Below, piece after piece: positions 1 through 64,000 of a DNA stretch of 64,000 nt. The DNA comes from Gemmatimonadota bacterium (GTDB lineage: Bacteria; Gemmatimonadota; Gemmatimonadetes; Gemmatimonadales; GWC2-71-9). Position numbers and translations under genes: made by a program. A model generated the notes under the pieces. The model saw only the letters and a program-made list of their open reading frames with translations, was not told the DNA's origin and searched no databases. Location of the stretch: the NCBI GenBank assembly GCA_003221035.1, contig QHUB01000009.1, forward strand, positions 1 through 64,000, in the 5' to 3' direction. How positions within the stretch are numbered: the first letter of the stretch is position 1; each line of letters begins with the position of its first letter.

Positions 1-467
1 AACAGTTGTGTGTACTTGAGCGTGATCTTGCGAGTCTCACCGGGCGCGATCGGGAACACGCGCGCGCGAATCAGTCCCTGGCCCGCCAGCTCGATCAATG
101 CGGGATCGCGCTTCTGGCGCACGATGGCTTCGTAGATCGAGCGCGCCTGCGTCGCATCCATCGCTTCGCCGCGCAGCTCCTGATCGCCCTGCCAGAGGGA
201 ATAGCTCGAAAAGACCGCCTCTCCCGGCAGGGGAAAGTGATACATCCCCTCGCCGAGCGTGGGACCGTTGTTGCGGAACCACTCTTCCACGGTCACCCGC
301 GCCACCCGTCCGCTGATGCTGACCTGCACGGCGCTGCGGAGTCGCTCGACTGGTCCGGTGGGGTTGTGCGGGACGGGCCGAACTGGATCGATCCAGCCTT
401 GGGCATTGAGTACGGACGCACAGGTGCCCAGGAGGGCGGCCACTCCCAGCATACGAAGGGACTGCAT
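1..467 (-). CDS. VIT-domain secreted protein, 5' part only (C-terminus beyond left edge)
   Basis: The reading frame starts at an ATG at 467 (minus strand) with a GGAG ribosome site about 7 bases upstream and stays open to the left edge, giving 155 residues. The first ~22 residues (MQSLRMLGVAALLGTCASVL...) look like a signal peptide. From about residue 45 the protein matches a VIT (vault/inter-alpha-trypsin inhibitor) domain: alternating beta strands, 'VEEWFRNNGP', 'YHFPLPGEAVFSSYSL' and 'ARSIYEAIVRQKRDPALIE' are typical of that family. VIT proteins usually continue into a von Willebrand A domain, but this part lies outside the window. Exported and probably envelope-associated; exact role unknown. 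Confidence 0.85.
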   Translation of the reverse strand, partial: MQSLRMLGVAALLGTCASVLNAQGWIDPVRPVPHNPTGPVERLRSAVQVSISGRVARVTVEEWFRNNGPTLGEGMYHFPLPGEAVFSSYSLWQGDQELRGEAMDATQARSIYEAIVRQKRDPALIELAGQGLIRARVFPIAPGETRKITLKYTQL

Positions 468-535
468 TGTGAGCTCCGGTAAGGGATGCCATGAGAGACG
501 GGCATCCCCTAGAGGCTTGCACACCCGTGCCTAGG

Positions 536-1687
536 CTAGCCTACCGCACATTGGTTAGGGCCGGATTCCACGATCTCGGCATCCGCCTCAGACAGGGCGA
601 CTAGGCCGAGGTTTGCTTCCTTTATTGTGCGGTATGCGTCGGGGAACGGCATTACGTGCCCGGCAATCCAGCGCAGGAATTCGCGCTCCTCCTGGATCCT
701 CGCGACGGGATTTGTAGCGAGGATCACATCGAATCGGGAAGCCACCGCACGATCGGCGCGCCGCTCCGATTCGGACGCGTAGTGCGCGGGCAGCACGAGG
801 AGCTCGCCCGACCAGGTCTGTCGCACCCGCTCGAGGCTGCGCCACAGAAGCTTGGCCCACGATTCGGTTTGGCCCGCGAGGTCCGGCCGGCCGATCGATT
901 GCACAAACAGGAAATCGCCGGTGAGCGCGAGACCGTCGTCGGATACCAGCGAAATGCTGCCGAGCGTATGGCCTGGGACGTGCACGGCCCGAAGCGAGGC
1001 GCGCCCAAACGCGATTGTGTCGCCGTCGCTCAGGCGCTGGTATGCGAGTGTTCCGGGCGTCCGATCGTAGGGCGACACGGCGTCATCCGGATGAAGGAAG
1101 TAGGGCACTCCCCAATGCGCCGCCGCGGCTCGCGCGCCGCTCAGATAATCGGCATGGATGTGTGTGTCGACCACTGCCGCCGGTGTCGCGCGGAGCTCTT
1201 TGAGCAATGCGTCGTAGCGCTCCAGATGGCGGCCCGGATCGACCACCACGGCGTCGCCATCGCTCACGAGCACGTAACTCAGTGCCCCTTTTCCCACGCG
1301 ATCGAGCTGCACCACGTGCGCCAAGGAGGGTGTGGGCGACAGGTGCCGCGCCACGTACACCGTTTCCCACGCGGCCATCCCGCCGATGACCGAGTAGGCC
1401 TCGTAGCCGCGCTCGCGCAGGAACGCCGTCGCCTTCTTGCTGGAGTTGCCATGACCGCAAATGACGGCGATCGGCCGGGCGCGATCGAGATGGAGGTCGC
1501 CGACATCCGGCGCGGCAAAAAGCCTCGAGTTCGGGTGCGCATGGAAGTCGAGCTCAGCCCCGAATTCGATGCGGCCACGTTCGACCTTGTCGGGCGCACG
1601 AACATCCAATACCTGGAGCGCCTCGCCGCGATCCAGGCGCTCGGCAAGCTCCTGCGGAGGAATCTGGGGCAGGGACGAATCCGCCAT
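536..1687 (-). CDS. Rhodanese + metallo-beta-lactamase (persulfide dioxygenase-like) fusion
   Basis: 383 residues from ATG 1687; an in-frame TTG at 1723 is a less likely start because it lies in the terminator of the upstream gene. Residues ~8-115 form a rhodanese domain with the active-site loop C78-G-H-G-N-S-S. Residues ~120-380 form a metallo-beta-lactamase fold of the ETHE1/persulfide-dioxygenase type: THIHADY (H176, H178, D180), H240 in 'VHVPGHTLGS' and D258 in 'LTGDFLF' are the expected iron ligands. The usual second His of THxHADH is Tyr181. Family members oxidise glutathione persulfide to sulfite, and rhodanese moves sulfane sulfur, so cytoplasmic sulfide detoxification is likely. The order rhodanese-then-dioxygenase is the reverse of the common fusion. 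Confidence 0.85.
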   Translation of the reverse strand: MADSSLPQIPPQELAERLDRGEALQVLDVRAPDKVERGRIEFGAELDFHAHPNSRLFAAPDVGDLHLDRARPIAVICGHGNSSKKATAFLRERGYEAYSVIGGMAAWETVYVARHLSPTPSLAHVVQLDRVGKGALSYVLVSDGDAVVVDPGRHLERYDALLKELRATPAAVVDTHIHADYLSGARAAAAHWGVPYFLHPDDAVSPYDRTPGTLAYQRLSDGDTIAFGRASLRAVHVPGHTLGSISLVSDDGLALTGDFLFVQSIGRPDLAGQTESWAKLLWRSLERVRQTWSGELLVLPAHYASESERRADRAVASRFDVILATNPVARIQEEREFLRWIAGHVMPFPDAYRTIKEANLGLVALSEADAEIVESGPNQCAVG

Positions 1688-1713
1688 CGCGGGTAGTGTC
1701 GTCGCGCTCAGGT

Positions 1714-1745
1714 AAAAACGCAACGGCCCCCATCACCTGAGGGCC
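1714..1745 (-). terminator. Probable intrinsic terminator of the beta-barrel gene
   Basis: On the minus strand a 7-bp GC stem (1739-1745 with 1725-1731, one G-T pair) is followed after six bases by five T residues (1714-1718). It lies 25 bases past the stop of the gene that ends at 1770. Confidence 0.5.
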
Positions 1746-1769
1746 GCGCGTCAGGAATCCTGCCTGCGG

Positions 1770-2888
1770 TTACTTGACGGGTAACGTGAGTCCAAACATC
1801 AGGCCGAACGTATTTGTCGGTGGCAGGCCGTACGTCGAGTTGTCGGGGAACATCGTGTAGTTCGCTTCGACGCGGCCGCCGACGTCGTGGGTAAGCGGGA
1901 ATCGATAGCCCGAGGCCAGATTCAGACCGGTGCGTGTTGCCGCGTCGACGCCCGTGCTCTTGATGTAGTTGAGATTCCCGCCCAGCGCCCCGTACCAGCC
2001 GCCGTGGACGGCCAGGTCGAGACGGAGCGAGAAATTGCCGGAGAAGTCCGTCTGTCCACCAGACTGGAAGCGGTGGATATCGACCGCCGGCTCGAGCGCG
2101 ACCGTGTTGCCGATGGGGAATACGGCGAATACGGTCGGCGGCAGCGTGATCGCGCGTAGCTGGCCGGCGCCGGCTCCGAAGACATTCCCGAGCCCGCCAC
2201 CGTAGCCGGGTACGGCCATCGCGGTCACGGACCCAACTCCGATCAAGTGCACGTCGGCATAACCGCCGGAGATACCGATGTGCGTCGTCCACTGGCGGCC
2301 CCCGCCAGGCGCATGCGCAGCGGAGCTGCGCGCGGTGCGGCCGTGGCTCGTCACTTTCGATACGCCGAACAACACCGAATACACGTCGACCGGCCCAGCA
2401 TTCTCGGCCTTGCCGAACAACGCCACGCGACCCTCGAACCGCGCGTTCAGGCCCGCGGTGAGCGCAAAACGGTACCCGAGCCCGCCCTGGACGCCGAGCT
2501 GTGTTTCGTTGGCCAACCCATTGTTGTAGGCGAGCGAACCACCGGCGGCTGCGTACGCGTGTTTCGTCAAGGCATAATCACCGCGCACGCCGACGCTCAG
2601 GAGTGTGACCGTCGCGCCGGACGAGAACTGCGAGGCCGCAAAGTCCGTCTCGACGGCGAGCTTGTTCTTCCAGGGGATGATTGCATAGAGTCCCGCCGCG
2701 GAAGGAAGCGCGTTTCCGAGATTGAACCCCGGAAAGCTGATGGCATCCGTCGGATCGCTGGCGCTGCCGGCATCGACGAGCCGGTTAAACCCGCCCTGAA
2801 AACCAAACTCGGTCTGCCAGGCCTTTTGCGCCTGTCCATGCGTCGCCACACCGGCAAGCAGCGCGAGCAAGAGGAAGGTTGTGCGCAC
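1770..2888 (-). CDS. Outer-membrane beta-barrel-like protein with internal duplication
   Basis: 372 residues. Start chosen at GTG 2888 because a GGAGG box sits just upstream and it gives a clean signal peptide (VRTTFLLLALLAGVATHGQA, cleavage after AQA); frames further upstream lack one. The mature chain alternates hydrophobic and polar residues, is Gly/Asn/aromatic-rich, and ends in 'FGLTLPVK', as in beta-barrels. Two halves of about 165 residues resemble each other: 'WQTEFGFQGGF...VYSVLFGVSK' and 'WTTHIGISGGY...NTFGLMFGLTL', suggesting a duplicated eight-strand unit. Function unknown; it might be a porin-like or structural barrel. Monocistronic, with its own promoter-like region and terminator. 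Confidence 0.7.
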   Translation of the reverse strand: MRTTFLLLALLAGVATHGQAQKAWQTEFGFQGGFNRLVDAGSASDPTDAISFPGFNLGNALPSAAGLYAIIPWKNKLAVETDFAASQFSSGATVTLLSVGVRGDYALTKHAYAAAGGSLAYNNGLANETQLGVQGGLGYRFALTAGLNARFEGRVALFGKAENAGPVDVYSVLFGVSKVTSHGRTARSSAAHAPGGGRQWTTHIGISGGYADVHLIGVGSVTAMAVPGYGGGLGNVFGAGAGQLRAITLPPTVFAVFPIGNTVALEPAVDIHRFQSGGQTDFSGNFSLRLDLAVHGGWYGALGGNLNYIKSTGVDAATRTGLNLASGYRFPLTHDVGGRVEANYTMFPDNSTYGLPPTNTFGLMFGLTLPVK

Positions 2889-2928
2889 GGGACCTCCAGA
2901 GAAAGAAGCGGCGGCAAAAAGGCGCCCC

Positions 2929-2956
2929 AATATTGGAGTTACGAGTAGAAACGCAA
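2929..2956 (-). promoter_or_regulatory. Candidate promoter for the beta-barrel gene
   Basis: Read on the minus strand: TTGCGT (2956-2951), 16-base spacer, AATATT (2934-2929), about 40 bases upstream of the GTG start. Both hexamers match the sigma-70 consensus only partly. Confidence 0.35.
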
Positions 2957-3010
2957 TGGTGTTAGCCGGGCCTGCACCTTTGGAGGACTCCCGTTTTGTT
3001 GTCCCGCCTC

Positions 3011-3038
3011 TATATTCCCGGCTCGTGAAACAGTTCAC
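3011..3038 (+). promoter_or_regulatory. Possible -10 box and operator-like inverted repeat upstream of the cupredoxin gene
   Basis: TATATT at 3011-3016 is followed by a perfect 5-bp inverted repeat GTGAA-ACAG-TTCAC (3025-3038) near the expected transcription start. No good -35 box is visible, so this is only a suggestion. Confidence 0.25.
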
Positions 3039-3108
3039 AAGCGACACTAACCGCGACACCAGTACGCCGTACCCAGGCCACCAAGCTCACGTCCGGAGGA
3101 TTCCCGCA

Positions 3109-3582
3109 ATGCGATTCGCTTTGCTCACGACCGTCGTCGCCATTGGCGCACTCGCCTGTGGAAAGAAGGGCGGCGATCAGACCCAGACCCAGGCGGCGCC
3201 GAACGCGCCCCCCGCAGCGGCGCCGTCCGCCGCGACGACGAGCGGTCCCGTTGTTGAAGTGAAGATGACCGGTAACGGCAGCACGAAGGCCGCATTCGAG
3301 CCAAACTCCATTACGATCCCTGCGGGCGCGACGGTCCGCTTCATCGATGTTTCCGGTGGACCGCACAACATCACGTTCTGGCCCGACTCCGTTCCGTCAG
3401 GCGGTGCGGCGGCACTCCAGGCGGGCATGAAGAACACGGTCGACAATCTCTCAGGTCCGTTCCTGACGCAGCCGAACGAGACCTACGAGGTGTCGTTCGC
3501 AAATGCCCCCAAGGGGACGTACAAGGGCTACTGCACGCCGCATCTCACCCTCGGCATGAAGATCGCGATCAAGGTGCAGTAG
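3109..3582 (+). CDS. Blue-copper (cupredoxin) lipoprotein
   Basis: 157 residues from ATG 3109, preceded by GGAGG. The N-terminus MRFALLTTVVAIGALAC is a lipoprotein signal with the acceptor Cys17, followed by an Ala/Pro/Gln-rich linker (residues 18-47). Residues ~48-157 form a plastocyanin/azurin-type domain with the full type-1 copper ligand set: H86 in 'GGPHNITFW', C142 in 'GYCTPH', H145 and M150 in 'LTLGM'. It probably carries electrons at the periplasmic face of a membrane, or binds copper there. It stands alone between a divergent barrel gene and a strong terminator, so its redox partner is not evident. Confidence 0.9.
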   Translation: MRFALLTTVVAIGALACGKKGGDQTQTQAAPNAPPAAAPSAATTSGPVVEVKMTGNGSTKAAFEPNSITIPAGATVRFIDVSGGPHNITFWPDSVPSGGAAALQAGMKNTVDNLSGPFLTQPNETYEVSFANAPKGTYKGYCTPHLTLGMKIAIKVQ

Positions 3583-3603
3583 TGATTTTTGGCGAGAAAT
3601 CGG

Positions 3604-3636
3604 GCGGCCCCGGCGGATGCCGGGGCCGCTTTCTTG
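3604..3636 (+). terminator. Strong intrinsic terminator after the cupredoxin gene
   Basis: Perfect 11-bp stem GCGGCCCCGGC / GCCGGGGCCGC (3604-3614 with 3619-3629), four-base loop GGAT, then TTTCTT. It begins 22 bases after the stop codon. Confidence 0.9.
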
Positions 3637-3655
3637 TCGTAGATTCGGGCGAAGC

Positions 3656-4210
3656 ATGAACGCGACGCGTGAAACGCTCGCCACCCGCCTTCGTACGGGA
3701 CCGCTGTCCCCGCGGGAAGCCACGCAGATCTGCCGCGCCCTGCTGTCGGCGATCGAGGCCGCGCATGCGCGCGGCGTGGCGCACGGGGCGATCTCACCGC
3801 AAACGATCGTCCTGGAGCAGGGACGGGCGGTTCTCGCCGCGGACGGCGCTCCGCAGGCGACCGACGCCCTGGCGGCTGATCTCTACGCGGTCGCCACCGT
3901 TCTCTACGAGGCGGTGAGCGGCCGGCCGTGGTCGGCGGGAACCGCTCCGGCTGCGGCAGACTGGTCGGGCGTGCCGCGGCAGCTGCAGCGCGTGCTCCGT
4001 CGCGCACTGAGTCCGGCGCCGGAAAAGCGCTGGCAAGATGCTGCAGCCTTTCAGCGCGCCCTCTGGGTCCCGCGACCGCAACATCCCATCTGGCCGGCCC
4101 TGGTCGTGATTCTCATCGCTGCGGCGATCATCGCGATGGCCGCGTTCTGCAAGCCGCTCGGACTCTGCTGGGAACGGACCGAAACGCCTGCGCCGAGCGG
4201 GACGCGATGA
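3656..4210 (+). CDS. Membrane-anchored pseudokinase fragment (protein kinase C-lobe only)
   Basis: 184 residues from ATG 3656. The sequence resembles the second half of a Hanks-type Ser/Thr kinase: helix-E-like 'RALLSAIEAAHARGVAHG', a catalytic-loop remnant HGAISPQTIVL (residues 43-53, where HRDLKPxNIL is expected), helix-F-like 'DLYAVATVLYEAVSGRPW' (75-92) and the helix-I pattern 'RALSPAPEKRWQDAAAFQRAL'. The whole N-lobe with the ATP-binding lysine, the catalytic Asp and the DFG motif are absent, so kinase activity is not expected. A transmembrane helix follows (about 146-165) with a short basic/acidic tail. Its stop overlaps the next start (ATGA), so it is translated with the phosphodiesterase and may anchor or regulate it. 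The origin, decay of a kinase or a dedicated scaffold, is unknown. Confidence 0.65.
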   Translation: MNATRETLATRLRTGPLSPREATQICRALLSAIEAAHARGVAHGAISPQTIVLEQGRAVLAADGAPQATDALAADLYAVATVLYEAVSGRPWSAGTAPAAADWSGVPRQLQRVLRRALSPAPEKRWQDAAAFQRALWVPRPQHPIWPALVVILIAAAIIAMAAFCKPLGLCWERTETPAPSGTR

Positions 4211-5640
4211 GGGCGGCACTGGTTCTGATCGATGGCGCGCGCGTCGATGTGTTGCGCGACCTCTTGAACCGTGGTGATCTGCCGAATCTGGCGCGCTGGG
4301 TGATCGAGCCGGGCGGACTGACGACCGGAACGACCGTGTTCCCCTCGACGACCGGCGTGGCGTACATCCCGTTCCTGTTCGGACGCTACCCGGGAAGCGT
4401 GGGAGTCCCGGGGATCCGTTGGCTCGATCGTCGGCGCGCGGCGCAGGGGAGCGGCTGGCGCGAACAATGGCGCGCGGCCCGTAGCTACTGCGGCGCGCAG
4501 GGATCGTGGCTGAACAGCGATGTCTCACCGGCGGCTCCGTCGCTATTCGATCTCGTTCCGGAAAGCATTGCCATTTGCACGCCGCTCACGCGCGGTCTCG
4601 GGCCCGGAGCCAACCGCATCGCAACGCGACGCGCCATTCTCGGCTCGGCGGCGCATTATCTTGGCACCTACGAGGCGCTCGATCGGGCCGTGGCGCGCGC
4701 CTGGGTCGCTGCCGCCAACGAGCCGTGGCGTTTCCTCTTGGTGGTATTTCCGGGAATCGATGGCATCGCGCATCTTACGGATCCGTTCCACCCGCGCGTC
4801 CTCGAGAGCTATCGGTTGGTCGACCGCGCGTTCGGGGGTTTTGTCTCGCGCGTCCGTCGCACGGGGGGCGAGCTGCCGGCGATGTTCGTCGTTTCGGATC
4901 ATGGGATGACGCAGATGCGCGAGCACCATGATGTCGCGGAGCTCCTCGAGCAGCGAGGCGTGCGCACGCTTCGTCATCCGGTCCATGTCTGGCGCCGCGG
5001 TGCCGCAGCGGCCGCGATGGTGTCGGGCAACGCGAGCGTGCAGCTGTATTTCGAGCCGCGGTCCGGTAGGGGAACCCCTCTGGAGGAATCGAACCTCCCG
5101 CAGTCCATTGTAGACGAGCTCGTGGCGATGCCGTCGGTGCGGTTGGCCGCATATCGCGCGGACGACGAGGGCGTCGTCATCCGAACCAGAGAGGGTCGAG
5201 CGCTGTTGACGGACGCCGAGGGGTTAGTCCGCTACCAACCCGAGAATGGCGACCCGCTCGGACTCGGCGGGTACATAGAACGCGACGATCGTGAGCTGCT
5301 CGCACTCACCAGGGAGACGGACGTGCCGGATGCCCCGCGACAATTGCTGCAGCTCTTTCAAACGGCGAGAAGTGGAGACGTCGTCCTGGCGGCCGCGCCG
5401 GGCTTCGATTTCCGGGGACCCTGGGAAATCCCCGAGCATCGCGCCGGTCACGGGAGTCTGATCGCGGAACACATGGAGGTCCCGATTGCCACCAACGTGG
5501 CTCTTCCGGACTCGCCCATTCGTACAGTAGATCTGATGCCGACGGTGCTGGAGTGCCTCGACGTGCCCGTGCCGCCCGGTGTCGCACTCGATGGCACTGC
5601 ATTTTCCAAAACCGCTCACGCCGAACCACTGACTCGGTAA
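4207..5640 (+). CDS. Alkaline phosphatase superfamily / type I phosphodiesterase
   Basis: 477 residues. ATG 4207 overlaps the preceding stop by four bases. The N-terminus 'ALVLIDGARVD' carries the first metal-binding Asp (D9); 'TVFPSTTGVAYIPFLFGRYPG' carries the Thr/Ser nucleophile region; 'VFPGIDGIAHLTDP' supplies the next Asp/His pair; 'VVSDHGM' the Asp-His pair; and 'EHRAGHGSL' the last His. This set defines the nucleotide pyrophosphatase/phosphodiesterase branch of the alkaline phosphatase fold. No signal peptide is visible, so a cytoplasmic or peripheral location is likely unless the pseudokinase recruits it to the membrane. Substrate unknown. Confidence 0.85.
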   Translation: MRAALVLIDGARVDVLRDLLNRGDLPNLARWVIEPGGLTTGTTVFPSTTGVAYIPFLFGRYPGSVGVPGIRWLDRRRAAQGSGWREQWRAARSYCGAQGSWLNSDVSPAAPSLFDLVPESIAICTPLTRGLGPGANRIATRRAILGSAAHYLGTYEALDRAVARAWVAAANEPWRFLLVVFPGIDGIAHLTDPFHPRVLESYRLVDRAFGGFVSRVRRTGGELPAMFVVSDHGMTQMREHHDVAELLEQRGVRTLRHPVHVWRRGAAAAAMVSGNASVQLYFEPRSGRGTPLEESNLPQSIVDELVAMPSVRLAAYRADDEGVVIRTREGRALLTDAEGLVRYQPENGDPLGLGGYIERDDRELLALTRETDVPDAPRQLLQLFQTARSGDVVLAAAPGFDFRGPWEIPEHRAGHGSLIAEHMEVPIATNVALPDSPIRTVDLMPTVLECLDVPVPPGVALDGTAFSKTAHAEPLTR

Positions 5641-5652
5641 GGGGATTCCTCG

Positions 5653-6726
5653 ATGCCCTCACGTATGCTCGTGATCGTCGCCGCGCTCCGCCTGGCGGCT
5701 GCGGTGTACCCCGCCAGAGCCGTTCCCGTCGCCGGTGTCGTTTCGCCGCGCGACTGGAGCGACCTCGAGCGCACGACCATCACCAAGAGCCCAGCCGGCA
5801 ATGAGCTGATCATGGAGTTGCCGGCGGTGGATCTCCCAGCCGGCACCATGGTGGACCAGGCCGCCTCGGTCGGTGAGTTTCCGCTGAACGGTTCGCTCTA
5901 CGCCTTCCACGCGGAAATCGTGGACGAACATGGTCGGCGGCTGTCGAACGATTTGCTGCATCACATGAACGTGATGGATCCCTCGGAGCGCGAGCTGTTT
6001 TTGCCCATCTCGCGGCGTCTGCTTGCCTCGGGCAAGGAGACGGGGGAGATCCGGTTTCCCTGGTTGCTGTTCGGCGCGCGGGTCCGCGCGGGCGAGCGCA
6101 TCCTCGCCAATGCGATGCTGCACAATCCGACCGACGTGAGTTATCACGGCGTGAAAGTTCGGCTCGTCCTCAGCTACGTCCCCGACAACCGCCCCTGGCC
6201 GTTGTTCTCAGTGGTGCCCTGGCAGCTCGACGTCGCATTTCCGGTGGGTGACAAGACCTTCGATCTTCCTCCCGGTCGCAGCGAGCGCGCGTATGAAGGA
6301 AGCCCGGCGGTCCCGGGCAAGATCATCATGATTGGTGGACATGTGCACGACTACGCCACCACGATCGAGCTCTGGGATGCGACGACGGGCAAGCTGCTGT
6401 GGCATGGCGAGCCGGTCGCCCCCGCGCCGGGACAGCCCGCGGTCGTGCCGCCCGGCAGGATGTACAGCCTGACACGCATCGGTCTGTCGGTGATGCCAAC
6501 GCACCGCTATCGCGTGCGCGTGGTCTACAACAACACGTCCGGTCACGCGATTCCGGTTGGCGGCATGGGAGTCATCGGCGGGCTCTTCAGACCCGACAAG
6601 GATGCCGTCTGGCCGGCGACGAATCCTCAGGATACCCTGTATCAGAAAGATCTGCGCCACTTCATGGGACCGGTCGAGCAGGTGGCCGTGACGGTGCCAC
6701 TCGACCACATGCACATGGAGCACTAG
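5653..6726 (+). CDS. Secreted protein with PHM-like type II copper monooxygenase ligands
   Basis: 357 residues with a signal peptide (MPSRMLVIVAALRLAAAVYPARA). I do not recognise the family by overall sequence, but the histidines and methionine are spaced as in peptidylglycine monooxygenase: H103-H104-M105 ('LLHHMNV'), H157 ('AMLHNPTD'), H230-x-H232 ('GGHVHDY') and M305 ('VGGMGV'). In rat PHM the corresponding ligands are H107/H108/H172 and H242/H244/M314; the intervals H157-H230 (73) and H232-M305 (73) are close to 70 and 70. The C-terminus DHMHMEH is a further possible metal-binding tail. Likely a periplasmic or secreted copper protein, perhaps an ascorbate-type monooxygenase; substrate unknown. 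It begins 12 bases after the phosphodiesterase and ends convergent with the sphingolipid operon (stops overlap on CTAG). Confidence 0.6.
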   Translation: MPSRMLVIVAALRLAAAVYPARAVPVAGVVSPRDWSDLERTTITKSPAGNELIMELPAVDLPAGTMVDQAASVGEFPLNGSLYAFHAEIVDEHGRRLSNDLLHHMNVMDPSERELFLPISRRLLASGKETGEIRFPWLLFGARVRAGERILANAMLHNPTDVSYHGVKVRLVLSYVPDNRPWPLFSVVPWQLDVAFPVGDKTFDLPPGRSERAYEGSPAVPGKIIMIGGHVHDYATTIELWDATTGKLLWHGEPVAPAPGQPAVVPPGRMYSLTRIGLSVMPTHRYRVRVVYNNTSGHAIPVGGMGVIGGLFRPDKDAVWPATNPQDTLYQKDLRHFMGPVEQVAVTVPLDHMHMEH

Positions 6727-7631
6727 AGACTGCTGCGCGATTCCACTCCATAGTTGGCGACGGCGAGCGGCTCAGGCTCCGTCGCCTCGGCGGTCTGCAT
6801 GAGTCCCAGCATCAGTGCCGCCACCACCAGACCGGTCAGCGCGTCGATCGCGTAGTGGAACTGTCCGTACACCACGGACAGAATCAATCCAACCGTAAAC
6901 GGTACCAGCACGAGGCCGAGGGTCCGCCAATAGCGTAAGGCCATCCCCGTCGCGACGACGGATGCCGCCACGTGCGACGAGGGGAACGCCGCGCCCCACG
7001 AGTCCCCGCGATCCAGCAGCCAGGCGGCGAAGCGCGCCGGCCCAACCTGCGTGGCGGCGTTGTGGGCGCCGTCGAACGCATAGCGCGGCCCGGCGACCGG
7101 GAAAAAGAGGAATACGACGTAACAGAGATAGAACGTCGCCATGACGGCGAAGATCGTGTGCCGCGATGCATCGCGCCGGTTCGACATCCACAGCCCGAGC
7201 GGCGCCGCGTACAGGATGGGATAGTAGGCCAGATAACAGGAGTGCAGCGCCCACGACAGCACCACGTTGGGTGACTCACGAATCCATCGGTAGGAGATCT
7301 GGGAGCCGAAGACCCATGTCTCGAGCCGCTGGATCAGCAGATCGTTTTGGAACCCGGCGCTCAGTGTGAGGATGCCGATCTCGCCGTAGAGCGCGGGCAG
7401 CAGCAGCATCGGATACCAGTCGGCGACGAAGCGTCCTACGGGTCCGGATTCGCGCGCGCGGGGTGCGAGCAACACGAGGGCAACGAGGAGGGCGTGCGCG
7501 CTCAGCAGCCACGGCCACCCCGGAACGCCGTCGCCGCGAAACGCGAGCAGCAGGGCGCCCGTCGCGATGGCGACGTACGCGCCCGTGGCGATATCGATTC
7601 CCGTGAACCCGCGTCCCGTCTTCAGAGCCAT
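6723..7631 (-). CDS. PAP2-family inositolphosphotransferase-like membrane protein (possible inositol-phosphoceramide synthase)
   Basis: 302 residues from ATG 7631; last gene of the operon, overlapping the upstream gene by 10 bases. Several membrane helices are visible. The catalytic signature is that of the PAP2_3/Aur1 group: 'GPRY' (181-184), 'AFPSSHVAAS' with H220, and 'YGQFHYAIDALTG' with H259 and D263. Enzymes of this group transfer phosphoinositol from phosphatidylinositol to ceramide (fungal Aur1, bacterial IPC synthase). The ceramide-type genes just upstream make that role attractive here. Plain lipid-phosphatase activity is the main alternative. Confidence 0.75.
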   Translation of the reverse strand: MALKTGRGFTGIDIATGAYVAIATGALLLAFRGDGVPGWPWLLSAHALLVALVLLAPRARESGPVGRFVADWYPMLLLPALYGEIGILTLSAGFQNDLLIQRLETWVFGSQISYRWIRESPNVVLSWALHSCYLAYYPILYAAPLGLWMSNRRDASRHTIFAVMATFYLCYVVFLFFPVAGPRYAFDGAHNAATQVGPARFAAWLLDRGDSWGAAFPSSHVAASVVATGMALRYWRTLGLVLVPFTVGLILSVVYGQFHYAIDALTGLVVAALMLGLMQTAEATEPEPLAVANYGVESRSSL

Positions 7632-8599
7632 CCCATCTCCCGATACCAGTTCGCGGCGCGCTTCAAGCCGGTTTCGAGATCGATCGCCGCCCGCCAGCCC
7701 GTGTCGCGGGTCAAGGCGGCGCTGCTGCACGTCCAGGCCGGGGCCAGGAATTCGTGCGCCTTGTCGGCCGACAGCAGGGTGGCGCGTCCAGCAAGATAAG
7801 CGATGGTACCGACCGTCCATAGCACGCTGCGGGCGACGGCCGGCGGCACGGGCACGATTCTCGGTCTGGTCCCGAGCGCCCGCCCGGCCGCGAGCACCAG
7901 GTCGCGGGTCGTCGTGGTGGTCGGATGCGCCGCGAAGTAGATACGGCCGGCCGCGGCGGGCGCGGTGCCTGCTGCGATCAAGGCTTGCGCCAAGTCTTCC
8001 GCGTGAATGACCGACAATTCCTGCGATCCGTCACCGAACACCGGCGCGATCCCGCGCCGGACGAACTGGAAGATCTTGAGCGTCCCGCGATCCCATTCGC
8101 CGTACACCAGGGGCGGTCGGACGATCGCCCAGGGCAGGGAAGCGGGCATTGCCCGCACGAGTACCTCGGCGGCGAGCTTGGAGCGGCCGTAGTCGGTCAC
8201 CGGCTGGGGCGGGCGCTGTTCGTCGATCGGGTGGCCTGGCGTGGTCGGCCCACCGACGGCCAGAGAGGAGACGTGCACGAACCGTCGCACCCCGGCGTCG
8301 CGCGCTGCCTCGAGGACTTTGGCGGTGCCGTCGCGGTTGGTGGCCATGAAGTCCGCGACGCCGCGCGCGGCGATTTTGCCCGCGACGTGGTACACCACGT
8401 CCGCGCCGCGACAGCCCTCGCGCAGCGCGGTTTCGTCGTCAAGGCCGCCACGCACGAGCTTGACGTCGGGACCCCATCCGAGCGTTTGCGCGAGTGCTGG
8501 ACGGCGGGCGATGACGGTGACGACATCGCCGCGCGCGCAGAGCGCCTTGACCAGGTGGGCACCGACAAATCCGGTGCCCCCGGTCACCAAGACGTTCAC
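7622..8599 (-). CDS. NAD(P)-dependent epimerase/dehydratase-type reductase (CerR-like)
   Basis: 325 residues; GTG 8599 overlaps the stop of the upstream gene (GTGA). An extended short-chain dehydrogenase: the dinucleotide motif TGGTGFVG (6-13), active-site S111/S112 in 'HVSSLAVGG', and Y137-x3-K141 in 'DYGRSK'. The C-terminal part holds a hydrophobic stretch ('SVLWTVGTIAYLAG') as in sterol/sphingolipid reductases that sit on membranes. In Caulobacter the ceramide reductase CerR belongs to this superfamily and is encoded beside serine palmitoyltransferase. Here the gene lies between an acyltransferase and a PAP2 enzyme, so reduction of an oxidised ceramide intermediate is the likely step. The symbol is withheld because the family is large. 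Confidence 0.75.
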   Translation of the reverse strand: MNVLVTGGTGFVGAHLVKALCARGDVVTVIARRPALAQTLGWGPDVKLVRGGLDDETALREGCRGADVVYHVAGKIAARGVADFMATNRDGTAKVLEAARDAGVRRFVHVSSLAVGGPTTPGHPIDEQRPPQPVTDYGRSKLAAEVLVRAMPASLPWAIVRPPLVYGEWDRGTLKIFQFVRRGIAPVFGDGSQELSVIHAEDLAQALIAAGTAPAAAGRIYFAAHPTTTTTRDLVLAAGRALGTRPRIVPVPPAVARSVLWTVGTIAYLAGRATLLSADKAHEFLAPAWTCSSAALTRDTGWRAAIDLETGLKRAANWYREMGWL

Positions 8600-9705
8600 A
8601 GCGTCTTATCGTAGACGCGGTAGGTCTTGGTGACGCGGAACCCGAGCTGGAGCGCGGCCTTGTTCATCGAGATGTTGTCCTCGAGGATCCAGCCGGCTTC
8701 GCCGCGCGGCATACCGTGCTTCACGGAGTTTTCCCACGTGCGGTGGTACAGCACCGCGTCGATCGCGCGACCGCGAAACTCCGGAATCACGCCCAGCAGC
8801 ATGACACGCGCGCGGTTGATCTTGCGCGCGTACCACAGCACTTTGAGAATGCCCGGAAACATCCGGCCGGAACGGTTATGCAACAGCGCGAGATTGAAAT
8901 CCGGGAGACTCACGGCGAATCCCACGACCTCACCGGCGCGCTCGGCGAAGATGACGAGATCGGGCACCACGATCGGTTTCAGCTGCTTGGCGAGATGGTC
9001 GATTTCGGCGTCGGTGAGCGGCACGAAGCCCCAGTTCTTCTCCCAGGCGCTGTTGTACAGCTTTTTGATCAGCTCGACTTCGTCGTCGAACCGTTTCTTG
9101 TTCAGCGTCCGAAGCGTCACGCCCGACCGCTCCATCGCTCGCTGGCCGATCTTGAGGATCCGCTCAGGCGCCTCGGCGCCGCCGCCGTCGTAGGCGAGCA
9201 GGTCCTTGGCTTTCGTGAAGCCGTAGTGCTCGTGCAGCGCTTCGTAATACGAGAAGTTGTACGGCATCATGAGCGACGGCGGCGTGCCGTCGTTCTTGAT
9301 CAGCAACCCACAGTCGTCATTGGTCGAGGGATTCATCGGGCCGCGCATCGTGTCGAAGCCCTTGGCGCGGAGCCACGCTGCGGCGGTGTCGAAGAGCGCG
9401 TTCGCCAGGGACCGATCGTTGATGGATTCAAAGAAGCCATAGAATCCCACACGGTCGTGGTGTTCCTTGTTGTGCATGTCGTTCTTGATCGCACCAATGC
9501 GTCCGACGGTCCGACCGTCAGGCCCGACCGCCAGCCAGTACTGCGCCTCGGCGTGCTCCCAGAACGGATTCTTGTCGGGTGAAAGCAGAATGCGCACGTC
9601 ACGGCGCAGCTGCGGCACCCACAACGGATCATGGCGGTAGTGATCGTACGGGAAGGCGATGAAGCGATCGAGACCGCGCCCGTCGGTGACGGGCACGATC
9701 TCCAC
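8596..9705 (-). CDS. GNAT-type acyltransferase (bacterial ceramide synthase candidate)
   Basis: 369 residues. GTG 9705 lies five bases after the stop of the upstream gene, and a G-run (GGGGG) in that gene can serve as ribosome site; no other in-frame start fits the N-terminus EIVPVTDGRGLDRFI. The C-terminal half has a GNAT core ('RVMLLGVIPEFRGRAIDAVLY', 'GWILEDNISMNKAALQLGFRVTKTYRVY'). The N-terminal half ('DPLWVPQLRRD...NPFWEHAEAQYWLA...VGRIGAIKN') is the form seen in ~370-residue acyltransferases near sphingolipid genes. In Caulobacter the N-acyltransferase bCerS is a GNAT-like protein in the same cluster as spt. Predicted to acylate 3-ketosphinganine with a long-chain acyl donor. Confidence 0.7.
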   Translation of the reverse strand: MEIVPVTDGRGLDRFIAFPYDHYRHDPLWVPQLRRDVRILLSPDKNPFWEHAEAQYWLAVGPDGRTVGRIGAIKNDMHNKEHHDRVGFYGFFESINDRSLANALFDTAAAWLRAKGFDTMRGPMNPSTNDDCGLLIKNDGTPPSLMMPYNFSYYEALHEHYGFTKAKDLLAYDGGGAEAPERILKIGQRAMERSGVTLRTLNKKRFDDEVELIKKLYNSAWEKNWGFVPLTDAEIDHLAKQLKPIVVPDLVIFAERAGEVVGFAVSLPDFNLALLHNRSGRMFPGILKVLWYARKINRARVMLLGVIPEFRGRAIDAVLYHRTWENSVKHGMPRGEAGWILEDNISMNKAALQLGFRVTKTYRVYDKTL

Positions 9706-9710
9706 TGAGG

Positions 9711-10916
9711 TCAGATAACCCCCAGCTCTTTTCCGAGGCGGCCGAAGACCTCGAGCGCGAGATCGATCTGCTCGGGTGTGTGTGTGGCCATGAGGCTGGT
9801 CCGGAGGCGGCATTGGGACGGCGGCACGGCGGGTGGAACGACGGGATTCGTGAACACGCCGGCGTCGAAGAGCTTCCGCCAGAACACAAACGTTTTTTCG
9901 AGCGGACCGATCAGGACCGGGATAATGGGTGTTTCGGTCGGACCGATGTCGAAGCCCAGCGACCGCATGCCGTCCTGCAGCCGGCGCGTGTTGCGCCAGA
10001 GCTGCTCGCGGCGCTCCGGCTCACGCTGCATCACATGCAGGGCAGCGAGCACCCCGGCCGTGTTCGCGGGCGGTAGCGCGGCGGTGAAGATCAGGGGCCG
10101 CGAATGATGGCGGAGGTAATGAATGACGGTCTCGGAACCGGCCGCGAACCCGCCAATGGATGCCAGCGATTTGGAGAAGGTCCCCACGATCAGGTCGACC
10201 TCGTCGACCAGGTCGTAATGCGCCGCTGTGCCCTCGCCGTTCGGGCCCAGCACGCCGACCGAGTGCGCGTCGTCGAGCGCCAGCGCCGCCCCGTACTTCT
10301 GACAGATCTTGAGCAGGCCAGGGACGTCGGCGATGTCGCCTTCCATGGAATAGACGCCGTCCACGATGACCATGGAGCCGGTGCCCTCGGCCAGCTTCTG
10401 CAGCTTGCGCTCGAGGCCGGCGAGGTCGCCATGGTTGAACCGCATGGTCTCCCCATGCGACATCTTGGCGCCGTCCACGATGGAGGCGTGGTCCAGCTTA
10501 TCGAGGAATACGACGTCGGTGCGGCCAATCAGGCCCGAAATAACACCGAGGTTCGCTTGATAGCCCGTTGAAAAGACGAGGCAAGATTCCTTGCCAAAGA
10601 ACTCGGCCAGCTCGGTTTCGAGCTGCTCGTGCAGATCGAGGGTGCCGTTGAGGAACCGGCTACCCGTGCACCCCGAGCCATAACGCTCGAGCGCGGCACG
10701 AGCCGCGGCTAGAACTTCGGGATGATGGGTGAGGCCGAGGTAGTTGTTCGACCCCATCATGATCCGCTCTTTGCCTTCGATGACGACGACGGTGTCTTCG
10801 GAGCGGGAGATGGGTTTGAAGTAGGGATACAGCCCCGCAGCCTGAACCTCGCGCGCCCGGGTGAAGTTCTTACACTTGTCGAACAGCGCGATATGCTGCA
10901 GAGTCTCTGTGCGCAC
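9711..10916 (-). CDS. Serine palmitoyltransferase-like PLP enzyme (alpha-oxoamine synthase)
   Basis: 401 residues from GTG 10916; first gene of the four-gene minus-strand operon. It is a fold-type I PLP enzyme of the alpha-oxoamine synthase group: 'SNNYLGLT' (56-63), H143 in 'LDHASIVDGA' (ring-stacking His), 'DDAHSVG' (D216, H218), and the PLP lysine K249 in 'GTFSKSLASIGGF'. 'GSGCTGSRFLNGT' is the substrate-loop form shared by serine palmitoyltransferase, KBL and BioF. The N-terminus 'FTRAREVQAAGLYPYFKPI' is typical of bacterial serine palmitoyltransferases rather than BioF, and the neighbours support it. The reaction would condense serine with an acyl thioester to 3-ketosphinganine. KBL or BioF are alternatives, but no threonine or biotin genes are nearby. 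Confidence 0.8.
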   Translation of the reverse strand: MRTETLQHIALFDKCKNFTRAREVQAAGLYPYFKPISRSEDTVVVIEGKERIMMGSNNYLGLTHHPEVLAAARAALERYGSGCTGSRFLNGTLDLHEQLETELAEFFGKESCLVFSTGYQANLGVISGLIGRTDVVFLDKLDHASIVDGAKMSHGETMRFNHGDLAGLERKLQKLAEGTGSMVIVDGVYSMEGDIADVPGLLKICQKYGAALALDDAHSVGVLGPNGEGTAAHYDLVDEVDLIVGTFSKSLASIGGFAAGSETVIHYLRHHSRPLIFTAALPPANTAGVLAALHVMQREPERREQLWRNTRRLQDGMRSLGFDIGPTETPIIPVLIGPLEKTFVFWRKLFDAGVFTNPVVPPAVPPSQCRLRTSLMATHTPEQIDLALEVFGRLGKELGVI

Positions 10917-11077
10917 GAAGCCTCAGTCTCTCTATGAGTAAGCGGTGGTACAGCTTAGCCCTACCGACCTGAAATGGCAAGGCTGGTGTGTGAGTCGAAC
11001 CACAGCCTTCCAAAGCCCAGGAGTAGTAGCCTAGATTGCGGCGGTTCTGTGAATTAGGCCGTTCCTTGGAGGTGAGA

Positions 11078-13627
11078 GTGGGTTTACGCGTCGTCCGAAT
11101 CGTGGGTCTTTTTGTCCTGGCAGCCGCGTTTCTCCCACATATCGCTTCCGCTCAAGATCAGCGCCATCCGCGTTGGGAAATCCCGGGTTTTGATTTCCGG
11201 CCGGACGGCGTGTGGCGCAAGAAGGGGCGTGAGGTCCGCGCCATGCGGGCACGTCTCCTCGCCACCCGCCGCTTCGCGGAGCTCGCGGCGCCCCTCATTG
11301 GTCCCGCTCCGTTACAGCTCACGCAAACCGGTGGGCCAAGCACCTCCACCACGGTGGTCTCCGGGGTGCTCACCGTGCCGGCCATCCTGTTCCGCTTTAA
11401 AGATTCGCCGACACCGGGATACTCCGCCGCCGACTACAACGCCGTCCTGTTTGCGACGACACCGCCCCCCGGCCGGCCATATACCTATCGGTCCTTTTAC
11501 AGAGAGATGTCGAACGGCTTCTTCGACATTCAGGGCGCCACGTACGGCTACGCCAATCTCGACAGCAACGAGGTCTATTACACGGGCGGCGTGAGCGCCA
11601 CCTGCGCGCAGGCGAATCCATTTGGCAACACGAGCAACTGCAACGGCTTGTTCAGCGGATTGGCGATCAGCCGGATGCAGGAGGCGTTGACGAAAGCGCT
11701 GCAGAAACTCGACGCGAGCATCGATTTCTCGCAGTATGCCGACGTGTCAACCGGCGTCGTGCCTCTCGTGCTGTTCCTGCACCAGGCAATCGGCGGAGAA
11801 TGCGGGCCGAGCTCCTCGCCGCAGAACCATCTCTGGGCGCACCGCTTTGCGCTCGCGACGCCGTACGCGACCCAGGACGACTGGCCCGGTCATGCGGGAC
11901 AGAAAGTCCAGATCAGCGACTATGTCCTGCAGCCCGCTGTCGGCGGCTCAGCCGCGTGCAACCCTTCCGAGATCATGCCGATCGGCACCGTCGCGCATGA
12001 GACGGGACACAGCTTCGGCCTGCCAGACCTGTACGACACCCAGGGTACGAGCGAGGGGGTTGGCCAGTGGAGCCTGATGGGCTCGGGAAATTTTACTTCG
12101 CCAAATAGTCCCGCGCGCATGGATGCGTGGTCGTTGAATCAGCTCGGCTGGATTACGCTGACGCCGCTGACGAGCAATGGCACGTACAGGTTTGATGCGG
12201 CGCCGTTGTCCGACACGGCGTATTACGTGAGTGTCCAGAATCCCAACACCAGAGGCGAGTACTTCCTGTTGGAGAACCGCCAGCGCCAGCAATCCGACAG
12301 CGCGATGATCCGGTACCACTGCCAGCGCTCCGGGAATCCGCCTTCGTGCGGCGGCGGACTCCTGATCTGGCACGTCGACGGTGCGAAGCTGGGGCAGGGT
12401 GGTAACGCGCTGAACTCGGGGGCGATTCATGCTCTCGAGCTGATGCAGGCCGACGGCTTCGGCAATCTCGATGCGAATTCGTCATCGGCCAATACGTGTT
12501 CCGGAGCGCCCGTCGACGGATGCTCGGATCGCGGCGACGCCGGCGATCCGTACCCCGGGGCGCACGGGAACACCGCGTTCATCTATCGGACCATTCCCGC
12601 GTCGCTCAAGAATCTCGACCAATCGTTTACCGGCGTCGCGATCGATTCCATCAGGCAAATCGTCACGGATGGGACGATGTCGTTCCGGTTGCGGTTCGGC
12701 ACCTTGACGGCTGCGAAGGGCAGTGACACGTCAGCGACGATTCAATTCGACGGATCGCCGTACAACGTCTTTCGCGATCTGCTCGACGAAGGATCGAGCC
12801 ATACGGTGGGATTCACCGACAACCAGCTCGCCGGAAATGCGCGGACGCGGTTCCACTTCGCGTCCTGGTCTGACGGAGGGGCGAAGGATCATACCGTCGT
12901 CGGCAGCCTCTCCGGCGGAACGCTGACGGCGACGCTCACGCGCGACTTCAAGTTGATTGCGACGTCGACCACGGGCGGACGGGTCACCGCGGACACAACG
13001 GTCAACCTGGCGGGCGACTTTATTCCCGAAAACCGGACCGTCACCCTGACTCCCATCGATACGAGTCTCGGGTTCTGCGGCTGGACCGGCGATTCCACGA
13101 CCACGGACTCGATCCTCGCGGTTGGCATGCAGCGGCCCTACACACTGGTCGCCAACTTCGGATCCGCGGCGACGATCACTTCCGCACCTGCGCGCCCGAA
13201 CGGCGTCATGGGCGCCGCCTACGCCGATACGTTGCGCATCTCCGGCGGAGGAGGCGTCATGACGTGGAGCGTGACGGCCGGTGGCTTACCCGCGGGCGTC
13301 ACCCTTTCATCCAACGGGAGGCTCTCGGGATACCCGCAGGAGACCGGCGCCTTCAATTTCACCGCCACCGTCGTCTCGTGCAGTACGGCGAGCAAGGCGT
13401 TCAGCCTCTCGGTCACGGCGCCGACACTCGCCACGGCTGACGTGGTGACACAATTACTGGGCCCTACCGCGCCACTCACGGCCGATCAGGTGCGCTATCT
13501 CGATTTCCTGGGGAATAACAACGGCGGCTTCGACGTCGGCGACTTTCTGGCGTGGGTCAAGGCGACCGGTGCGCCGTTGAGCCCTGCAATGCTACAAGCG
13601 GCTCAGCGGAAAGGAGGCCGGCGATGA
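11078..13627 (+). CDS. Secreted M6-family metalloprotease with Ig-like and dockerin-like C-terminal modules
   Basis: 849 residues. GTG 11078 is chosen because GGAGGTGA lies just before it and a signal peptide follows (LFVLAAAFLPHIASAQ). After a short pro-region, residues ~95-560 form an immune-inhibitor-A-like M6 protease with the zinc motif HETGHSFGLPD (307-317). A beta-rich region follows (~565-700, containing 'GFCGWTGDS' and 'YTLVANFGSAATI'), then a putative-Ig (He_PIG) domain 'GLPAGVTLSSNGRLSGYPQE' (~705-785). The last ~60 residues form a dockerin-like module with a degenerate EF loop N813-N-N-G-G-F-D-V-G-D822. The stop overlaps the start of a small lipoprotein (ATGA). Likely an extracellular protease held at the cell surface through the C-terminal module. 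Confidence 0.85.
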   Translation: MGLRVVRIVGLFVLAAAFLPHIASAQDQRHPRWEIPGFDFRPDGVWRKKGREVRAMRARLLATRRFAELAAPLIGPAPLQLTQTGGPSTSTTVVSGVLTVPAILFRFKDSPTPGYSAADYNAVLFATTPPPGRPYTYRSFYREMSNGFFDIQGATYGYANLDSNEVYYTGGVSATCAQANPFGNTSNCNGLFSGLAISRMQEALTKALQKLDASIDFSQYADVSTGVVPLVLFLHQAIGGECGPSSSPQNHLWAHRFALATPYATQDDWPGHAGQKVQISDYVLQPAVGGSAACNPSEIMPIGTVAHETGHSFGLPDLYDTQGTSEGVGQWSLMGSGNFTSPNSPARMDAWSLNQLGWITLTPLTSNGTYRFDAAPLSDTAYYVSVQNPNTRGEYFLLENRQRQQSDSAMIRYHCQRSGNPPSCGGGLLIWHVDGAKLGQGGNALNSGAIHALELMQADGFGNLDANSSSANTCSGAPVDGCSDRGDAGDPYPGAHGNTAFIYRTIPASLKNLDQSFTGVAIDSIRQIVTDGTMSFRLRFGTLTAAKGSDTSATIQFDGSPYNVFRDLLDEGSSHTVGFTDNQLAGNARTRFHFASWSDGGAKDHTVVGSLSGGTLTATLTRDFKLIATSTTGGRVTADTTVNLAGDFIPENRTVTLTPIDTSLGFCGWTGDSTTTDSILAVGMQRPYTLVANFGSAATITSAPARPNGVMGAAYADTLRISGGGGVMTWSVTAGGLPAGVTLSSNGRLSGYPQETGAFNFTATVVSCSTASKAFSLSVTAPTLATADVVTQLLGPTAPLTADQVRYLDFLGNNNGGFDVGDFLAWVKATGAPLSPAMLQAAQRKGGRR

Positions 13628-14034
13628 AACGGCTCCTTGGGCTGACGCTGCTGGTTGCGCTCATCGCGACCGGCATGAGTTGCGGCGACAACGGCTCACC
13701 AGGAGGACCATCCGGTCCCGGGGACCTCCAGGTCCGGCTGACTGCGCCGATCGGCGCGCTCGATTCCGCCATCGAATTCACAATTGCGGGACCGGCACCG
13801 CTGACCCGCGTCACCGCCGGAGCCGGCCTGCGACTCTTTCAGGAACCGTTGGGCGGCTCGTCGACCAATTTCGCCCTCATCGGGCCGCTCACCAACGGCG
13901 CGGTGATCCTGACCATCGGTGTGCAGGATCTTGCCGTGCTCAGCCAGTACCACGGCACCATCACGGGCGTCGCGATGCCGAACTACCAGCTGCGGACTTT
14001 GACGGGCGGATACGCGCTGGCGCTGACGCGCTAG
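13624..14034 (+). CDS. Small lipoprotein, cohesin-like fold suspected
   Basis: 136 residues; ATG 13624 overlaps the protease stop by four bases, so the two are translationally coupled. Signal MKRLLGLTLLVALIATGMSC gives acceptor Cys20, followed by a Gly/Pro linker (GDNGSPGGPSGPGD). The remaining ~100 residues are predicted beta strands ('LQVRLTAP', 'AIEFTIAGPAPLTRVTA', 'TNFALIGPLTNGAVILTIGV'). It is clearly related to the lipoprotein at 15540-15947, which is likewise coupled to a protein with the same dockerin-like C-terminus. The strand pattern resembles cohesin modules, but this is inference. It would face the surface or periplasm and could bind the preceding protease. Confidence 0.75.
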   Translation: MKRLLGLTLLVALIATGMSCGDNGSPGGPSGPGDLQVRLTAPIGALDSAIEFTIAGPAPLTRVTAGAGLRLFQEPLGGSSTNFALIGPLTNGAVILTIGVQDLAVLSQYHGTITGVAMPNYQLRTLTGGYALALTR

Positions 14035-14396
14035 TCGCCCGCCTCTGCAGCAGCCTCCGGGCTTTGTTGCCACACCTGCATCAGCGCCTCCTCGAGACGG
14101 CGCTTCAAGTCATGATACAGCGCGAGGAGACGCCGGCACTCGTCGGTGAGGGTCGTCGCACCTCCCCCCGGCCCACCGGCGCGGGACACGACGATCGGCC
14201 GGCCGAGGGCCTGCTCCATTTGCTGAATCGCGCTCCAAGCGGTCCGATAGCTGATGCCGGCCTCGGACGCCGCGTCCTTGATCGAGCGTACTCGCTCGAC
14301 GGCGTCGAGCAGACGGGCCTCGCGTTCACCGATCAGCGAGACGCCGCGCCGCGAGAGCGTGACGACCGCGTGAGGGACCAGTTCCGGAAACTGCAT
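14031..14396 (-). CDS. ModE N-terminal-domain transcriptional regulator (LysR-type HTH)
   Basis: 121 residues from ATG 14396 with an AGGAGGA ribosome site. It matches the winged-helix DNA-binding domain of ModE: 'RLLDAVERVRSIKDAASEAGISYRTAWSAIQQMEQALGRPIVVSRAGGPGGGATTLT' in outline (helix-turn-helix at about residues 40-60, Gly-rich wing at 72-79). The C-terminal molybdate-sensing (TOBE/Mop) domains of full ModE are missing, as in many short homologues. It follows the tungstate-binding protein by 8 bases and probably regulates that pair. It is convergent with the lipoprotein gene: stops overlap on CTAG. Confidence 0.8.
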   Translation of the reverse strand: MQFPELVPHAVVTLSRRGVSLIGEREARLLDAVERVRSIKDAASEAGISYRTAWSAIQQMEQALGRPIVVSRAGGPGGGATTLTDECRRLLALYHDLKRRLEEALMQVWQQSPEAAAEAGD

Positions 14397-14404
14397 AGCT
14401 CCTC

Positions 14405-15241
14405 CTACCGTTCAGCACGCGCGACCACGGATGGCACGACGCATCCACCGGGCGACGACTGAAATGCCGTCACGCCGCCAGGCAGGCGTTTGGCGAGCAG
14501 CCGCGCGCGCCACTCCTCGAGCGCCCACCGGCTGAATCGCGTCGCCTCCCTGCCGCTGTCCTCCGATGCCGAACGAATCACGTATAACGTATATGGGTTG
14601 CCGAGCGCACTGTCGGCAGTGAAGAGCACTTTCAAATCGACTCCTGCGAGTCGCGTAAAGGTCGGCAGGTCGGCCAGCGCATAGGCAGACCGCTCGTCGG
14701 CGATGCGGAGCGTGGCCGCCTGATCGCCTCCGGCCTCCACATACCAGTGATCCTGCGTTCCAGGCGTTCCGACGCCCGCCGCCTTCCACAGCGAGAGTTC
14801 CTTCAGGTGTGTGCCGGACGAATCGGCGCGCGAGATGAACAGCGCGCGTCGCGTGGCGATTCGGTGAAACGCATCGGCCGCCGACGTCGCCTGACGTACC
14901 TGCGCCGCATCAGCGGCTGGGCCGACGATCGCAAACGCGCTGGCGACGAACGGGCACCGCAACGCCGCATGGCCGGGATCGACCAGCAGACGCTGCTCGA
15001 GCGCCGGGGCGTGTGTAATGACGACGTCGAGATCTCCGGCTGCCGCCGAACGCAAAATGGCGCCCGACGACCCCACGACGACTCGCACAGCGACGGGAGA
15101 GTGCAGTGAGTCGAGTAGCGCGAGCGCGCCGGATTGATCGACCGTCGTCGTCGTGCCGAGGCGCAGCGGCTCTGCTTGCGTGCCGCGCGTACAGCAAGTT
15201 TGCGCGGCGCAAATGAAGGCCAAGACCAACGTAGGACGCAT
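14405..15241 (-). CDS. Tungstate/molybdate ABC transporter substrate-binding protein (TupA-like), orphan
   Basis: 278 residues from ATG 15241. Signal peptide MRPTLVLAFICAAQTCC with possible lipobox (Cys16 or Cys17). The mature start 'PLRLGTTTTVDQSGALALLDSL' is the oxyanion-binding signature of TupA/WtpA proteins; later motifs 'VVVGSSGAILRSAAAGDLDVVITHAP', 'FISRADSSGTHLKELSLWK' and 'NPYTLYVIRS' are also typical. No TupB permease or TupC ATPase gene is nearby, so it must work with components encoded elsewhere or act as a sensor or scavenger. It forms an operon with the ModE-type regulator; an inverted repeat overlaps its ribosome site. Confidence 0.85.
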   Translation of the reverse strand: MRPTLVLAFICAAQTCCTRGTQAEPLRLGTTTTVDQSGALALLDSLHSPVAVRVVVGSSGAILRSAAAGDLDVVITHAPALEQRLLVDPGHAALRCPFVASAFAIVGPAADAAQVRQATSAADAFHRIATRRALFISRADSSGTHLKELSLWKAAGVGTPGTQDHWYVEAGGDQAATLRIADERSAYALADLPTFTRLAGVDLKVLFTADSALGNPYTLYVIRSASEDSGREATRFSRWALEEWRARLLAKRLPGGVTAFQSSPGGCVVPSVVARAER

Positions 15242-15242
15242 G

Positions 15243-15265
15243 ATCGCTATTCTCCCCCTAGCGGT
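15243..15265 (-). promoter_or_regulatory. Candidate ModE-type operator over the tupA-like ribosome site
   Basis: ATCGCTA (15243-15249), 9 bases, TAGCGGT (15259-15265): an inverted repeat with half-sites like the ModE box (ATCGCTAT...). It covers the GGGGGAG ribosome site and ends one base before the ATG of the tungstate-binding gene, whose partner gene encodes a ModE-type protein. Binding there would repress the operon. Confidence 0.5.
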
Positions 15266-15428
15266 ATACCCGAAAAGCGAATTCGTTCCAATCGTTCTTC
15301 GGGGCGTGTTGCAGCGCGGCAACAGGAGTGTTACTACCACACAGTCGAATTGATGACCCACGCGATATGAGCGCCAATACCATTCCCTAACATCCGTCGT
15401 GTCTCTATTTTCGTGGCGGGTCTCGCCG

Positions 15429-15501
15429 GGGGCGGTAGCTCAGTTGGGAGAGCACCTGGTTTGCAACCAGGGGGTCGTGGGTTCGAATCCCATCCGCTCC
15501 A
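15429..15501 (+). tRNA. tRNA-Ala (anticodon UGC)
   Basis: 73 bases folding into a standard cloverleaf: acceptor GGGGCGG/CCGCTCC including the G3-U70 pair that marks alanine tRNAs, D stem GCTC/GAGC, anticodon stem CCTGG/CCAGG with loop TTTGCAA, T arm with GGTTCGAAT-type loop, discriminator A. CCA is not encoded in full. Confidence 0.97.
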
Positions 15502-15539
15502 TGTAACCGCTGGTGCAAGTGTTGCGGTGCTATAGCACC

Positions 15540-15947
15540 GTGAAGCCTCTCGCAAAGCTCTGCCTGCCACTCGCCGCCATGGCCAGTCTCGCCGGCTGCG
15601 GCGAGCCTCCACCGAGCGCGACCCAGTCGGCCACGATCACGCTCGTGGTTTCTCTCGTTACGCCTCACGCCGATGACGGCGCGCTGATTCTCACGATCAC
15701 GGGACCCGACCTCGAGTCGGTCGTGACCACCCCGTATGTGGCGTATGCGCGCGCGACGGGGTCAGGCACATTGCGTATCACCGTCGTGGGCGATCTGGTC
15801 GCCGGTCCGGTCGTGACGCTGCGGCTCAGCGTGCCCCATGACGCGGCGGCCTACGCCGGAACCGTGGAGCAAGTCGCGCAACGGACGGACACGCTCCGCG
15901 ACGCGCTCACGGGTTATGGTCTGACCATCGCACCGGCAGCGCCGTGA
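15540..15947 (+). CDS. Small lipoprotein, paralogue of the 13624 gene (cohesin-like fold suspected)
   Basis: 135 residues. Start taken at GTG 15540, which gives a good lipoprotein signal (VKPLAKLCLPLAAMASLAGC, acceptor Cys20); a GTG at 15513 would lengthen it without benefit. A perfect hairpin GGTGC-TATA-GCACC ends at the start codon and could affect translation. The mature part ('TITLVVSLVTPHADDGALILTITGPDLESVVTT', 'GTLRITVVGDLVAGPVVTLRLSVP' in outline) aligns with the lipoprotein at 13624-14034, including spacing and C-terminal 'LRDALTGYGLTI' versus 'LRTLTGGYALAL'. Its stop overlaps the GTG of the next gene, which again carries a dockerin-like tail. Likely a surface receptor or anchor for that protein. 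Confidence 0.75.
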   Translation: MKPLAKLCLPLAAMASLAGCGEPPPSATQSATITLVVSLVTPHADDGALILTITGPDLESVVTTPYVAYARATGSGTLRITVVGDLVAGPVVTLRLSVPHDAAAYAGTVEQVAQRTDTLRDALTGYGLTIAPAAP

Positions 15948-17692
15948 GGTTCCCTTCGGCCGCGCTGCTCTCGTTGCTCTGCGGGGCGGCGCTTCCCGTC
16001 CCGGGCTGGTCGCAGCACGTGAACGAGCGCGAGCCCAACGATTCGTTCGCCACCGCGACGCCGACGGCGGCGGCCGATACGCTGGTCGGCGTCATCGGTC
16101 ACCTGTACGACCGCGATCTGTTCGCGATCAATCTTCCGGGCGCGATCCGGCTGACTGTGGATCGCAGCGCCGCCAACTGGCGCGTGGAAGTCGTCGTATT
16201 CGACAGCGGCGGTGCCGAGCTCAGTCAGCTGCTGGATATCGAAGGAACGACGGTCGATCTGCCCGTGCTGCGTGCGGGGCGCTACTACATCCAGCTGAGC
16301 GTGTTCGATCAGGACGATCCCAGCGCCACCGATGGTGCAACCGACTTCGCGTACCGCATCGGTCTCTCGACCCAGCCGGAACCCGTCGGCCCCGGCGATC
16401 CCACGACGCCGGTGTTTCGGAATTCCGCCGCGGGACTCGCTCGGCCCGGGGCCGGCGACGCCAATGACCTGTGGGGATACAGCGCGCAAGGCGCGGTCAC
16501 GCGCCTCTCGCCCGACGGGTCGGTCACCGTCCTGGCGCAGCAGCTCGCGCCCTCGGAGTACGACGGGCCCTATGGCGCGCCGTATACCCTGGACCGATCG
16601 GCCCACGTGCTCGTGCCCGGCGGCCTGCGCGTCGATGATCAGATCCGCTCGTTTATCTGGCGCATCGCGATCGACAGTGGCGCGAGCACCGTCTTCACGA
16701 GCGGGGACTTCTATCCCTCGCGGCTGAACGTCGCCGTCGGACGGGACGGTGACGTGTGGATCGGGCCTGCGGCCAGAGTCGCGAATCGGATCACCACCGA
16801 CTCCATGTACGTGTGGCGGCTGAGTCCGCTCGGCGATCCGCTCGATTCGGTGAACGTCTCGGGACTCTACCTGGAAGCGATCGCGCTCTCGCCTGCCGGC
16901 GACCTGTATGCCAGCGGGGCCAGCGGCGTGTTCCGGCTCGTGGATCACACCGTGCGACGCGTGATCGCGCCGGTGCGCGAAGAGCTCCATCAGATTCTGT
17001 TCGACCGCGACGGGTATGTCTACGTGGTCAAAGGCAGCGGGTGGAATCGCCGGCTGTCGCTGTATGATCCCGGGATGGCGCTCGTCGCGGATACCTTCGC
17101 GCATCTTCCCCTCGCGTGGTCCGGCGACGGCGAGGGCCAGGTCTTGTTCGCGTTCGACCGTGCGGGGAATCCCAATGGCCGGCTGCTGGCTCAGGATGCG
17201 AGTCTCGGATTTGTCGAGTTGAACCCGAGCGGCGTGCGCGCTCCGGGCGTCCGCTTACCCGATCTGCTCCGCGTCTCGTTTGCGGGCAACGATTCGGCGG
17301 AAGTCGGGGAACCGTACTCCGCGCAGCTCCAGCTGGAAGCTGCCCCTGCCGCAACGCAATGGAGTGTCGTGAGCGGGGCGCTGCCGCCCGGCGTCGTCCT
17401 GGGCGAAGCCACCGGGGCGCTTGCGGGATCGCCCCGCGTGGCCGGGTGGTACACGGTTGGGGTGCGGGCACACAGCGGCGCGCGATACGGATTTGCCCGC
17501 GTCACCATGGTCGTGGCGCCGGGGAGCGTCAGCGTGGAGGATGCCCAGAATGCGCTCCTGGGCGGGCCCGCGCTCTCGCCGCAGAACGCGCAATTGCTCG
17601 ATCAGATCGGCAATCGGAACGGGCGGTTCGATGTGGGCGATCTCCGCGCCTATCTGCGCCTGCTGGGGCGGCTGGCAGCATCGCGAAACTGA
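15944..17692 (+). CDS. Secreted protein: PPC domain, beta-propeller-like region, Ig-like and dockerin-like tail
   Basis: 582 residues; GTG 15944 overlaps the lipoprotein stop (GTGA). Signal peptide MRFPSAALLSLLCGAALPVPGWSQ. Residues ~27-145 resemble a bacterial pre-peptidase C-terminal (PPC) domain: 'NEREPNDSFATATP', 'IGHLYDRDLFAINL', 'AGRYYIQLSVFD'. Residues ~150-430 hold repeated strands ('LSPDGSVTVLAQ', 'VGRDGDVWIG', 'LSPAGDLYASG', 'FDRDGYVYVV') that suggest a beta-propeller. Then an Ig-like segment with 'GALPPGVVLGEATGALAGSP' and a C-terminal dockerin-like module whose loop is N557-R-N-G-R-F-D-V-G-D566. The last two modules match those of the M6 protease. Probably surface-attached; binding or enzymatic role unknown. 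Confidence 0.75.
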   Translation: MRFPSAALLSLLCGAALPVPGWSQHVNEREPNDSFATATPTAAADTLVGVIGHLYDRDLFAINLPGAIRLTVDRSAANWRVEVVVFDSGGAELSQLLDIEGTTVDLPVLRAGRYYIQLSVFDQDDPSATDGATDFAYRIGLSTQPEPVGPGDPTTPVFRNSAAGLARPGAGDANDLWGYSAQGAVTRLSPDGSVTVLAQQLAPSEYDGPYGAPYTLDRSAHVLVPGGLRVDDQIRSFIWRIAIDSGASTVFTSGDFYPSRLNVAVGRDGDVWIGPAARVANRITTDSMYVWRLSPLGDPLDSVNVSGLYLEAIALSPAGDLYASGASGVFRLVDHTVRRVIAPVREELHQILFDRDGYVYVVKGSGWNRRLSLYDPGMALVADTFAHLPLAWSGDGEGQVLFAFDRAGNPNGRLLAQDASLGFVELNPSGVRAPGVRLPDLLRVSFAGNDSAEVGEPYSAQLQLEAAPAATQWSVVSGALPPGVVLGEATGALAGSPRVAGWYTVGVRAHSGARYGFARVTMVVAPGSVSVEDAQNALLGGPALSPQNAQLLDQIGNRNGRFDVGDLRAYLRLLGRLAASRN

Positions 17693-17731
17693 TTCCATCT
17701 TTTTCTCCCTCGCTCACGCCCCGGAGAGGTC

Positions 17732-18331
17732 ATGCTCGCTGGACTGCTACTCCCGTTCCTCGCGCTGGCGCAACAACAACAGCCCGCCACGCCGCTGCGC
17801 ATTGCCGCCAGCAGCCAGGCATCGGTCGAAGTTCATCTGAATGCCCGCCGTATCGGGAATCGCTGGTTCGAGGAAGACGCCAGCCTCTCCGGTCCGTCGC
17901 GCATCGCGATCTCCTACGGACAACCGCATGCGCGCGGTCGCAAGGTCGAAGGCGGCCTGATCCCGCTCGACACGGTATGGCGCTTCGGCGCCAACATGGC
18001 GACGACCTTGCACAGCGATGTCGACATTTCTCTGGGAGACATGAAGCTCCCGCGTGGCGACTACTCGCTGTTCGTCCTGTACGGCCGCACGGGTTATGCG
18101 CTCATCGTGAATCGCGGCACGGGACAGTGGGGTACCGATCGCGATGCGACGAAAGATGTCGGGCGTATCGCGCTGACGAGTCGAACGATGGCGGAAGTGG
18201 AGCCGTCCTTATCCATTTATCTGGTGCCGGATTCGCCCGACCCGACAACCGGCTACGCGAACCTGGGCGGCACGCTGCGCATCAAGTGGGGCACGACCGA
18301 GCTGACGACATCGTGGAAGGTCGATCAATGA
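17732..18331 (+). CDS. DUF2911 family secreted protein
   Basis: 199 residues from ATG 17732 with a CGGAGAGG ribosome site. Signal peptide MLAGLLLPFLALAQ, then Gln-rich start. The body has the DUF2911 hallmarks: 'RIAISYGQPHARGRKVEGGLIPLDTVWRFGAN' in outline, 'ATTLHSDVDISLGDMKLPRGDYSLFVLY' in outline, and 'NRGTGQWGT'. Proteins of this family are periplasmic or exported beta-sandwiches of unknown function, common in Bacteroidota and related phyla. Its stop overlaps the start of the DinB-like gene. Confidence 0.85.
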   Translation: MLAGLLLPFLALAQQQQPATPLRIAASSQASVEVHLNARRIGNRWFEEDASLSGPSRIAISYGQPHARGRKVEGGLIPLDTVWRFGANMATTLHSDVDISLGDMKLPRGDYSLFVLYGRTGYALIVNRGTGQWGTDRDATKDVGRIALTSRTMAEVEPSLSIYLVPDSPDPTTGYANLGGTLRIKWGTTELTTSWKVDQ

Positions 18332-18861
18332 CCGACGAACGCTATCCGATCGGTAAGTTCTCGCGTCCGCCGAGCAACACGCTGTCGGATTCGGAGCGAG
18401 CCGCCTGCATCGAGCAGATCGCCGCGGCTCCGGAGAATTTCCGCAGAGCGGTCGCCGGGCTGAACGATGCGCAGCTCGACACGCCGTACCGGGAGGGCGG
18501 CTGGACCGTCCGGCAAGTCGCGCATCATGTGCCGGATAGCCATATGAACGCCTACATCCGGTTCAAATGGGGCCTGACCGAGCAGAATCCGGCCATCAAG
18601 ACCTACGAGGAGAAAACCTGGGCCCAAACGCCGGAGATGCGTGCGCCGATCGCCATGTCGCTCGATCTGCTTACCGCGCTGCATCAGCGCTGGGTCACCC
18701 TGCTGCGCAACATGCGGGCGTCCGATTTCACGCGCACCATCCAGCATCCGGAATGGGGGACCCCGTCGCTCGACACGATCCTCGCGCTCTACGCCTGGCA
18801 TGGGCGTCATCACACCGCGCACGTGACGTCGCTCCGCCGGAAGATGGGGTGGGGCGACTGA
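18328..18861 (+). CDS. DinB/YfiT-like metal-dependent hydrolase or bacillithiol-type S-transferase
   Basis: 177 residues; ATG 18328 overlaps the previous stop. Four-helix DinB/YfiT fold: 'GGWTVRQVAHHVPDSHMNAYIRFK' in outline provides the first metal His (H66 or H67), and 'LYAWHGRHHTAHV' provides the second and third (H158 to H165 cluster). The N-terminus 'YPIGKFSRP' is the usual opening of the YfiT group. B. subtilis YfiT binds nickel or zinc through three His; homologues include thiol S-transferases. Cytoplasmic; substrate unknown. First of two coupled genes. Confidence 0.85.
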   Translation: MTDERYPIGKFSRPPSNTLSDSERAACIEQIAAAPENFRRAVAGLNDAQLDTPYREGGWTVRQVAHHVPDSHMNAYIRFKWGLTEQNPAIKTYEEKTWAQTPEMRAPIAMSLDLLTALHQRWVTLLRNMRASDFTRTIQHPEWGTPSLDTILALYAWHGRHHTAHVTSLRRKMGWGD

Positions 18862-19106
18862 TGGTGGACTTCGCCGACGACGATCTCGACGAGGACTTCC
18901 CGCTCGGCGACGGCACCGCGGACACCGATGCGATCGTAGTCTGTCCGTATTGTGGCGAGCCGAATGAAATCGGCATCGATGCAGGAGGCGGCAACTATCA
19001 GGACTACGTGGAAGACTGCCAGGTCTGCTGCCGGCCGTGGCGCGTGACGGTCGCCTACGACGACGAAGGCAACGCGGCGATCTCAGCCTCACCACTCGAC
19101 GAATGA
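18861..19106 (+). CDS. CPXCG-motif cysteine-rich protein
   Basis: 81 residues; ATG 18861 shares one base with the preceding stop. Acidic N-terminus (DDDLDEDF), then a zinc-ribbon-like pair: C28-P-Y-C31-G and C53-Q-V-C56-C57-R-P-W. This matches the small CPXCG-motif family found widely in proteobacteria and related groups; function unknown. Probably binds one zinc ion. Confidence 0.85.
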   Translation: MVDFADDDLDEDFPLGDGTADTDAIVVCPYCGEPNEIGIDAGGGNYQDYVEDCQVCCRPWRVTVAYDDEGNAAISASPLDE

Positions 19107-19193
19107 ATGCGCGCGGGCTACATCAGGCGAGCGAGACTAATCTCTAACGTCTAGGCGAGACAATGTGTCGGGCTGTGACGTTATTTTTCGCCT

Positions 19194-19640
19194 GTGGCGA
19201 AATCCATCCTCTTAGTCGACGATGACGCTGACGTTCGGGCCCTGCTGGGCGAGTTCCTCACACAACACGGCTACCTGGCGCACTGCGCCCGCGATGGCCG
19301 CCACGCACTTCAGGTGCTGGCGCGACTGGAGACGCCGGACCTCATTCTGCTCGACTATCTGATGCCCGGCATGAACGGCAGCCAATTCCTCGAGCGCAAG
19401 CGCTGGAATCCCAGAATCCGTCCGATCCCGGTCGTCGTGTTATCGGCATGGTCGCGGCAATGGTCGCCGGCGCGGCTCGATGCCGTGGACGTGCTGTCCA
19501 AGCCGGTCGACCTCGACCGGTTGCTGAGTCTGGTTGCGCGCATTTGCGAAGGTCCCGCGGCGATTCACGCGGCACTCCGCGGAAGCGGGGCTGGGGCAAG
19601 GCAGACTCGCGTTGACACGCTGATGGTGCGCTCGCCGTAA
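19194..19640 (+). CDS. Single-domain response regulator (receiver only)
   Basis: 148 residues from GTG 19194. A complete receiver domain: acidic pocket D9-D11, phospho-acceptor D54 in 'ILLDYLMPGMNG', switch S84 in 'VVVLSAWS' and K103 in 'VLSKPVDL'. No output domain follows; the last ~30 residues are a low-complexity tail. It resembles the second receiver 120 bases downstream (shared 'SKP.DL..LL..V.RIC'), so the two arose by duplication. No kinase is adjacent; it would act by protein-protein contact in a phosphorelay. Confidence 0.9.
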   Translation: MAKSILLVDDDADVRALLGEFLTQHGYLAHCARDGRHALQVLARLETPDLILLDYLMPGMNGSQFLERKRWNPRIRPIPVVVLSAWSRQWSPARLDAVDVLSKPVDLDRLLSLVARICEGPAAIHAALRGSGAGARQTRVDTLMVRSP

Positions 19641-19761
19641 GGCGCTCGCCCCTCGGGCTCGTGCTCAAAGGCCCTGCCCATCTGCTGTGATGGCCGTCTC
19701 AGCCCAACGATCTACATCCAACGGAACTAACCCGAGCGGCTGTGCTGTATTAGCGTCACAG

Positions 19762-20130
19762 ATGCGTTCGATACTGGTCATCGACGACGACGCCGATATC
19801 CGCCTGATGCTCCGTGAATTGCTGACGGAAACGGGCTTTCTCGTGCACACAGCGCGCGAGGGTCAGCATGCGTTGCACCTGCTCGACAAGATCGATCCGC
19901 CCGATTTGATCCTGCTCGACTACAAGATGCCAGTGATGGACGGCAAGCAGTTTCTGGCCGGGATGCGGAGCAATCCGCGACTGCAGGGGATTCCCGTCGT
20001 GATTCTGTCGGCGGCGACGCGCGAATGGTCGGGCGCGCATCTCGAGGTCGAGGAGGTTTTGACGAAGCCCATCGACCTCGAGGTGCTGCTGCGGACGGTC
20101 ACCCGGATTTGCGCGGCGGAACGGCTATAA
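19762..20130 (+). CDS. Single-domain response regulator, paralogue of the preceding gene
   Basis: 122 residues from ATG 19762 (start chosen because the receiver fold begins at once, [10 protein letters not shown]; a start at 19687 would add a tail with no homology). Acidic pocket D8-D10, phospho-acceptor D53 in '[12 protein letters not shown]', switch S83 and K102 in 'VLTKPID'. No output domain. Stop codon overlaps the convergent superoxide dismutase gene by six bases. Partner kinase unknown. Confidence 0.9.
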
Positions 20131-20763
20131 CGCAGCGGCGTAGCGCCGTCCGACTTCCTCCCAATTCACCACGTTCCACCACGCCGTCACGTAATCGGGC
20201 CGGCGGTTCTGGTATTTCAGGTAGTAGGCGTGCTCCCACACATCGACCCCCAGAACCGGGATCTTGTTGTCCATGAGGGGACTGTCCTGATTCGGCCTAC
20301 CCGCGACCTCGAGCTTGCCGTTCGCGACAGTGAGCCATGCCCAGCCGCTGCCGAATTGCGCGGCCGCCGCGTTCGAGAAGAGCTCCTTGAATTTCGCGAA
20401 CTCGCCGAACGTTCTCTTGATCGCGTCTGCCAGCGCGCCGCTCGGCTCGCCACCGCCGCCCTTGGCCGCGGGCGCCATGATCGTCCAGAACAGCGAATGA
20501 TTGTGGTGGCCGCCGCCGTGATTGCGCACCGCCGTGCGGATGTCGTCGGGAATCGAGTTAATGCCGCGCAACAGCTCCTCGATGCTCTTGTCGAGCAGCT
20601 CTGGATGTTTGTTCAGCGCGTTGTTGAGATTGGTGATGTAGGCCTGGTGATGCTTGCCATGGTGGATCTGCATCGTCTGCGCATCGATGTGCGGTTCGAG
20701 CGCCGCGAAATCGTACGGCAGCGGAGGGAGGACGTGTCGGGTTTCCGTGATCGTCGGAGCCAT
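20125..20763 (-). CDS. sodA: Superoxide dismutase (Mn/Fe family)
   Basis: 212 residues. ATG 20763 is preferred over the upstream ATG 20772 because AGGA lies 8 bases before it. All four metal ligands are present: H34 in '[12 protein letters not shown]', H89 in '[10 protein letters not shown]', D174 and H178 in '[10 protein letters not shown]'. 'NQDSPLMD' and Gly/Gln placement are typical of the manganese or cambialistic branch. Converts superoxide to hydrogen peroxide and oxygen; no signal peptide, so cytoplasmic. Length is normal for the family. Monocistronic. Confidence 0.95.
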
Positions 20764-20872
20764 CGCGCTCATCCTGTAAAGTGTCGTTCTCAAACCCCGC
20801 ATTGCGCAGCCCAGTTCCCATCGTATGTTGGCTGCGCGGACGTGCTGACCTCTCCTACCTCCGGAGGCGCTC

Positions 20873-21553
20873 GTGGCGGAGTTCCTGCTGCGCTGGGTGC
20901 ACTTCCTCGCCGGTATTACGTGGATCGGTCTGCTGTATTACTTCAACTTCGTGCAGGGGCCGTTCATGGCCGAGGCGGATCCTGCCACCAAGAGCGCGGC
21001 GACGCAAAAGCTCGTGCCGCGCGCGCTGGCATGGTTCCGCTGGTCCGCGCTGCTCACGTTTCTCAGTGGAGCGGCGATCATTGGGAAACGCGTCGGCGGA
21101 TCGTTGAACGGATCCGATCCCTGGACGATCACGATTCTCACCGGCGCCGTGTTTGGCACGGTGATGCTGATCAACGTCTGGGGGGTGATTTGGCGCAATC
21201 AGAAGGTCGTGATTGCTTCCGCCCGGGCAGCGGCGTCGGGTGGGCAGGCCAATGCCGCCGCCCCGGCCGCCGCGCGACGGGCCTTGCTCGCGTCACGCAC
21301 CAACGTCGTGTTCTCCGTCCCCATGCTGTTTTTCATGGGCGCGGCGACTCACTATCCGCTCCCTGGCGGCGGCAATCACCTGGCATACTGGGCCGGGATC
21401 CTCGTGCTGGTCGGCCTGCTCGAGATCAACGCCCTCACCGCCACGACCGGCACCAGCACCAAGCCCATCGAGAAGATTCCCGGCGTCATCGTGACGGGAT
21501 TCGTCGTGTGGGCAATTGCCTACGCCTTGGCGCGGGCTTTCCTATCGGTCTGA
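20873..21553 (+). CDS. Urate-oxidase-N-type membrane protein (PuuD-like, lacking cytochrome domain)
   Basis: 226 residues from GTG 20873 with a perfect CCGGAGG ribosome site. Integral membrane protein with about six to seven helices: '[27 protein letters not shown]' in outline is the diagnostic opening of the urate oxidase N-terminal family (PF06181), and a second part has '[24 protein letters not shown]'. In PuuD a C-terminal cytochrome c domain completes a urate oxidase; here it is absent, so activity on urate is not assured. No purine catabolic genes are nearby. It lies 11 bases upstream of the ABC genes and may be co-transcribed with them. Confidence 0.8.
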
Positions 21554-21564
21554 ACGCGTAAACA

Positions 21565-22641
21565 ATGGCGTCGGTCACTCTCCGCCGGCTGAGCAAGGTC
21601 TACGACGGCGGCGTTCAGGCGCTTCATCACCTGGATCTCGAGGTGCGCGACGGCGAGCTGCTCGTGCTTCTCGGCCCGTCGGGCTCGGGGAAGACCACGA
21701 TCCTGCGCTGCATCGCCGGGCTCGAGGAGGTGACGACGGGCGAAGTGGTGATCGGCGAGCGCGTCGTCACCAACGAGCCGCCCGCTGCCCGTGATGTCGC
21801 GATGGTGTTTCAGTCGCCCGCGCTCTATCCCCATCTCACGGTCCGGGACAACATTGCGTTCCCCCTCGAGCTGCGCGGCGTCGCGCGCACGCAGATCACG
21901 CGCCGCGTGCTCGAGGCGGCGACGCGTCTGCACCTCGAGCGAGTGCTCGAGCGCCGGCCCGGACAGATCTCGGAAGGCGAGCGGCAGCGCGCAGCGCTGG
22001 GGCGCGCCATGGTGCGCGGGCCGCAGCTGTTTCTCCTGGATGAGCCACTGTCGCGGCTGGACGCGCAGCTGCGCATCGAGCTGCGCGGTGAGCTGCTCGC
22101 GCTGCATCGCGCCCTCGGTGCGACGATGATCTATGTGACTCACGATCAGACGGAAGCGATGACGATGGGTCAGCGCATCGCCGTCCTGCACGAAGGGCGG
22201 TTGCGACAGACCGGAACGCCGGAAGAGGTCTACCAGCGCCCCGCGGACGTGCACGTCGCCCGGTTCATCGGCACCCCGGGAATGAACGTGTTGCAGGGGA
22301 AGGGACGGGGGACGGGGGAGAAGGCGGACGGGGGGCGAGTCATCGAGGCGGGCAGTCTCGCGATTCCGATCGAGCTGACGACGTACGAAGGCGAGCTGCA
22401 GGTCGGCATCCGACCGGAATACGTGGGGCTGTGTGCCGTGGACAAGGGCGTCGGCAATGCCGATGTGCTCGTCGTGGAGCCGCTGGGCAGCGAGACACTC
22501 ATTCATCTGAATGCCGGCGGCCAGCCGCTGGTCGCTCGTGTCCCAGGCTTTGCGGACGTGCGTGTGGGAACCCAGGTCGGCGTGAAGGTGGACCGGCGCC
22601 GCCTGTACTTGTTCGACAGCGCCGGAGCGCCGCTCGGATGA
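21565..22641 (+). CDS. Carbohydrate-type ABC transporter ATPase (MalK/UgpC family) with altered signature motif
   Basis: 358 residues. Walker A GPSGSGKTT (~38-46), Q loop 'VFQSPALYPHLTVRDN', Walker B 'LFLLDEPLSRLD', switch 'YVTHDQTEAMTMGQRIAVL'. The ABC signature reads ISEGERQRAALGRA where LSGGQRQRVA is usual, with Glu in place of the second Gly. After the ATPase domain comes the OB-fold/TOBE region typical of MalK/UgpC ('GIRPEYVG', 'EPLGSETLIHLN'). A G-rich run coding for GKGRGTGEKADGGR (about 22300-22340) is inserted before it. Drives uptake with the two permeases that follow; no substrate-binding protein gene is adjacent. Stop overlaps the next start. Confidence 0.9.
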   Translation: MASVTLRRLSKVYDGGVQALHHLDLEVRDGELLVLLGPSGSGKTTILRCIAGLEEVTTGEVVIGERVVTNEPPAARDVAMVFQSPALYPHLTVRDNIAFPLELRGVARTQITRRVLEAATRLHLERVLERRPGQISEGERQRAALGRAMVRGPQLFLLDEPLSRLDAQLRIELRGELLALHRALGATMIYVTHDQTEAMTMGQRIAVLHEGRLRQTGTPEEVYQRPADVHVARFIGTPGMNVLQGKGRGTGEKADGGRVIEAGSLAIPIELTTYEGELQVGIRPEYVGLCAVDKGVGNADVLVVEPLGSETLIHLNAGGQPLVARVPGFADVRVGTQVGVKVDRRRLYLFDSAGAPLG

Positions 22642-24497
22642 GTGCACTCGCGCCTCGGGCCTGGGCGGCTGGCGCCGCGGGGGCCGCCGCCATCGCGGCC
22701 GCGCTCACGCTCGGCGTCGTCCGGGTGGCGCAGCGTCATTACGAGCGGGCATTTGCGTTCCGGATCGCGCACACGACCGCCGCGTACATCGCGACGGTGA
22801 CTCCTCCACCTCCCCCACCCCCCCCACCACCAGCGCCGCCTCGGAGTCGTACCCGAGGACGGCGGGTTCCGGCGCCGCTGCCGGCAGCACCCCCGCCAAC
22901 GTCCCCGGCTCGCAGCTACGATCTTCCGTCGCTGCTCACCCAGGCCCATGCGCTCGAAACGCTCCCGGGCTGGTCGTCGAACGTCGAGGTCTATTCCGGC
23001 ACGGCGCCACTGGTTGCGGCGACCGCGGCGGCGTTGTCGCCGGACGAGCTGTCGAATCTTGCCGCAACAGGTGGGCATTGGCGGGACGGTACTGCACTCG
23101 TGCCGCTCACGGACCGCGATGGGCAGGACGTCGTAGGCGCCGTCGCCGTTCAGCCGCGCTCCATGCCGCACGGTCCGCTTCCGGGCGGCTTTGGTTTCTC
23201 ATTTCCGGCGGCGGTCATCGCGGTCGCCGCCGCCAGCGTCATCGCGTTTCGCCAACACTCGCTCAGGCGCGGGGGCTACGTCGGCGCTGCGCTCCTGCTC
23301 GCCGTGGCTTCCTACGTGGACGTCCGTGCCGCCGCCCGTCAGAGCACCGACCGCTGGTTGTTCGACACGCGGCGTCTGCTGCAGGAAGCCGCCAAACGCC
23401 TGCCGCCGCCGCGCGCGCGGAACCCGATCCCCGACCTCGCAGGGATCGTCCGGGATGGTGACATCGTGGCTGGTGAGCCGGGCGAATCGGCGGCCCGCCG
23501 TGTCCGGGTCGACGGTGAGCGCCGCGCCGTCGTCGCGGTGCTCATCGGCCCCCAGCGCTGGATCGAGCTGCGCTCCGCGCCGGCCGAAATCGAAGCGCCG
23601 CGCTGGCTGATCGGATTGCTGCCGGCCGCGCTGCTGGGACCGTTCGCGATCATCGGACTGCGGTGGGCGGAGCGAACGCCGGTGCGGCGCCGGCGTGAAA
23701 CGGCGATCGCGTGGGGATTCCTGGCCCCCGCGACCGTGCACCTCGTGCTCTTTACGGCTGGTCCGGCTCTGTACGCACTTTATCTCGCGACTCTCGCGAA
23801 CTTCCCCGCGCTGGCGCGCGATCCGCTGACATGGAACGCGTTCCTCAACAGCGCGACGTACGCACTCTACGTCCCGGTCTCCATCGGTCTGGCGCTCGCG
23901 GCCGCGGTGGCAATCCACCGCTACCGCGCGCACTGGAGCGGCCGGCTGCTGCGGGCTGCATTCTTGCTGCCCTATGTCGCATCGGTCGTCGCGGTGGCAT
24001 TGCTGTGGCAGGCGATCTATCGCGCGGGCTCGCTGGGGCTGGGTCGTGCCGATTGGTTGAGCAATCCCCGCACGGCACTGGCTGCGTTGATGCTGATGTC
24101 GCTCTGGGTCCACGCGGGCGGCCAGATGCTGGTCTTTCTTGCGGGCCTGCAGAGCATTCCGCAGTCCTGCTTCGATGCGGCGCGCGTGGACGGGGCGAGC
24201 GCGTGGCAAACCTTCCGGCGCGTGACGCTGCCGATGCTCCGGCCTGTGACGTGGCTCGTGTCCCTCACCGGCGTGCTCGGAGCGCTGCAGATGTTTACGC
24301 TCGTCGCCGTGCTCACGCAGGGCGGGCCCTTCCCGCTGCATGCGACGGATGTTGCCGTCCATCGCATCTACCGGACCGCCGTCGGCGCGCAGGCCTGGGG
24401 AATGACGAGCGCACTCGCGCTCATCCTCGCGGTGATCCTGCTCCTGTTCCGCTGGCCGCAGCTGCAAGTCCTGCGCAGGGAGGCGCGCCGTGCGTAA
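22638..24497 (+). CDS. MalF/UgpA-type ABC permease with a ~350-residue extra N-terminal region
   Basis: 619 residues; ATG 22638 overlaps the ATPase stop. The C-terminal ~265 residues are a normal binding-protein-dependent permease: six helices and the EAA loop 'DAARVDGASAWQTFRRVTLPMLRP' in outline. The first ~350 residues are unusual: a transmembrane helix (~10-32), a run of ten prolines (56-65) in a Pro/Arg-rich linker, a soluble segment (~95-180), two more hydrophobic helices (~187-230), another soluble segment (~235-320) and a helix (~323-342). This looks like a sensor-like extracytoplasmic module fused to the permease; it might replace or assist a substrate-binding protein. The single uninterrupted frame and normal codon pattern argue against a sequencing artefact. 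Confidence 0.8.
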   Translation: MSALAPRAWAAGAAGAAAIAAALTLGVVRVAQRHYERAFAFRIAHTTAAYIATVTPPPPPPPPPPAPPRSRTRGRRVPAPLPAAPPPTSPARSYDLPSLLTQAHALETLPGWSSNVEVYSGTAPLVAATAAALSPDELSNLAATGGHWRDGTALVPLTDRDGQDVVGAVAVQPRSMPHGPLPGGFGFSFPAAVIAVAAASVIAFRQHSLRRGGYVGAALLLAVASYVDVRAAARQSTDRWLFDTRRLLQEAAKRLPPPRARNPIPDLAGIVRDGDIVAGEPGESAARRVRVDGERRAVVAVLIGPQRWIELRSAPAEIEAPRWLIGLLPAALLGPFAIIGLRWAERTPVRRRRETAIAWGFLAPATVHLVLFTAGPALYALYLATLANFPALARDPLTWNAFLNSATYALYVPVSIGLALAAAVAIHRYRAHWSGRLLRAAFLLPYVASVVAVALLWQAIYRAGSLGLGRADWLSNPRTALAALMLMSLWVHAGGQMLVFLAGLQSIPQSCFDAARVDGASAWQTFRRVTLPMLRPVTWLVSLTGVLGALQMFTLVAVLTQGGPFPLHATDVAVHRIYRTAVGAQAWGMTSALALILAVILLLFRWPQLQVLRREARRA

Positions 24498-25293
24498 GAC
24501 GCTCCTCGTGGGCGCGGCGATCGTTATGATCGCGCCCTTCCTCTATATGGTGTCGGTATCCTTCATGGGAGAGTCGGAGCTGCTTCGCTGGCCGCCGCCG
24601 CTCTTTCCCACGTCGCCCACCACTGCCAACTACGCCGCCGCGATCGCGGCACTGCCGTTCAACCGTGTCCTGCTCAACACCGCGGTGCTCGCCGGCTGTG
24701 TCATGATCGGCCAGGTGCTCACGAGCGCCGCCGCAGGGTATGCATTCGTCCGCCTAAAGTTTCCCGGACGTGACGGCACGTTCAGACTGATGACGCTCGC
24801 GTTGATACTGCCGACCATTTTCCTCGTGATCCCCCGCTACCTCATGATCGAAGCGCTCGGATGGATCGACACCTTTCCTGGGCTCATCTCGACGGAGCTC
24901 GTGTCCGTCTGGGGCATTCTGTTCATGCGGCACGCATTTCTGATGCAGCCCCGCGACATCGAGGACGCCGCCCGGCTCGATGGAGCAGGGGAGTGGACGC
25001 TCTTCTGGCAGGTCACGCTTCCACTCGCGCGCCCCGCCGTGACGGCGCTCGCTGTGCTCGCGTTCATGGATCAGTGGCGCAACTTCCTCTGGCCCTTAAT
25101 GGTGACTCGCTCAGCCAGGATGGAAGTCGCGGAGGTGGCGCTCGCGCGCCTCCACGGTGACTACGCGGCCAACGTGCCGTATCAGATGGCTGCGGCGGTG
25201 CTTGTCAGTCTGCCGCTTTTCCTCGTGTGCCTCATAGCCAGCCGCTCGGTAATGGCCGGTGTGCGCTTCACCGGCGCAGACGCGAGGCTGTAG
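24490..25293 (+). CDS. MalG/UgpE-type ABC permease
   Basis: 267 residues from GTG 24490, overlapping the upstream permease by 8 bases. Six helices with the EAA loop 'EDAARLDGAGEWTLFWQVTLPLARP' in outline, and the N-terminal helix followed by 'SVSFMGESELLRWPPPLFPTSPTTANY' in outline that is typical of the second permease of sugar importers. Partner of the preceding extended permease and the MalK-type ATPase. The transported solute cannot be named from sequence alone. Confidence 0.9.
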   Translation: MRKTLLVGAAIVMIAPFLYMVSVSFMGESELLRWPPPLFPTSPTTANYAAAIAALPFNRVLLNTAVLAGCVMIGQVLTSAAAGYAFVRLKFPGRDGTFRLMTLALILPTIFLVIPRYLMIEALGWIDTFPGLISTELVSVWGILFMRHAFLMQPRDIEDAARLDGAGEWTLFWQVTLPLARPAVTALAVLAFMDQWRNFLWPLMVTRSARMEVAEVALARLHGDYAANVPYQMAAAVLVSLPLFLVCLIASRSVMAGVRFTGADARL

Positions 25294-25443
25294 CCGCTGG
25301 CTTGGAAGTTGCGAACAGCTGCCCGTGACGGTTCCCCACGCTGACGTCCTCCAGGTCGGAAAGTGTGGCAAGCGGATCGCCGATGCGGCCGCCGTGTGCT
25401 GCATTTCGCAGCAACGGTTTGCCGCACCAGCCGGGAGACGAAC

Positions 25444-26037
25444 GTGCGACGGACCATGGGGCTCATGCTGGTGGCGGTGGTAGCGGCAGGTACAGCACTC
25501 GCGGCGCAAACGACTTCCCTTCCGAAGCCGAACAAGTTCCGGCCGCACGCGATCGGCTTTGGCATTCTCGCCACCCTCGGCACGAACTGGACGATGGAGA
25601 TGGGGGAGGTCGGATACGTACACCGCCCGAAGCGTGGGCTCGCCGCCCTCGGCGTCGCGGCCCGCGGAGGGACCTTCATCGACGAAGGCGCGATGCTCGG
25701 CGGAAGCCAAGGTGTGGTGTTCGGAGCGGCATTATCCGCACGGACGCGCATGAAGTCGATTGCGACGTTTGGCGATGAAGAGCCCGGCACCGGAATCGGT
25801 TTCGACCTGACCCTCGAGCTGAGCGGCTATAGCGCGGCAAAGTCTCCAATGTCGTTGGGCTCGCAATGGGTCGGCGTGTCCTTGCTGCCCGCGCTCAGTA
25901 TGGGCACCGGCGACTCGCCGCATTTCGCCATCGTGCTCGGCCCCACCGCCTTCTTTAGCGCCGGAAAGGCCATGCTGCGTGGGATGGTGTCGCTCCGTGG
26001 TGAAGCGCCGCTGGCGCGTAAGGAGCGTCATCCCTAG
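25444..26037 (+). CDS. Hypothetical exported protein, barrel-like
   Basis: 197 residues. GTG 25444 is chosen for its GGGAG ribosome site and because a signal peptide follows (VRRTMGLMLVAVVAAGTALAAQ). The mature chain is Gly/Ala-rich with alternating hydrophobic residues ('GVAARGGTFIDEGAMLGGSQGVVFGAALSAR' in outline, 'GTGIGFDLTLELSGYS', 'WVGVSLLPALSMG'), suggesting a small outer-membrane barrel or beta protein. No recognised family. Separated by 12 bases from the histidine kinase that follows, so they may be co-transcribed. Confidence 0.6.
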   Translation: MRRTMGLMLVAVVAAGTALAAQTTSLPKPNKFRPHAIGFGILATLGTNWTMEMGEVGYVHRPKRGLAALGVAARGGTFIDEGAMLGGSQGVVFGAALSARTRMKSIATFGDEEPGTGIGFDLTLELSGYSAAKSPMSLGSQWVGVSLLPALSMGTGDSPHFAIVLGPTAFFSAGKAMLRGMVSLRGEAPLARKERHP

Positions 26038-26049
26038 GTTAGCGACCGT

Positions 26050-27615
26050 ATGGTCGCGCCGACGCTGACCTCGGACCATCCCGGCCTCGAGGTTCTTGCT
26101 GAAGTCGCCAGAGTGCTGGCCGCAGACCGGCCCGCACCCGAAGGCGGTGGATTGCCCGGCGTGGTCGGCGTGCTCCGCCGCGGGCTTGCCCTGCGGCGGT
26201 GCCGGCTCTGGCTGCGCTCATCCGATGGTTCCCGGTACATCCCCATCTCCAGTTCCGAAGACGAAACGCAGCTCCCCGGTTTCAAGACCGAGGTCGAGCG
26301 CTGGGTGAATGAAGGCCTCCATCGTGAGACGGTCGCCGGTGGCACGCTCCTGCGTCTTCCCGTGGTCCATCGCTATGAACCCCTGGGCTGCTTCGAGGTC
26401 ATCATCCCCCCCGGCGGCACCGAGCGGATGGCGCACGACGTCCTGGTGGTCGTGACGCAGATGCTGGCGCCGGTGCTGGCGGCCGACGAGCTCTCGCAGG
26501 ACCTCGCCTCGGAGGTGGCGCTGCGGACCCAGGAGCTCGAGTCACAGCGCAATTTCGCCGCGCGGATCATCGACTCGCTGCCGGTCGGACTGTACGTCAT
26601 CGACCGGGAGTACCGCATCCGGGCGTGGAATCGCAAGCGTGAGGCAGGCACGCAGGGTGTGTCGCGCGAGGACGCGCTGGGACGTGACGTGTTCGAGGTG
26701 CTGGACCGCCAGCCGCGCGACCTGCTGAAGCTCGAGTTCGATCGCGTGTTCAAAACCGGCGAAATCCAAACCGTTGAAATGGACTCGCAGGCGACGGGTG
26801 AGGCGCGGCACTATCGGATCACGAAGATCCCCATGCGGCTGGACGACGAGGACATCTCGCATGTCATCACGATCGGCGAAGACGTGACGGCCTGGCGGCA
26901 GGCGCAGCAGCGGCTGGCGCAGAGCGAGAAGCTCGCGGCGGTGGGTCAGCTCGCGGCGGGCGTCATGCACGAGATCAACAATCCGCTCGCCACGATCCTC
27001 GCCTGCAGCGAGGCGCTCACCCTTCGGCTCGCCGATCTGGCCGTCCCGGAGCGCCAGTCGACGGAGGAGTACCTCCACATCATCGACACGGAGGTACAGC
27101 GCTGCCGGCGCATCGTCGAAGGCCTGCTCGATTTCTCTCGACCCAAGCAGAGCGGCCACAAGACGGCCTCGGACATCAATGCGATCATCGAGCAGACGCT
27201 GTTCCTGCTCAAGCACCATGAGCGGTTCAAGTGGCTCGCGATCGAACGTCAGCTCGAGCAGGCCCTTCCCCAGTTTCCCGCCGACGCCGAGCGGCTGGTG
27301 CAATGCTTCATGGCGCTGATGCTCAACGCGATGGACGCCATGAACTCGCGCGGCGTGCTGACGGTGCGGACGCGGAAGAATCCGCTGCGCAGCGACGAAA
27401 TCATGGCCGAGTTCATCGATACCGGCACGGGAATCCGGCAGGAAGACCTGCCGAAAATCTTCGAGCCGTTCTTTACCACCAAGCCGCAGGGACGCGGCAC
27501 GGGGTTGGGACTGTCGGTGGCCTACGGCATCGTGGAGGAGCACCGGGGCCGGATCGAGGTGGAGTCGCAGATGGGGGTCGGCACCAACTTCAAGGTATTC
27601 CTTCCGGTCGGATGA
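26050..27615 (+). CDS. Soluble GAF-PAS sensor histidine kinase
   Basis: 521 residues from ATG 26050; no transmembrane helix, so a cytoplasmic sensor. Residues ~10-150 look GAF-like, a short coiled linker (150-172) leads to a PAS domain (~172-285: 'IIDSLPVGLYVIDREYRIRAWNRKRE' in outline), then HisKA with the phosphorylation H-box HEINNPL (H307), and a HATPase domain with N box 'LMLNAMDAM', G1 'DTGTGI', F 'FEPFFTTKP' and G2 'GTGLGLS'. It resembles NtrB/AtoS-type kinases. Its stop overlaps the start of the OmpR-type regulator, its likely partner together with the membrane kinase that follows. Confidence 0.93.
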   Translation: MVAPTLTSDHPGLEVLAEVARVLAADRPAPEGGGLPGVVGVLRRGLALRRCRLWLRSSDGSRYIPISSSEDETQLPGFKTEVERWVNEGLHRETVAGGTLLRLPVVHRYEPLGCFEVIIPPGGTERMAHDVLVVVTQMLAPVLAADELSQDLASEVALRTQELESQRNFAARIIDSLPVGLYVIDREYRIRAWNRKREAGTQGVSREDALGRDVFEVLDRQPRDLLKLEFDRVFKTGEIQTVEMDSQATGEARHYRITKIPMRLDDEDISHVITIGEDVTAWRQAQQRLAQSEKLAAVGQLAAGVMHEINNPLATILACSEALTLRLADLAVPERQSTEEYLHIIDTEVQRCRRIVEGLLDFSRPKQSGHKTASDINAIIEQTLFLLKHHERFKWLAIERQLEQALPQFPADAERLVQCFMALMLNAMDAMNSRGVLTVRTRKNPLRSDEIMAEFIDTGTGIRQEDLPKIFEPFFTTKPQGRGTGLGLSVAYGIVEEHRGRIEVESQMGVGTNFKVFLPVG

Positions 27616-28286
27616 AAATCCTGGTTGTTGAGGACGACAAGACCGTGGGCGACTACGTGCGCCGCGGGCTCGATGAAGCCGGCTACCACGTAGAGCTCGT
27701 CGGCGACGGCGACGAAGGGTTACGCCGCGCGAGCGGCCGGGGTGCGAACTACGACATCATGGTCCTCGACCTCCGTCTGCCCAAACTGTCGGGTATCGAC
27801 GTGCTGCGCACGCTGCGCGATCGCGGCAACGGCCTGCCCGTGCTGGTCCTGACTGCGCAGGACTCGGTGGACTTCAAGGTGCAAGCGCTGCGAATGGGCG
27901 CCGACGACTACGTCACCAAACCGTTTGCGTTCGAGGAGCTCCTGGCGCGCGTCGAGGCGTTGGGGCGCCGTCCCAAAGCGATTGCGCCGCCGATGCTGAA
28001 GGTGAACGGGCTCGCGCTCGACACGGGAAGCCGCGAGGTGACGCGCGACGGCAAGCGCATCGAGCTGACACCGAAGGAATACGCCGTGCTCGAATACCTG
28101 ATGCGGCATCAAGGACGCGTGATGTCGCGAACGCTGATCACCGAATACGCCTGGGACTATCACTTCGATCCCGGGACCAACATCGTTGACGTCGTCATCA
28201 CGCGGCTGCGCAAGAAAATCGATCAGGTCAAAGAGCCGAAGTTGATCCACACAGTGCGCGGCGTGGGATACGTGGTGCGCGCGTAG
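27612..28286 (+). CDS. OmpR/PhoB-family response regulator
   Basis: 224 residues; ATG 27612 overlaps the kinase stop by four bases. Receiver domain with D8-D9, phospho-acceptor D53 ('MVLDLRLPKLSG'), T81 and K103, then a winged-helix output domain (~130-224: 'LTPKEYAVLEYLMRHQGRVMSR', 'NIVDVVITRLRKKID', 'IHTVRGVGYVVR'). Acts as a DNA-binding transcription factor after phosphorylation. Flanked on both sides by histidine kinases (upstream soluble, downstream membrane-bound, gap 2 bases), an uncommon K-R-K arrangement that suggests two inputs on one regulator. Confidence 0.95.
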   Translation: MKILVVEDDKTVGDYVRRGLDEAGYHVELVGDGDEGLRRASGRGANYDIMVLDLRLPKLSGIDVLRTLRDRGNGLPVLVLTAQDSVDFKVQALRMGADDYVTKPFAFEELLARVEALGRRPKAIAPPMLKVNGLALDTGSREVTRDGKRIELTPKEYAVLEYLMRHQGRVMSRTLITEYAWDYHFDPGTNIVDVVITRLRKKIDQVKEPKLIHTVRGVGYVVRA

Positions 28287-28288
28287 CC

Positions 28289-29734
28289 GTGGAGAGCATT
28301 CGGGGGCGGATGACGGTGTGGTACGCCACCGCGCTCATCCTCACCATCGCGGTGTTTGCGATCGTGCTGTACTTCGGGCGACGCCGCGCCACCTACCAGG
28401 ATCTCGACCGCCGCATTCAATCCGAAGCCGATCTCACCGCCGGGATTCTCGCGGAGAGTTATCACGCGCGCGGCATCCTGGTCGAAAAGGACACCGTCGG
28501 CAGGCCGGTGCTGACCTCGGAAGTGGCCGCCGTGCTGGAAGTCGTCCCCGATTACCTGCTGGTGACGAACCGCGACGGCCGGTTGCTGTTTGCCTCGCCC
28601 GACGCCCGCGCCCTGACCTTCGCGGAGTTCGAGCAGCTCAATGGAGTTACACAGGCCGCGCTGCTGTCGGGGTCGCATGTGCCGGGACGGTTTCGCATCG
28701 AGCCCAATGGCCCCACGCTGCATTACATCGTCCGCGCGGTCCCCGATGCGGGTGACCAGTTTGGCGCGATCTTCGCCGGCGCCAACACGCGCTCGGCGGA
28801 GCTGCAGCTGGAGCAACTGCTCCAGACGATCGTGATCGCGTTCTTCGTGGGCGTCGTCCCGGCCATCCTCGTGGGCGGCTGGATCGCGGGGCGGGCGCTC
28901 GAGCCGGTAGACCGCATGATCACGGAAGTCCGGGAAATCACGGACGGGCGCAGCCTGCACCGGCGCCTCGCGGTGCCCTTGGCGCGGGACGAGCTGAGCC
29001 GCCTGGCCGAGACGTTGAACCAGATGATGACCCGCCTCGAGCGCAACTTCGCGGCGCTGCGGCGCTTCACGGCGGACGCGAGCCACGAGCTGAAGACGCC
29101 GTTGACCGTGGTTCGCGCAGGCGTTGAGCGCGCGATCACGCGTCCCGACGTGCCACCCGAAACGCTGGCCCCGCTCGAAGAGACCCTGCAGGAAGTGAAC
29201 CGGATGACGGAGCTGCTCGACTCGCTCCTCACGCTCGCCCGGGCTGACGAAGGCCGCGCGGAGCTGCACCGCGAGTCGGTCGATCTGCGCGATATTCTCG
29301 CCGAGGCGGGCGAGACGGGTGAGCTCCTGGCGGAGCACGCCGGCGTCGGCATGGAGATCAAAATGCCCGCCGAGCCGGTCGTGGTGTCGGTGGACCGCAG
29401 CCGCGTGCGCCAGCTCGCGCTCAACCTCATTGAGAACGCGGTGAAGTACACACCGCCCGGTGGTCAGGTCTCAGTCGAGCTGGGCAGCAACGACGGTCGC
29501 GCGGTATTCAGCGTGGCCGACACGGGCATCGGCATCGCGCCCGGCGACCTGCCGCACGTTTTCGATCGCTTCTGGCGCGCCGACTCCGCCCGCACCCGCA
29601 CCAGCAAGCGTCCCGGCACGGGTCTCGGCCTCGCGATCTGCAAGTGGATCGCTGAAGCCCACGGCGGCACCATCGACGTGCAGAGCCGGCCGGGGCGGGG
29701 GACGACGTTTACGGTGGGGCTGCCGCGCGGGTAG
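28289..29734 (+). CDS. Membrane sensor histidine kinase (HAMP type)
   Basis: 481 residues from GTG 28289. Two transmembrane helices (~8-30 and ~180-200) enclose a ~150-residue periplasmic sensor; a HAMP domain follows ('[17 protein letters not shown]'), then HisKA with H266 in 'ASHELKTPL', and HATPase with '[14 protein letters not shown]', '[20 protein letters not shown]' in outline, '[12 protein letters not shown]'. This is the standard EnvZ/BaeS-like architecture. Begins two bases after the regulator and is its probable membrane partner. A promoter-less 83-base gap separates it from the TonB-like genes. Confidence 0.94.
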
Positions 29735-29817
29735 ATCCACATCCGGTTGTCACCATTCCGTAATACAGCTGCACGGACCGAGTCATTGGGCGTCTGTATC
29801 ACTCAGTCAGACACCAG

Positions 29818-30441
29818 ATGAAATCCTTCAGCTCGGCAGTCTCGATCACCGCTCACGTCGCCCTTGGCGCAGCGGTGTTTCTTGGTACGACGAACAGCGC
29901 GCGATCGGATCAACATGATCCCAAGATCGACTCCGTCGTCTTCGTGAACGTGCCGCCTTCGGAGACCGACGCGGGGGCGGGGATTCCCGGGCCGGTCACC
30001 ATCGGTCCCCCGCCCGTCATCGGTGCCATTTCGACTTCGCTGTCGCTGCCCCAGACAGGAACGCTGATTCAACCCTTCTCGACCCTGTCCAGTCGGACTG
30101 ACAGCGCCGGCGCGGGTCCGTTTCACCTCGACGGTGACGCTCCCCTGGAGCAGCGGGCAGAAGTGCTGACGGGTCCGCTACCGGTGTACCCGGACCTTCT
30201 CCGCCAGGCCGGTGTGGAGGGCCGGGTGATCCTCGAGGCAGTCGTGGACACGACGGGACGAGTGTTGGCGACATCCATCCAAGTAGTGACAGCGACTAAT
30301 CCCGGATTTGTTGCACCGGCGCGGCACGCGTTGCTCGCGACACTCTTTCGGCCCGCTATGGTTGGCGGAAGGCCAATACGGATGCGAGTGCGAATTCCTT
30401 ATGAATTCGCCATCCAGCGCGGCACGGGACGTGCGCGATAA
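29818..30441 (+). CDS. TonB-family energy-transducer protein (1 of 4)
   Basis: 207 residues from ATG 29818. N-terminal uncleaved signal/anchor ('SSAVSITAHVALGAAVFLG'), a Pro-rich middle that should span the periplasm, and a TonB C-terminal domain (~115-200): 'PVYPDLLRQAGVEGRVILEAVVDTTGRV', 'ARHALLATLFRPAMVGGRPIRMRVRIPYEFAI' in outline. It would transmit energy from ExbB/ExbD to outer-membrane receptors. Closely related in its C-terminal domain to the next gene. No receptor genes are in the window. Confidence 0.85.
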   Translation: MKSFSSAVSITAHVALGAAVFLGTTNSARSDQHDPKIDSVVFVNVPPSETDAGAGIPGPVTIGPPPVIGAISTSLSLPQTGTLIQPFSTLSSRTDSAGAGPFHLDGDAPLEQRAEVLTGPLPVYPDLLRQAGVEGRVILEAVVDTTGRVLATSIQVVTATNPGFVAPARHALLATLFRPAMVGGRPIRMRVRIPYEFAIQRGTGRAR

Positions 30442-30560
30442 TGGCGCGAGCAAAGGTTCATCCGGCTGTCATCGTTTTGTAATCTTCGCCCTACTAGCGG
30501 GCAAGTTGTGGCGGGTACTATTACATAGCGAAACAATCCCCCAGTCCGGAGGAGACGGCG

Positions 30561-31238
30561 GTGTTCAACAACCTGATCGAGTCCAATCGCAAACCCAACA
30601 AGAAGGGTGCGTTCGGTCTCGGCGCTGTATCCCTCATCGGGCACAGCGCGATTGTGCTCGCCGCGGTCGTCGCGACGTTGAGCGCGGGGCAAAAGAAGGA
30701 AGAAGAGACGATCGACACGGCAATGGTCTTCCTCAATCAGGAAGAGCAGAAGAAGCCGGAGGAGCAGCCTCCGATCGTCGACGTGCCCCAGCTCAAGGGT
30801 TTCCAGACCGTCGTCGCGCCGACCGACATTCCGACGAACATTCCGCCGATCAACCTGCAGGAGCACTTCGACCCCAAAGATTACTCGGGCACGGGCGTCG
30901 AGGGCGGTATCGGGACGGGCGTCGTGCCGTCATCCGACCAGGTGTTCATGGAATCCGTGGTGGAAGAGCGGCCAGAGCTGCTGACGCATCCGCCGCTGCA
31001 GTATCCGGACCTGCTGCGCCAGGCGGGCGTGCAGGGGCGCGTGCTCGTCCAGGCGATCATCGACACGTCGGGGCGCGCTGAGCCGCCGTCGGTCAAGGTG
31101 ATTCAAAGCCCGAACCCGGGATTCGACCAGTCGGCGAAAAACATGGTGCTGAAAGCGCTGTTCCGCCCCGCGCGTGTGCATGGTCGGGCGGTTCGCGTAT
31201 TGGTGAATTTGCCGATCGACTTCACGATCAAGAGATAA
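30561..31238 (+). CDS. TonB-family energy-transducer protein (2 of 4), partner of ExbB/ExbD
   Basis: 225 residues from GTG 30561, preceded by CGGAGGAGA. N-terminal anchor helix ('AVSLIGHSAIVLAAVVATL'), acidic/Pro-rich linker (KKEEETIDT..., EEQKKPEEQPP) and a TonB C-terminal domain with 'LQYPDLLRQAGVQGRVLVQAIIDTSGR' in outline and 'KALFRPARVHGRAVRVLVNLPIDF' in outline. It directly precedes exbB (10-base gap) and the two exbD genes, so this is the main TonB of the complex. The 119-base gap upstream may hold the operon promoter, but I see no convincing boxes. Confidence 0.9.
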   Translation: MFNNLIESNRKPNKKGAFGLGAVSLIGHSAIVLAAVVATLSAGQKKEEETIDTAMVFLNQEEQKKPEEQPPIVDVPQLKGFQTVVAPTDIPTNIPPINLQEHFDPKDYSGTGVEGGIGTGVVPSSDQVFMESVVEERPELLTHPPLQYPDLLRQAGVQGRVLVQAIIDTSGRAEPPSVKVIQSPNPGFDQSAKNMVLKALFRPARVHGRAVRVLVNLPIDFTIKR

Positions 31239-31248
31239 GGGAGACACG

Positions 31249-31992
31249 ATGAGTTACGCTGATCTATGGGCATCGATGGGCCTATTCGCCAAGGGCATCG
31301 TGGTCGTCATGTTCATCATGTCGGCCTGGTCGTGGGCGGTGAGCATTTCGAAGTTCCTCTACCTCCGCAAGTCGCAGAAAGAGACGCGTAAGTTTGCACC
31401 GGAGTTCTCGCGCTACTTGCAGGAAGAGCAGCTCGACGGCGCGATCGCGCTGGCCGAGAAGAACAAGAAGAGTCACGTGGCCCGCGTGCTGGGCGAGGCG
31501 CTGGCCGAGGTGAAGCCGCTCCTGCGTGACCGCGCGACGATCACCGCGGCCGACATCAACTCGGCGGAGCGGGCGGTCGAGCGTCAGATGCTGATCATCA
31601 CCGCCGAGCTGAAGCGCGGCCTCGGGATTCTCGCGACGACGGGCGCGACCGCGCCGTTCGTCGGACTGCTCGGCACCACGATGGGTATCGTGACGGCGTT
31701 CCAAGGCATGTCGGCGTCGGGCGGCTCGGGCTCGCTCGCCGCGATCACCGGCGGCGTCGCAGAGGCGCTCATCACCACGGCATTCGGTCTGCTGGTCGCG
31801 ATTCCGGCGGTGTGGCTCTATAACTACTTCGCCACCAAGATCGACTTCCTCACGGTGGAGATGACGTACACGTCGAAGGAGCTGATCGACTACCTCATCA
31901 AGAGCGTCGGCAGCGAGTTCGGGCGATCGATCTTTACCAAGGAATTCCAGACGCAGAAGGCGTCGCAGACCAGCGGCCCGATCAAGGGATAA
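31249..31992 (+). CDS. exbB: ExbB/TolQ-type proton channel protein
   Basis: 247 residues from ATG 31249 with an AGGGAGA ribosome site. Three helices as expected: ~12-35, ~125-150 and ~165-190, with the conserved 'LGTTMGIVTAFQGM' and 'EALITTAFGLLVAIPAVWLYNYF' in outline. Inner-membrane pentameric stator that uses the proton gradient to power TonB. Follows a tonB-like gene and precedes two exbD genes in one operon. It could equally be TolQ, but no tolA, tolB or pal gene is present. Confidence 0.93.
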   Translation: MSYADLWASMGLFAKGIVVVMFIMSAWSWAVSISKFLYLRKSQKETRKFAPEFSRYLQEEQLDGAIALAEKNKKSHVARVLGEALAEVKPLLRDRATITAADINSAERAVERQMLIITAELKRGLGILATTGATAPFVGLLGTTMGIVTAFQGMSASGGSGSLAAITGGVAEALITTAFGLLVAIPAVWLYNYFATKIDFLTVEMTYTSKELIDYLIKSVGSEFGRSIFTKEFQTQKASQTSGPIKG

Positions 31993-31998
31993 CGCACC

Positions 31999-32469
31999 AT
32001 GGCGATGGGTGGCGGCAAGAAAACGGAAGGCGTGGTCGCGGCGAACATCAACGTCACGCCGATGATCGACGTGATGTTGGTGCTGTTGATCATCTTCATG
32101 ATCGTGACGCCCGCGATCACCGCCGGTTTCCAGGCGACGATCCCGCGCGCCAAGAATCCCGATTCGCGCGAAGAAAACCCCGGCGAAGTCCGGCTGGGTA
32201 TCGATCGCGATGGAAAGTTCTATCTCGACATCACCGATCCGCGCACCGGAAAGTACACGGGGCCGCGCTACATCAGTGACGACGATTTGACGAGCCAGCT
32301 CACGAATCTGTATGCCAGCCGGACCGTCGACAAAATCCTGTATCTCAAAGCGGACGAGGGGATCGAGTACTCGCGTGTGCAACAGGCACTCGAGATCGCC
32401 CGCAAGGCTGGGGTGCGCGTGGTCGGCGCCATTGCCGAGCAGGAGCGCTCGGCCAAAAAGGAGCACTGA
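31999..32469 (+). CDS. exbD: ExbD/TolR-type protein, first copy
   Basis: 156 residues from ATG 31999. Cytoplasmic N-terminus, then the hallmark helix 'INVTPMIDVMLVLLIIFMIV' with the proton-path Asp (D23-24 region), and a periplasmic domain interrupted by a segment 'DITDPRTGKYTGPRYISDDDL' in outline. Six bases after exbB. Works with ExbB and TonB. The second copy (32473) differs in the periplasmic domain, suggesting hetero-assembly or specialisation. Confidence 0.92.
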   Translation: MAMGGGKKTEGVVAANINVTPMIDVMLVLLIIFMIVTPAITAGFQATIPRAKNPDSREENPGEVRLGIDRDGKFYLDITDPRTGKYTGPRYISDDDLTSQLTNLYASRTVDKILYLKADEGIEYSRVQQALEIARKAGVRVVGAIAEQERSAKKEH

Positions 32470-32472
32470 CCG

Positions 32473-32913
32473 ATGGCCATGGGAAGCGGCGGCTCGGGCA
32501 GCGGACTCAGCGCGGACATCAACGTCACACCGATGATCGACGTGCTGCTGGTGCTGCTGATCATCTTCATGATCACGCTGCCCCTGTCGCGGCGGGAGTT
32601 CGACGTGCAGGTCCCGCCGGAGCAGAAGCAACAGCCCAAGCAGAAGCAGCAATCCAGCGACCAGATCGTTCTCGAGCTGAAACCGGACGGCGCATACGCG
32701 ATCAATACGCAGGTGATTCCGTTCGAGCAGCTCGATGCCAAGTTCCACGAGCTGTACGACCAGCGTCCGGCCAAGCTGCTGTTCATCAAGGCGGCGCCCA
32801 ACCGCAAGTACGGTGACATTGTCCGTGCCATGGACGTGGCGCGCGGGGCTGGAGTCCAGGTCATCGGATTCACGCCGTCCGAGCAGGGGGCAGGGGCGGC
32901 CGCCGCGCACTAG
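32473..32913 (+). CDS. exbD: ExbD/TolR-type protein, second copy
   Basis: 146 residues from ATG 32473, three bases after the first exbD. The same helix 'INVTPMIDVLLVLLIIFMIT' is followed by a Gln/Lys-rich linker ('PEQKQQPKQKQQSSDQ') and a compact periplasmic domain ending in 'VQVIGFTPSEQGAGAAAAH'. Two ExbD copies after one ExbB occur in several phyla (e.g. Bacteroidota, Myxococcota). Last gene of the operon; a strong terminator follows. Confidence 0.92.
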   Translation: MAMGSGGSGSGLSADINVTPMIDVLLVLLIIFMITLPLSRREFDVQVPPEQKQQPKQKQQSSDQIVLELKPDGAYAINTQVIPFEQLDAKFHELYDQRPAKLLFIKAAPNRKYGDIVRAMDVARGAGVQVIGFTPSEQGAGAAAAH

Positions 32914-32936
32914 TGGCCTAGAACCTGCAGTAGTGT

Positions 32937-32973
32937 CGTAGGGGCGCAACGTGCTGCGCCCCTACGTTCGTTT
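32937..32973 (+). terminator. Intrinsic terminator of the tonB-exbBDD operon
   Basis: Perfect 12-bp stem CGTAGGGGCGCA / TGCGCCCCTACG (32937-32948 with 32955-32966), loop ACGTGC, then TTCGTTTG. It lies 23 bases after the stop. Confidence 0.85.
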
Positions 32974-33015
32974 GCACACAACCGTGACTCTTTCTCTACG
33001 CAGCGATTACCATCT

Positions 33016-33753
33016 GTGAGCTCCGCGCCGCGACCCATCTTCGATAGCTACACGCTGCCGCTCGCGCGACGGCGGCCGCGGTCAGGTCCGACGGTCTCCA
33101 TTATAGGGCATGTCGCGATCGCCCTTCTGGTGCTGTGGCGTGGCGGGGTGGTCGTCGAAAGCGCGTGGGGCGGCACGAGACTGCCGGAGAGCGGTCGCAG
33201 CGGCGGGCGGGGCGCGACAAGCTGGGTCGTAATGCCGCAACTCCCTTCGTCACAACCCGAAGCGCCGGCGGCGCGGCAGCCTCCACCGACGGTAGCGACG
33301 ATCGCGCAACGCTTGCCCGTAAAGCTCGACGTGCCGGCGCCATCTCGGCTCGTCTTGATTGCAGCCCCTGCAGCAATTGCGATCGGCAACGGCATGGCCG
33401 GCGACGTTTCGCCAAACGAACCGGCAATGGCCGTCGGGACGGACACCAGCACCGGAACCGGGACTGCCAATCCAGACTCAGGGCGCACCGCCAGTGATAT
33501 CTTCGGGCCCACGCCTGCGCTGCTACCGATTGCCCCTTCCGGGGCACCTGCCGGCGAAAAGGGGGAACACGAAGTCCGGTTCTGGATTCGGTCGGACGGA
33601 CGGGTGACACGGGTTGAGGTAAGTCCGCGGATCAGGGATTCGGCCTACCGCCGCCGGTTTATGGAAGCCATGAATGGCTTTGCGTTCGGTCCGGCCAAGA
33701 CGCGAGACGGGCGTCCAATCGAATACGTCTATAGCGTCCTCGTGCATCTGTAG
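33016..33753 (+). CDS. TonB-family protein (3 of 4)
   Basis: 245 residues from GTG 33016. N-terminus 'SSAPRPIFDSYTLPLARRR' precedes one membrane anchor ('TVSIIGHVAIALLVLWRGGVVV'); a long Pro/Ala/Thr-rich periplasmic linker follows, then a TonB-like C-terminal domain (~180-245) with 'EHEVRFWIRSDGRVTRVEVSP' in outline and 'YRRRFMEAMNGFAFGPAKTRDGRPIEYVYSVLV' in outline. It is a tandem paralogue of the gene at 33833 (same 'RPxFDSYxLPL' start and 'DIFGPTP' motif). Each copy has its own terminator or promoter region, so they may be expressed separately. Confidence 0.82.
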   Translation: MSSAPRPIFDSYTLPLARRRPRSGPTVSIIGHVAIALLVLWRGGVVVESAWGGTRLPESGRSGGRGATSWVVMPQLPSSQPEAPAARQPPPTVATIAQRLPVKLDVPAPSRLVLIAAPAAIAIGNGMAGDVSPNEPAMAVGTDTSTGTGTANPDSGRTASDIFGPTPALLPIAPSGAPAGEKGEHEVRFWIRSDGRVTRVEVSPRIRDSAYRRRFMEAMNGFAFGPAKTRDGRPIEYVYSVLVHL

Positions 33754-33775
33754 GTGAGGTGGGGCAGGCTGACAA

Positions 33776-33815
33776 CCGGGGCTCGGACTTGAAACCGTGC
33801 CCCGGCTTTCTTTCT
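33776..33815 (+). terminator. Intrinsic terminator between the two tandem TonB-like genes
   Basis: Stem CCGGGGC-T-CGG / CCG-T-GCCCCGG (33776-33786 with 33795-33805, one T-T mismatch), eight-base loop, then CTTTCTTTCT. Confidence 0.8.
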
Positions 33816-33832
33816 AGTGTATTTATTAACAC

Positions 33833-34594
33833 GTGACTTCCTCTTCGCCCCGTCCGGTCTTCGATAGCTACGCGCTGCCGCTCCCGCGGCGGCGCGAAGG
33901 GCCCGCGGCGGCGCTTTCGTTTGTCGTACACGTCACGATTGCCATGCTGGTCCTGTGGCGCGGCGCGGTGTTGTTCGAGGGCGGCGGTGGCGGAGGCTCG
34001 GGCCCGCGCGGCGGCGGGGGCGGCGGCGGGCGACCAGCGCTCAGCTGGGTCGCGTTGCCGATTCCCGAAATGGCGCACGCCGAGGCGGTGCGTCCCGCGC
34101 CGCCGCCTCCGGCGGTCACGGTCCCGACGGTGGCCCCTCCTCTCACCGAACCGGTGAAGATTGACGTGCCGCACGCTTCGCCCACGCTGGCGACCGCGCC
34201 GCCAGTTGTCGTCGGAACGGGCGACGGGACGACGGGCGGGCCCGGTTCCGGGCCGGGCTCGGGCGGTGGGGCAGGCGCGGGCGCGGGAACGGGCGCTGGA
34301 TCGGATGTCGGTCCTGGCTCGGGTGGCAAAACCGGTGATATCTTCGGGCCCACGCCGCTCCTGATGCCCAATGTCCCCGCGGGCGCGCCGCCCGAGGACA
34401 AGCGCAAGCACGAGGTGCAGTTCTGGGTTCGGGCAGACGGGCACGTGACGAGGATCGAAGTGACGCCGCCCATCAAGGACTCGCACTACCGTCGCGTGTT
34501 CATGGAAGCGCTGAACGGCTTTGAGTTCAGCCCGGCGAAGACTCGGGACGGCCGTCCGATCGACTACGTCTACAGCATCGTCGTTTATCCGTAG
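33833..34594 (+). CDS. TonB-family protein (4 of 4), glycine-rich linker
   Basis: 253 residues from GTG 33833. Same layout as the preceding paralogue: 'RPVFDSYALPLPRRR' start, one anchor helix ('ALSFVVHVTIAMLVLW'), linker, and C-terminal domain 'HEVQFWVRADGHVTRIEVTPP' in outline with 'KTRDGRPIDYVYSIVVYP'. The linker differs strongly: two glycine-rich runs (around residues 50-66 and 135-165) have replaced the Ala/Thr-rich linker, a sign of rapid repeat-driven change. No terminator hairpin was noted after it; a short repeat TAGCATC (twice) follows the stop. Confidence 0.82.
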   Translation: MTSSSPRPVFDSYALPLPRRREGPAAALSFVVHVTIAMLVLWRGAVLFEGGGGGGSGPRGGGGGGGRPALSWVALPIPEMAHAEAVRPAPPPPAVTVPTVAPPLTEPVKIDVPHASPTLATAPPVVVGTGDGTTGGPGSGPGSGGGAGAGAGTGAGSDVGPGSGGKTGDIFGPTPLLMPNVPAGAPPEDKRKHEVQFWVRADGHVTRIEVTPPIKDSHYRRVFMEALNGFEFSPAKTRDGRPIDYVYSIVVYP

Positions 34595-34634
34595 CATCGC
34601 GTAGCATCACGTCGTAGACCGAAGGTAGGGATGC

Positions 34635-36137
34635 GTGCGGCAACTGTTCAAGCGGAAGCCGATCGCGGAGCTACTGGTCGGCGAGCTCGAGACACCCCAG
34701 TCGCTCAAGCGCGTGCTCGGCGCCGGCGACCTGATCATGCTCGCGATCGGCGCCGTCATCGGCGCCGGGATCTTCGGCGCGATCGGCACGGCGGCCGCGG
34801 GACAGACCGACGCCGCCGGCCACATGATTCGCGCCGGCGCGGGCCCCGCGCTCGTCTTCTCCTTCTTGTTGCTCGGCGTATGCTGCGCGCTTGCCGGCCT
34901 GTGCTACGCCGAGCTCGCGGCGATGATTCCGCAGGCAGGCAGCGCCTACGCGTATTCGTACGCGACGCTGGGCGAGCTGATCGCGTGGATCATCGGCTGG
35001 GACCTGATCCTCGAGTACGCGGTGGGCAACGTCGCCGTGGCGATCTCCTGGGGCGACTACTTCAAGTCCTTCCTCGGCGCGTTTGGCGTGCACCTCCCCG
35101 ATTTTCTGACGACCGGCTATCGCACGGCGCTGCTCAGCGCCGACCCCGCGACTCACGGTCTGCTCGACACCGCCCCCCACGTCGCCGGGATTCCGATCCT
35201 CGTCAACGTTCCAGCATTCGTGATCGTCGGCCTGATCACCTGGCTGCTGTTGCTGGGCGTGCGCGAGAGCGCGCGCACCAACAACGTGCTCGTCGTGATC
35301 AAGCTCCTGGTGCTCGGTTTGTTCATTGTGGCGGGGCTGACGCACATTCGCACGGAGAACTACACGCCGTTTTCCCCCAACGGCTGGCGTGGGATCCATC
35401 AGGGCGCCGCAATCGTATTCTTCGCGTACATCGGCTTCGACGCGATCTCGACCGCGGCCGAGGAAACGAAGAACCCCCAGCGCAACCTGCCGATCGGGAT
35501 TCTGGGCGGGCTCGCGATCTGCACACTGATCTACGTGATCGTCGGCGCGGTGCTCACCGGGATGGTGAAGTACAGCGAGCTCGGCGTGGCCGACCCGCTC
35601 GCCAAGGCGCTCGATGTCGCCGGCTACCAGACGGTCGGCTGGATCGTCTCGCTTGGCGCGATCGTCTCGATGTCGGCGGTACTGCTGGTGTTCCAGTATG
35701 GCCAGCCGCGCATCTTCTTTGCGATGGCGCGCGACGGCTTGCTCCCGCGCTGGGCTGCGAAGATCTCGCCGAACCGGCGCGTCCCCTACATCACGACGAT
35801 CGTGACGGGCGTCTTCGTGGCGGTCTGGGCGTTGATCGGTGACGCCAACGAGACCTACAACCTGACCAACATCGGGACGCTGTTCGCGTTTGCGCTCGTG
35901 TCGGCCGGCGTGTTCGTGCTGCGCTACACCGAGCCGGAGCGGCCACGCCCGTTCCGTGTGCCGTGGTTTTGGCTGACGACGATCGTGTCAGTCGTGTTGT
36001 GCATTTACGTGATGCTCGGCCTGCCGCTGGAGACGTGGATTCGCTTCGCGGTATGGCTGGCCATCGGACTGGCGCTGTACTTCGGCTACGGCTATCGCCA
36101 CAGCCGAATCCGGCAGAGCTCAAGTCTGCCGCAGTAG
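34635..36137 (+). CDS. APC-family amino-acid permease (cationic amino-acid transporter type)
   Basis: 500 residues from GTG 34635. Twelve or more helices; the opening 'LKRVLGAGDLIMLAIGAVIGAGIFGAIGTAAAG' in outline contains the GAGIF substrate loop of the APC superfamily, 'FFAYIGFDAISTAAEETKNPQRNLPIGI' in outline is typical of CAT/YfnA-type permeases, and the late 'NIGTLFAFALVSAGVFVLR' as well. Probably a proton-coupled importer of amino acids in the inner membrane. Ends convergent with the sugar kinase gene (18-base overlap). Confidence 0.92.
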   Translation: MRQLFKRKPIAELLVGELETPQSLKRVLGAGDLIMLAIGAVIGAGIFGAIGTAAAGQTDAAGHMIRAGAGPALVFSFLLLGVCCALAGLCYAELAAMIPQAGSAYAYSYATLGELIAWIIGWDLILEYAVGNVAVAISWGDYFKSFLGAFGVHLPDFLTTGYRTALLSADPATHGLLDTAPHVAGIPILVNVPAFVIVGLITWLLLLGVRESARTNNVLVVIKLLVLGLFIVAGLTHIRTENYTPFSPNGWRGIHQGAAIVFFAYIGFDAISTAAEETKNPQRNLPIGILGGLAICTLIYVIVGAVLTGMVKYSELGVADPLAKALDVAGYQTVGWIVSLGAIVSMSAVLLVFQYGQPRIFFAMARDGLLPRWAAKISPNRRVPYITTIVTGVFVAVWALIGDANETYNLTNIGTLFAFALVSAGVFVLRYTEPERPRPFRVPWFWLTTIVSVVLCIYVMLGLPLETWIRFAVWLAIGLALYFGYGYRHSRIRQSSSLPQ

Positions 36138-37073
36138 AGCGGCGGCCAGTCGCAGCGCCCCCACGGGCGCATCGACCGACCCGCCGCCTTCGGAAATCCG
36201 CGCCACAGGCAGGTCGGTCGCCAGGTTCCCCCGGAGCGCGACGAGCAACGGCGACCCGGGGCGCAGCAATCCCCCCGCGGTTGCCATTTTGATCGGCTCC
36301 GTGCCGGAGAAGTGGCCCGTCAGCGCCCGAACCAGCCGGGCCAGCTCCAGCGCTGCCTCCTCCACAATCTGCTGCGCCACGGTCTCACCTTCGCGCGCCG
36401 CGTTCAGTACGTGGGGCGCGAGCGCCGCAACCTGCGCCGGGGTGGCGGTCGCGGCCCAGCGGATCAGATCGTCGAAGGTCTGAAGCCCGAGCGCCACCAG
36501 CAGGCGCTCGAGGAGAGTCGAAGATTCCTCGAGCCCGTCGTGCGCCCGCGCGGCCGCGGCGAGCGCGTGTCTGCCCAGCCAATAGCCGCCGCCCTCGTCG
36601 CCGAGCTGCCAGCCGTGACCGCCGGCGCGATGAAGCTTGCCGTCTGCGGTGCGGGCATAGGCGATGGAGCCAGTCCCCGCGTTGATCAGAATGCCCGGTG
36701 AATTGCCGAACGCGGCCGCGAGGGCGATCTCGATGTCGCCGCGCACGTCGACCTGATCAGCAACGCCGGCGGCGGTGAGTGCCGCGGCCAGCTCCTCCCG
36801 TTCAGGCACACGGCCGGCGCCCGCCGCGCCGACGAGCGCGATCGCAGCGGGCAGATCGACTTTGGCCTGCGTGGCCGCTCGCCGGGCGACGTCCAGGATG
36901 ACGGCCGCCGAGCGCTCGCCGCCGCCCGGACGCATGGCGGAGCCGGGGCCTTCGGCGCGGGCGAGCACGCGGCCGCGCGAGTCCCCGACCACGACGGCGG
37001 TGTGCGAGCCGCCGCTGTCGATGCCCAGAAGAATGTCGGACGGTCGAACGCTCGGACGGTCGGACGACGTCAT
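36120..37073 (-). CDS. BadF/BadG-type ATPase: amino-sugar kinase (GlcNAc/MurNAc kinase-like)
   Basis: 317 residues from ATG 37073, overlapping the symporter stop (ATGA). ASKHA fold: phosphate-1 motif 'LLGIDSGGSHTAVVVGD' (15-31), 'DVRGDIEIALAAAFG' and phosphate-2 'ILINAGTGSIAYAR', 'GDEGGGYWLGRHAL' and adenosine motif near 'ATAGGLLRPGSPL'. Eukaryotic NAGK and clostridial MurK, which phosphorylates both MurNAc and GlcNAc, are in this family. Translational coupling with a sodium symporter suggests that an imported cell-wall sugar is phosphorylated. The first residues MTSSDRPSVRPSD are encoded by the arm of an inverted repeat. Confidence 0.85.
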   Translation of the reverse strand: MTSSDRPSVRPSDILLGIDSGGSHTAVVVGDSRGRVLARAEGPGSAMRPGGGERSAAVILDVARRAATQAKVDLPAAIALVGAAGAGRVPEREELAAALTAAGVADQVDVRGDIEIALAAAFGNSPGILINAGTGSIAYARTADGKLHRAGGHGWQLGDEGGGYWLGRHALAAAARAHDGLEESSTLLERLLVALGLQTFDDLIRWAATATPAQVAALAPHVLNAAREGETVAQQIVEEAALELARLVRALTGHFSGTEPIKMATAGGLLRPGSPLLVALRGNLATDLPVARISEGGGSVDAPVGALRLAAALLRQT

Positions 37074-37120
37074 TGGACAAATGCCTTTTGTCCGACCGTC
37101 CGACCGTCAGACCGTCCGAC
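37035..37120. repeat. 31-bp imperfect inverted repeat across the symporter/kinase overlap
   Basis: Arms 37035-37065 and 37090-37120 match at 28 of 31 positions (unit GTCGGACGGTC repeated within each arm). An inner stem GGACAA/TTGTCC at 37075-37080 and 37085-37090 extends it. It spans the 4-bp overlap of the two genes and codes for the last residues of one and the first residues of the other. It could form a strong mRNA hairpin at the coupling site. Confidence 0.75.
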
Positions 37121-38545
37121 GAGTGAGGACAGGATTCCCACCAGGACCGTGATGGCGGTTCCCAGTGGCACATACCACGGCCACGCGAGCCCCGGCAGCC
37201 AGTGCAATGGGAAGTGCGGAACCACGGCGCCGAGCACGATGGGGGACATGACCAGGATGCTCACGATCAGCGCGATGATGACGTCGACCTCCCGCGCGCG
37301 CCGCCAAGCGCCTCCCAGGATGTACGTGCCGAGCAGCGAGCCGTAGGTGAGCGAAGCGATACTCAGCGCGAGCTGGACGACGGGTGTGTTCTGATCACGG
37401 AAGGCGATGGCTCCCGCAACGAGGACGATCGTCCAGACGAGCGTAAGCCAGCGGCCGACGCGCAGCAGCTGTGCCGGGTCCTGTTGACCGGTCAACGGCG
37501 CATAAAAGTCATGCGTGGACGCGGAGGCCAGGGAATTGACGGCGGATGCGTGGCTACTCATCGCGGCGGCGAGGATCCCACCCACGGCCAGACCTGAGAT
37601 TCCAGCGGGAAGGTGCGTCACGATGAAAGTCGGATAGATCGCGTCACCGCGCAGCGTCGGATTGTCCGCGCCGGCGAGCCAGAGGCTCGCACCCACGAGC
37701 AGGAATAGCGCGAACTGGACGATGATGAACACGCCCGAGCCGATCAGCGCGCGCTGGGCATCCTTGAGATTCCGCGCCGCGAGCAGGCGCTGCACGATCA
37801 AGTGGTCGGTGCCGTGCGAGGCGGCCGACAGCAGCGCGCCGCCGATGACGCCGCCCCAGAACGTGTAGATGTGCGTGAACGAGAACGTGAAGTCGAACGC
37901 GCGGAGTTTTCCAGCATCCCAGGCACGCCCAAATGCCCCTATGCCGCCGGCGAGATGTGTTGCGACGATCAGCGTGGCGACGCCGCCCAGGAGGTAGACG
38001 CCGAGCTGAATCACGTCCACCCAGACGACGGCACGCAGGCCACCGACCCAGGTGTAGACCAACGTGACGAACCCGATCGCGATAATGCCCGCCGGCAGGC
38101 TCCAGTGCGTGATGATGGCGAGCGGGATCGCCGTCGCGAAGATGCGGACGCAGTCGGCCAGCGCACGCGTGAACAGGAAGACGCCGGACGCGGTGCGGCG
38201 TGCCAATGGCCCGAACCGATGCTCGAGCCGCTGGTAGGCCGTGTCCTGCGTGCCCTGGAAGTAGCCGGGCAGCAGCAGTGCCGCGACGCCGATGCGGCCG
38301 ACGAAGTAGCCGAAGGCGATCTGCAGAAATGTGAGGTCGCCGCGCGCCGCGAGTCCCGGGACCGAGATCACGGTCAGCGCCGAGGTCTCGGTCGCGACGA
38401 CCGAGAACATCAGCGCCCACCAGGGAAGGCCGCGGTGGCCGAGGAAGTAGTCGGAGGCATCGCGCTGCCGGCCGGCGAGCAGGAGTCCGAAGACGATGAC
38501 CGCGGCGAAATACGCCACGATCACCGCGACATCCAGCGGTCTCAT
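37070..38545 (-). CDS. Sodium:solute symporter (SSS family), coupled to the amino-sugar kinase
   Basis: 491 residues from ATG 38545. About 13 helices; motifs 'VIVFGLLLAGRQRDASDYFLGHRGLPWWALMFSVVATETSALTVISVPG' in outline (family opening with 'F-L-G-x-R-x-x-x-W'), and 'GILAAAMSSHASAVNSLASASTHDFY' in outline (helix 9 sodium-site serines). Inner-membrane Na+-driven importer. The start has no visible ribosome site and lies just after the terminator of the upstream gene, so leaderless or read-through expression is possible. Coupling with a BadF-type kinase favours a sugar or amino-sugar substrate. Confidence 0.88.
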   Translation of the reverse strand: MRPLDVAVIVAYFAAVIVFGLLLAGRQRDASDYFLGHRGLPWWALMFSVVATETSALTVISVPGLAARGDLTFLQIAFGYFVGRIGVAALLLPGYFQGTQDTAYQRLEHRFGPLARRTASGVFLFTRALADCVRIFATAIPLAIITHWSLPAGIIAIGFVTLVYTWVGGLRAVVWVDVIQLGVYLLGGVATLIVATHLAGGIGAFGRAWDAGKLRAFDFTFSFTHIYTFWGGVIGGALLSAASHGTDHLIVQRLLAARNLKDAQRALIGSGVFIIVQFALFLLVGASLWLAGADNPTLRGDAIYPTFIVTHLPAGISGLAVGGILAAAMSSHASAVNSLASASTHDFYAPLTGQQDPAQLLRVGRWLTLVWTIVLVAGAIAFRDQNTPVVQLALSIASLTYGSLLGTYILGGAWRRAREVDVIIALIVSILVMSPIVLGAVVPHFPLHWLPGLAWPWYVPLGTAITVLVGILSSLVGRSDGRTVGQKAFVQ

Positions 38546-38550
38546 GACGA

Positions 38551-38580
38551 GAAAAGAAAGGGCCCGCGACTGCGGGCCCT
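38551..38580 (-). terminator. Intrinsic terminator of the IscA-type gene
   Basis: Minus strand: perfect 8-bp stem GGGCCCGC/GCGGGCCC (38579-38572 with 38567-38560), loop of four, then TTTCTTTTC. It ends only five bases before the symporter start. Confidence 0.88.
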
Positions 38581-38607
38581 CACGACCGAATCAGGAACGG
38601 TCAACGT

Positions 38608-38961
38608 TCAGACCGTGAACGACGACCCGCAGCCGCAGCCGCCGGACGCGTTCGGGTTCTCGAACGCGAATCCGGATTCCTGGAAGTTGCTCTTGTAGTC
38701 GATGACCGTGCCGTTGAGATACTGCGAGCTGAATTCGTCGACAAACAGCCGCACGCCGGCGCTTTCGATCACGACGTCGTCCGCCGCCGGTTGCTCTTCG
38801 ATGTTCAGGCTATAGCGAAAGCCCGAGCAGCCGCCCGGCAGCACGGCGACCCGCAGGCCGGCCGACTCCTGCGACACCTTCTCCTCGGCGAGGAATTTCT
38901 TGACCTCTTCGCCCGCCCGCTCGGTCAACGTCAGGGTAACCGATTTCTGTGTCGTCCCCAT
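38608..38961 (-). CDS. A-type iron-sulfur carrier (IscA/ErpA/HesB family)
   Basis: 117 residues from ATG 38961, five bases after a GGAGG box; an ATG at 38973 overlaps that box and is unlikely. The three cluster ligands are present: C45 in 'LPGGCSGFRYSL', C109 and C111 in 'GGCGCGSSF'. 'YLNGTVIDYKSNFQESGFAFENPNA' in outline is the family signature before the C-x-C. Delivers Fe-S clusters to apoproteins in the cytoplasm. Single gene with its own terminator; no isc or suf genes nearby. Confidence 0.95.
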   Translation of the reverse strand: MGTTQKSVTLTLTERAGEEVKKFLAEEKVSQESAGLRVAVLPGGCSGFRYSLNIEEQPAADDVVIESAGVRLFVDEFSSQYLNGTVIDYKSNFQESGFAFENPNASGGCGCGSSFTV

Positions 38962-39027
38962 CATATCCTCCATTCTGGCAGCAACTTAGAAGGTCACCCT
39001 GAACCTGTCAACGGTCCTTCGATTCGA

Positions 39028-39099
39028 CACGCTAAAGCGTGCGCTCGGCGAACGCTGCCCTTAAGGGCAAAGCCGGCCGAGCACACCCTTCAGGGTGTG
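39028..39099. repeat. Cluster of three short palindromes
   Basis: Three perfect palindromes lie in 72 bases upstream of a symporter gene: CACGC-TAAA-GCGTG (39028-39041), TGCCCTTAAGGGCA (39056-39069) and CACACCCT-TC-AGGGTGTG (39082-39099). Longer arms (CTCGGC around 39045 with GCCGGCCGAG around 39072) could enclose the middle one. It looks like a dispersed REP-type element or a structured leader rather than coding sequence. Confidence 0.6.
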
Positions 39100-39143
39100 A
39101 ACACGCTTGCCTAACTCCCGGTCGCGCCCCCAATTGGTGCCCC

Positions 39144-40898
39144 ATGCGACTGACCATCATCGACTGGCTCGTCATCGGCGCGTACTTCGCGCTCAACATC
39201 GGCATCGGCTTCTACTACAAATCCCGCGCGAGCAAGAGCGTCAGCGAGTTCTTCCTCTCGGGCCGCAACGTTCCGTGGTGGCTCGCCGGCACGTCGATGG
39301 TGGCCACGACATTCGCCGCCGACACGCCGCTCGTGGTCACCGGATTGGTCGCGCGCAACGGGATCGCCGGCAACTGGATCTGGTGGAGCTTCCTGATGAG
39401 CGGGATGCTCACCGTGTTCTTCTACGCGCGGCTGTGGCGGCGGGCCGGCGTGATGACCGACATCGAGTTCGCGGAGATCCGCTATTCGGGGAAGCCGGCC
39501 GCGTTCCTGCGCGGGTTCCGGTCGGTGTATCTGGGCGTGATCATCAACTGCATCATCCTCGGCTGGGTCAACCTCGCGATGGTGAAAATCCTCGGCTTGA
39601 TCTTCGGTATCACGAAGCTCGAGGCGATCCTCGTTGTGCTCGGCCTGATCGGGCTCACGTCGTTCATCTCGACCTTGTCGGGACTGTGGGGTGTGCTGGT
39701 CACCGACATGGTCCAGTTCGTGATCAAGATGGGGATGGTGATCGTGCTCGCGGTGTTTGCCGTCCACGCCGTGGGCGGCATGGGGATGATGAAGGAGAAG
39801 CTCGTCTCGAGCGGCCGCGGGGAGGCGCTGAACCTCATCCCCGACCTGAATTCGGCCTGGATGCCGATGATCACGTTCCTGGTTTACATCTCCCTCAACT
39901 GGTGGGCGACCTGGTATCCAGGCGCCGAGCCGGGCGGGGGTGGGTACGTCGCGCAGCGGATGTTCAGCGCCAAGGATGAGCGCCATTCGATGCTCGCGAC
40001 GCTCTGGTTCAACATCGCGCACTACGCGATCCGGCCCTGGCCCTGGATTCTCACGGCACTGGCTTCGCTGATTCTGTTCCCGGGTCTCGCCGATCCCGAA
40101 ACCGGCTACATCCGCGTGCTGATCGACTATCTGCCGGCGTCGCTGCGCGGCTTGATGATCGCCGCCTTTGCCGCCGCGTACATGTCCACGATCGCGACGC
40201 AGCTCAACTGGGGCGCGAGCTACCTGATCAACGATTTCTGGCGGCGATTTGTGAGACGCGATGCGCCCGACGAGTATTACGTGCGCGCCTCGCAGATCGC
40301 GACCGTGATACTCACGCTGTTGTCTGCCGTCGTCACGTTCTTCATGGGCTCCATCGGCGGCGCCTGGAAAGTCCTGATCGTCACGGGGGCGGGAACCGGC
40401 GGCGTGTTGCTGCTGCGCTGGTACTGGTGGCGCATCAACGCGTGGAGCGAAGTCGCCGCGATGATTTGCGCGGCGGTCGTGTCGATCGGGCTGCAGGTCG
40501 GATTCGGATACAACACCGACCAGCCGAAGCAGTTTGCGCTGGTCATGATCGCGACCGTGGCGATCACCACGATCGTCTGGCTGGCGGTCACCTACCTCAC
40601 GAAACCCGAGCCGCAGGAGACGCTCGTCGCCTTCTACCGGCGCACGCGGCCCTCACGGACCGGCTGGGCGCCGGTCGCCGCGCTGGCGCCTGACGTCAAA
40701 GCCTCGACCGGCGGCCTGTCGAATCTGCTCGACTGGATCGCCGGATGCACGCTGGTCTATGGCGCGTTGTTCGGCGTCGGCAAACTGCTGCTGGGCGCGA
40801 CCGGGACCGGCCTGTTACTGCTCGCCCTCGCCGCTGTTGGCGGCGTGGTGATTTACCTGGATCTGTCGCGGCGCGGATGGGCTACGGTTGTGGAGTGA
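39144..40898 (+). CDS. Sodium:solute symporter (SSS family), second copy
   Basis: 584 residues from ATG 39144. Thirteen to fifteen helices; family opening 'FYYKSRASKSVSEFFLSGRNVPWWLAGTSMVATTFAADTPLVVTGLVARNGI' in outline, and 'IAAFAAAYMSTIATQLNWGASYLINDFWRRF' in outline. Longer than the first copy and not a close paralogue. The large 'NWWATWYPGAEPGGGGYVAQRM' loop is typical of the sugar-type (SglT/ putative GlcNAc) branch. Substrate unknown; the position beside cell-wall hydrolases suggests an amino sugar. Overlaps the convergent serine hydrolase gene by 17 bases. Confidence 0.88.
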   Translation: MRLTIIDWLVIGAYFALNIGIGFYYKSRASKSVSEFFLSGRNVPWWLAGTSMVATTFAADTPLVVTGLVARNGIAGNWIWWSFLMSGMLTVFFYARLWRRAGVMTDIEFAEIRYSGKPAAFLRGFRSVYLGVIINCIILGWVNLAMVKILGLIFGITKLEAILVVLGLIGLTSFISTLSGLWGVLVTDMVQFVIKMGMVIVLAVFAVHAVGGMGMMKEKLVSSGRGEALNLIPDLNSAWMPMITFLVYISLNWWATWYPGAEPGGGGYVAQRMFSAKDERHSMLATLWFNIAHYAIRPWPWILTALASLILFPGLADPETGYIRVLIDYLPASLRGLMIAAFAAAYMSTIATQLNWGASYLINDFWRRFVRRDAPDEYYVRASQIATVILTLLSAVVTFFMGSIGGAWKVLIVTGAGTGGVLLLRWYWWRINAWSEVAAMICAAVVSIGLQVGFGYNTDQPKQFALVMIATVAITTIVWLAVTYLTKPEPQETLVAFYRRTRPSRTGWAPVAALAPDVKASTGGLSNLLDWIAGCTLVYGALFGVGKLLLGATGTGLLLLALAAVGGVVIYLDLSRRGWATVVE

Positions 40899-42045
40899 GG
40901 ATGTCGTTGACGAGATCGGCGACGCGCCGGCGCACCTGAAAGATCTTGGTGTTGGCCCGTGTGGGGTTGACACGGTTGGTCAGCAGGATAATGAAGAGGT
41001 CTCGGTCGGGGTCGAACCAGATGGACGTGCCGGTATAGCCGGTATGCCCGAATGCGTTCGGCCCCATCTTTGTTCCAGCGCTCGAGTTTTCCGACGGCGT
41101 GTCCCAACCAAGCGCCCGGGATGAGCCCGGTGGGATGTTCTGGCGTTGCGTGAATTCCCGCACGTGCAGCGAGTCCGTGCGTCGCATCCTCAAAAGCCAG
41201 CGCGCGAACGTCGCCAAGTCGGGTGCCGTGCTGAACAGCCCCGCATTCCCCGACACGCCGCCCAGGCGCGCTGCGCTCTCGTCGTGCACTTCACCAATCA
41301 GCAGGCGATGGCGGAAGAACGTGTCCATCTCGGTGGGCGCGATGCGGTCGCGCCAGGTCTTGGGCGGTGCGAAGCCCGTCGCCGTCATCGCGAGGGGTGT
41401 GAAGACGTCGTCCGCGAGGAGCTGGTCAAACGGCCGGCCGGTGATGCGCTCGACCACCTGCATCAGGACGATCGCGCTCAAGTCCGAATAGACGAACCGC
41501 GTCCCAGGCGGCGACACGAGGGGCGAGGTGTCCACCATCGCGAGCGCCCCCTCCCGCGTCCGCGTCGAGTCCCACAGCGGCAAGTCCGCTACGAGTCCCG
41601 CCGAGTGCGTGAGCAGGTACCGGATCGTCACCTGGTCCTTCATGGGACCGCGGAACTCGGGCAGATAGCGTTGCACCGGCGCGTCGAGGTCGAGCTTCCC
41701 TCGATTCACGAGGAGAATGCATTCGGTCGTCAGCGCGATGACCTTTGTCAGCGACGCGAGATCGTAAATCGTCTCGGTCGTCACCGGCCGCTTGTCGGTG
41801 GCGGCGTAGTGGCCCACCGCCGCCAGGAGGACGACGCTATCGCGGTACCCGACCGCGACCGTCGCGCCGGGGAACGCGCTATCGACCTGCGTTTGCAGAT
41901 AATCGACGACCGGCTGGAACCGGCCGTACGGCCGTTGTTGCACCGTGATCGGTGGAACGGGTCGCGGGTGCGCACAAGCCGTTGCCAACCCGATTATTGT
42001 CAGCACCTCTGCCGCCCTGTGACGCCGCTGGCCGCCGTTTTTCAT
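40882..42045 (-). CDS. Serine hydrolase of the beta-lactamase/AmiE family, lipoprotein
   Basis: 387 residues from ATG 42045, overlapping the NagZ stop. Lipoprotein signal (MKNGGQRRHRAAEVLTIIGLATAC, Cys24). Beta-lactamase-type active site: S98-L-T-K101 ('DLASLTKVIA'), Y-S-D in 'RFVYSDLSAIVL', and H-T-G in 'NAFGHTGYTGTS' as third element. In Bacillus subtilis a homologous enzyme (AmiE, YbbE) beside NagZ and NamZ cleaves the peptide from MurNAc-peptides after NagZ has removed GlcNAc. The same role is likely here, outside the inner membrane. An esterase is the alternative. Confidence 0.85.
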   Translation of the reverse strand: MKNGGQRRHRAAEVLTIIGLATACAHPRPVPPITVQQRPYGRFQPVVDYLQTQVDSAFPGATVAVGYRDSVVLLAAVGHYAATDKRPVTTETIYDLASLTKVIALTTECILLVNRGKLDLDAPVQRYLPEFRGPMKDQVTIRYLLTHSAGLVADLPLWDSTRTREGALAMVDTSPLVSPPGTRFVYSDLSAIVLMQVVERITGRPFDQLLADDVFTPLAMTATGFAPPKTWRDRIAPTEMDTFFRHRLLIGEVHDESAARLGGVSGNAGLFSTAPDLATFARWLLRMRRTDSLHVREFTQRQNIPPGSSRALGWDTPSENSSAGTKMGPNAFGHTGYTGTSIWFDPDRDLFIILLTNRVNPTRANTKIFQVRRRVADLVNDILTPQP

Positions 42046-43799
42046 GGAATGATCACTCGCGCCGGCGGCTTCAGCGGCGGCAACGTCGAATCGGAGACGA
42101 CCAGGCCCGCACCGATTGGATAGGCGGGCGGAATCCGGATCGGCAGCTTGCCCCGGATCGGCGACCACCCAAGGAGCGCGCGGGCCGCGGCGCGCTCGGC
42201 GGGCCGTACCCCACTCCACGCGATCAGATACGATTTCACCGTCGGCGTCTGGTTCAGCAGATACGGACTGCCGAGCGAGACCAGTACCGCAGGCTTGAGC
42301 GAATCAGTCACGGTGATGAGCCGCGCGAGCGAATCGGGAAGCGCAATCGCCCCTTTCGCGGCGATCGGTCGCACGTTCATCGCGAAGACCACTGTCGGTG
42401 CCCGGTTGATCACGACCCGCGCCGAGTCGTACGACGCGGCACCGGACATCGGCCAGAGACGGAAGAACCCGACCGTGTCGCCGCCGGCCCGCATCAGCTC
42501 GAGCATTCGCTGGCCCACATAGCTGTTGAGCTCGTCGCCGTACGCGATGATGGCCATGCGGCTGCGGTTGGCGCGGAGACGGGACACAATGCCCGTCGTA
42601 TCGCGCACCAACGTCACCGCGCGTTGCGCAATGCCGTCGGCGACATCCTGGGAGACTTTCGAACCCACGATGCGGGCGATCGAATCGAGCGGGACAGTCC
42701 GCCGCCCGAACAGCCCGAGCCCGCGCTTGATCTCGAGCATGCGCCGCACCGACGCATCGAGGCGCGCCTGAGTGATGCGCCCGCTTGCGAGGGCTTGCAG
42801 CATGGACGCAATCGCTGAATCGGGATCGGCGGGCATGAGCAGGAGATCCGAGCCCGCTTCGAACGCGCGGACGGCCGCCTCGCCGGCGCCGTACTTCGCC
42901 ACGATCGCGCCCATCTGCAGCGCGTCCGTCACCACCAGTCCCTTGAACTTGAGCGAATCGCGCAACACGCCGGTGAGCATGGCCGCCGAAAGGGTGGCGG
43001 GCGTGTCGCCGGTCAACGCGGGGAACGCGATGTGCGCGCTCATCACCACGGATGCGCCGGCGTCGATGCCCGCGCGGAACGGCACCAGCTCGACCGAGTC
43101 GAGGCGCGCGTAGTCGGCGCGAATCGTCGGCAGGCCCAGGTGCGAGTCGGCATCGGTGTCGCCATGGCCGGGGAAGTGCTTCAGCGTGGCAAGCATGCCG
43201 TTGTCCTGCAGCCCGCGCACGTAGGCGCGCACGAGACGCGCGACCGCGTGCGGGTCCTCGCCGAAGGAGCGGGTGTTGATGATGGGATTCAGCGGATTGT
43301 TGTTGACGTCGGCGTCGGGCGCGAAGTTGACGTGGATGCCGACGGCCCGGCCTTCGATGGCGGCGATGCGGCCGTAGGTGTACGCATCGCGCTCATCGCC
43401 GGTCGCGCCGGCTGCCATTATGTAGGGGAAGGCGGTCGCGCCCACCACGCGCATCGCGGCGCCCCACTCGAGGTCGGCCGAGATGAGGAGCGGCAACTTG
43501 GAGCGGCGCTGCAGCACGTTCAGCTTGGCGGCGATGTCGTAGGGCGAGCCGACCGAGATGATGATGCCGCCAACCTCCAGCGTATCGACCCAGCGCGTCG
43601 CGATCTGGAAGGCGGAATCGTCGAGCGCCATGTAGTTTCCGCCGAGCCACGGCACCACGAGTTGCGCTACCTTCTGCCGCGGCGACAGCTTCGCGAGCAT
43701 GCCGTCGATAGCAGCGGGGCGAAGCGGCTGCGGGGCCGTCGTGGCACGGCCGCCGCAGGCCGCGATCAGCGTAACGATCAGGAGTCTATGCGCGCGCAT
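42042..43799 (-). CDS. nagZ: Family GH3 beta-N-acetylglucosaminidase (NagZ), lipoprotein
   Basis: 585 residues. ATG 43799 is supported by the short lipoprotein signal that follows (MRAHRLLIVTLIAAC, Cys15). GH3 TIM barrel with the NagZ signature K207-H-F-P-G-H-G-D-T-D-A-D-S-H220 (His/Asp pair as acid-base) and nucleophile D292 in 'GLVVTDALQMGAI'. Unlike E. coli NagZ it has the extra C-terminal domain of ~230 residues found in B. subtilis NagZ. Removes GlcNAc from peptidoglycan fragments. Operon with the AmiE-like hydrolase; divergent and overlapping with namZ. Confidence 0.92.
   Translation of the reverse strand: MRAHRLLIVTLIAACGGRATTAPQPLRPAAIDGMLAKLSPRQKVAQLVVPWLGGNYMALDDSAFQIATRWVDTLEVGGIIISVGSPYDIAAKLNVLQRRSKLPLLISADLEWGAAMRVVGATAFPYIMAAGATGDERDAYTYGRIAAIEGRAVGIHVNFAPDADVNNNPLNPIINTRSFGEDPHAVARLVRAYVRGLQDNGMLATLKHFPGHGDTDADSHLGLPTIRADYARLDSVELVPFRAGIDAGASVVMSAHIAFPALTGDTPATLSAAMLTGVLRDSLKFKGLVVTDALQMGAIVAKYGAGEAAVRAFEAGSDLLLMPADPDSAIASMLQALASGRITQARLDASVRRMLEIKRGLGLFGRRTVPLDSIARIVGSKVSQDVADGIAQRAVTLVRDTTGIVSRLRANRSRMAIIAYGDELNSYVGQRMLELMRAGGDTVGFFRLWPMSGAASYDSARVVINRAPTVVFAMNVRPIAAKGAIALPDSLARLITVTDSLKPAVLVSLGSPYLLNQTPTVKSYLIAWSGVRPAERAAARALLGWSPIRGKLPIRIPPAYPIGAGLVVSDSTLPPLKPPARVIIP
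43788..43799. promoter_or_regulatory. Palindrome ATGCGCGCGCAT holding two divergent start codons
   Basis: The 12-bp perfect palindrome starts namZ on the plus strand (ATG 43788) and nagZ on the minus strand (ATG 43799). Both proteins therefore begin Met-Arg-Ala-His. The ribosome site of each gene lies in the coding part of the other. Confidence 0.8.
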
Positions 43800-45026
43800 C
43801 GTCTCGTCTGGATTGTGTTGGGAATCAGGTGTTCCGGCGGAACACGCGCTCCGTCACCCGCGTCTGCTCAGGTGCGTCCGGGCATCGAAGTGCTCCTCAC
43901 CGACTCCGCCCGCCTCATCGCCGGCAAGCGCCTCGGCCTGCTGAGCAACCATACCGGAGTCGACCGCCTCGGCCATCGCGACGTAGATGTGTTACGCACG
44001 ACGCACGACGCACGACTGACGGTCTTATTCAGTCCCGAGCATGGATTTCGCGGCACTGAAGATCGCTCCGGGCTTCCCGACAGCCGGGATTCGGCCACCG
44101 GCCTCCCAATCTACAGTATGTATGGCGGGTCGCGAAGCTCCGCCGCGTCCGCGCTCGATTCGGTCGACGTGCTCCTGATCGACCTGCAGGACATCGGCGC
44201 GCGCTACTACACCTACATCGCGACCGCGACGCAGCTCTTGCGATACGCCGCCGCCACCCACAAGCGCGTCCTCGTGCTCGACCGTCCCAATCCCGTGGAC
44301 GGCACGACGGTGCAGGGCAACGTGCGCCGGACCGCCGGCGATCCCGACTCCGCATTCGTGGGATTCCTGCCGATCCCAATGCGGCACGGCATGACCCTGG
44401 GCGAGCTGGCTCGTATGGCGAACGACGTGCTCGCGATTGGAGCAGATCTCGTCGTGATACCGGCCTCGGGGTGGCACCGTGCGCTGCTGTATGATCAGAC
44501 GGGACTCCCCTGGGTGAAGCCGTCGCCCAACATGCCCGACCTGGAAAGCGCGTTGGATTATCCCGGTATCTGCCTGTTCGAAGGCACCAACGTGTCCGTC
44601 GGCCGCGGGACGCCCATGGCGTTTCAGGTGATCGGCGCGCCCTGGCTCGATCCCGCGCGCGTGCTCGCGAATATCGATACCGTTGCTCTGCGCGGCCTGG
44701 ACGTCCGGCCGACGACGTTCACGCCCGCCGCACCGACCGACGGTAAGTATGCTGGCGTTCTCCTCCAGGGGCTCGAATTGCACGTCCGAGATCGCAACGT
44801 CTACGATCCGACCAAGCTGGCCGTGGCGCTGCTCACAGCCCTGCACGCGGTCCATCCCGCAGACTTCCAGTTCCGCGCCCAAAGTATCGATCGACTCGCC
44901 GCGGGGCCTGAGCTGCGCACCGCCGTCGAGGCGGGGCGGCCGGCTCGTGAGATCTGGAGTGCGTGGGACAACGACTTAGCGCGCTTCCGCGTAACACGAG
45001 CGAAGTACCTCCTGCCCGAGTACTAG
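43788..45026 (+). CDS. namZ: Exo-beta-N-acetylmuramidase (NamZ, DUF1343/GH171)
   Basis: 412 residues from ATG 43788 (GGAG upstream; signal MRAHRLVWIVLGIRC..SASAQ). DUF1343 hallmarks: 'GKRLGLLSNHTGVD' (~50), 'FSPEHGFRG', 'LLIDLQDIGARYYTYIAT', 'VLDRPNPVDG', 'PIPMRHGMTLGELA', 'SPNMPDLESALDYPGICLFEGTNVSVGRGTPMAFQVIGAPW' in outline. B. subtilis NamZ cleaves MurNAc from non-reducing ends of peptidoglycan and acts with NagZ. Here both are exported. An internal run of ACGCACG units (about 43995-44020) codes RTTHDARL. The start region overlaps divergent nagZ by 12 bases. Confidence 0.9.
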   Translation: MRAHRLVWIVLGIRCSGGTRAPSPASAQVRPGIEVLLTDSARLIAGKRLGLLSNHTGVDRLGHRDVDVLRTTHDARLTVLFSPEHGFRGTEDRSGLPDSRDSATGLPIYSMYGGSRSSAASALDSVDVLLIDLQDIGARYYTYIATATQLLRYAAATHKRVLVLDRPNPVDGTTVQGNVRRTAGDPDSAFVGFLPIPMRHGMTLGELARMANDVLAIGADLVVIPASGWHRALLYDQTGLPWVKPSPNMPDLESALDYPGICLFEGTNVSVGRGTPMAFQVIGAPWLDPARVLANIDTVALRGLDVRPTTFTPAAPTDGKYAGVLLQGLELHVRDRNVYDPTKLAVALLTALHAVHPADFQFRAQSIDRLAAGPELRTAVEAGRPAREIWSAWDNDLARFRVTRAKYLLPEY

Positions 45027-45091
45027 CCGGACGTTCAGCCGGCCTTCATTATCCGGCCACGCCCGTTGCCCTTGGTCCACGGGGGATTGCC

Positions 45092-48000
45092 ATGGTAGCC
45101 GGCCGCACCCTGCTTCGCGCGAGCGTCGTCGCCGTACTCCTCGCAGCGCCCGCAGTCTGGTATGCCTGCTCCGAAGGCGCTTCGCCTACCGGTCCTGCTG
45201 GCACACGCGTTGGCCTCCGCACTGCTTTCGAAGCGCAGCGACGCCACACGCCATCCCTGCTCGCGATTCCGGGCGTCGTCGGGACCGCGGTCACCACGAT
45301 GCCGGACGGCAATGCCGGCGTTTTGATTCTCGCCGAGCGGTCCGGCATCACCGGGTTGCCGCAGTGGCTCGAGGGAGTGCCGGTGACGGTGCGCGTCACG
45401 GGGCGAATCATGATCTACAGCGATCCGACCAAGCGTCAGCGACCGGCGCCGATGGGGTTTTCGGTTGGACACCCGGCGATCACGGCCGGCACGATCGGCG
45501 CGCGGGTACGCGACGCGCTGGGTCGCGTCTACATCCTGTCCAACAACCACGTCCTGGCGAACTCGAACGCCGCCAATATCGGGGATCCCGAGTATCAGCC
45601 TGGTCCCTATGACGGCGGCACGGCGGCCGACCAGATCGCCACCTTGACGGACTTCCAACAGATCTCGTTCGCGACCAATGGCAGCAATACGATCGATGCC
45701 GCGATCGCGCTGTCCAGCGAGGCCGTCCTCGACAATGCCACGCCCGCGGACGAGGGGTACGGCATGCCGAACTCGACGATCTGGGGAGATGCCGACGGCG
45801 ACGGGTTCTTCGACAATCGCGATGCCCTGCTGGGTCTCAACGTCCAGAAGTACGGCCGCACCACGCACCTGACACACGGGCAGATCACGGGCGTCAACGC
45901 GACGGTCTCGGTCTGCTACGAGGTCTCGGGGCTCACCTGTACGAAGATCGCCCGGTACGTGGACCAGCTGATCATCTCGCCCGGCACGTTCAGCGGCGGC
46001 GGCGATTCCGGCTCGCTGATCGTGACCGATGACGCGAACCTCAATCCGGTGGCGCTGCTGTTTGCCGGAAGCTCCACGGTGACGATCGGCAACCGCATCG
46101 ATCTCGTGCTGAATCGGTTCGGCGTCACGATCGACGGCTTCGCGCCGCCGCCGCCGGGACCGTTGACCGATGTGTCTGTCACCAGCGTCAGCGGACCGAG
46201 TGCGGCCGTGCGGGGCAGCCCATCGACCATCACCGTGATCGTGAAAAACGTCGGCAACCAGGACGTCTCGAGCTTTGGCGTGACGCTGCGGGACACCACC
46301 GAGCACGTCACGGTCGGCACGCAGACGGTGCCCGGCCTGGCGGCGGGGTTGGCGACGACGGTGACATTCACGTGGGCGCCGGCCACCACCGGTGATCACA
46401 CGCTGCTAGCCACCCAGACGTTGACTGACGACCGAGCCGCCAACGATCGGCGCTCGGCAACGATCCCTGTCGAGGCGCCGTTGAGCGACATTGCGGTGAG
46501 CACCGTCAGCACGCCTCCCTCGGGCACCGTGATCGTGGGGCACGGAGTCAACATCGGCGTGACGGTTAGGAACGTCGGCAACCAGAACGTGGCGAGCGAC
46601 ATCACGGTCACCTTGCGGGACTCGACGTCCGGCACCACGCTCGGCACACAGACGATGGCCGGCGGCCTCGTTGTGGGCGCCAGCAGGACGCTCGCGTTCC
46701 CCTGGAACACCACGGGCGCCGCGCTCGGCATCCACAGACTGGTGGCGACGCACGCGCTTGCCGACGATAACGCGGCGAACAATCGCTCCAGCACGGCGAT
46801 ATCGGTGATACCAAAGCCGACCGACATCGCCCTTACGGCGATTACGGCGCCAGGCTCCGTCGCTCAGGGCGACACGGCACACGTCGTCGCCACGGTGCAA
46901 AACGTGGGCGAAGTGGACATCGGCACGAGCTTCGCCGTCGCCTTGACGGATGGCTGGAACGGTCCGACGCTCGCCACGGGGACGGTCAACGGGCTCGCGG
47001 TCGGAGCCAGCACGAACGTCGATATCCCGTGGAATACGGCGGGCGCCTCCATCGCCGGCCACACCGTTTTCGCAACCCAGCAGTTGGCGGACGACGAACC
47101 GTCGAACAACAGCATTGGGATTTTCATCTCCGTGACGTCGCCGACGCCGCCTCCACCGCCGCCTCCGCCACCACCCCCACCCGCCGATCTCGCCGTCACG
47201 GGCATCAGCGCGCCCGCCCGGGTGAATCAGGGCGACATCGCCCCGGTCACCGTCACCGTGAAAAACGTCGGGAGTTTCGATGTCACGGCCAACTTCGACG
47301 TCGTCCTGACCGACGGCAGCGCGGGGAATGCGACGCTCGGCACGCAGGCGATCGCCGGCCTTGCCGCGGGCGCGAGTGTGACACGCACCTTCAATTGGAA
47401 TACGGCCGGGGCGGCGCTCAGTGGCCACACGCTGTTCGCCACGCAGAAACTTGCCGACAACAACTCGGCAAACAACAGCATCGCGATATCGGTCATCGTC
47501 CAGGCGCCAGCGACGACCGACCTCGCCGTGAACAGCGTGACGGCGCCGGCGACGGTGGCTCAAGGAAGCTCCGCAGGCGTAGTGGTGAGCGTCCAGAACG
47601 TGGGTGGGCTGAGTGTCACCAGCAACTTCGATGTCGTGCTGACCGACGCGACCGCCGGCGTGACGATCGGCACGCAGACGATCGCCGGGCTCCCCGCCGC
47701 CGCCAACACATCGCGGACGTTCAATTGGAGCACGACGGGTGCCGCGCTGGGCGCTCACACGCTGGTGGCGACGCAAACGCTGACCGACGCCAACGCCGCC
47801 AACAATCAGGGCTCCGTGACGGTCACCGTCAACGCGCCCTCGACCGATGTCGCGGTCACCGGTGTAACGGCGCCCGGCTCGATCAACAAAGGAAGCACGG
47901 CCACGATTGGCGTCACCGTCCAGAACGTGGGCGGCCTGAGCGTCGGCGGCTTCAATGTCGTTCTGACCGATTCCACCGCGGGTGTGACGATCGGCACGCA

Positions 48001-48835
48001 GGCGGTCACCTCGCTCGCGGTGGGCGCCACGGCAGCTCGCTCGTTTACCTGGAATACGGCGACGGCCGCGCTGGGCGGGCATACGCTCGTGGCGACCCAG
48101 AGCCTCACCGACGACAACGCCGCCAACAATCAGCGCTCGGCGACCGTGAACGTGGTGCCGGCTCCGGCGGACATCGCGCTCGCGAGCATCACCGGGCCCG
48201 GTTCCGTGACGGTTGGTGATACGGCTCCGGTGGTGGTCACGGTCCAGAACGTGGGTGGGCAGGACGTCACGGCGAACTTCGACGTCGTGCTGACCGACGG
48301 GACGGCCGGCAACGCGATCCTCGGCACCCAGACGATCCCCGGGCTCGCGTTGGGAGCGAGCACAACGCGCACGTTCGCGTGGAACACGGCCGGTGCGGTG
48401 GTCAGCGGTCACATCCTGACCGCCACGCAGAAGCTGCCGGACGCCAATTCGAGCAACAACGCCAAGGCGATCGCGATTACTGTCAATCCGCCGAGCGTGC
48501 ACATCGGGAACCTCGACGGGTCTACGGTCAACGCGCCCGACGGCAGCTGGACCGCGAATGTACGGATCGCGGCGCACGATTCGCGGCACAATCCGCTCGA
48601 CGGCGTCACGGTGCGCGGCAGCTGGAACAGTGCGCCCGATGTTCAATGCGTGACGAGCAGTGCCGACGGCAACCCGGGGACCTGCGTGCTCTCCTTGCCG
48701 TCGCTGCCGATCACGACGCGCAGTGCATACTTCGGCATCAGCGGGCTGTCGATGTCCGGCTATACGTACAAGCCGTCGGCGAATCACGATCCGGACGGCA
48801 GCAGCAACGGCTACTCGCTCTTCGTGAGGCACTGA
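45092..48835 (+). CDS. Large secreted trypsin-like serine protease with seven CARDB repeats
   Basis: 1247 residues from ATG 45092 after a G-rich ribosome site. Signal MVAGRTLLRASVVAVLLAAPAVWYAC (possible lipid Cys26). Residues ~45-110 are a small pro-region ('HTPSLLAIPGVVGTAV...LEGVPVTVRVTG'). Residues ~120-350 are a chymotrypsin-fold protease with H153 ('SNNHVL'), D202 ('NTIDAAIAL') and S306 ('GGGDSGSL'). Between D202 and S306 lies a perfect EF-hand-type loop D233-A-D-G-D-G-F-F-D-N-R-D244. Seven CARDB domains of ~105-112 residues follow (~357-1135; 'KNVGNQDV', 'QNVGGLSV'), a proline run after the third, then a C-terminal beta domain. CARDB modules usually reach out from the cell and bind other surfaces. 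The next gene is coupled. Confidence 0.85.
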   Translation: MVAGRTLLRASVVAVLLAAPAVWYACSEGASPTGPAGTRVGLRTAFEAQRRHTPSLLAIPGVVGTAVTTMPDGNAGVLILAERSGITGLPQWLEGVPVTVRVTGRIMIYSDPTKRQRPAPMGFSVGHPAITAGTIGARVRDALGRVYILSNNHVLANSNAANIGDPEYQPGPYDGGTAADQIATLTDFQQISFATNGSNTIDAAIALSSEAVLDNATPADEGYGMPNSTIWGDADGDGFFDNRDALLGLNVQKYGRTTHLTHGQITGVNATVSVCYEVSGLTCTKIARYVDQLIISPGTFSGGGDSGSLIVTDDANLNPVALLFAGSSTVTIGNRIDLVLNRFGVTIDGFAPPPPGPLTDVSVTSVSGPSAAVRGSPSTITVIVKNVGNQDVSSFGVTLRDTTEHVTVGTQTVPGLAAGLATTVTFTWAPATTGDHTLLATQTLTDDRAANDRRSATIPVEAPLSDIAVSTVSTPPSGTVIVGHGVNIGVTVRNVGNQNVASDITVTLRDSTSGTTLGTQTMAGGLVVGASRTLAFPWNTTGAALGIHRLVATHALADDNAANNRSSTAISVIPKPTDIALTAITAPGSVAQGDTAHVVATVQNVGEVDIGTSFAVALTDGWNGPTLATGTVNGLAVGASTNVDIPWNTAGASIAGHTVFATQQLADDEPSNNSIGIFISVTSPTPPPPPPPPPPPPADLAVTGISAPARVNQGDIAPVTVTVKNVGSFDVTANFDVVLTDGSAGNATLGTQAIAGLAAGASVTRTFNWNTAGAALSGHTLFATQKLADNNSANNSIAISVIVQAPATTDLAVNSVTAPATVAQGSSAGVVVSVQNVGGLSVTSNFDVVLTDATAGVTIGTQTIAGLPAAANTSRTFNWSTTGAALGAHTLVATQTLTDANAANNQGSVTVTVNAPSTDVAVTGVTAPGSINKGSTATIGVTVQNVGGLSVGGFNVVLTDSTAGVTIGTQAVTSLAVGATAARSFTWNTATAALGGHTLVATQSLTDDNAANNQRSATVNVVPAPADIALASITGPGSVTVGDTAPVVVTVQNVGGQDVTANFDVVLTDGTAGNAILGTQTIPGLALGASTTRTFAWNTAGAVVSGHILTATQKLPDANSSNNAKAIAITVNPPSVHIGNLDGSTVNAPDGSWTANVRIAAHDSRHNPLDGVTVRGSWNSAPDVQCVTSSADGNPGTCVLSLPSLPITTRSAYFGISGLSMSGYTYKPSANHDPDGSSNGYSLFVRH
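46160..48490 (+). repeat. Seven tandem CARDB-coding repeats
   Basis: Seven units of about 320-335 bases within the protease gene. Each codes 'V.NVG..DV...F.V.L.D...G..LGTQ.I.GLA.GA......WNTA.A...GHTL.ATQ.L.D.N..NN'. Units 4, 5 and 7 are most alike at both protein and DNA level; unit 2 has a two-residue insertion. Recombination among units could change the protein length. Confidence 0.85.
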
Positions 48836-49167
48836 TGCTGAGACGCGCGATTGCGACGGCGCTGGTCGCCGGCGCGTTGCTCGCCTGCTCGCGGTCGCAG
48901 CGGCCCGCTGTCGTTGCCCACGGGCCTGGAGAAGAAAAAGGAGACAGCGCCGTGGCCGGACGCACGATCAATCAAGTGCTTGCCGCGCACACCGACTCGC
49001 TCATGAAGATTCCGGGCGTGGTCGGGACCGCGATCGGACTCTGCGGCGGCGAGCGCTGCATCAAAGTCCTCATGGCGGGCGCCAGCCCGTCCGTCGGCAA
49101 GATCCCGACGCAGCTCGAAGGCTATCGCGTCGTCGTGGAGGTCGCCGGACCGATCGTGCCTCGGTAG
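48835..49167 (+). CDS. Small lipoprotein homologous to the pro-region of the upstream protease
   Basis: 110 residues; ATG 48835 shares one base with the protease stop. Signal MLRRAIATALVAGALLAC gives acceptor Cys18. Residues 52-109 ('HTDSLMKIPGVVGTAIGL...IPTQLEGYRVVVEVAGPI') align with residues 52-108 of the preceding protease (HTPSLLAIPGVVGTAV...LPQWLEGVPVTVRVTGRI). It is thus a stand-alone copy of the pro-region. By analogy with propeptide-like inhibitors (e.g. I9 family and subtilisins) it may inhibit or fold the protease; this is inference. Two extra cysteines (C70, C75) are absent from the protease copy. Confidence 0.8.
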   Translation: MLRRAIATALVAGALLACSRSQRPAVVAHGPGEEKGDSAVAGRTINQVLAAHTDSLMKIPGVVGTAIGLCGGERCIKVLMAGASPSVGKIPTQLEGYRVVVEVAGPIVPR

Positions 49168-49169
49168 TG

Positions 49170-51284
49170 CTACGGCGTCGGCTTCGGCTCCACGCCGAGC
49201 TGGCGCCAGAGATAGACGTAGGTCAACGCGAGCTCCTTGGCGACCTGGGCATTGGTTACTCCCGCGCCGTGCCCGCCTTCGGTGTTCTCGAAGTAGTAAA
49301 ACGGCAGTCCCATCGATTCCATCTTCGCCGCCATCTTGCGCGCGTGCCCCGGATGTACGCGATCATCGCGCGTTGTCGTCGTGAACATGACGGTCGGATA
49401 CTTCGTCCCCGGCTTCAGGTTCTGGTACGGTGAGTAGCGCGAGATGTACGCCCATTCCTCGGGCTTGTCCGGATTGCCGTACTCGGCCATCCAGCTGGCC
49501 CCGGCGAGCAGATGGTTGTAGCGCTTCATGTCGAGCAGCGGATTCTGAATGAGGACCGCGTTGTACAGCTCGGGATGTTGTGTGAGGGCGACGCCCATCA
49601 GCAGCCCGCCGTTGCTCCCGCCGCGAATGCCCAGGCGCCGGGGGCTCGTGATCCCGTCGGCGATCAGTTTTTGGGAGACGGCCGCAAAGTCATCATAGAT
49701 CCGCTGCCGGTTCTCCTTGAGTCCCGCACGGTGCCACTGCGGTCCGAACTCGCCGCCGCCGCGGATGTTGGCGAGCACGTACGTCCCGCCGCGCTCGAGC
49801 CACGCGGCGCCGGTGTGGGTGCTATAGCTGGGGGTATTGGCGATTTCAAATCCACCGTAGGCGCCGAGCAACGTAGGGTTGTTGCCGTCGCGCTTGAAAT
49901 CCCGGGCGTGGACGATGAAATACGGAATCTTGGTCCCATCCTTCGAAGTCGCCTCCTGCTGCTCCACCACGAGGCCGGTCGCATCGAACATGGCGGGCAT
50001 CCGCTTCACTTCCGCGACGCTGCCGTCTTCTGTGGTCGCGTAGAGCGTCGTGGGCTGAATGAAGTTGGTGAAGGTGAAGAAGAACCGGTTCGTATAGGCC
50101 GACGTCGCGGCCACGCCGACGGTGCCGAGATCGGGCGCCGGCACCTTGTCGAACGACCAGCGTCCATTCTGAAAGCGATAGCGCCGCAGCTCGCCGCGCA
50201 CGCTATTCAGGATATTGAGCAGCAAGTAGTCGCGTGTCGTGGAGACGTTGTTGATGGTCTCGCGCGGCCCCGGCTGCAGCACGAGCTGGAACGCCCGCTT
50301 GCCGGCGAGGAAATCGGTTACCGGCATCGCGATGAGCGACCCGGTCGCCCAGGTTTTGCCGGCCACGGTCCACGGATCGCGCACGTATACGACGAGCTGA
50401 CCCTGGACGAGATTGAGATCGGCGTCCGTGGGGACATCGATCTTTACGGTCTTGTGCTGGTCGTAGAGGTACAGGATCCCATGATAGAAGTCGGTCCGGT
50501 CGACGATGACGAGATAGCGGCGTGCCCCGTCATTTGTGTTGAACGCGAACGCGCCGACATGGTCCGGGGTCGCTTCGTACACGGTCGTAGCGGCCGAGAG
50601 CGGCGTACCGCGTTTCCAGAGCTTCACGATGCGGGCGTAGCCGGACGTCGTCATGGTGCCGGGGCCGAAATCAGTGCCCACGAGCAGCGTGCTGTCGTCC
50701 ACCCACGTGGTCCCGGTTTTCGCTTCGGGGGTTTTGAACCCATTGGCGACAAAGGTCTTGGTCGTGAGGTCGAACTCGCGCAACTCGGTGGCGTCTGACC
50801 CGCCGCGCGACAGCGCGACCATGCAGCGTCTGAATTCCGGCTCGAAGCAATCGGCACCGGACCAGGACCAGGTGACACCGTCAGCTTTGCTCAGGGAGTC
50901 CAGATCGATGACCGTCTCCCAGGTCGGGTTGGCCGTCCCGTAGCTCGCCCAGGTCGTCCGGCGCCAAATCCCGCGCTCGTGCTCGGCATCTTTCCAGAAG
51001 TTGTAGAGTGAGTTTCCGATGATTTCCGGGTAGGCGATCTTGTCCTTGGAATCGAGGATCTGCTTGAGCCGGTCGTACAGCGGCTGATACAGCGTCGACG
51101 CCGAGAGATCTGCGACGGTCGCTGCGGTCTTGGCGTTGACCCACTCCATCGACCGGGCCCCCTCGACGTCCTCGAGCCAGACGAACGGGTCGTCCGCGGC
51201 AGGCGCGGGAGACGCGGGTTGCTGGGCGGCAGCCAGGCCCGGTTGGAGCAAGATGATCACGAGCAGGAAGGCGATGCGGGGCAT
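49170..51284 (-). CDS. Prolyl oligopeptidase (S9A family), exported
   Basis: 704 residues from ATG 51284; signal peptide MPRIAFLLVIILLQPGLAAAQ. N-terminal helical lead and seven-blade propeller (~70-410), then an alpha/beta-hydrolase domain with nucleophile Ser in 'IRGGSNGGLLMG', Asp in 'TRDDRVHPGHA' and His in 'EGGHGAGVT'. 'VWLEDVEGARSMEWVNAKTAAT' in outline is the usual S9A opening. Cleaves short proline-containing peptides, probably in the periplasm as part of nutrient peptide use together with the large protease next door. Convergent with the small lipoprotein gene (stops 3 bases apart). Confidence 0.95.
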   Translation of the reverse strand: MPRIAFLLVIILLQPGLAAAQQPASPAPAADDPFVWLEDVEGARSMEWVNAKTAATVADLSASTLYQPLYDRLKQILDSKDKIAYPEIIGNSLYNFWKDAEHERGIWRRTTWASYGTANPTWETVIDLDSLSKADGVTWSWSGADCFEPEFRRCMVALSRGGSDATELREFDLTTKTFVANGFKTPEAKTGTTWVDDSTLLVGTDFGPGTMTTSGYARIVKLWKRGTPLSAATTVYEATPDHVGAFAFNTNDGARRYLVIVDRTDFYHGILYLYDQHKTVKIDVPTDADLNLVQGQLVVYVRDPWTVAGKTWATGSLIAMPVTDFLAGKRAFQLVLQPGPRETINNVSTTRDYLLLNILNSVRGELRRYRFQNGRWSFDKVPAPDLGTVGVAATSAYTNRFFFTFTNFIQPTTLYATTEDGSVAEVKRMPAMFDATGLVVEQQEATSKDGTKIPYFIVHARDFKRDGNNPTLLGAYGGFEIANTPSYSTHTGAAWLERGGTYVLANIRGGGEFGPQWHRAGLKENRQRIYDDFAAVSQKLIADGITSPRRLGIRGGSNGGLLMGVALTQHPELYNAVLIQNPLLDMKRYNHLLAGASWMAEYGNPDKPEEWAYISRYSPYQNLKPGTKYPTVMFTTTTRDDRVHPGHARKMAAKMESMGLPFYYFENTEGGHGAGVTNAQVAKELALTYVYLWRQLGVEPKPTP

Positions 51285-51401
51285 AATAGGCTCCAGAGTG
51301 ATTCGGTTCTAACCGAGGCCTAGACTCTAGTATGGGTAGTACGAAGGTGTAAGACCTCGAACCCTACCGTCATTCTTGACGGACATTAGCTTCCCCCCGG
51401 C

Positions 51402-52100
51402 ATGAACGTCATTCCCCAGCGCGTCAAGGACGGTTTTGTCAAATTGACCGGACCGGCCGCGCGTGGCCTGATAACGGCCGGCATCCACCCGAACACGATC
51501 ACGACGATCGGCACGCTGATCGTGATCAGCTCGGGGGTGGCCTTCGGGATCGGCGCCGTGCGCCTGGGCGGGTTCCTCCTGCTGTTCAGCGGCGTGTTCG
51601 ATATCCTGGATGGTCAGGTGGCCCGGCAGGGTGGGAAGATGACGACGTTCGGGGCGTTCTACGACTCGACGCTGGACCGCATTGGTGAGGGGGCGGTTTT
51701 TAGCGGGCTCATCTTCTATTTTCTGAACGGCTCGTCGCCGGCAGAGTTCAAAGCGCGCGCCATCGCTGCCAGTCTTGTGGCACTCGTGGCCTCGTTGATT
51801 GTGTCGTACACACGGGCGCGCGCCGAGGCGCTGGGAGTGGAGAACCGGGTCGGCATTGCGGCGCGCGCTGAGCGGCTGCTGCTGCTCGGCATCCCGGCCC
51901 TGGCGTTCGGAGATGGGCCCGGCCGGCCGGGGGTTCTACTGTTCTGGATTGTGGCGGTGCTCGCGTTCGTCTCCGCGATCACGGTGATCCAACGAGTGGT
52001 GCACGTCGCGCGCGTGGCGCGGGGCGCGCCTCCACCGTCGCCAGTACCCAAACGTGAGACGTTGCCTGGAGTCGCGGCGGCACGCCGCAAGGGACACTGA
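51402..52100 (+). CDS. CDP-alcohol phosphatidyltransferase, probable phosphatidylinositol(-phosphate) synthase
   Basis: 232 residues from ATG 51402. About six helices. The CDP-alcohol phosphotransferase motif D-x2-D-G-x2-A-R-x8/9-G-x3-D-x3-D is complete: 'FDILDGQVARQGGKMTTFGAFYDSTLDR' in outline (residues ~67-94). The next gene, sharing one base, is myo-inositol-phosphate synthase, so the enzyme most likely joins CDP-diacylglycerol with inositol or inositol phosphate. The alternative, PgsA-like glycerophosphate transfer, is less likely in this context. Inner membrane. Confidence 0.88.
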   Translation: MNVIPQRVKDGFVKLTGPAARGLITAGIHPNTITTIGTLIVISSGVAFGIGAVRLGGFLLLFSGVFDILDGQVARQGGKMTTFGAFYDSTLDRIGEGAVFSGLIFYFLNGSSPAEFKARAIAASLVALVASLIVSYTRARAEALGVENRVGIAARAERLLLLGIPALAFGDGPGRPGVLLFWIVAVLAFVSAITVIQRVVHVARVARGAPPPSPVPKRETLPGVAAARRKGH

Positions 52101-53452
52101 TGGCTCGGGACCACGCGATTTTGACAGGCGGGCCGCGCGAAATCGCGCCCGCGAAGGGAAAGCTCGGGGTTATGCTGGTCGGCCTGGGGGCCGTCTCCAC
52201 AACGTTTATCGCCGGCGTCGAAAACGTGCGGCGCGGCCGCGCCTTGCCGATCGGGTCGCTCAGCCAGATGGCGACGATTCGCCTCGGCAAGCGCACCGAG
52301 AAGCGGATCCCCAAGATCAAGGAATTCATCCCGCTCGCCGATCTGCAGGACTTGGTGTTCGCGGCCTGGGACCCGATTCCCGACGACGCCTACACCGCCG
52401 CCGTGAAGGCCGGCGTGCTCGACCAGCACGAGCACCTCGAGCCGATCAAGGGATTCCTGCAGGGCATCAAGCCGATGCCGGCCGTCTTCGACCAGTACTA
52501 CGTCAAGCGGCTGCAGGGCACGAACGTCAAACGCGGCAAGAACAAACGGGAGCTTGCCGAGCAACTCCGCGAGGACATGCGCTCGTTCAAAAAGAGCGCC
52601 GGGCTCGACCGCCTCGTCATCGTGTGGTGCGCGTCCACGGAAGTCTTCCTGACGCCGGGACCGGCGCATCAGTCGCTCGCCGCGTTCGAGAAGGCGATGG
52701 AACAGAACGAGCAGTCGATTGCGCCGTCGATGATCTACGCGTATGCGGCCCTCCTGGAGAACGTCCCCTTCGCCAACGGCGCGCCGAACCTGACGGTGGA
52801 CCTGCCGGTAATGGAGCGCCTGGCCGAGGAGCGCCATGTGCCCATCGGCGGCAAGGACTTCAAGACCGGCCAGACGATGATGAAAAGCGTGCTCGCGCCG
52901 GCGTTCAAGGCGCGCATGCTGGGACTGTCGGGCTGGTATTCCACCAACATCCTGGGCAATCGGGACGGCGAAGTCCTGGACGATCCCGAGTCGTTCAAGA
53001 CCAAGGAGGAGTCCAAGCTCGGCCTGCTGGAGCACATTCTCCAGCCGGACCTGTATCCCGAATTGTACGGCAAGGTGTATCACAAAGTCCGGATCAACTA
53101 CTACCCACCCCGCGGTGATAATAAGGAAGGGTGGGACAACATCGACATCTTCGGATGGCTTGGCTATCCGATGCAGATAAAGGTCGATTTCCTGTGCCGC
53201 GATTCCATTCTGGCCGCTCCCATCGTCCTCGACCTGGCGCTCTTCTTCGATCTCGCCGCGCGGGCCGGTCTGTCGGGCATTCAGGAATGGCTGTCCTTCT
53301 ACTTTAAGAGCCCGCAGTTTGCACCGGGCTTGTATGCCGAGCACGATCTCTTCATTCAGCAGACGAAGCTGAAGAACACGCTGCGCTGGCTGATGGGGGA
53401 GGAGCAGATCACGCACCTCGGCATCGAGTATTACGAGTACGCGGAGAAATAG
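52100..53452 (+). CDS. ino1: Myo-inositol-1-phosphate synthase (Ino1 type)
   Basis: 450 residues; ATG 52100 overlaps the previous stop by one base. NAD-binding start 'LGVMLVGLGAVSTTFIAGVENVRRG' in outline; conserved 'GKDFKTGQTMMKSVLAPAFKARMLGLSGWYSTNILGNRDGEVL' in outline is the NAD/substrate region; 'INYYPPRGDNKEGWDNIDIFGW' in outline is distinctive of the Bacteroidota/soil-bacterial branch. Converts glucose-6-phosphate to inositol-3-phosphate. Coupling to a CDP-alcohol transferase points to phosphatidylinositol synthesis, a head-group donor for the sphingolipid locus. Confidence 0.95.
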   Translation: MARDHAILTGGPREIAPAKGKLGVMLVGLGAVSTTFIAGVENVRRGRALPIGSLSQMATIRLGKRTEKRIPKIKEFIPLADLQDLVFAAWDPIPDDAYTAAVKAGVLDQHEHLEPIKGFLQGIKPMPAVFDQYYVKRLQGTNVKRGKNKRELAEQLREDMRSFKKSAGLDRLVIVWCASTEVFLTPGPAHQSLAAFEKAMEQNEQSIAPSMIYAYAALLENVPFANGAPNLTVDLPVMERLAEERHVPIGGKDFKTGQTMMKSVLAPAFKARMLGLSGWYSTNILGNRDGEVLDDPESFKTKEESKLGLLEHILQPDLYPELYGKVYHKVRINYYPPRGDNKEGWDNIDIFGWLGYPMQIKVDFLCRDSILAAPIVLDLALFFDLAARAGLSGIQEWLSFYFKSPQFAPGLYAEHDLFIQQTKLKNTLRWLMGEEQITHLGIEYYEYAEK

Positions 53453-53499
53453 GGCGCTTCTTCCCACCAGACCAGCAAATACTCAGGAGACAGTTGCGC

Positions 53500-55971
53500 A
53501 TGACGAGCTTGACGCCGTTGCTCGCCGTTCTCGGGGTCGCCCAGGGCGCCCAGGGCGCCGCACCAGCACAACCCCATGCCGCCGGCGGTGAGGCCGCGTT
53601 GGTCTTGCCGGATCTGAACACGGCGACCTTCTTCGGAATGGGAGGACGCGGCCTGCTCCTCTGGGGCCTCGTCATTTGCGCGCTCGGATTTGTGTTCGGC
53701 ATCGCCAGTTACATGCAGCTGCGCAATCTCCCGGTGCATCGCGCCATGCGGGAGGTCTCCGAGCTGATCTACGAAACCTGCAAGACGTATCTCCTCGGGC
53801 AGGGCCGATTCCTGCTCCTCCTCTGGCTGTTCATCGGCGCGATCGTCGCCGTCTACTTCGGCGTGTTGGCGGAAAACATCACGCCGAGCGGCGCCGTGGC
53901 GCACGGATATCCCGCGCTCAAGGTGATCATCATCCTGCTGTTCAGCCTCATCGGCATGGGGGGGAGCTACGGCGTCGCCTGGTTCGGGATTCGCGTCAAC
54001 ACCTTTGCGAACTCCCGCACGGCCTTTGCGAGTCTCGGCGGCAAACCCTATCCCTGCTACGCGATTCCGCTGCGGGCCGGGATGAGCATCGGCATGCTGC
54101 TCATCAGTGTCGAGCTGGTGATGATGCTCGGCATCCTGCTGTTCGTTCCGGGAGACTACGCGGGACCCTGCTTTATCGGCTTCGCGATCGGTGAATCGTT
54201 GGGTGCCGCGGCGCTGCGCGTGGCCGGCGGCATCTTCACGAAGATTGCGGACATCGGCGCCGACCTGATGAAGATCGTGTTCAAGATCAAGGAGGATGAC
54301 GCGCGCAATCCCGGCGTCATCGCGGACTGCACGGGCGATAACGCCGGGGACTCGGTGGGTCCGAGCGCGGACGGGTTCGAGACGTATGGGGTGACCGGCG
54401 TCGCTCTCATCACGTTCATCCTGCTCGCGGTGCACGAACCGCTCGTCAAAGTTCAGCTCCTCGTGTGGATCTTCGTGATGCGCGTGATGATGCTGATCGC
54501 CTCGGGGGCGTCCTATTATCTCAACGCCGCGTTCGCCAAGGCACGGTACGCCACCGCGGACCATATGAACTACGAGGGACCGCTGACGACCCTGGTCTGG
54601 CTCACGTCGCTCGTGTCGGTCGCGTTGACCTTCGTTGTGTCCAGGCTCGTGATTCCCAACATCGGCGGCGACGTGACCGTGTGGTGGAAGCTGTCGCTGG
54701 TCATCACCTGCGGCACGCTCGCGGGCGCCATCATCCCCGAATTCGTGAAGGTCTTCACGTCGGTGCGGTCGCGGCACGTGCGCGAGATCGTGACCTCCTC
54801 GCGCGAGGGCGGGGCATCGCTGAACATCCTCTCGGGATTGGTCGCCGGGAACTTCAGCGCGTTCTGGATGGGGATGACGATGATGGTGCTCATGGCGCTC
54901 GGATACGGCGTGAGCACCATGGGGCTGTCCGGGTTGATGATCGCGCCGGCGGTGTTCGCGTTCGGCCTGGTCGCGTTCGGCTTCCTGGGCATGGGCCCGG
55001 TCACGATCGCGGTGGACTCGTACGGGCCCGTGACCGACAATGCGCAGTCGATCTATGAGCTGTCGTTGATCGAGCAGGTGCCCGACGTGCGCGCCGAGAT
55101 CGAGCGGGATTTCGGCTTTCGTCCCGACTTCACGCGCGCCAAGGAGAATCTCGAGGAGAACGACGGCGCGGGGAACACGTTCAAGGCGACCGCAAAACCG
55201 GTGCTCATCGGCACCGCGGTGGTCGGCGCCACGACGATGATCTTCTCGATCATCGTCGCACTGACACGCGGGCTCGAGCCGGCGCTGCTGTCGAACATCT
55301 CGATTCTGCACCCGCCGTTCCTGCTTGGCCTGATCACGGGCGGCGCAATGATCTACTGGTTCACGGGCGCATCGATCCAGGCAGTGACAACGGGCGCGTA
55401 CCGGGCCGTCGAGTTCATCAAGGCGAATATCCGGCTCGAGGGGACGACCAGGGCGTCCGTTGCCGACAGCAAGAAAGTGGTGGCGATTTGCACGCAATAC
55501 GCGCAGCTGGGGATGTTCAACATCTTTCTCGCCGTCTTTTTCGCGACGCTCGCGTTTGCGTTCGTCGAGCCGTATTTCTTCGTGGGCTATCTGATTTCAA
55601 TCGCCTTGTTTGGGCTCTACCAGGCCATCTTCATGGCCAATGCCGGCGGGGCGTGGGACAACGCCAAGAAGATCGTGGAGACCGAGCTGAAGCAGAAAGG
55701 CACGGAGCTGCACGCCGCGACCGTCGTGGGCGACACGGTCGGCGACCCGTTCAAGGACACCTCATCGGTCGCGATGAATCCGATCATCAAGTTCACCACG
55801 CTGTTCGGCCTCCTCGCGGTCGAGCTCGCGGTGTCTCTGACCGCGGAGCGCGGCGCGACGTTGACCCTCGCGCTCGCGGGCGCATTCCTCGTGATCGCCC
55901 TGGTATTCGTGTGGCGCTCCTTCTACGCCATGCGCATCGAGCACGCGGTCCGTTCCGGGGCGCGCCGCTAA
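53500..55971 (+). CDS. hppA: Membrane-bound proton-translocating pyrophosphatase, divergent subgroup
   Basis: 823 residues from ATG 53500 (AGGAGA upstream; the TTG at 53494 is an alternative). About 16 helices. Core substrate motif 'IFTKIADIGADLMKIVFKIKEDDARNPGVIADCTGDNAGDSVGPSADGFETY' in outline differs from the usual 'DNVGDNVGDCAGMGADLFE' (Cys-Thr-Gly-Asp-Asn and Ser-Val-Gly). The residue that distinguishes potassium dependence is Lys in 'GAGNTFKATAKP', which favours the K+-independent, proton-pumping form. The second motif reads 'VGDPFKDTSSVAMNPIIKF'. Hydrolyses pyrophosphate and builds a proton or sodium gradient. Confidence 0.92.
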   Translation: MTSLTPLLAVLGVAQGAQGAAPAQPHAAGGEAALVLPDLNTATFFGMGGRGLLLWGLVICALGFVFGIASYMQLRNLPVHRAMREVSELIYETCKTYLLGQGRFLLLLWLFIGAIVAVYFGVLAENITPSGAVAHGYPALKVIIILLFSLIGMGGSYGVAWFGIRVNTFANSRTAFASLGGKPYPCYAIPLRAGMSIGMLLISVELVMMLGILLFVPGDYAGPCFIGFAIGESLGAAALRVAGGIFTKIADIGADLMKIVFKIKEDDARNPGVIADCTGDNAGDSVGPSADGFETYGVTGVALITFILLAVHEPLVKVQLLVWIFVMRVMMLIASGASYYLNAAFAKARYATADHMNYEGPLTTLVWLTSLVSVALTFVVSRLVIPNIGGDVTVWWKLSLVITCGTLAGAIIPEFVKVFTSVRSRHVREIVTSSREGGASLNILSGLVAGNFSAFWMGMTMMVLMALGYGVSTMGLSGLMIAPAVFAFGLVAFGFLGMGPVTIAVDSYGPVTDNAQSIYELSLIEQVPDVRAEIERDFGFRPDFTRAKENLEENDGAGNTFKATAKPVLIGTAVVGATTMIFSIIVALTRGLEPALLSNISILHPPFLLGLITGGAMIYWFTGASIQAVTTGAYRAVEFIKANIRLEGTTRASVADSKKVVAICTQYAQLGMFNIFLAVFFATLAFAFVEPYFFVGYLISIALFGLYQAIFMANAGGAWDNAKKIVETELKQKGTELHAATVVGDTVGDPFKDTSSVAMNPIIKFTTLFGLLAVELAVSLTAERGATLTLALAGAFLVIALVFVWRSFYAMRIEHAVRSGARR

Positions 55972-55981
55972 CGGGGACCGC

Positions 55982-56419
55982 GTGACCAGTCCCCAGATCA
56001 TCGTCACGGCGGCCGGCGCCGTCGCCATCGTCTGGGTGCTCTGGTACTTCCTGGTTTCGCGGGGCACGGCCACGCTGGCGCGGGCCGGCGCGCAGGGTCT
56101 GCAAGAGGTCCGCGTCATCGTCAAAGGGGGCTACACCCCCGACACCATCGTGGTGCAGGCGGGGAAGCCGGTTCGGCTGCAGTTCTACCGCGACGAGACG
56201 GCGGACTGCTCGGAGCGTGTCGTGTTCGAGCGCTTCGGAATCGACCAGCAGCTCCCCGCGTTCCAGACGACCGCGATCGAGTTCACGCCCGAGCAACCCG
56301 GCGAGTATCCGTTTCGCTGCGGCATGAACATGCTCAAAGGCCTGCTCGTGGTGGAGCCGGAGGGCGAGCGGCGCGCGGCCTCCTCACCCCACAAGTTCCA
56401 CGACGGCAAGCATGAGTAA
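55982..56419 (+). CDS. Membrane-anchored cupredoxin-like copper-binding protein
   Basis: 145 residues from GTG 55982. One N-terminal helix (~5-27), then a cupredoxin_1-type domain ('GYTPDTIVVQAGKPVRLQFYRDETADCSERVVFERFGIDQQLP' in outline, 'TPEQPGEYPFRCGMNMLKGLLVV' in outline). Candidate copper ligands: Cys in 'ADCSERV', Cys and Met in 'FRCGMNM'. The C-terminus is His-containing (PHKFHDGKHE). The gene overlaps copA by 8 bases, so it probably passes copper or senses it at the outer face. Confidence 0.85.
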   Translation: MTSPQIIVTAAGAVAIVWVLWYFLVSRGTATLARAGAQGLQEVRVIVKGGYTPDTIVVQAGKPVRLQFYRDETADCSERVVFERFGIDQQLPAFQTTAIEFTPEQPGEYPFRCGMNMLKGLLVVEPEGERRAASSPHKFHDGKHE

Positions 56420-59012
56420 AACCCGGATCGTACTTCCCATCGAAGGCATGACCTGCGCGAGCTGCGCCGCGACGGTCCAGGAGGCGCTGGCGGGGGCGGT
56501 GGGCGTCGCCTCGGCCGGCGTCAACTTCGCGACCAACAAGGCGGCGATCGAGTACGACGGCGCGCAGACGAACGTCGCTCAGCTCATCAAGACGGTGCGC
56601 GATGCGGGCTACAACTGCGGCAAGGCGAGCGTCACGTTCGGCATCATCGATCTGCACTATGCGCCGAGTGTCACGCCGCTCGAGCAGTCGCTGTCCAGGG
56701 TGAACGGCGTTATTCGTGCAGTCGCAAATCAGGCGACGGAGATGGTCACGGTCGATTACATCCCCGGAGTCGTGAACGCGGAGGATCTGGAGCGCGCCGT
56801 CGCCGCGGCGAGCTTCGAGGTCGCGGCGCCGATCGCGGCCGAAGACCCGCTCGAGCGCGAGCGGATCGCGCGCGGCCGGGAGATGCGGACCCTCACCTGG
56901 AAGTTTGCGGTCGCCGCCGTCGTCGCGATCATCAGCATGGTCGGCGCGATGCTGCTCATGGCCGATCGTCCCATGGGCGAGGGCGGCACCATGAAACAGA
57001 TCGATCTCATGGGCCGGTTGCTCATGCCGGCCGCGATCGGGCTGCGTGACTGGGTGGCCGGCCAGGGCTGGGTCCTGGAGCTCGACTGGATCACGTGGGG
57101 CCTCGCGGTCATTACGCTGCCGGTGGTGGTCTGGTCAGGCCAGCAATTCTTCAAAGGGACGTGGAGCGGATTCCGGCACCGCACCGCCGACATGAACACC
57201 CTGATCGGTGTCGGAACGGCGGCCGCGTATCTCTATTCGCTGGTTGCCACGGCGGCGCCGACACTGTTCCTGCGCGCCGGGCTGCCCGCCGATGTGTACT
57301 ACGAGGCCGTCTCGGGCATCATCGCCCTCGTGCTCCTGGGCCGGCTGCTCGAAGCCGGAGCGAAGGGCCGGACGTCGGAGGCGATTCGTCGCCTCGCCAC
57401 GCTGCGCGCGAAGGTCGCCCATGTCATCCGCGATCGTGAAGAGGTCGAGATCCCGGTCGAGGCGGTCGTGGTCGGCGACATGGTCATCGTGAAGCCGGGA
57501 GAGAAAGTGCCGGTGGACGGCATCGTCACCGACGGCGCATCGGCGGTCAACGAGGCGATGCTGACGGGCGAGCCGATGCCGGCGGCGAAGAAGCCGGGCG
57601 ACGAGGTCATCGGTGGGACGCTGAACACGACGGGGAGCATCACCTTCCGCGCCACGCGGGTCGGCAAGGAGACCGCGCTCGGCCAAATCGTGCAGCTCGT
57701 CGAGGACGCGCAGGCCACGAAAGCGCCGATTCAGAAACTGGCCGATCGCGTCGCGGGTGTATTTGTTCCGATTGTGATCGCGCTCGCACTGATCGCGTTT
57801 GTCGCCTGGTTCGATGTGGGGCCGGTGCCCCAGGTCAGGGCGCTGGTCTACGCGATGGCGGCGTTCGTCACCGTCCTCATCATCGCCTGTCCCTGCGCCC
57901 TGGGGCTCGCGACTCCGACGGCGATCCTCGTCGGCACCGGCAAGGCTGCGGAGTACGGGATTCTAATCCGGAGCGGTGAGGCGCTCGAGCGCCTCGCCAA
58001 CACACGCAGGGTGTTGCTCGACAAGACCGGCACCATCACGGAAGGCAAGCCGACCGTCACGCACATCGTGACGGCGAAGAAACCCGACGGCACGCCGATC
58101 AGTCCGGCCGACGTGCTGAAGTGGGCGGCGTCGGTCGAGCAGCGCTCCGAGCATCCGCTCGCGGTCGCAATTCTGAAGGCGGCGCGGGACAAGCAAGTCT
58201 CGCTCCTGCCGGTCGAGAAATTCGCCGCGATGGAAGGGCGGGGTGTCCGTGGCACCGTGGACCGGCGTATCATCGAAGTGATCTCACTGCGGCACGCCCG
58301 CGAGCGCAGCCTCGAGCTCGGCTCGCTCGGCGCGGACGGCGACCGGTTGGCGGCGCAAGGGCGCTCGCCGGTGATCGTCGTCGTGAACAATACCGTCTAC
58401 GCGGTGATCGCCATCTCCGATCCGATCAAGCCGACGTCCAGGGCGGCGATCGAGCTGCTCAAGAAGCGGGGCATTCCAGTCACGATGGTCTCGGGTGACT
58501 CCAGGAAGGGCGCCCAGGCGGTCGCGAACGAGGTCGGCATCGAGGAGATCATTGCCGAGGTCCTGCCCTCCCAGAAGGCGGACCTCGTGAAAAAATTGCA
58601 GCGCCAGGCCGGCGGAGGCGTCGTGATGGTCGGCGACGGTATCAATGATGCGCCGGCGCTGGCCCAAGCCGACGTCGGCATCGCGATCGGGACCGGAAGC
58701 GACATCGCGATGGAGGCATCGGATGTGACGTTGATTCGCGGGGACCTGCGCGCGGTGTTCACCGCGATCGAGCTGTCGCGCCGCACGCTCCGCACGATTC
58801 GCTGGAATCTGATCTGGGCGTTCGGATACAACGTGCTGCTGATTCCGGTGGCGGCTGGAGCGCTGTATCCTGTGACGGGGTGGCTGCTCTCGCCGGTGCT
58901 CGCGAGCGCCGCGATGGCGTGGTCCAGTCTTTCGGTCGTGCTGAACAGCCTGACCCTGCGGTCGTTCAAACCTCGAGGAGCTGCGAGTCATGCGTTACTT
59001 CCACAGAACTAG
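56412..59012 (+). CDS. copA: Copper-exporting P1B-type ATPase
   Basis: 866 residues from ATG 56412. First metal-binding domain with G-M-T-C15-A-S-C18; a second HMA-like domain (~76-150) has lost the CxxC. Eight helices; copper path C-P-C in 'LIIACPCALGLATP', 'YNVLLIPVAAG' and 'MAWSSLSVVLNSLTLRS' in outline for helices 7 and 8. Catalytic DKTGTITEGKP, HP motif 'QRSEHPLAVA', 'MVSGDSRKGA', 'MVGDGINDAPALAQADVG' in outline. This fits Cu(I) export (P1B-1). Overlaps the cupredoxin gene upstream and a small gene downstream. Confidence 0.96.
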   Translation: MSKTRIVLPIEGMTCASCAATVQEALAGAVGVASAGVNFATNKAAIEYDGAQTNVAQLIKTVRDAGYNCGKASVTFGIIDLHYAPSVTPLEQSLSRVNGVIRAVANQATEMVTVDYIPGVVNAEDLERAVAAASFEVAAPIAAEDPLERERIARGREMRTLTWKFAVAAVVAIISMVGAMLLMADRPMGEGGTMKQIDLMGRLLMPAAIGLRDWVAGQGWVLELDWITWGLAVITLPVVVWSGQQFFKGTWSGFRHRTADMNTLIGVGTAAAYLYSLVATAAPTLFLRAGLPADVYYEAVSGIIALVLLGRLLEAGAKGRTSEAIRRLATLRAKVAHVIRDREEVEIPVEAVVVGDMVIVKPGEKVPVDGIVTDGASAVNEAMLTGEPMPAAKKPGDEVIGGTLNTTGSITFRATRVGKETALGQIVQLVEDAQATKAPIQKLADRVAGVFVPIVIALALIAFVAWFDVGPVPQVRALVYAMAAFVTVLIIACPCALGLATPTAILVGTGKAAEYGILIRSGEALERLANTRRVLLDKTGTITEGKPTVTHIVTAKKPDGTPISPADVLKWAASVEQRSEHPLAVAILKAARDKQVSLLPVEKFAAMEGRGVRGTVDRRIIEVISLRHARERSLELGSLGADGDRLAAQGRSPVIVVVNNTVYAVIAISDPIKPTSRAAIELLKKRGIPVTMVSGDSRKGAQAVANEVGIEEIIAEVLPSQKADLVKKLQRQAGGGVVMVGDGINDAPALAQADVGIAIGTGSDIAMEASDVTLIRGDLRAVFTAIELSRRTLRTIRWNLIWAFGYNVLLIPVAAGALYPVTGWLLSPVLASAAMAWSSLSVVLNSLTLRSFKPRGAASHALLPQN

Positions 59013-59280
59013 CGCGAGTCCCGAAGCGGTGCTCGACGTCGCGAAGACATTCTTTGGCGGACGGCTCGCACCCGCTGAGGAACACCCCAGGCGCCGCGCG
59101 TATCAGGGGACGCTGGGCCGGATCACGATCTCCGCTCGGCCGGAGGGCGGGCACTACACCTTCGTCGAAGCGGCGACCGACCAGGTGGGTGAATCGGAGC
59201 TCGACAAGCTCGCGAAACGCTTCCTCGCGGAAGTGCACAAGCTGGTCGAGCCCGCGCACGTCATGCGCGGCGCGTATTAG
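58990..59280 (+). CDS. Small hypothetical protein
   Basis: 96 residues; ATG 58990 overlaps the copA 3' end by 23 bases, with GAGGAG upstream inside copA. Soluble alpha/beta protein: 'MRYFHRTSASPEAVLDVAKTFFGGRLAPAEE' in outline, 'GTLGRITISARPEGGHYTFVEAATDQVGESELDKLAKRFLAEVHKLV' in outline. No cysteine and no metal motif. I do not recognise the family. Its place between copA and copZ suggests a link with copper handling, but no more can be said. Confidence 0.65.
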   Translation: MRYFHRTSASPEAVLDVAKTFFGGRLAPAEEHPRRRAYQGTLGRITISARPEGGHYTFVEAATDQVGESELDKLAKRFLAEVHKLVEPAHVMRGAY

Positions 59281-59492
59281 CCCGCGATCTTCGCACCGTA
59301 CCCGGCTTTGCTGATGGCCGTCAACATCTGCTCGGTCGTCACCTGATCGTCGTTGAAATCGATTTCGGCTTCACCGTCCGGCAGATCGACGATCGCGGAA
59401 TAGACGCCGCTGATCCCCTTCAACGCCTTCTCGACCTTGGCCTGACAGTGGCCGCAGGTCATGCCCGTGACACGCAATTTGAGGTTCGCCAT
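59277..59492 (-). CDS. copZ: Copper chaperone (CopZ-like, HMA domain)
   Basis: 71 residues from ATG 59492 with GGGAGG upstream. A single heavy-metal-associated domain with M-T-C13-G-H-C16 and the beta-alpha-beta pattern ('VEKALKGISGVYSAIVDLPDGEAEIDF' in outline, 'MLTAISKAGYGAKI'). Carries Cu(I) to CopA. Convergent with the small gene (four-base overlap, 59277-59280), divergent from the dehydrogenase operon with only 31 bases between start codons. Confidence 0.93.
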   Translation of the reverse strand: MANLKLRVTGMTCGHCQAKVEKALKGISGVYSAIVDLPDGEAEIDFNDDQVTTEQMLTAISKAGYGAKIAG

Positions 59493-59535
59493 GGCTCTTC
59501 CCTCCCAACTATAATTTAGGGCCATGGCTCTTCCC
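59488..59535. repeat. 15-bp direct repeat GCCATGGCTCTTCCC
   Basis: Two perfect copies (59488-59502 and 59521-59535). Copy 1 holds, on its other strand, the copZ start; copy 2 holds the E1alpha start. Between them lies the shared promoter-like box. Confidence 0.85.
59510..59515. promoter_or_regulatory. Shared -10 box for divergent copZ and dehydrogenase genes
   Basis: TATAAT (59510-59515) reads as a perfect -10 box towards E1alpha, whose ATG is only 8 bases further, so a leaderless mRNA is likely. The other strand reads TATAGT towards copZ. No -35 box is clear on either side. Confidence 0.5.
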
Positions 59536-60588
59536 GCGACTCGGCCGACGGGCGCCTTCCCCTCGGGGGCAGCTGGTGCGGCGCTGTCCACCGACCAGCT
59601 CCTCGAGATCTATTACTACCTGCGCCTTACACGCACGCTGGAAGAGCGCCTGGTCGCCCTCTACCGCCAGACCAAGGTCATCGGCGGCCTGTTCCGTTCC
59701 CTCGGCCAGGAAGGCGAATCGGTCGCGTCGGCCTATGCGCTGGAGCGAGGACGCAACAAGGACATCCTCTCCCCGCTCATTCGCAACCTGGGCTCCATGC
59801 TCGTGATGGGCGCTCAGCCCATCGAAATCCTGCGTCAGTACATGGCGAAGGCCGACAGCCCGACTCGCGGCCGCGAGCTGAACGTCCATTTCAACGATCT
59901 CGAGAAAGGTTACCTCGGCCAGATCTCGCACCTGGGCGACATGATCCCGGTGATGGCCGGGATCGCACTCAGTTTCAAGATGCGGGGGCAGCCGCGCGTG
60001 GGCCTCGTCTACATCGGCGACGGCGGCACCTCCACCGGCACGTTCCATGAAGGCTTGAATCTCGCGGCGGTGCAGCGCTTGCCGATGGTGGTCGTCGGCG
60101 AATACAACCATTGGGCCTATTCGACCCCACCGGAGAAACAGTTTGCGGTCAAGGATCTCGCCGACAAGGCAAAAGGGTATGGTATTCCTGCCGTCACGGT
60201 GGATGGGAACGACGTGTTCGCGGTCTACGAGGCTACCAAGTTCGCGCTGGATCGGGCGCGGCGCGGCAAGGGCGTCCACTTCATCGAAGTGAAGACCTAC
60301 CGCCGCAAGGGTCACGCCGAGCACGACGATCAGCACTACGTGCCCAAGGATGTACTGGACCTCTGGTCGAAATCGAACGATCCGATGGATCGCTACACGC
60401 AGCGCATCCTGGCGGCCGACCTGGTCGAGCAAAAGGAGCTGAAGGAGATCGACGACCGCGTGCGCGTCGCAGTCGATCAAGCGACCGATGCCTGTGTGAA
60501 CGAGCCGCTCCCCGCAGCGGAGAGCGCATTGCCGGACGTCTACGTCGATCCGCCGGCGGCGGAGAAACTCTGGTTCAAGGCACTGTAA
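59524..60588 (+). CDS. 2-oxoacid dehydrogenase E1 alpha subunit (pyruvate or branched-chain type)
   Basis: 354 residues from ATG 59524. TPP-binding motif starts at 'YIGDGGTSTGTFHEGLNLAAVQRLPMVVVGEYNHWAYSTP' in outline (G-D-G...N); 'GRELNVHF', 'ISHLGDMIPVMAGIALSFK' and the phosphorylation-loop region 'YRRKGHAEHDDQHYVP' are family features. Ala/Pro-rich N-terminus. Together with E1 beta it decarboxylates a 2-oxoacid and passes the acyl group to E2. Substrate choice (pyruvate, branched-chain or acetoin) cannot be fixed by eye. Likely leaderless. Confidence 0.92.
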   Translation: MALPATRPTGAFPSGAAGAALSTDQLLEIYYYLRLTRTLEERLVALYRQTKVIGGLFRSLGQEGESVASAYALERGRNKDILSPLIRNLGSMLVMGAQPIEILRQYMAKADSPTRGRELNVHFNDLEKGYLGQISHLGDMIPVMAGIALSFKMRGQPRVGLVYIGDGGTSTGTFHEGLNLAAVQRLPMVVVGEYNHWAYSTPPEKQFAVKDLADKAKGYGIPAVTVDGNDVFAVYEATKFALDRARRGKGVHFIEVKTYRRKGHAEHDDQHYVPKDVLDLWSKSNDPMDRYTQRILAADLVEQKELKEIDDRVRVAVDQATDACVNEPLPAAESALPDVYVDPPAAEKLWFKAL

Positions 60589-61568
60589 TGGCCGAAGTCA
60601 CCTTCCTCGAGGCGCTGCGCCAGGGTTTGTGGGAAGAGATGGAACGCGACGAGCGCGTGTTCATCCTGGGCGAGGACGTGGGTCTGTACGGTGGTGCCTT
60701 CAAGGTCACCGATGGGTTCGCCAAGAAATTCGGCGAGTCCCGCGTGATCGATACGCCGATCTCCGAGGCGGCCATCGTCGGCGCCGCAGCCGGCGCGGCC
60801 CACATGGGCCTCCGGCCGGTCGCCGAGATGCAGTTCATCGATTTCATCTCGTGTGCCTACGACATGCTGACCAATTACGTCGCGACGGCGCGCTACCGCG
60901 CCGGGCTGGCGACGCCGATGGTCGTCCGCGGTCCCTGCGGCGGCTACGTTCGCGGCGGCCCGTTCCACTCGCAAAACCCGGAGGCCGCGTTCTTGCATAC
61001 CCCAGGGCTCAAGATCGTCTATCCGGCGACGGTGCGGGACGCCAAGGGTCTGATTAAGTCCTCGATCCGCGATGATGATCCTGTTCTCTATCTCGAGCAC
61101 AAGTGGCTGTACCGGCGTATCAAGGAGCAGCTCCCCGAGGGCGAGGAGATCCTCACACCGATCGGACAGGCGCGCATCGCGCGCGAAGGGAAGCATCTTT
61201 CCATCATCACCTACGGCGCGACGCTCTGGAAGTCGCTGGAGGCCGCCGCGCAGTTGGAGCAGCAGGACGGGGTGTCGGTGGAAGTGCTCGACCTGCGGAC
61301 GCTGTTGCCGCTGGACGACGCGGCGATTGTGAGCACGGTCAAGAAGACGAACAAAGTACTCATCGTGCACGAGGACACGCGCACGGGCGGCATCGCCGGC
61401 GAGATTGCCGCGCGCATCAACGAACAGGCCTTCGAGTGGCTGGACGGTCCGATCATGCGCGTCACCGCGCACGATGTGCCCTTGCCCTATGCGCCGACGC
61501 TGGAAGACTTCGTGTTGCCCCAAACTGACGATATTGTCAGAGCGGCGAGATGGTTGTCGAAGTACTGA
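60588..61568 (+). CDS. 2-oxoacid dehydrogenase E1 beta subunit
   Basis: 326 residues; ATG 60588 shares one base with the stop before it (TAATG). Hallmarks: 'MERDERVFILGEDVGLYGGAFKVTDGF' in outline, 'DTPISEAAIVGAAAGAAHMGLRPVAEMQFIDF' in outline, 'GPCGGYVRGGPFHSQNPEA' and C-terminal transketolase domain 'VEVLDLRTLLPLD', 'HEDTRTGGIAGEIAARI'. Forms the alpha2beta2 E1 heterotetramer with the preceding product. Confidence 0.94.
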   Translation: MAEVTFLEALRQGLWEEMERDERVFILGEDVGLYGGAFKVTDGFAKKFGESRVIDTPISEAAIVGAAAGAAHMGLRPVAEMQFIDFISCAYDMLTNYVATARYRAGLATPMVVRGPCGGYVRGGPFHSQNPEAAFLHTPGLKIVYPATVRDAKGLIKSSIRDDDPVLYLEHKWLYRRIKEQLPEGEEILTPIGQARIAREGKHLSIITYGATLWKSLEAAAQLEQQDGVSVEVLDLRTLLPLDDAAIVSTVKKTNKVLIVHEDTRTGGIAGEIAARINEQAFEWLDGPIMRVTAHDVPLPYAPTLEDFVLPQTDDIVRAARWLSKY

Positions 61569-61589
61569 CCGCGCACCATGGAAGGAATC

Positions 61590-62900
61590 ATGGCCAGAGT
61601 TGACGTTCTCATGCCCCAGATGGGCGAATCCATCGCCGAGGGCACGCTCAGCAAATGGCTCAAGAAGGTCGGCGATCCGGTGAAGCGGGATGAGCCGCTG
61701 TTCGAGATCTCGACCGACAAGGTCGACGCGGAGATTCCCGCGCCGGCCGCGGGCAAACTGGCGGAGATCAAGGTGCAGGAAGGCCAGACCGTGCCGGTGC
61801 AGACGCTTGTCGCGGTGCTGGAAACCGAGGCGGGCGCCAAGGCGACTAGCGCGCCGCCATCGGTCTCGGCGCCGCGCGAGTCACCCAAGCCGCCGGCACC
61901 CGCCCCGCCGGCACCGACTCCAGCTCCCGCACCCGCCATGAAGTCCGGCGACGGCGACGGGGGAGTGCAGACCGCCGAGCAGCGCCTGCGCACCAAGTCA
62001 ACGCCGCTCGTCCGGAAGATTGCGGCCGAGCACAGCGTCGATATCTCGCGCATCCCGGGCAGCGGATATGCCGGTCGCGTGACGAAGCAGGACATCCTCG
62101 GATATATCGAGCGGGAGCCGACCCGGGTGCCCACGCGCGACGCACCACGCACGACGCACGTGGGTTCAGTCGAACATCCTGCAGTTGAACCGTGGCCCGG
62201 CGACCGCGTCGAGCTGTGGTCCAAGATCCGCAAGATCACCGCCGATCACATGGTGATGTCGAAGCGCGTGTCGGCGCACGTGGCCAGCATGTTCGAGGTG
62301 GATTTCACGCGCGTCGCGCAGCTGCGCGGGAAAGCCAAGCAAAGCTACACGGAACGGGGCGTCAATCTGACATTCCTCGCGTTCATCGTGAAGGCGTGCG
62401 CCGAGAATCTCCGCAAGCACCCGATCGTCAATGCGGCCGTGTCGGGCGACAGCACGATCTATCGCGCCGACGTGAACATCGGGATCGCGGTTGCGCTCGA
62501 CTGGGGTCTGATCGTGCCGGTGATCAAGCGCGCGGATGAGCTGTCCTTGATGGGCCTCGCGCGCGCGATCAACGACCTCGGCGAGCGCGCGCGGACCAAG
62601 AAGTTGTCGCCCGACGACATTCAGCGCGGCACGTTCACGATCACGAATCCCGGGGGGTTCGGCCCCTATGCCGGCATTCCAGTCATCAATCAGCCGCAGG
62701 TGGCGATCCTGGGCGTCGGCGCGATCGAAAAACGCCCCAAGGTCGTCACCGGGGCGGACGGCACCGATTCGATCGCGATCCGCACGATGGGCATGCTGAC
62801 GATGTCGTACGATCACCGCGTCGTGGACGGCGCGGACGCAGACAAATTCCTGGCCGACGTGAAGAAGCTGCTGCAAGAGTTTCCCGAGGGGGCGGTGTGA
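61590..62900 (+). CDS. 2-oxoacid dehydrogenase E2 (dihydrolipoyl acyltransferase)
   Basis: 436 residues; ATG 61590 is preferred (GGAAGGA just before) to ATG 61578. Lipoyl domain (1-80) with lipoylation K in 'EISTDKVDAEIPAP'; Ala/Pro linker (~88-120); peripheral subunit-binding domain (~135-170: 'STPLVRKIAAEHSVDISRIPGSGYAGRVTKQDIL' in outline); a second linker with 'RDAPRTTHVG' encoded by ACGCACGAC units; catalytic domain (~200-436) ending 'MSYDHRVVDGADADKFLADVKKLL' in outline (His and Asp of HRVVDG). No E3 (lipoamide dehydrogenase) gene follows, so E3 must come from elsewhere. Confidence 0.94.
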   Translation: MARVDVLMPQMGESIAEGTLSKWLKKVGDPVKRDEPLFEISTDKVDAEIPAPAAGKLAEIKVQEGQTVPVQTLVAVLETEAGAKATSAPPSVSAPRESPKPPAPAPPAPTPAPAPAMKSGDGDGGVQTAEQRLRTKSTPLVRKIAAEHSVDISRIPGSGYAGRVTKQDILGYIEREPTRVPTRDAPRTTHVGSVEHPAVEPWPGDRVELWSKIRKITADHMVMSKRVSAHVASMFEVDFTRVAQLRGKAKQSYTERGVNLTFLAFIVKACAENLRKHPIVNAAVSGDSTIYRADVNIGIAVALDWGLIVPVIKRADELSLMGLARAINDLGERARTKKLSPDDIQRGTFTITNPGGFGPYAGIPVINQPQVAILGVGAIEKRPKVVTGADGTDSIAIRTMGMLTMSYDHRVVDGADADKFLADVKKLLQEFPEGAV

Positions 62901-63217
62901 GCATGGCAAAAGTCCTGACCGCGGCGCGCGTGCGCGTGGCTGCTCAGAACGAGACCGAGTACGTCAACACGCTGCGCGAGTTGAGTCAGTTCGCGGAGGC
63001 GCGCGGCCAGAAGATCTGGCTGTTCCGCAACGCCAAGGACCCGCGGCTCTTTATCGAGTTCTCCGAGAGCCGCTCGGAGATGTCGCATCGCGCGCAGGCG
63101 TCACGGTTGCCCGAAGAGATCAAGCTCGAGCGCCGGCTCCAGACTCTGGCGACCTACGCACCCGACGCGTGGGAGCTGTGGAGCGAAGTCCCCGTCGCCG
63201 CGACCTCGGAGGCCTGA
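62897..63217 (+). CDS. Small hypothetical protein, ABM/NIPSNAP-like fold possible
   Basis: 106 residues if GTG 62897 (overlapping the E2 stop) is used, 104 if ATG 62903. Soluble: 'VLTAARVRVAAQNETEYVNTLRELSQFAEARGQKIWLFRNAKDPRLFIEFSES' in outline suggests the beta-alpha-beta pattern of dimeric alpha-beta barrels (antibiotic-biosynthesis-monooxygenase type). No assigned family. Co-transcribed with the dehydrogenase genes and the next small gene. Confidence 0.65.
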   Translation: MSMAKVLTAARVRVAAQNETEYVNTLRELSQFAEARGQKIWLFRNAKDPRLFIEFSESRSEMSHRAQASRLPEEIKLERRLQTLATYAPDAWELWSEVPVAATSEA

Positions 63218-63221
63218 AGCG

Positions 63222-63491
63222 ATGGCCCGACGCGTTGTGACGATCGATGGGGAGCGCTGGGAGGTCTATCCGGCCGGCCGCGTGACGGTATACGGGCGTG
63301 ATCAGTTCGGCCTCATCTTCGAACAAGGGGCCGGACCGCAGCGCCGCCGCCGCGTGACGCATTACTCACCGGTCGGCCCGCGCTCGACCGATCGCGCCTT
63401 TCGCGACCTCTCCGAGCGCGAGCTGCTCGAGCTGTTCCGCCAATCGCAACCGGCCTGGACCGCGCCCGAGGTCGATTACGCCGCACATTGA
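63222..63491 (+). CDS. Small conserved-looking hypothetical protein
   Basis: 89 residues from ATG 63222. N-terminal beta-rich part ('[34 protein letters not shown]' in outline), Arg-rich turn (QRRRR), then helix ('[19 protein letters not shown]'). Looks like a small domain seen alone beside metabolic genes; function unknown. Five bases after the previous gene; its stop overlaps the presumed ATT start of the PHP gene. Confidence 0.65.
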
Positions 63492-64000
63492 TCTGCATTG
63501 TCACTCGACCGCCTCGGACGGGGAGTGCGAGCCGCCGGAGGTCGCGCGGCGCGCGCGGGCCGTCGGTTTGGCCGCGATCGCGTTGACCGATCACGATACC
63601 ACCGACGGCGTCGCGGATGCGGCCTCGGAAGGGGCGAAGCTCGGGGTCCGCGTGATTCCCGGATGCGAGTTCAGCGTCCGCGCCCCCTGGGGCGAACTGC
63701 ATGTGCTCGCGCTGTTCCTGCCGATCGATACTGAGCGGCTGCAGACATTCCTGCGCGATACGCGAGCGGCGCGCCGCCGCCGCGGCGAGCAGATCGTGTC
63801 CAAGCTCCAGGACCTCGGGGTGGCGATCGAGCTCGAGGATGTGCAGGCGCAGCTGCTGGGAGGCGATGGCGGAGCGCTCGGCCGCCCGCACGTCGCGCGC
63901 GCGCTCGTCGATTGCGGCGCGTGTGACAACATCAGCGATGCCTTCCGGCGCTATCTGGGCCGCGGCCGCGCCGCCTACGTCGAAAAGCCGCTCCCGAAAC
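63487..64000 (+). CDS. PHP-domain phosphoesterase (TrpH/RNase AM-like), 5' part only, ATT start proposed
   Basis: Open to the right edge (171 codons visible). PHP motif 1 '[12 protein letters not shown]' follows the presumed start at once; then '[12 protein letters not shown]', 'VIPGCEFSV', '[10 protein letters not shown]', and '[29 protein letters not shown]' in outline, all typical of the YciV/TrpH group (5'-nucleotidase/3',5'-bisphosphate phosphatase or exoribonuclease). No ATG, GTG or TTG occurs in frame upstream near the motif; ATT 63487 overlaps the previous stop (ATTGA) and would give (M)DLHCH, the normal N-terminus. Confidence 0.85.

Follow-up and report, generated by a model that had tools for sequence, protein, structure and literature searches.

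A C-terminal tail and an adjoining cohesin-like lipoprotein as a likely docking pair of secreted proteins in Gemmatimonadota

Two loci in the window, by which we mean the whole 64,000-nucleotide stretch of Gemmatimonadota DNA that was analysed, each encode a secreted protein with a short C-terminal tail and, overlapping it, a small lipoprotein. The reading we consider likely is that each tail docks on a single membrane lipoprotein, its operon-coupled partner, by which the secreted protein is tethered, with the binding, the tethering, the membrane and the calcium all being inferred. In the mechanism proposed here, the first part would be a tail of about 55 residues at the C-terminus of a Sec-exported protein, with a single EF/F-hand-like loop framed by three or four helices, and the second a lipoprotein whose N-terminal lipid-modified Cys would sit in a membrane and whose body would be a minimal cohesin-like beta-sandwich. 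Both partners would be exported, the cohesin-like body would catch its own tail, and the cargo would be kept at the membrane and not lost. Tethering is inferred as the natural consequence of binding. Translational coupling would deliver both partners in step, as a rule with one anchor per cargo.

The features of both loci are listed in Table 1. The first cargo was recognised as an M6 protease by NCBIfam (M6 domain, E=4.6e-41) and Pfam (Peptidase_M6, E=2.2e-20), with its He_PIG Ig-like domain at residues 702-780; in the second cargo the He_PIG domain spans residues 449-523 and no protease domain was recognised in the domain search. The C-termini of the two proteins, consisting of the Ig-like domain and the tail of about 55 residues, are homologous (BLASTP E=5e-13; LDFLGNNNGGFDVGD in the M6 protease and LDQIGNRNGRFDVGD in cargo 2), as are lipoproteins A and B (30% identity, E=2e-5), each of which has a signal peptide and a lipobox Cys (MSC in A, AGC in B). 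At both junctions stop and start codons overlap by four bases, namely ATGA at 13624-13627 (protease stop, lipoprotein A start) and GTGA at 15944-15947 (lipoprotein B stop, cargo 2 start), and the gene order is mirrored, the protease preceding lipoprotein A and lipoprotein B preceding cargo 2. Because two minus-strand genes and a tRNA-Ala gene lie in between, we regard the loci as two separate pairs and not as a single operon. By eye, the minus-strand genes (14031-15361) were assigned to a ModE-like HTH protein and a TupA-like substrate-binding protein, and the tRNA gene is a plus-strand tRNA-Ala(TGC) at 15429-15501. A third homologue of the lipoproteins lies at the end of another contig of this genome, so that any partner would be out of view beyond it; all three lipoproteins of this genome carry a signal peptide with a lipobox Cys. 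A preliminary description, made from the sequence alone, had claimed the shared C-terminal module, the homologous lipoproteins, the gene overlaps, their positions and the mirrored order, all of which held. It had also assigned a PPC domain to the second protein; Pfam found no PPC match in this copy at E<=1, the domain being present in 8 of 69 related tail proteins.

Table 1. Positions of the secreted proteins, docking tails and lipoproteins in the window.
Feature	Positions	Strand	Remarks
M6-family metalloprotease, secreted (cargo 1)	11078-13627	+	InlB-repeat-like and He_PIG Ig-like domains, putative docking tail
Putative docking tail of the M6 protease	13430-13594	+	helix ADVVTQLLG, helix, 14-residue loop D-x-x-G-N-x-N-G-x-F-D-x-G-D, helix FLAWV; L824 at covarying position
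Lipoprotein A, cognate to the M6 protease	13624-14034	+	lipobox Cys20, predicted cohesin-like domain; Tyr121 at covarying position
Lipoprotein B, cognate to cargo 2	15540-15947	+	lipobox Cys20, predicted 8-strand cohesin-like domain; sequence used for AlphaFold2 model
PPC-like/propeller-like protein, secreted (cargo 2)	15944-17692	+	He_PIG Ig-like domain, putative docking tail
Putative docking tail of cargo 2	17528-17686	+	R568 at covarying position

A profile was built for each family and then searched in genomes. Among 121 relatives, the lipoprotein was present in 65 genomes and the tail in 64, both being found in 61; the four genomes with a lipoprotein only had weak or contig-edge matches, and in the three with a tail only a divergent lipoprotein of the family adjoined the tail on closer inspection. 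Every one of the 85 lipoprotein loci in these relatives that had intact flanks and a clear match was accompanied by a tail on the same strand, at two loci on an S8-like protease about 10 kb away. In a wider Gemmatimonadota set, 152 of 156 tails had a family lipoprotein nearby on the same strand, 133 as two-gene pairs and 19 in one open frame with the lipoprotein domain. For a random pair of genes present in 1-5 copies in about 3.5 Mb, we estimate the chance of such closeness at roughly <=1%. The observation made in the window is real and far from chance. The four unpaired tails comprise L200, whose lipoprotein frame is broken, L275, which lies at a contig end, L154, whose lipoprotein has diverged strongly, and L146, the one genuine exception. 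Since a divergent lipoprotein adjoins the tails of L150-L155, the possibility of orphan tails was largely dismissed, with L146 remaining. This locus (L146:826-5862) encodes a BNR-propeller-like protein and is the only clear tail without a lipoprotein in the roughly 2 kb before the contig end. At another locus (L054:2694-7795), two tail proteins flank a single lipoprotein, which was counted for both; one anchor may serve two cargoes here. The tail was found in 153 of 346 sampled genomes of the phylum Gemmatimonadota. A GTDB-wide scan, which used an alignment of 7 tails and a narrow pattern, yielded 27 confirmed loci, all from Gemmatimonadota or from MAGs listed beside them, with titles including 'Bacterium HR33', 'Candidatus Kutchimonas' and 'Longimicrobiales' (one each).

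The coupling seen in the window is also widely kept. An exact 4-base stop/start overlap was present in 114 of the 133 two-gene pairs, in which the partner genes were never in the same frame; by a separate count, the tail gene came first in 114 and the lipoprotein gene in 19. Distance matrices of tails and lipoproteins were correlated with r=0.61 for cognate pairs and with 0.41 (sd 0.04) when partners were swapped inside multi-copy genomes, and none of 2000 such swaps reached the correlation of the real pairs. This co-divergence shows that the two are inherited as a unit, but contact is not proven by it alone. In L186, L194, L198, L203, L206, L208 and L266-L272, a single open frame covers both the tail and the cohesin-like domain, with an Arg-rich region, a hydrophobic segment and a WSC-type lipobox in between. 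A lipobox-like segment inside an open frame is topologically odd and counts against the anchoring model; an internal start within the fused frames is possible, and the insertion or processing of such proteins is unexplained. Two of the fused frames, L198:3386-4387 and L268:2165-3022, are only 334 and 286 residues long, with little beyond the leader, the tail and the cohesin-like domain and no large cargo domain. L207:3116-4195 is a reverse fusion, in which a cohesin-like lipoprotein is followed by the tail in the same frame, and in L205, L277 and L278 extra Ig-like sequence between lipobox and cohesin-like domain lengthens the anchor.

Evidence for contact was drawn from a model of a natural fusion and from covariation. 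AlphaFold2 was run on the fusion L208:3965-4690 with an alignment of 15 fusions, 60 single tails and 75 single lipoproteins. Tail and lipoprotein domain were both predicted with pLDDT >90, the disordered linker of some 70 residues (about residues 68-138) with pLDDT near 50, and the pTM was 0.73. Given 103 and 66 confident residues out of 242, a pTM of about 0.47 is expected if the relative position of the two domains is unknown and of about 0.68 with a 2 A error; the value obtained exceeds that expected without docking, which implies that the model places the tail confidently against the cohesin-like domain. The docking is thus a prediction, inferred from pTM without PAE or coordinates and with the interface unnamed, and it concerns a natural fusion and not the window's own pairs; it is also possible that AlphaFold2 learned cohesin-dockerin docking from the PDB. 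Among 4998 column pairs, the strongest inter-protein covariation was 0.305 (null maximum 0.18), linking the second tail residue after the invariant GD (Leu824 in the M6 protease, Arg568 in cargo 2) to the lipoprotein column of Tyr121 in lipoprotein A. The lipoprotein had Tyr or Phe in 84 of 94 pairs with a hydrophobic tail residue and in 1 of 44 pairs with Arg, Lys or Gln in the tail. On a tree built without the covarying columns, a lipoprotein change coincided with 3 of 5 tail changes (0.18 expected, P=0.0003); the signal rests on a small number of transitions. The window's two pairs differ at the covarying position, from which we infer that they would not cross-bind. Although there are no binding data, the predicted docking, the fusions and the covariation together support physical binding well by inference. 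Alternatively, tail and lipoprotein might make no contact at all, being merely co-transcribed and co-inherited, with the tail serving as a calcium-stabilised end domain. Pairing and co-divergence could in principle arise from linkage alone; however, the predicted docking in the fusion, the fused frames, the persistence of pairing in both gene orders and the finding that one particular pair of residues covaries more than the tree accounts for all speak against this explanation, which we hold to be very unlikely.

With respect to the docking reading, the nature of the lipoprotein body was inferred from structure prediction. The AlphaFold2 model of the lipoprotein B domain (pLDDT 92, pTM 0.82) has eight strands, of which strands 6 and 7 are separated by a short helix, a helix position also described for type II cohesins (PMC5141474). 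In Foldseek, the leading PDB matches were the cohesin modules 2o4e, 2jh2, 2w1n and 2vo8 (probability 0.99-1.00, E only 0.008-0.2), the best superposition being with 2jh2_A (TM 0.69 over the query, rmsd 3.1); for an independent AlphaFold2 model of another member, inside a fusion, the first match was 2xdh, a non-cellulosomal cohesin of Archaeoglobus. Since the E-values are modest, we take this as similarity of fold and not as proof of descent. The Pfam Cohesin family (PF00963) had no match in this genome and was not among the first 25 of the 31 families matched by 77 lipoproteins, and an hhalign comparison of the lipoprotein family with three CipA cohesins was not significant (Prob 0.6). Searches of Pfam, NCBIfam and PDB sequences with both the tail and the lipoprotein profile gave no credible relative, and both families are unnamed in Pfam and NCBIfam. 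Whether the lipoprotein is a member of the cohesins is unresolved, as the predicted fold agrees and the sequence does not. The preliminary description had suggested cohesin-like strands, which cannot be read from sequence alone but with which the structure prediction agrees. It had proposed pairing across genomes as a check and had held that it would be refuted by a fold other than a cohesin-type jelly roll, by the lack of a predicted interface or by the absence of pairing in other genomes. None of these was found: the best structural matches are cohesins, the pTM of the natural-fusion model implies docking and pairing is near-universal. Its interpretation is supported overall, with binding, calcium and the outer membrane remaining inferred.

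As for the location of the anchor, a simple rule detected a signal peptide with a lipobox Cys in 126 of the 133 two-gene pairs; the residue after the Cys is mostly Gly or Ser, and Asp in 22 of the 126. In E. coli, Gly or Ser after the Cys sends lipoproteins to the outer membrane and Asp to the inner membrane. By analogy, this rule, which is untested in Gemmatimonadota, points to the outer membrane for the Gly/Ser lipoproteins and to the inner membrane for the 22 with Asp, which weigh against the anchoring model. The genome further encodes homologues of SprA (contig C34:18293-22210, 501.7 bits) and PorV (contig C24:4329-5222, 121.6 bits), both over the cut-off, so that a type IX-like export route is possible, although a 2016 survey recorded no complete type IX system outside Bacteroidetes (PMC4793230). 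NCBIfam sorting-signal models, including the type IX C-terminal domain, did not match the tails. These data bear on a second alternative, in which the lipoprotein acts as a chaperone, pilotin or export receptor at the membrane, binding the tail only during folding or envelope passage and then releasing the cargo. Such a protein would predict the same pairing, coupling and covariation, and the SprA and PorV homologues in the genome make it possible that cargo is exported across the outer membrane by way of C-terminal signals. However, the best structural matches are cohesins, which are static docking modules, a general export receptor would serve many cargoes whereas a cargo of this system normally comes with a lipoprotein of its own, and no known lipoprotein chaperone family was matched in family searches of the lipoproteins. 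We consider this alternative unlikely.

The partner in the preferred docking reading, the tail, was modelled in the fusion with four helices (2-8, 14-22, 29-38 and 47-59) and a single loop before the last helix. Over 156 tails the loop consensus is D-x-x-G-N-x-[ND]-G-x-[YF]-[DN]-x-G-D, with alignment columns N40 and D51 invariant (100%), D36 at 99% and G39 and G50 at 98%. When the last D is numbered as EF position 12, an F-hand is matched at positions 3, 5, 6, 8, 9 and 12 but not at position 1, which lacks an acidic residue; a nearly invariant Asp is found two residues before it. The loop has five conserved side chains, acidic or amide, that would suit calcium, so that calcium binding is a possibility that is only inferred. 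Dockerins carry a duplicated F-hand pair (PMC4728124, PMC5141474), whereas the alignment of 156 tails has one loop per tail. None of 79 tails matched the Pfam dockerin family (PF00404) at E<=1, one tail weakly matched NCBIfam dockerin_GC (E 0.13), and hhalign of the tail profile with type I dockerin aligned the loop alone and was not significant (Prob 1.3). With a single loop and no sequence match, the tail does not qualify as a dockerin, and the label 'dockerin-like' given to it earlier should be read as likeness only.

Like the cohesin-dockerin pairs of cellulosomes (types I, II and III), the system described here combines a helical, EF/F-hand-like C-terminal module on secreted proteins with a predicted beta-sandwich receptor, and it likely works in the same way, although this rests on model predictions and no homology to either family was detected by sequence. 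It differs in that the receptor model has 8 strands in about 105 residues, compared with 9 strands in about 140 residues for cellulosomal cohesins, and in that there is one cohesin-like domain per lipoprotein, no scaffoldin was seen and the genes are coupled one to one. Both domains, cohesin and dockerin, also occur in bacteria and archaea that are not regarded as cellulose degraders (PMC9012536), and the closest folds in Foldseek are non-cellulosomal cohesins, from glycosidases of Clostridium perfringens (2jh2, 2o4e, 2vo8, 2w1n) and from Archaeoglobus fulgidus (2xdh). In contrast to these, the cohesin-like domain here forms a lipoprotein of its own, and the tail lacks the two F-hands of a dockerin. 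The C-terminal sorting or anchoring signals of Gram-negative bacteria (type IX CTD, PEP-CTERM, GlyGly-CTERM) likewise are short modules common to unrelated secreted proteins, but here the partner is encoded beside nearly every cargo and is a lipoprotein without a recognised enzyme domain. No description of this tail-lipoprotein system was found in the literature searched. A bolder reading is that of a phylum-wide anchoring system of Gemmatimonadota, possibly independent of cellulosomal cohesin-dockerin, with single-loop tails, dedicated coupled minimal cohesin-like lipoproteins, a readable specificity pair and perhaps a role as the surface-retention step of type IX-like (SprA/PorV) export; we put this forward tentatively, being inclined to doubt it more than to accept it. 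The tethering reading offers a likely function for two protein families without a name in Pfam or NCBIfam. If true, it would account for the retention of proteases and propeller proteins at the cell in a phylum that is widespread and poorly understood, and it would extend clip-type anchoring past cellulosomes to a very compact version, with about 55 residues in the tail and about 105 in the cohesin-like domain. The natural variety of the pairs and the candidate specificity position make them a possible source of orthogonal protein clips.

M6 proteases made up the largest share of the cargoes, with 52 of 69 in one set and 16 of 53 in a second, and other tails were found on S8-like proteases, sortilin/BNR propellers, PPC, LRR and Calx-beta proteins. 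The presence of the tail on such diverse cargoes marks it as a module moving between proteins and not part of a protease. The frequency of M6 proteases is a point in favour of a third alternative, according to which the lipoprotein serves the neighbouring protease as its own inhibitor or as an immunity-like partner, silencing it in the envelope; operons of proteases and their inhibitors exist. However, many partners are not proteases (propellers, PPC, LRR, Calx-beta and BNR proteins), and the common element is the tail and not a catalytic domain, with cargo 2 of the window being an example without a recognised protease domain. The protease-inhibitor reading was rejected because so many cargoes are not proteases, and we regard it as very unlikely. 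The cargo of the preferred docking pair is not cellulolytic. Among the S8-like cargoes are two large proteases (L148 and L149, frames of 2021 and 1587 residues) that carry the tail and are encoded several kb downstream of the lipoprotein, not adjacent to it.
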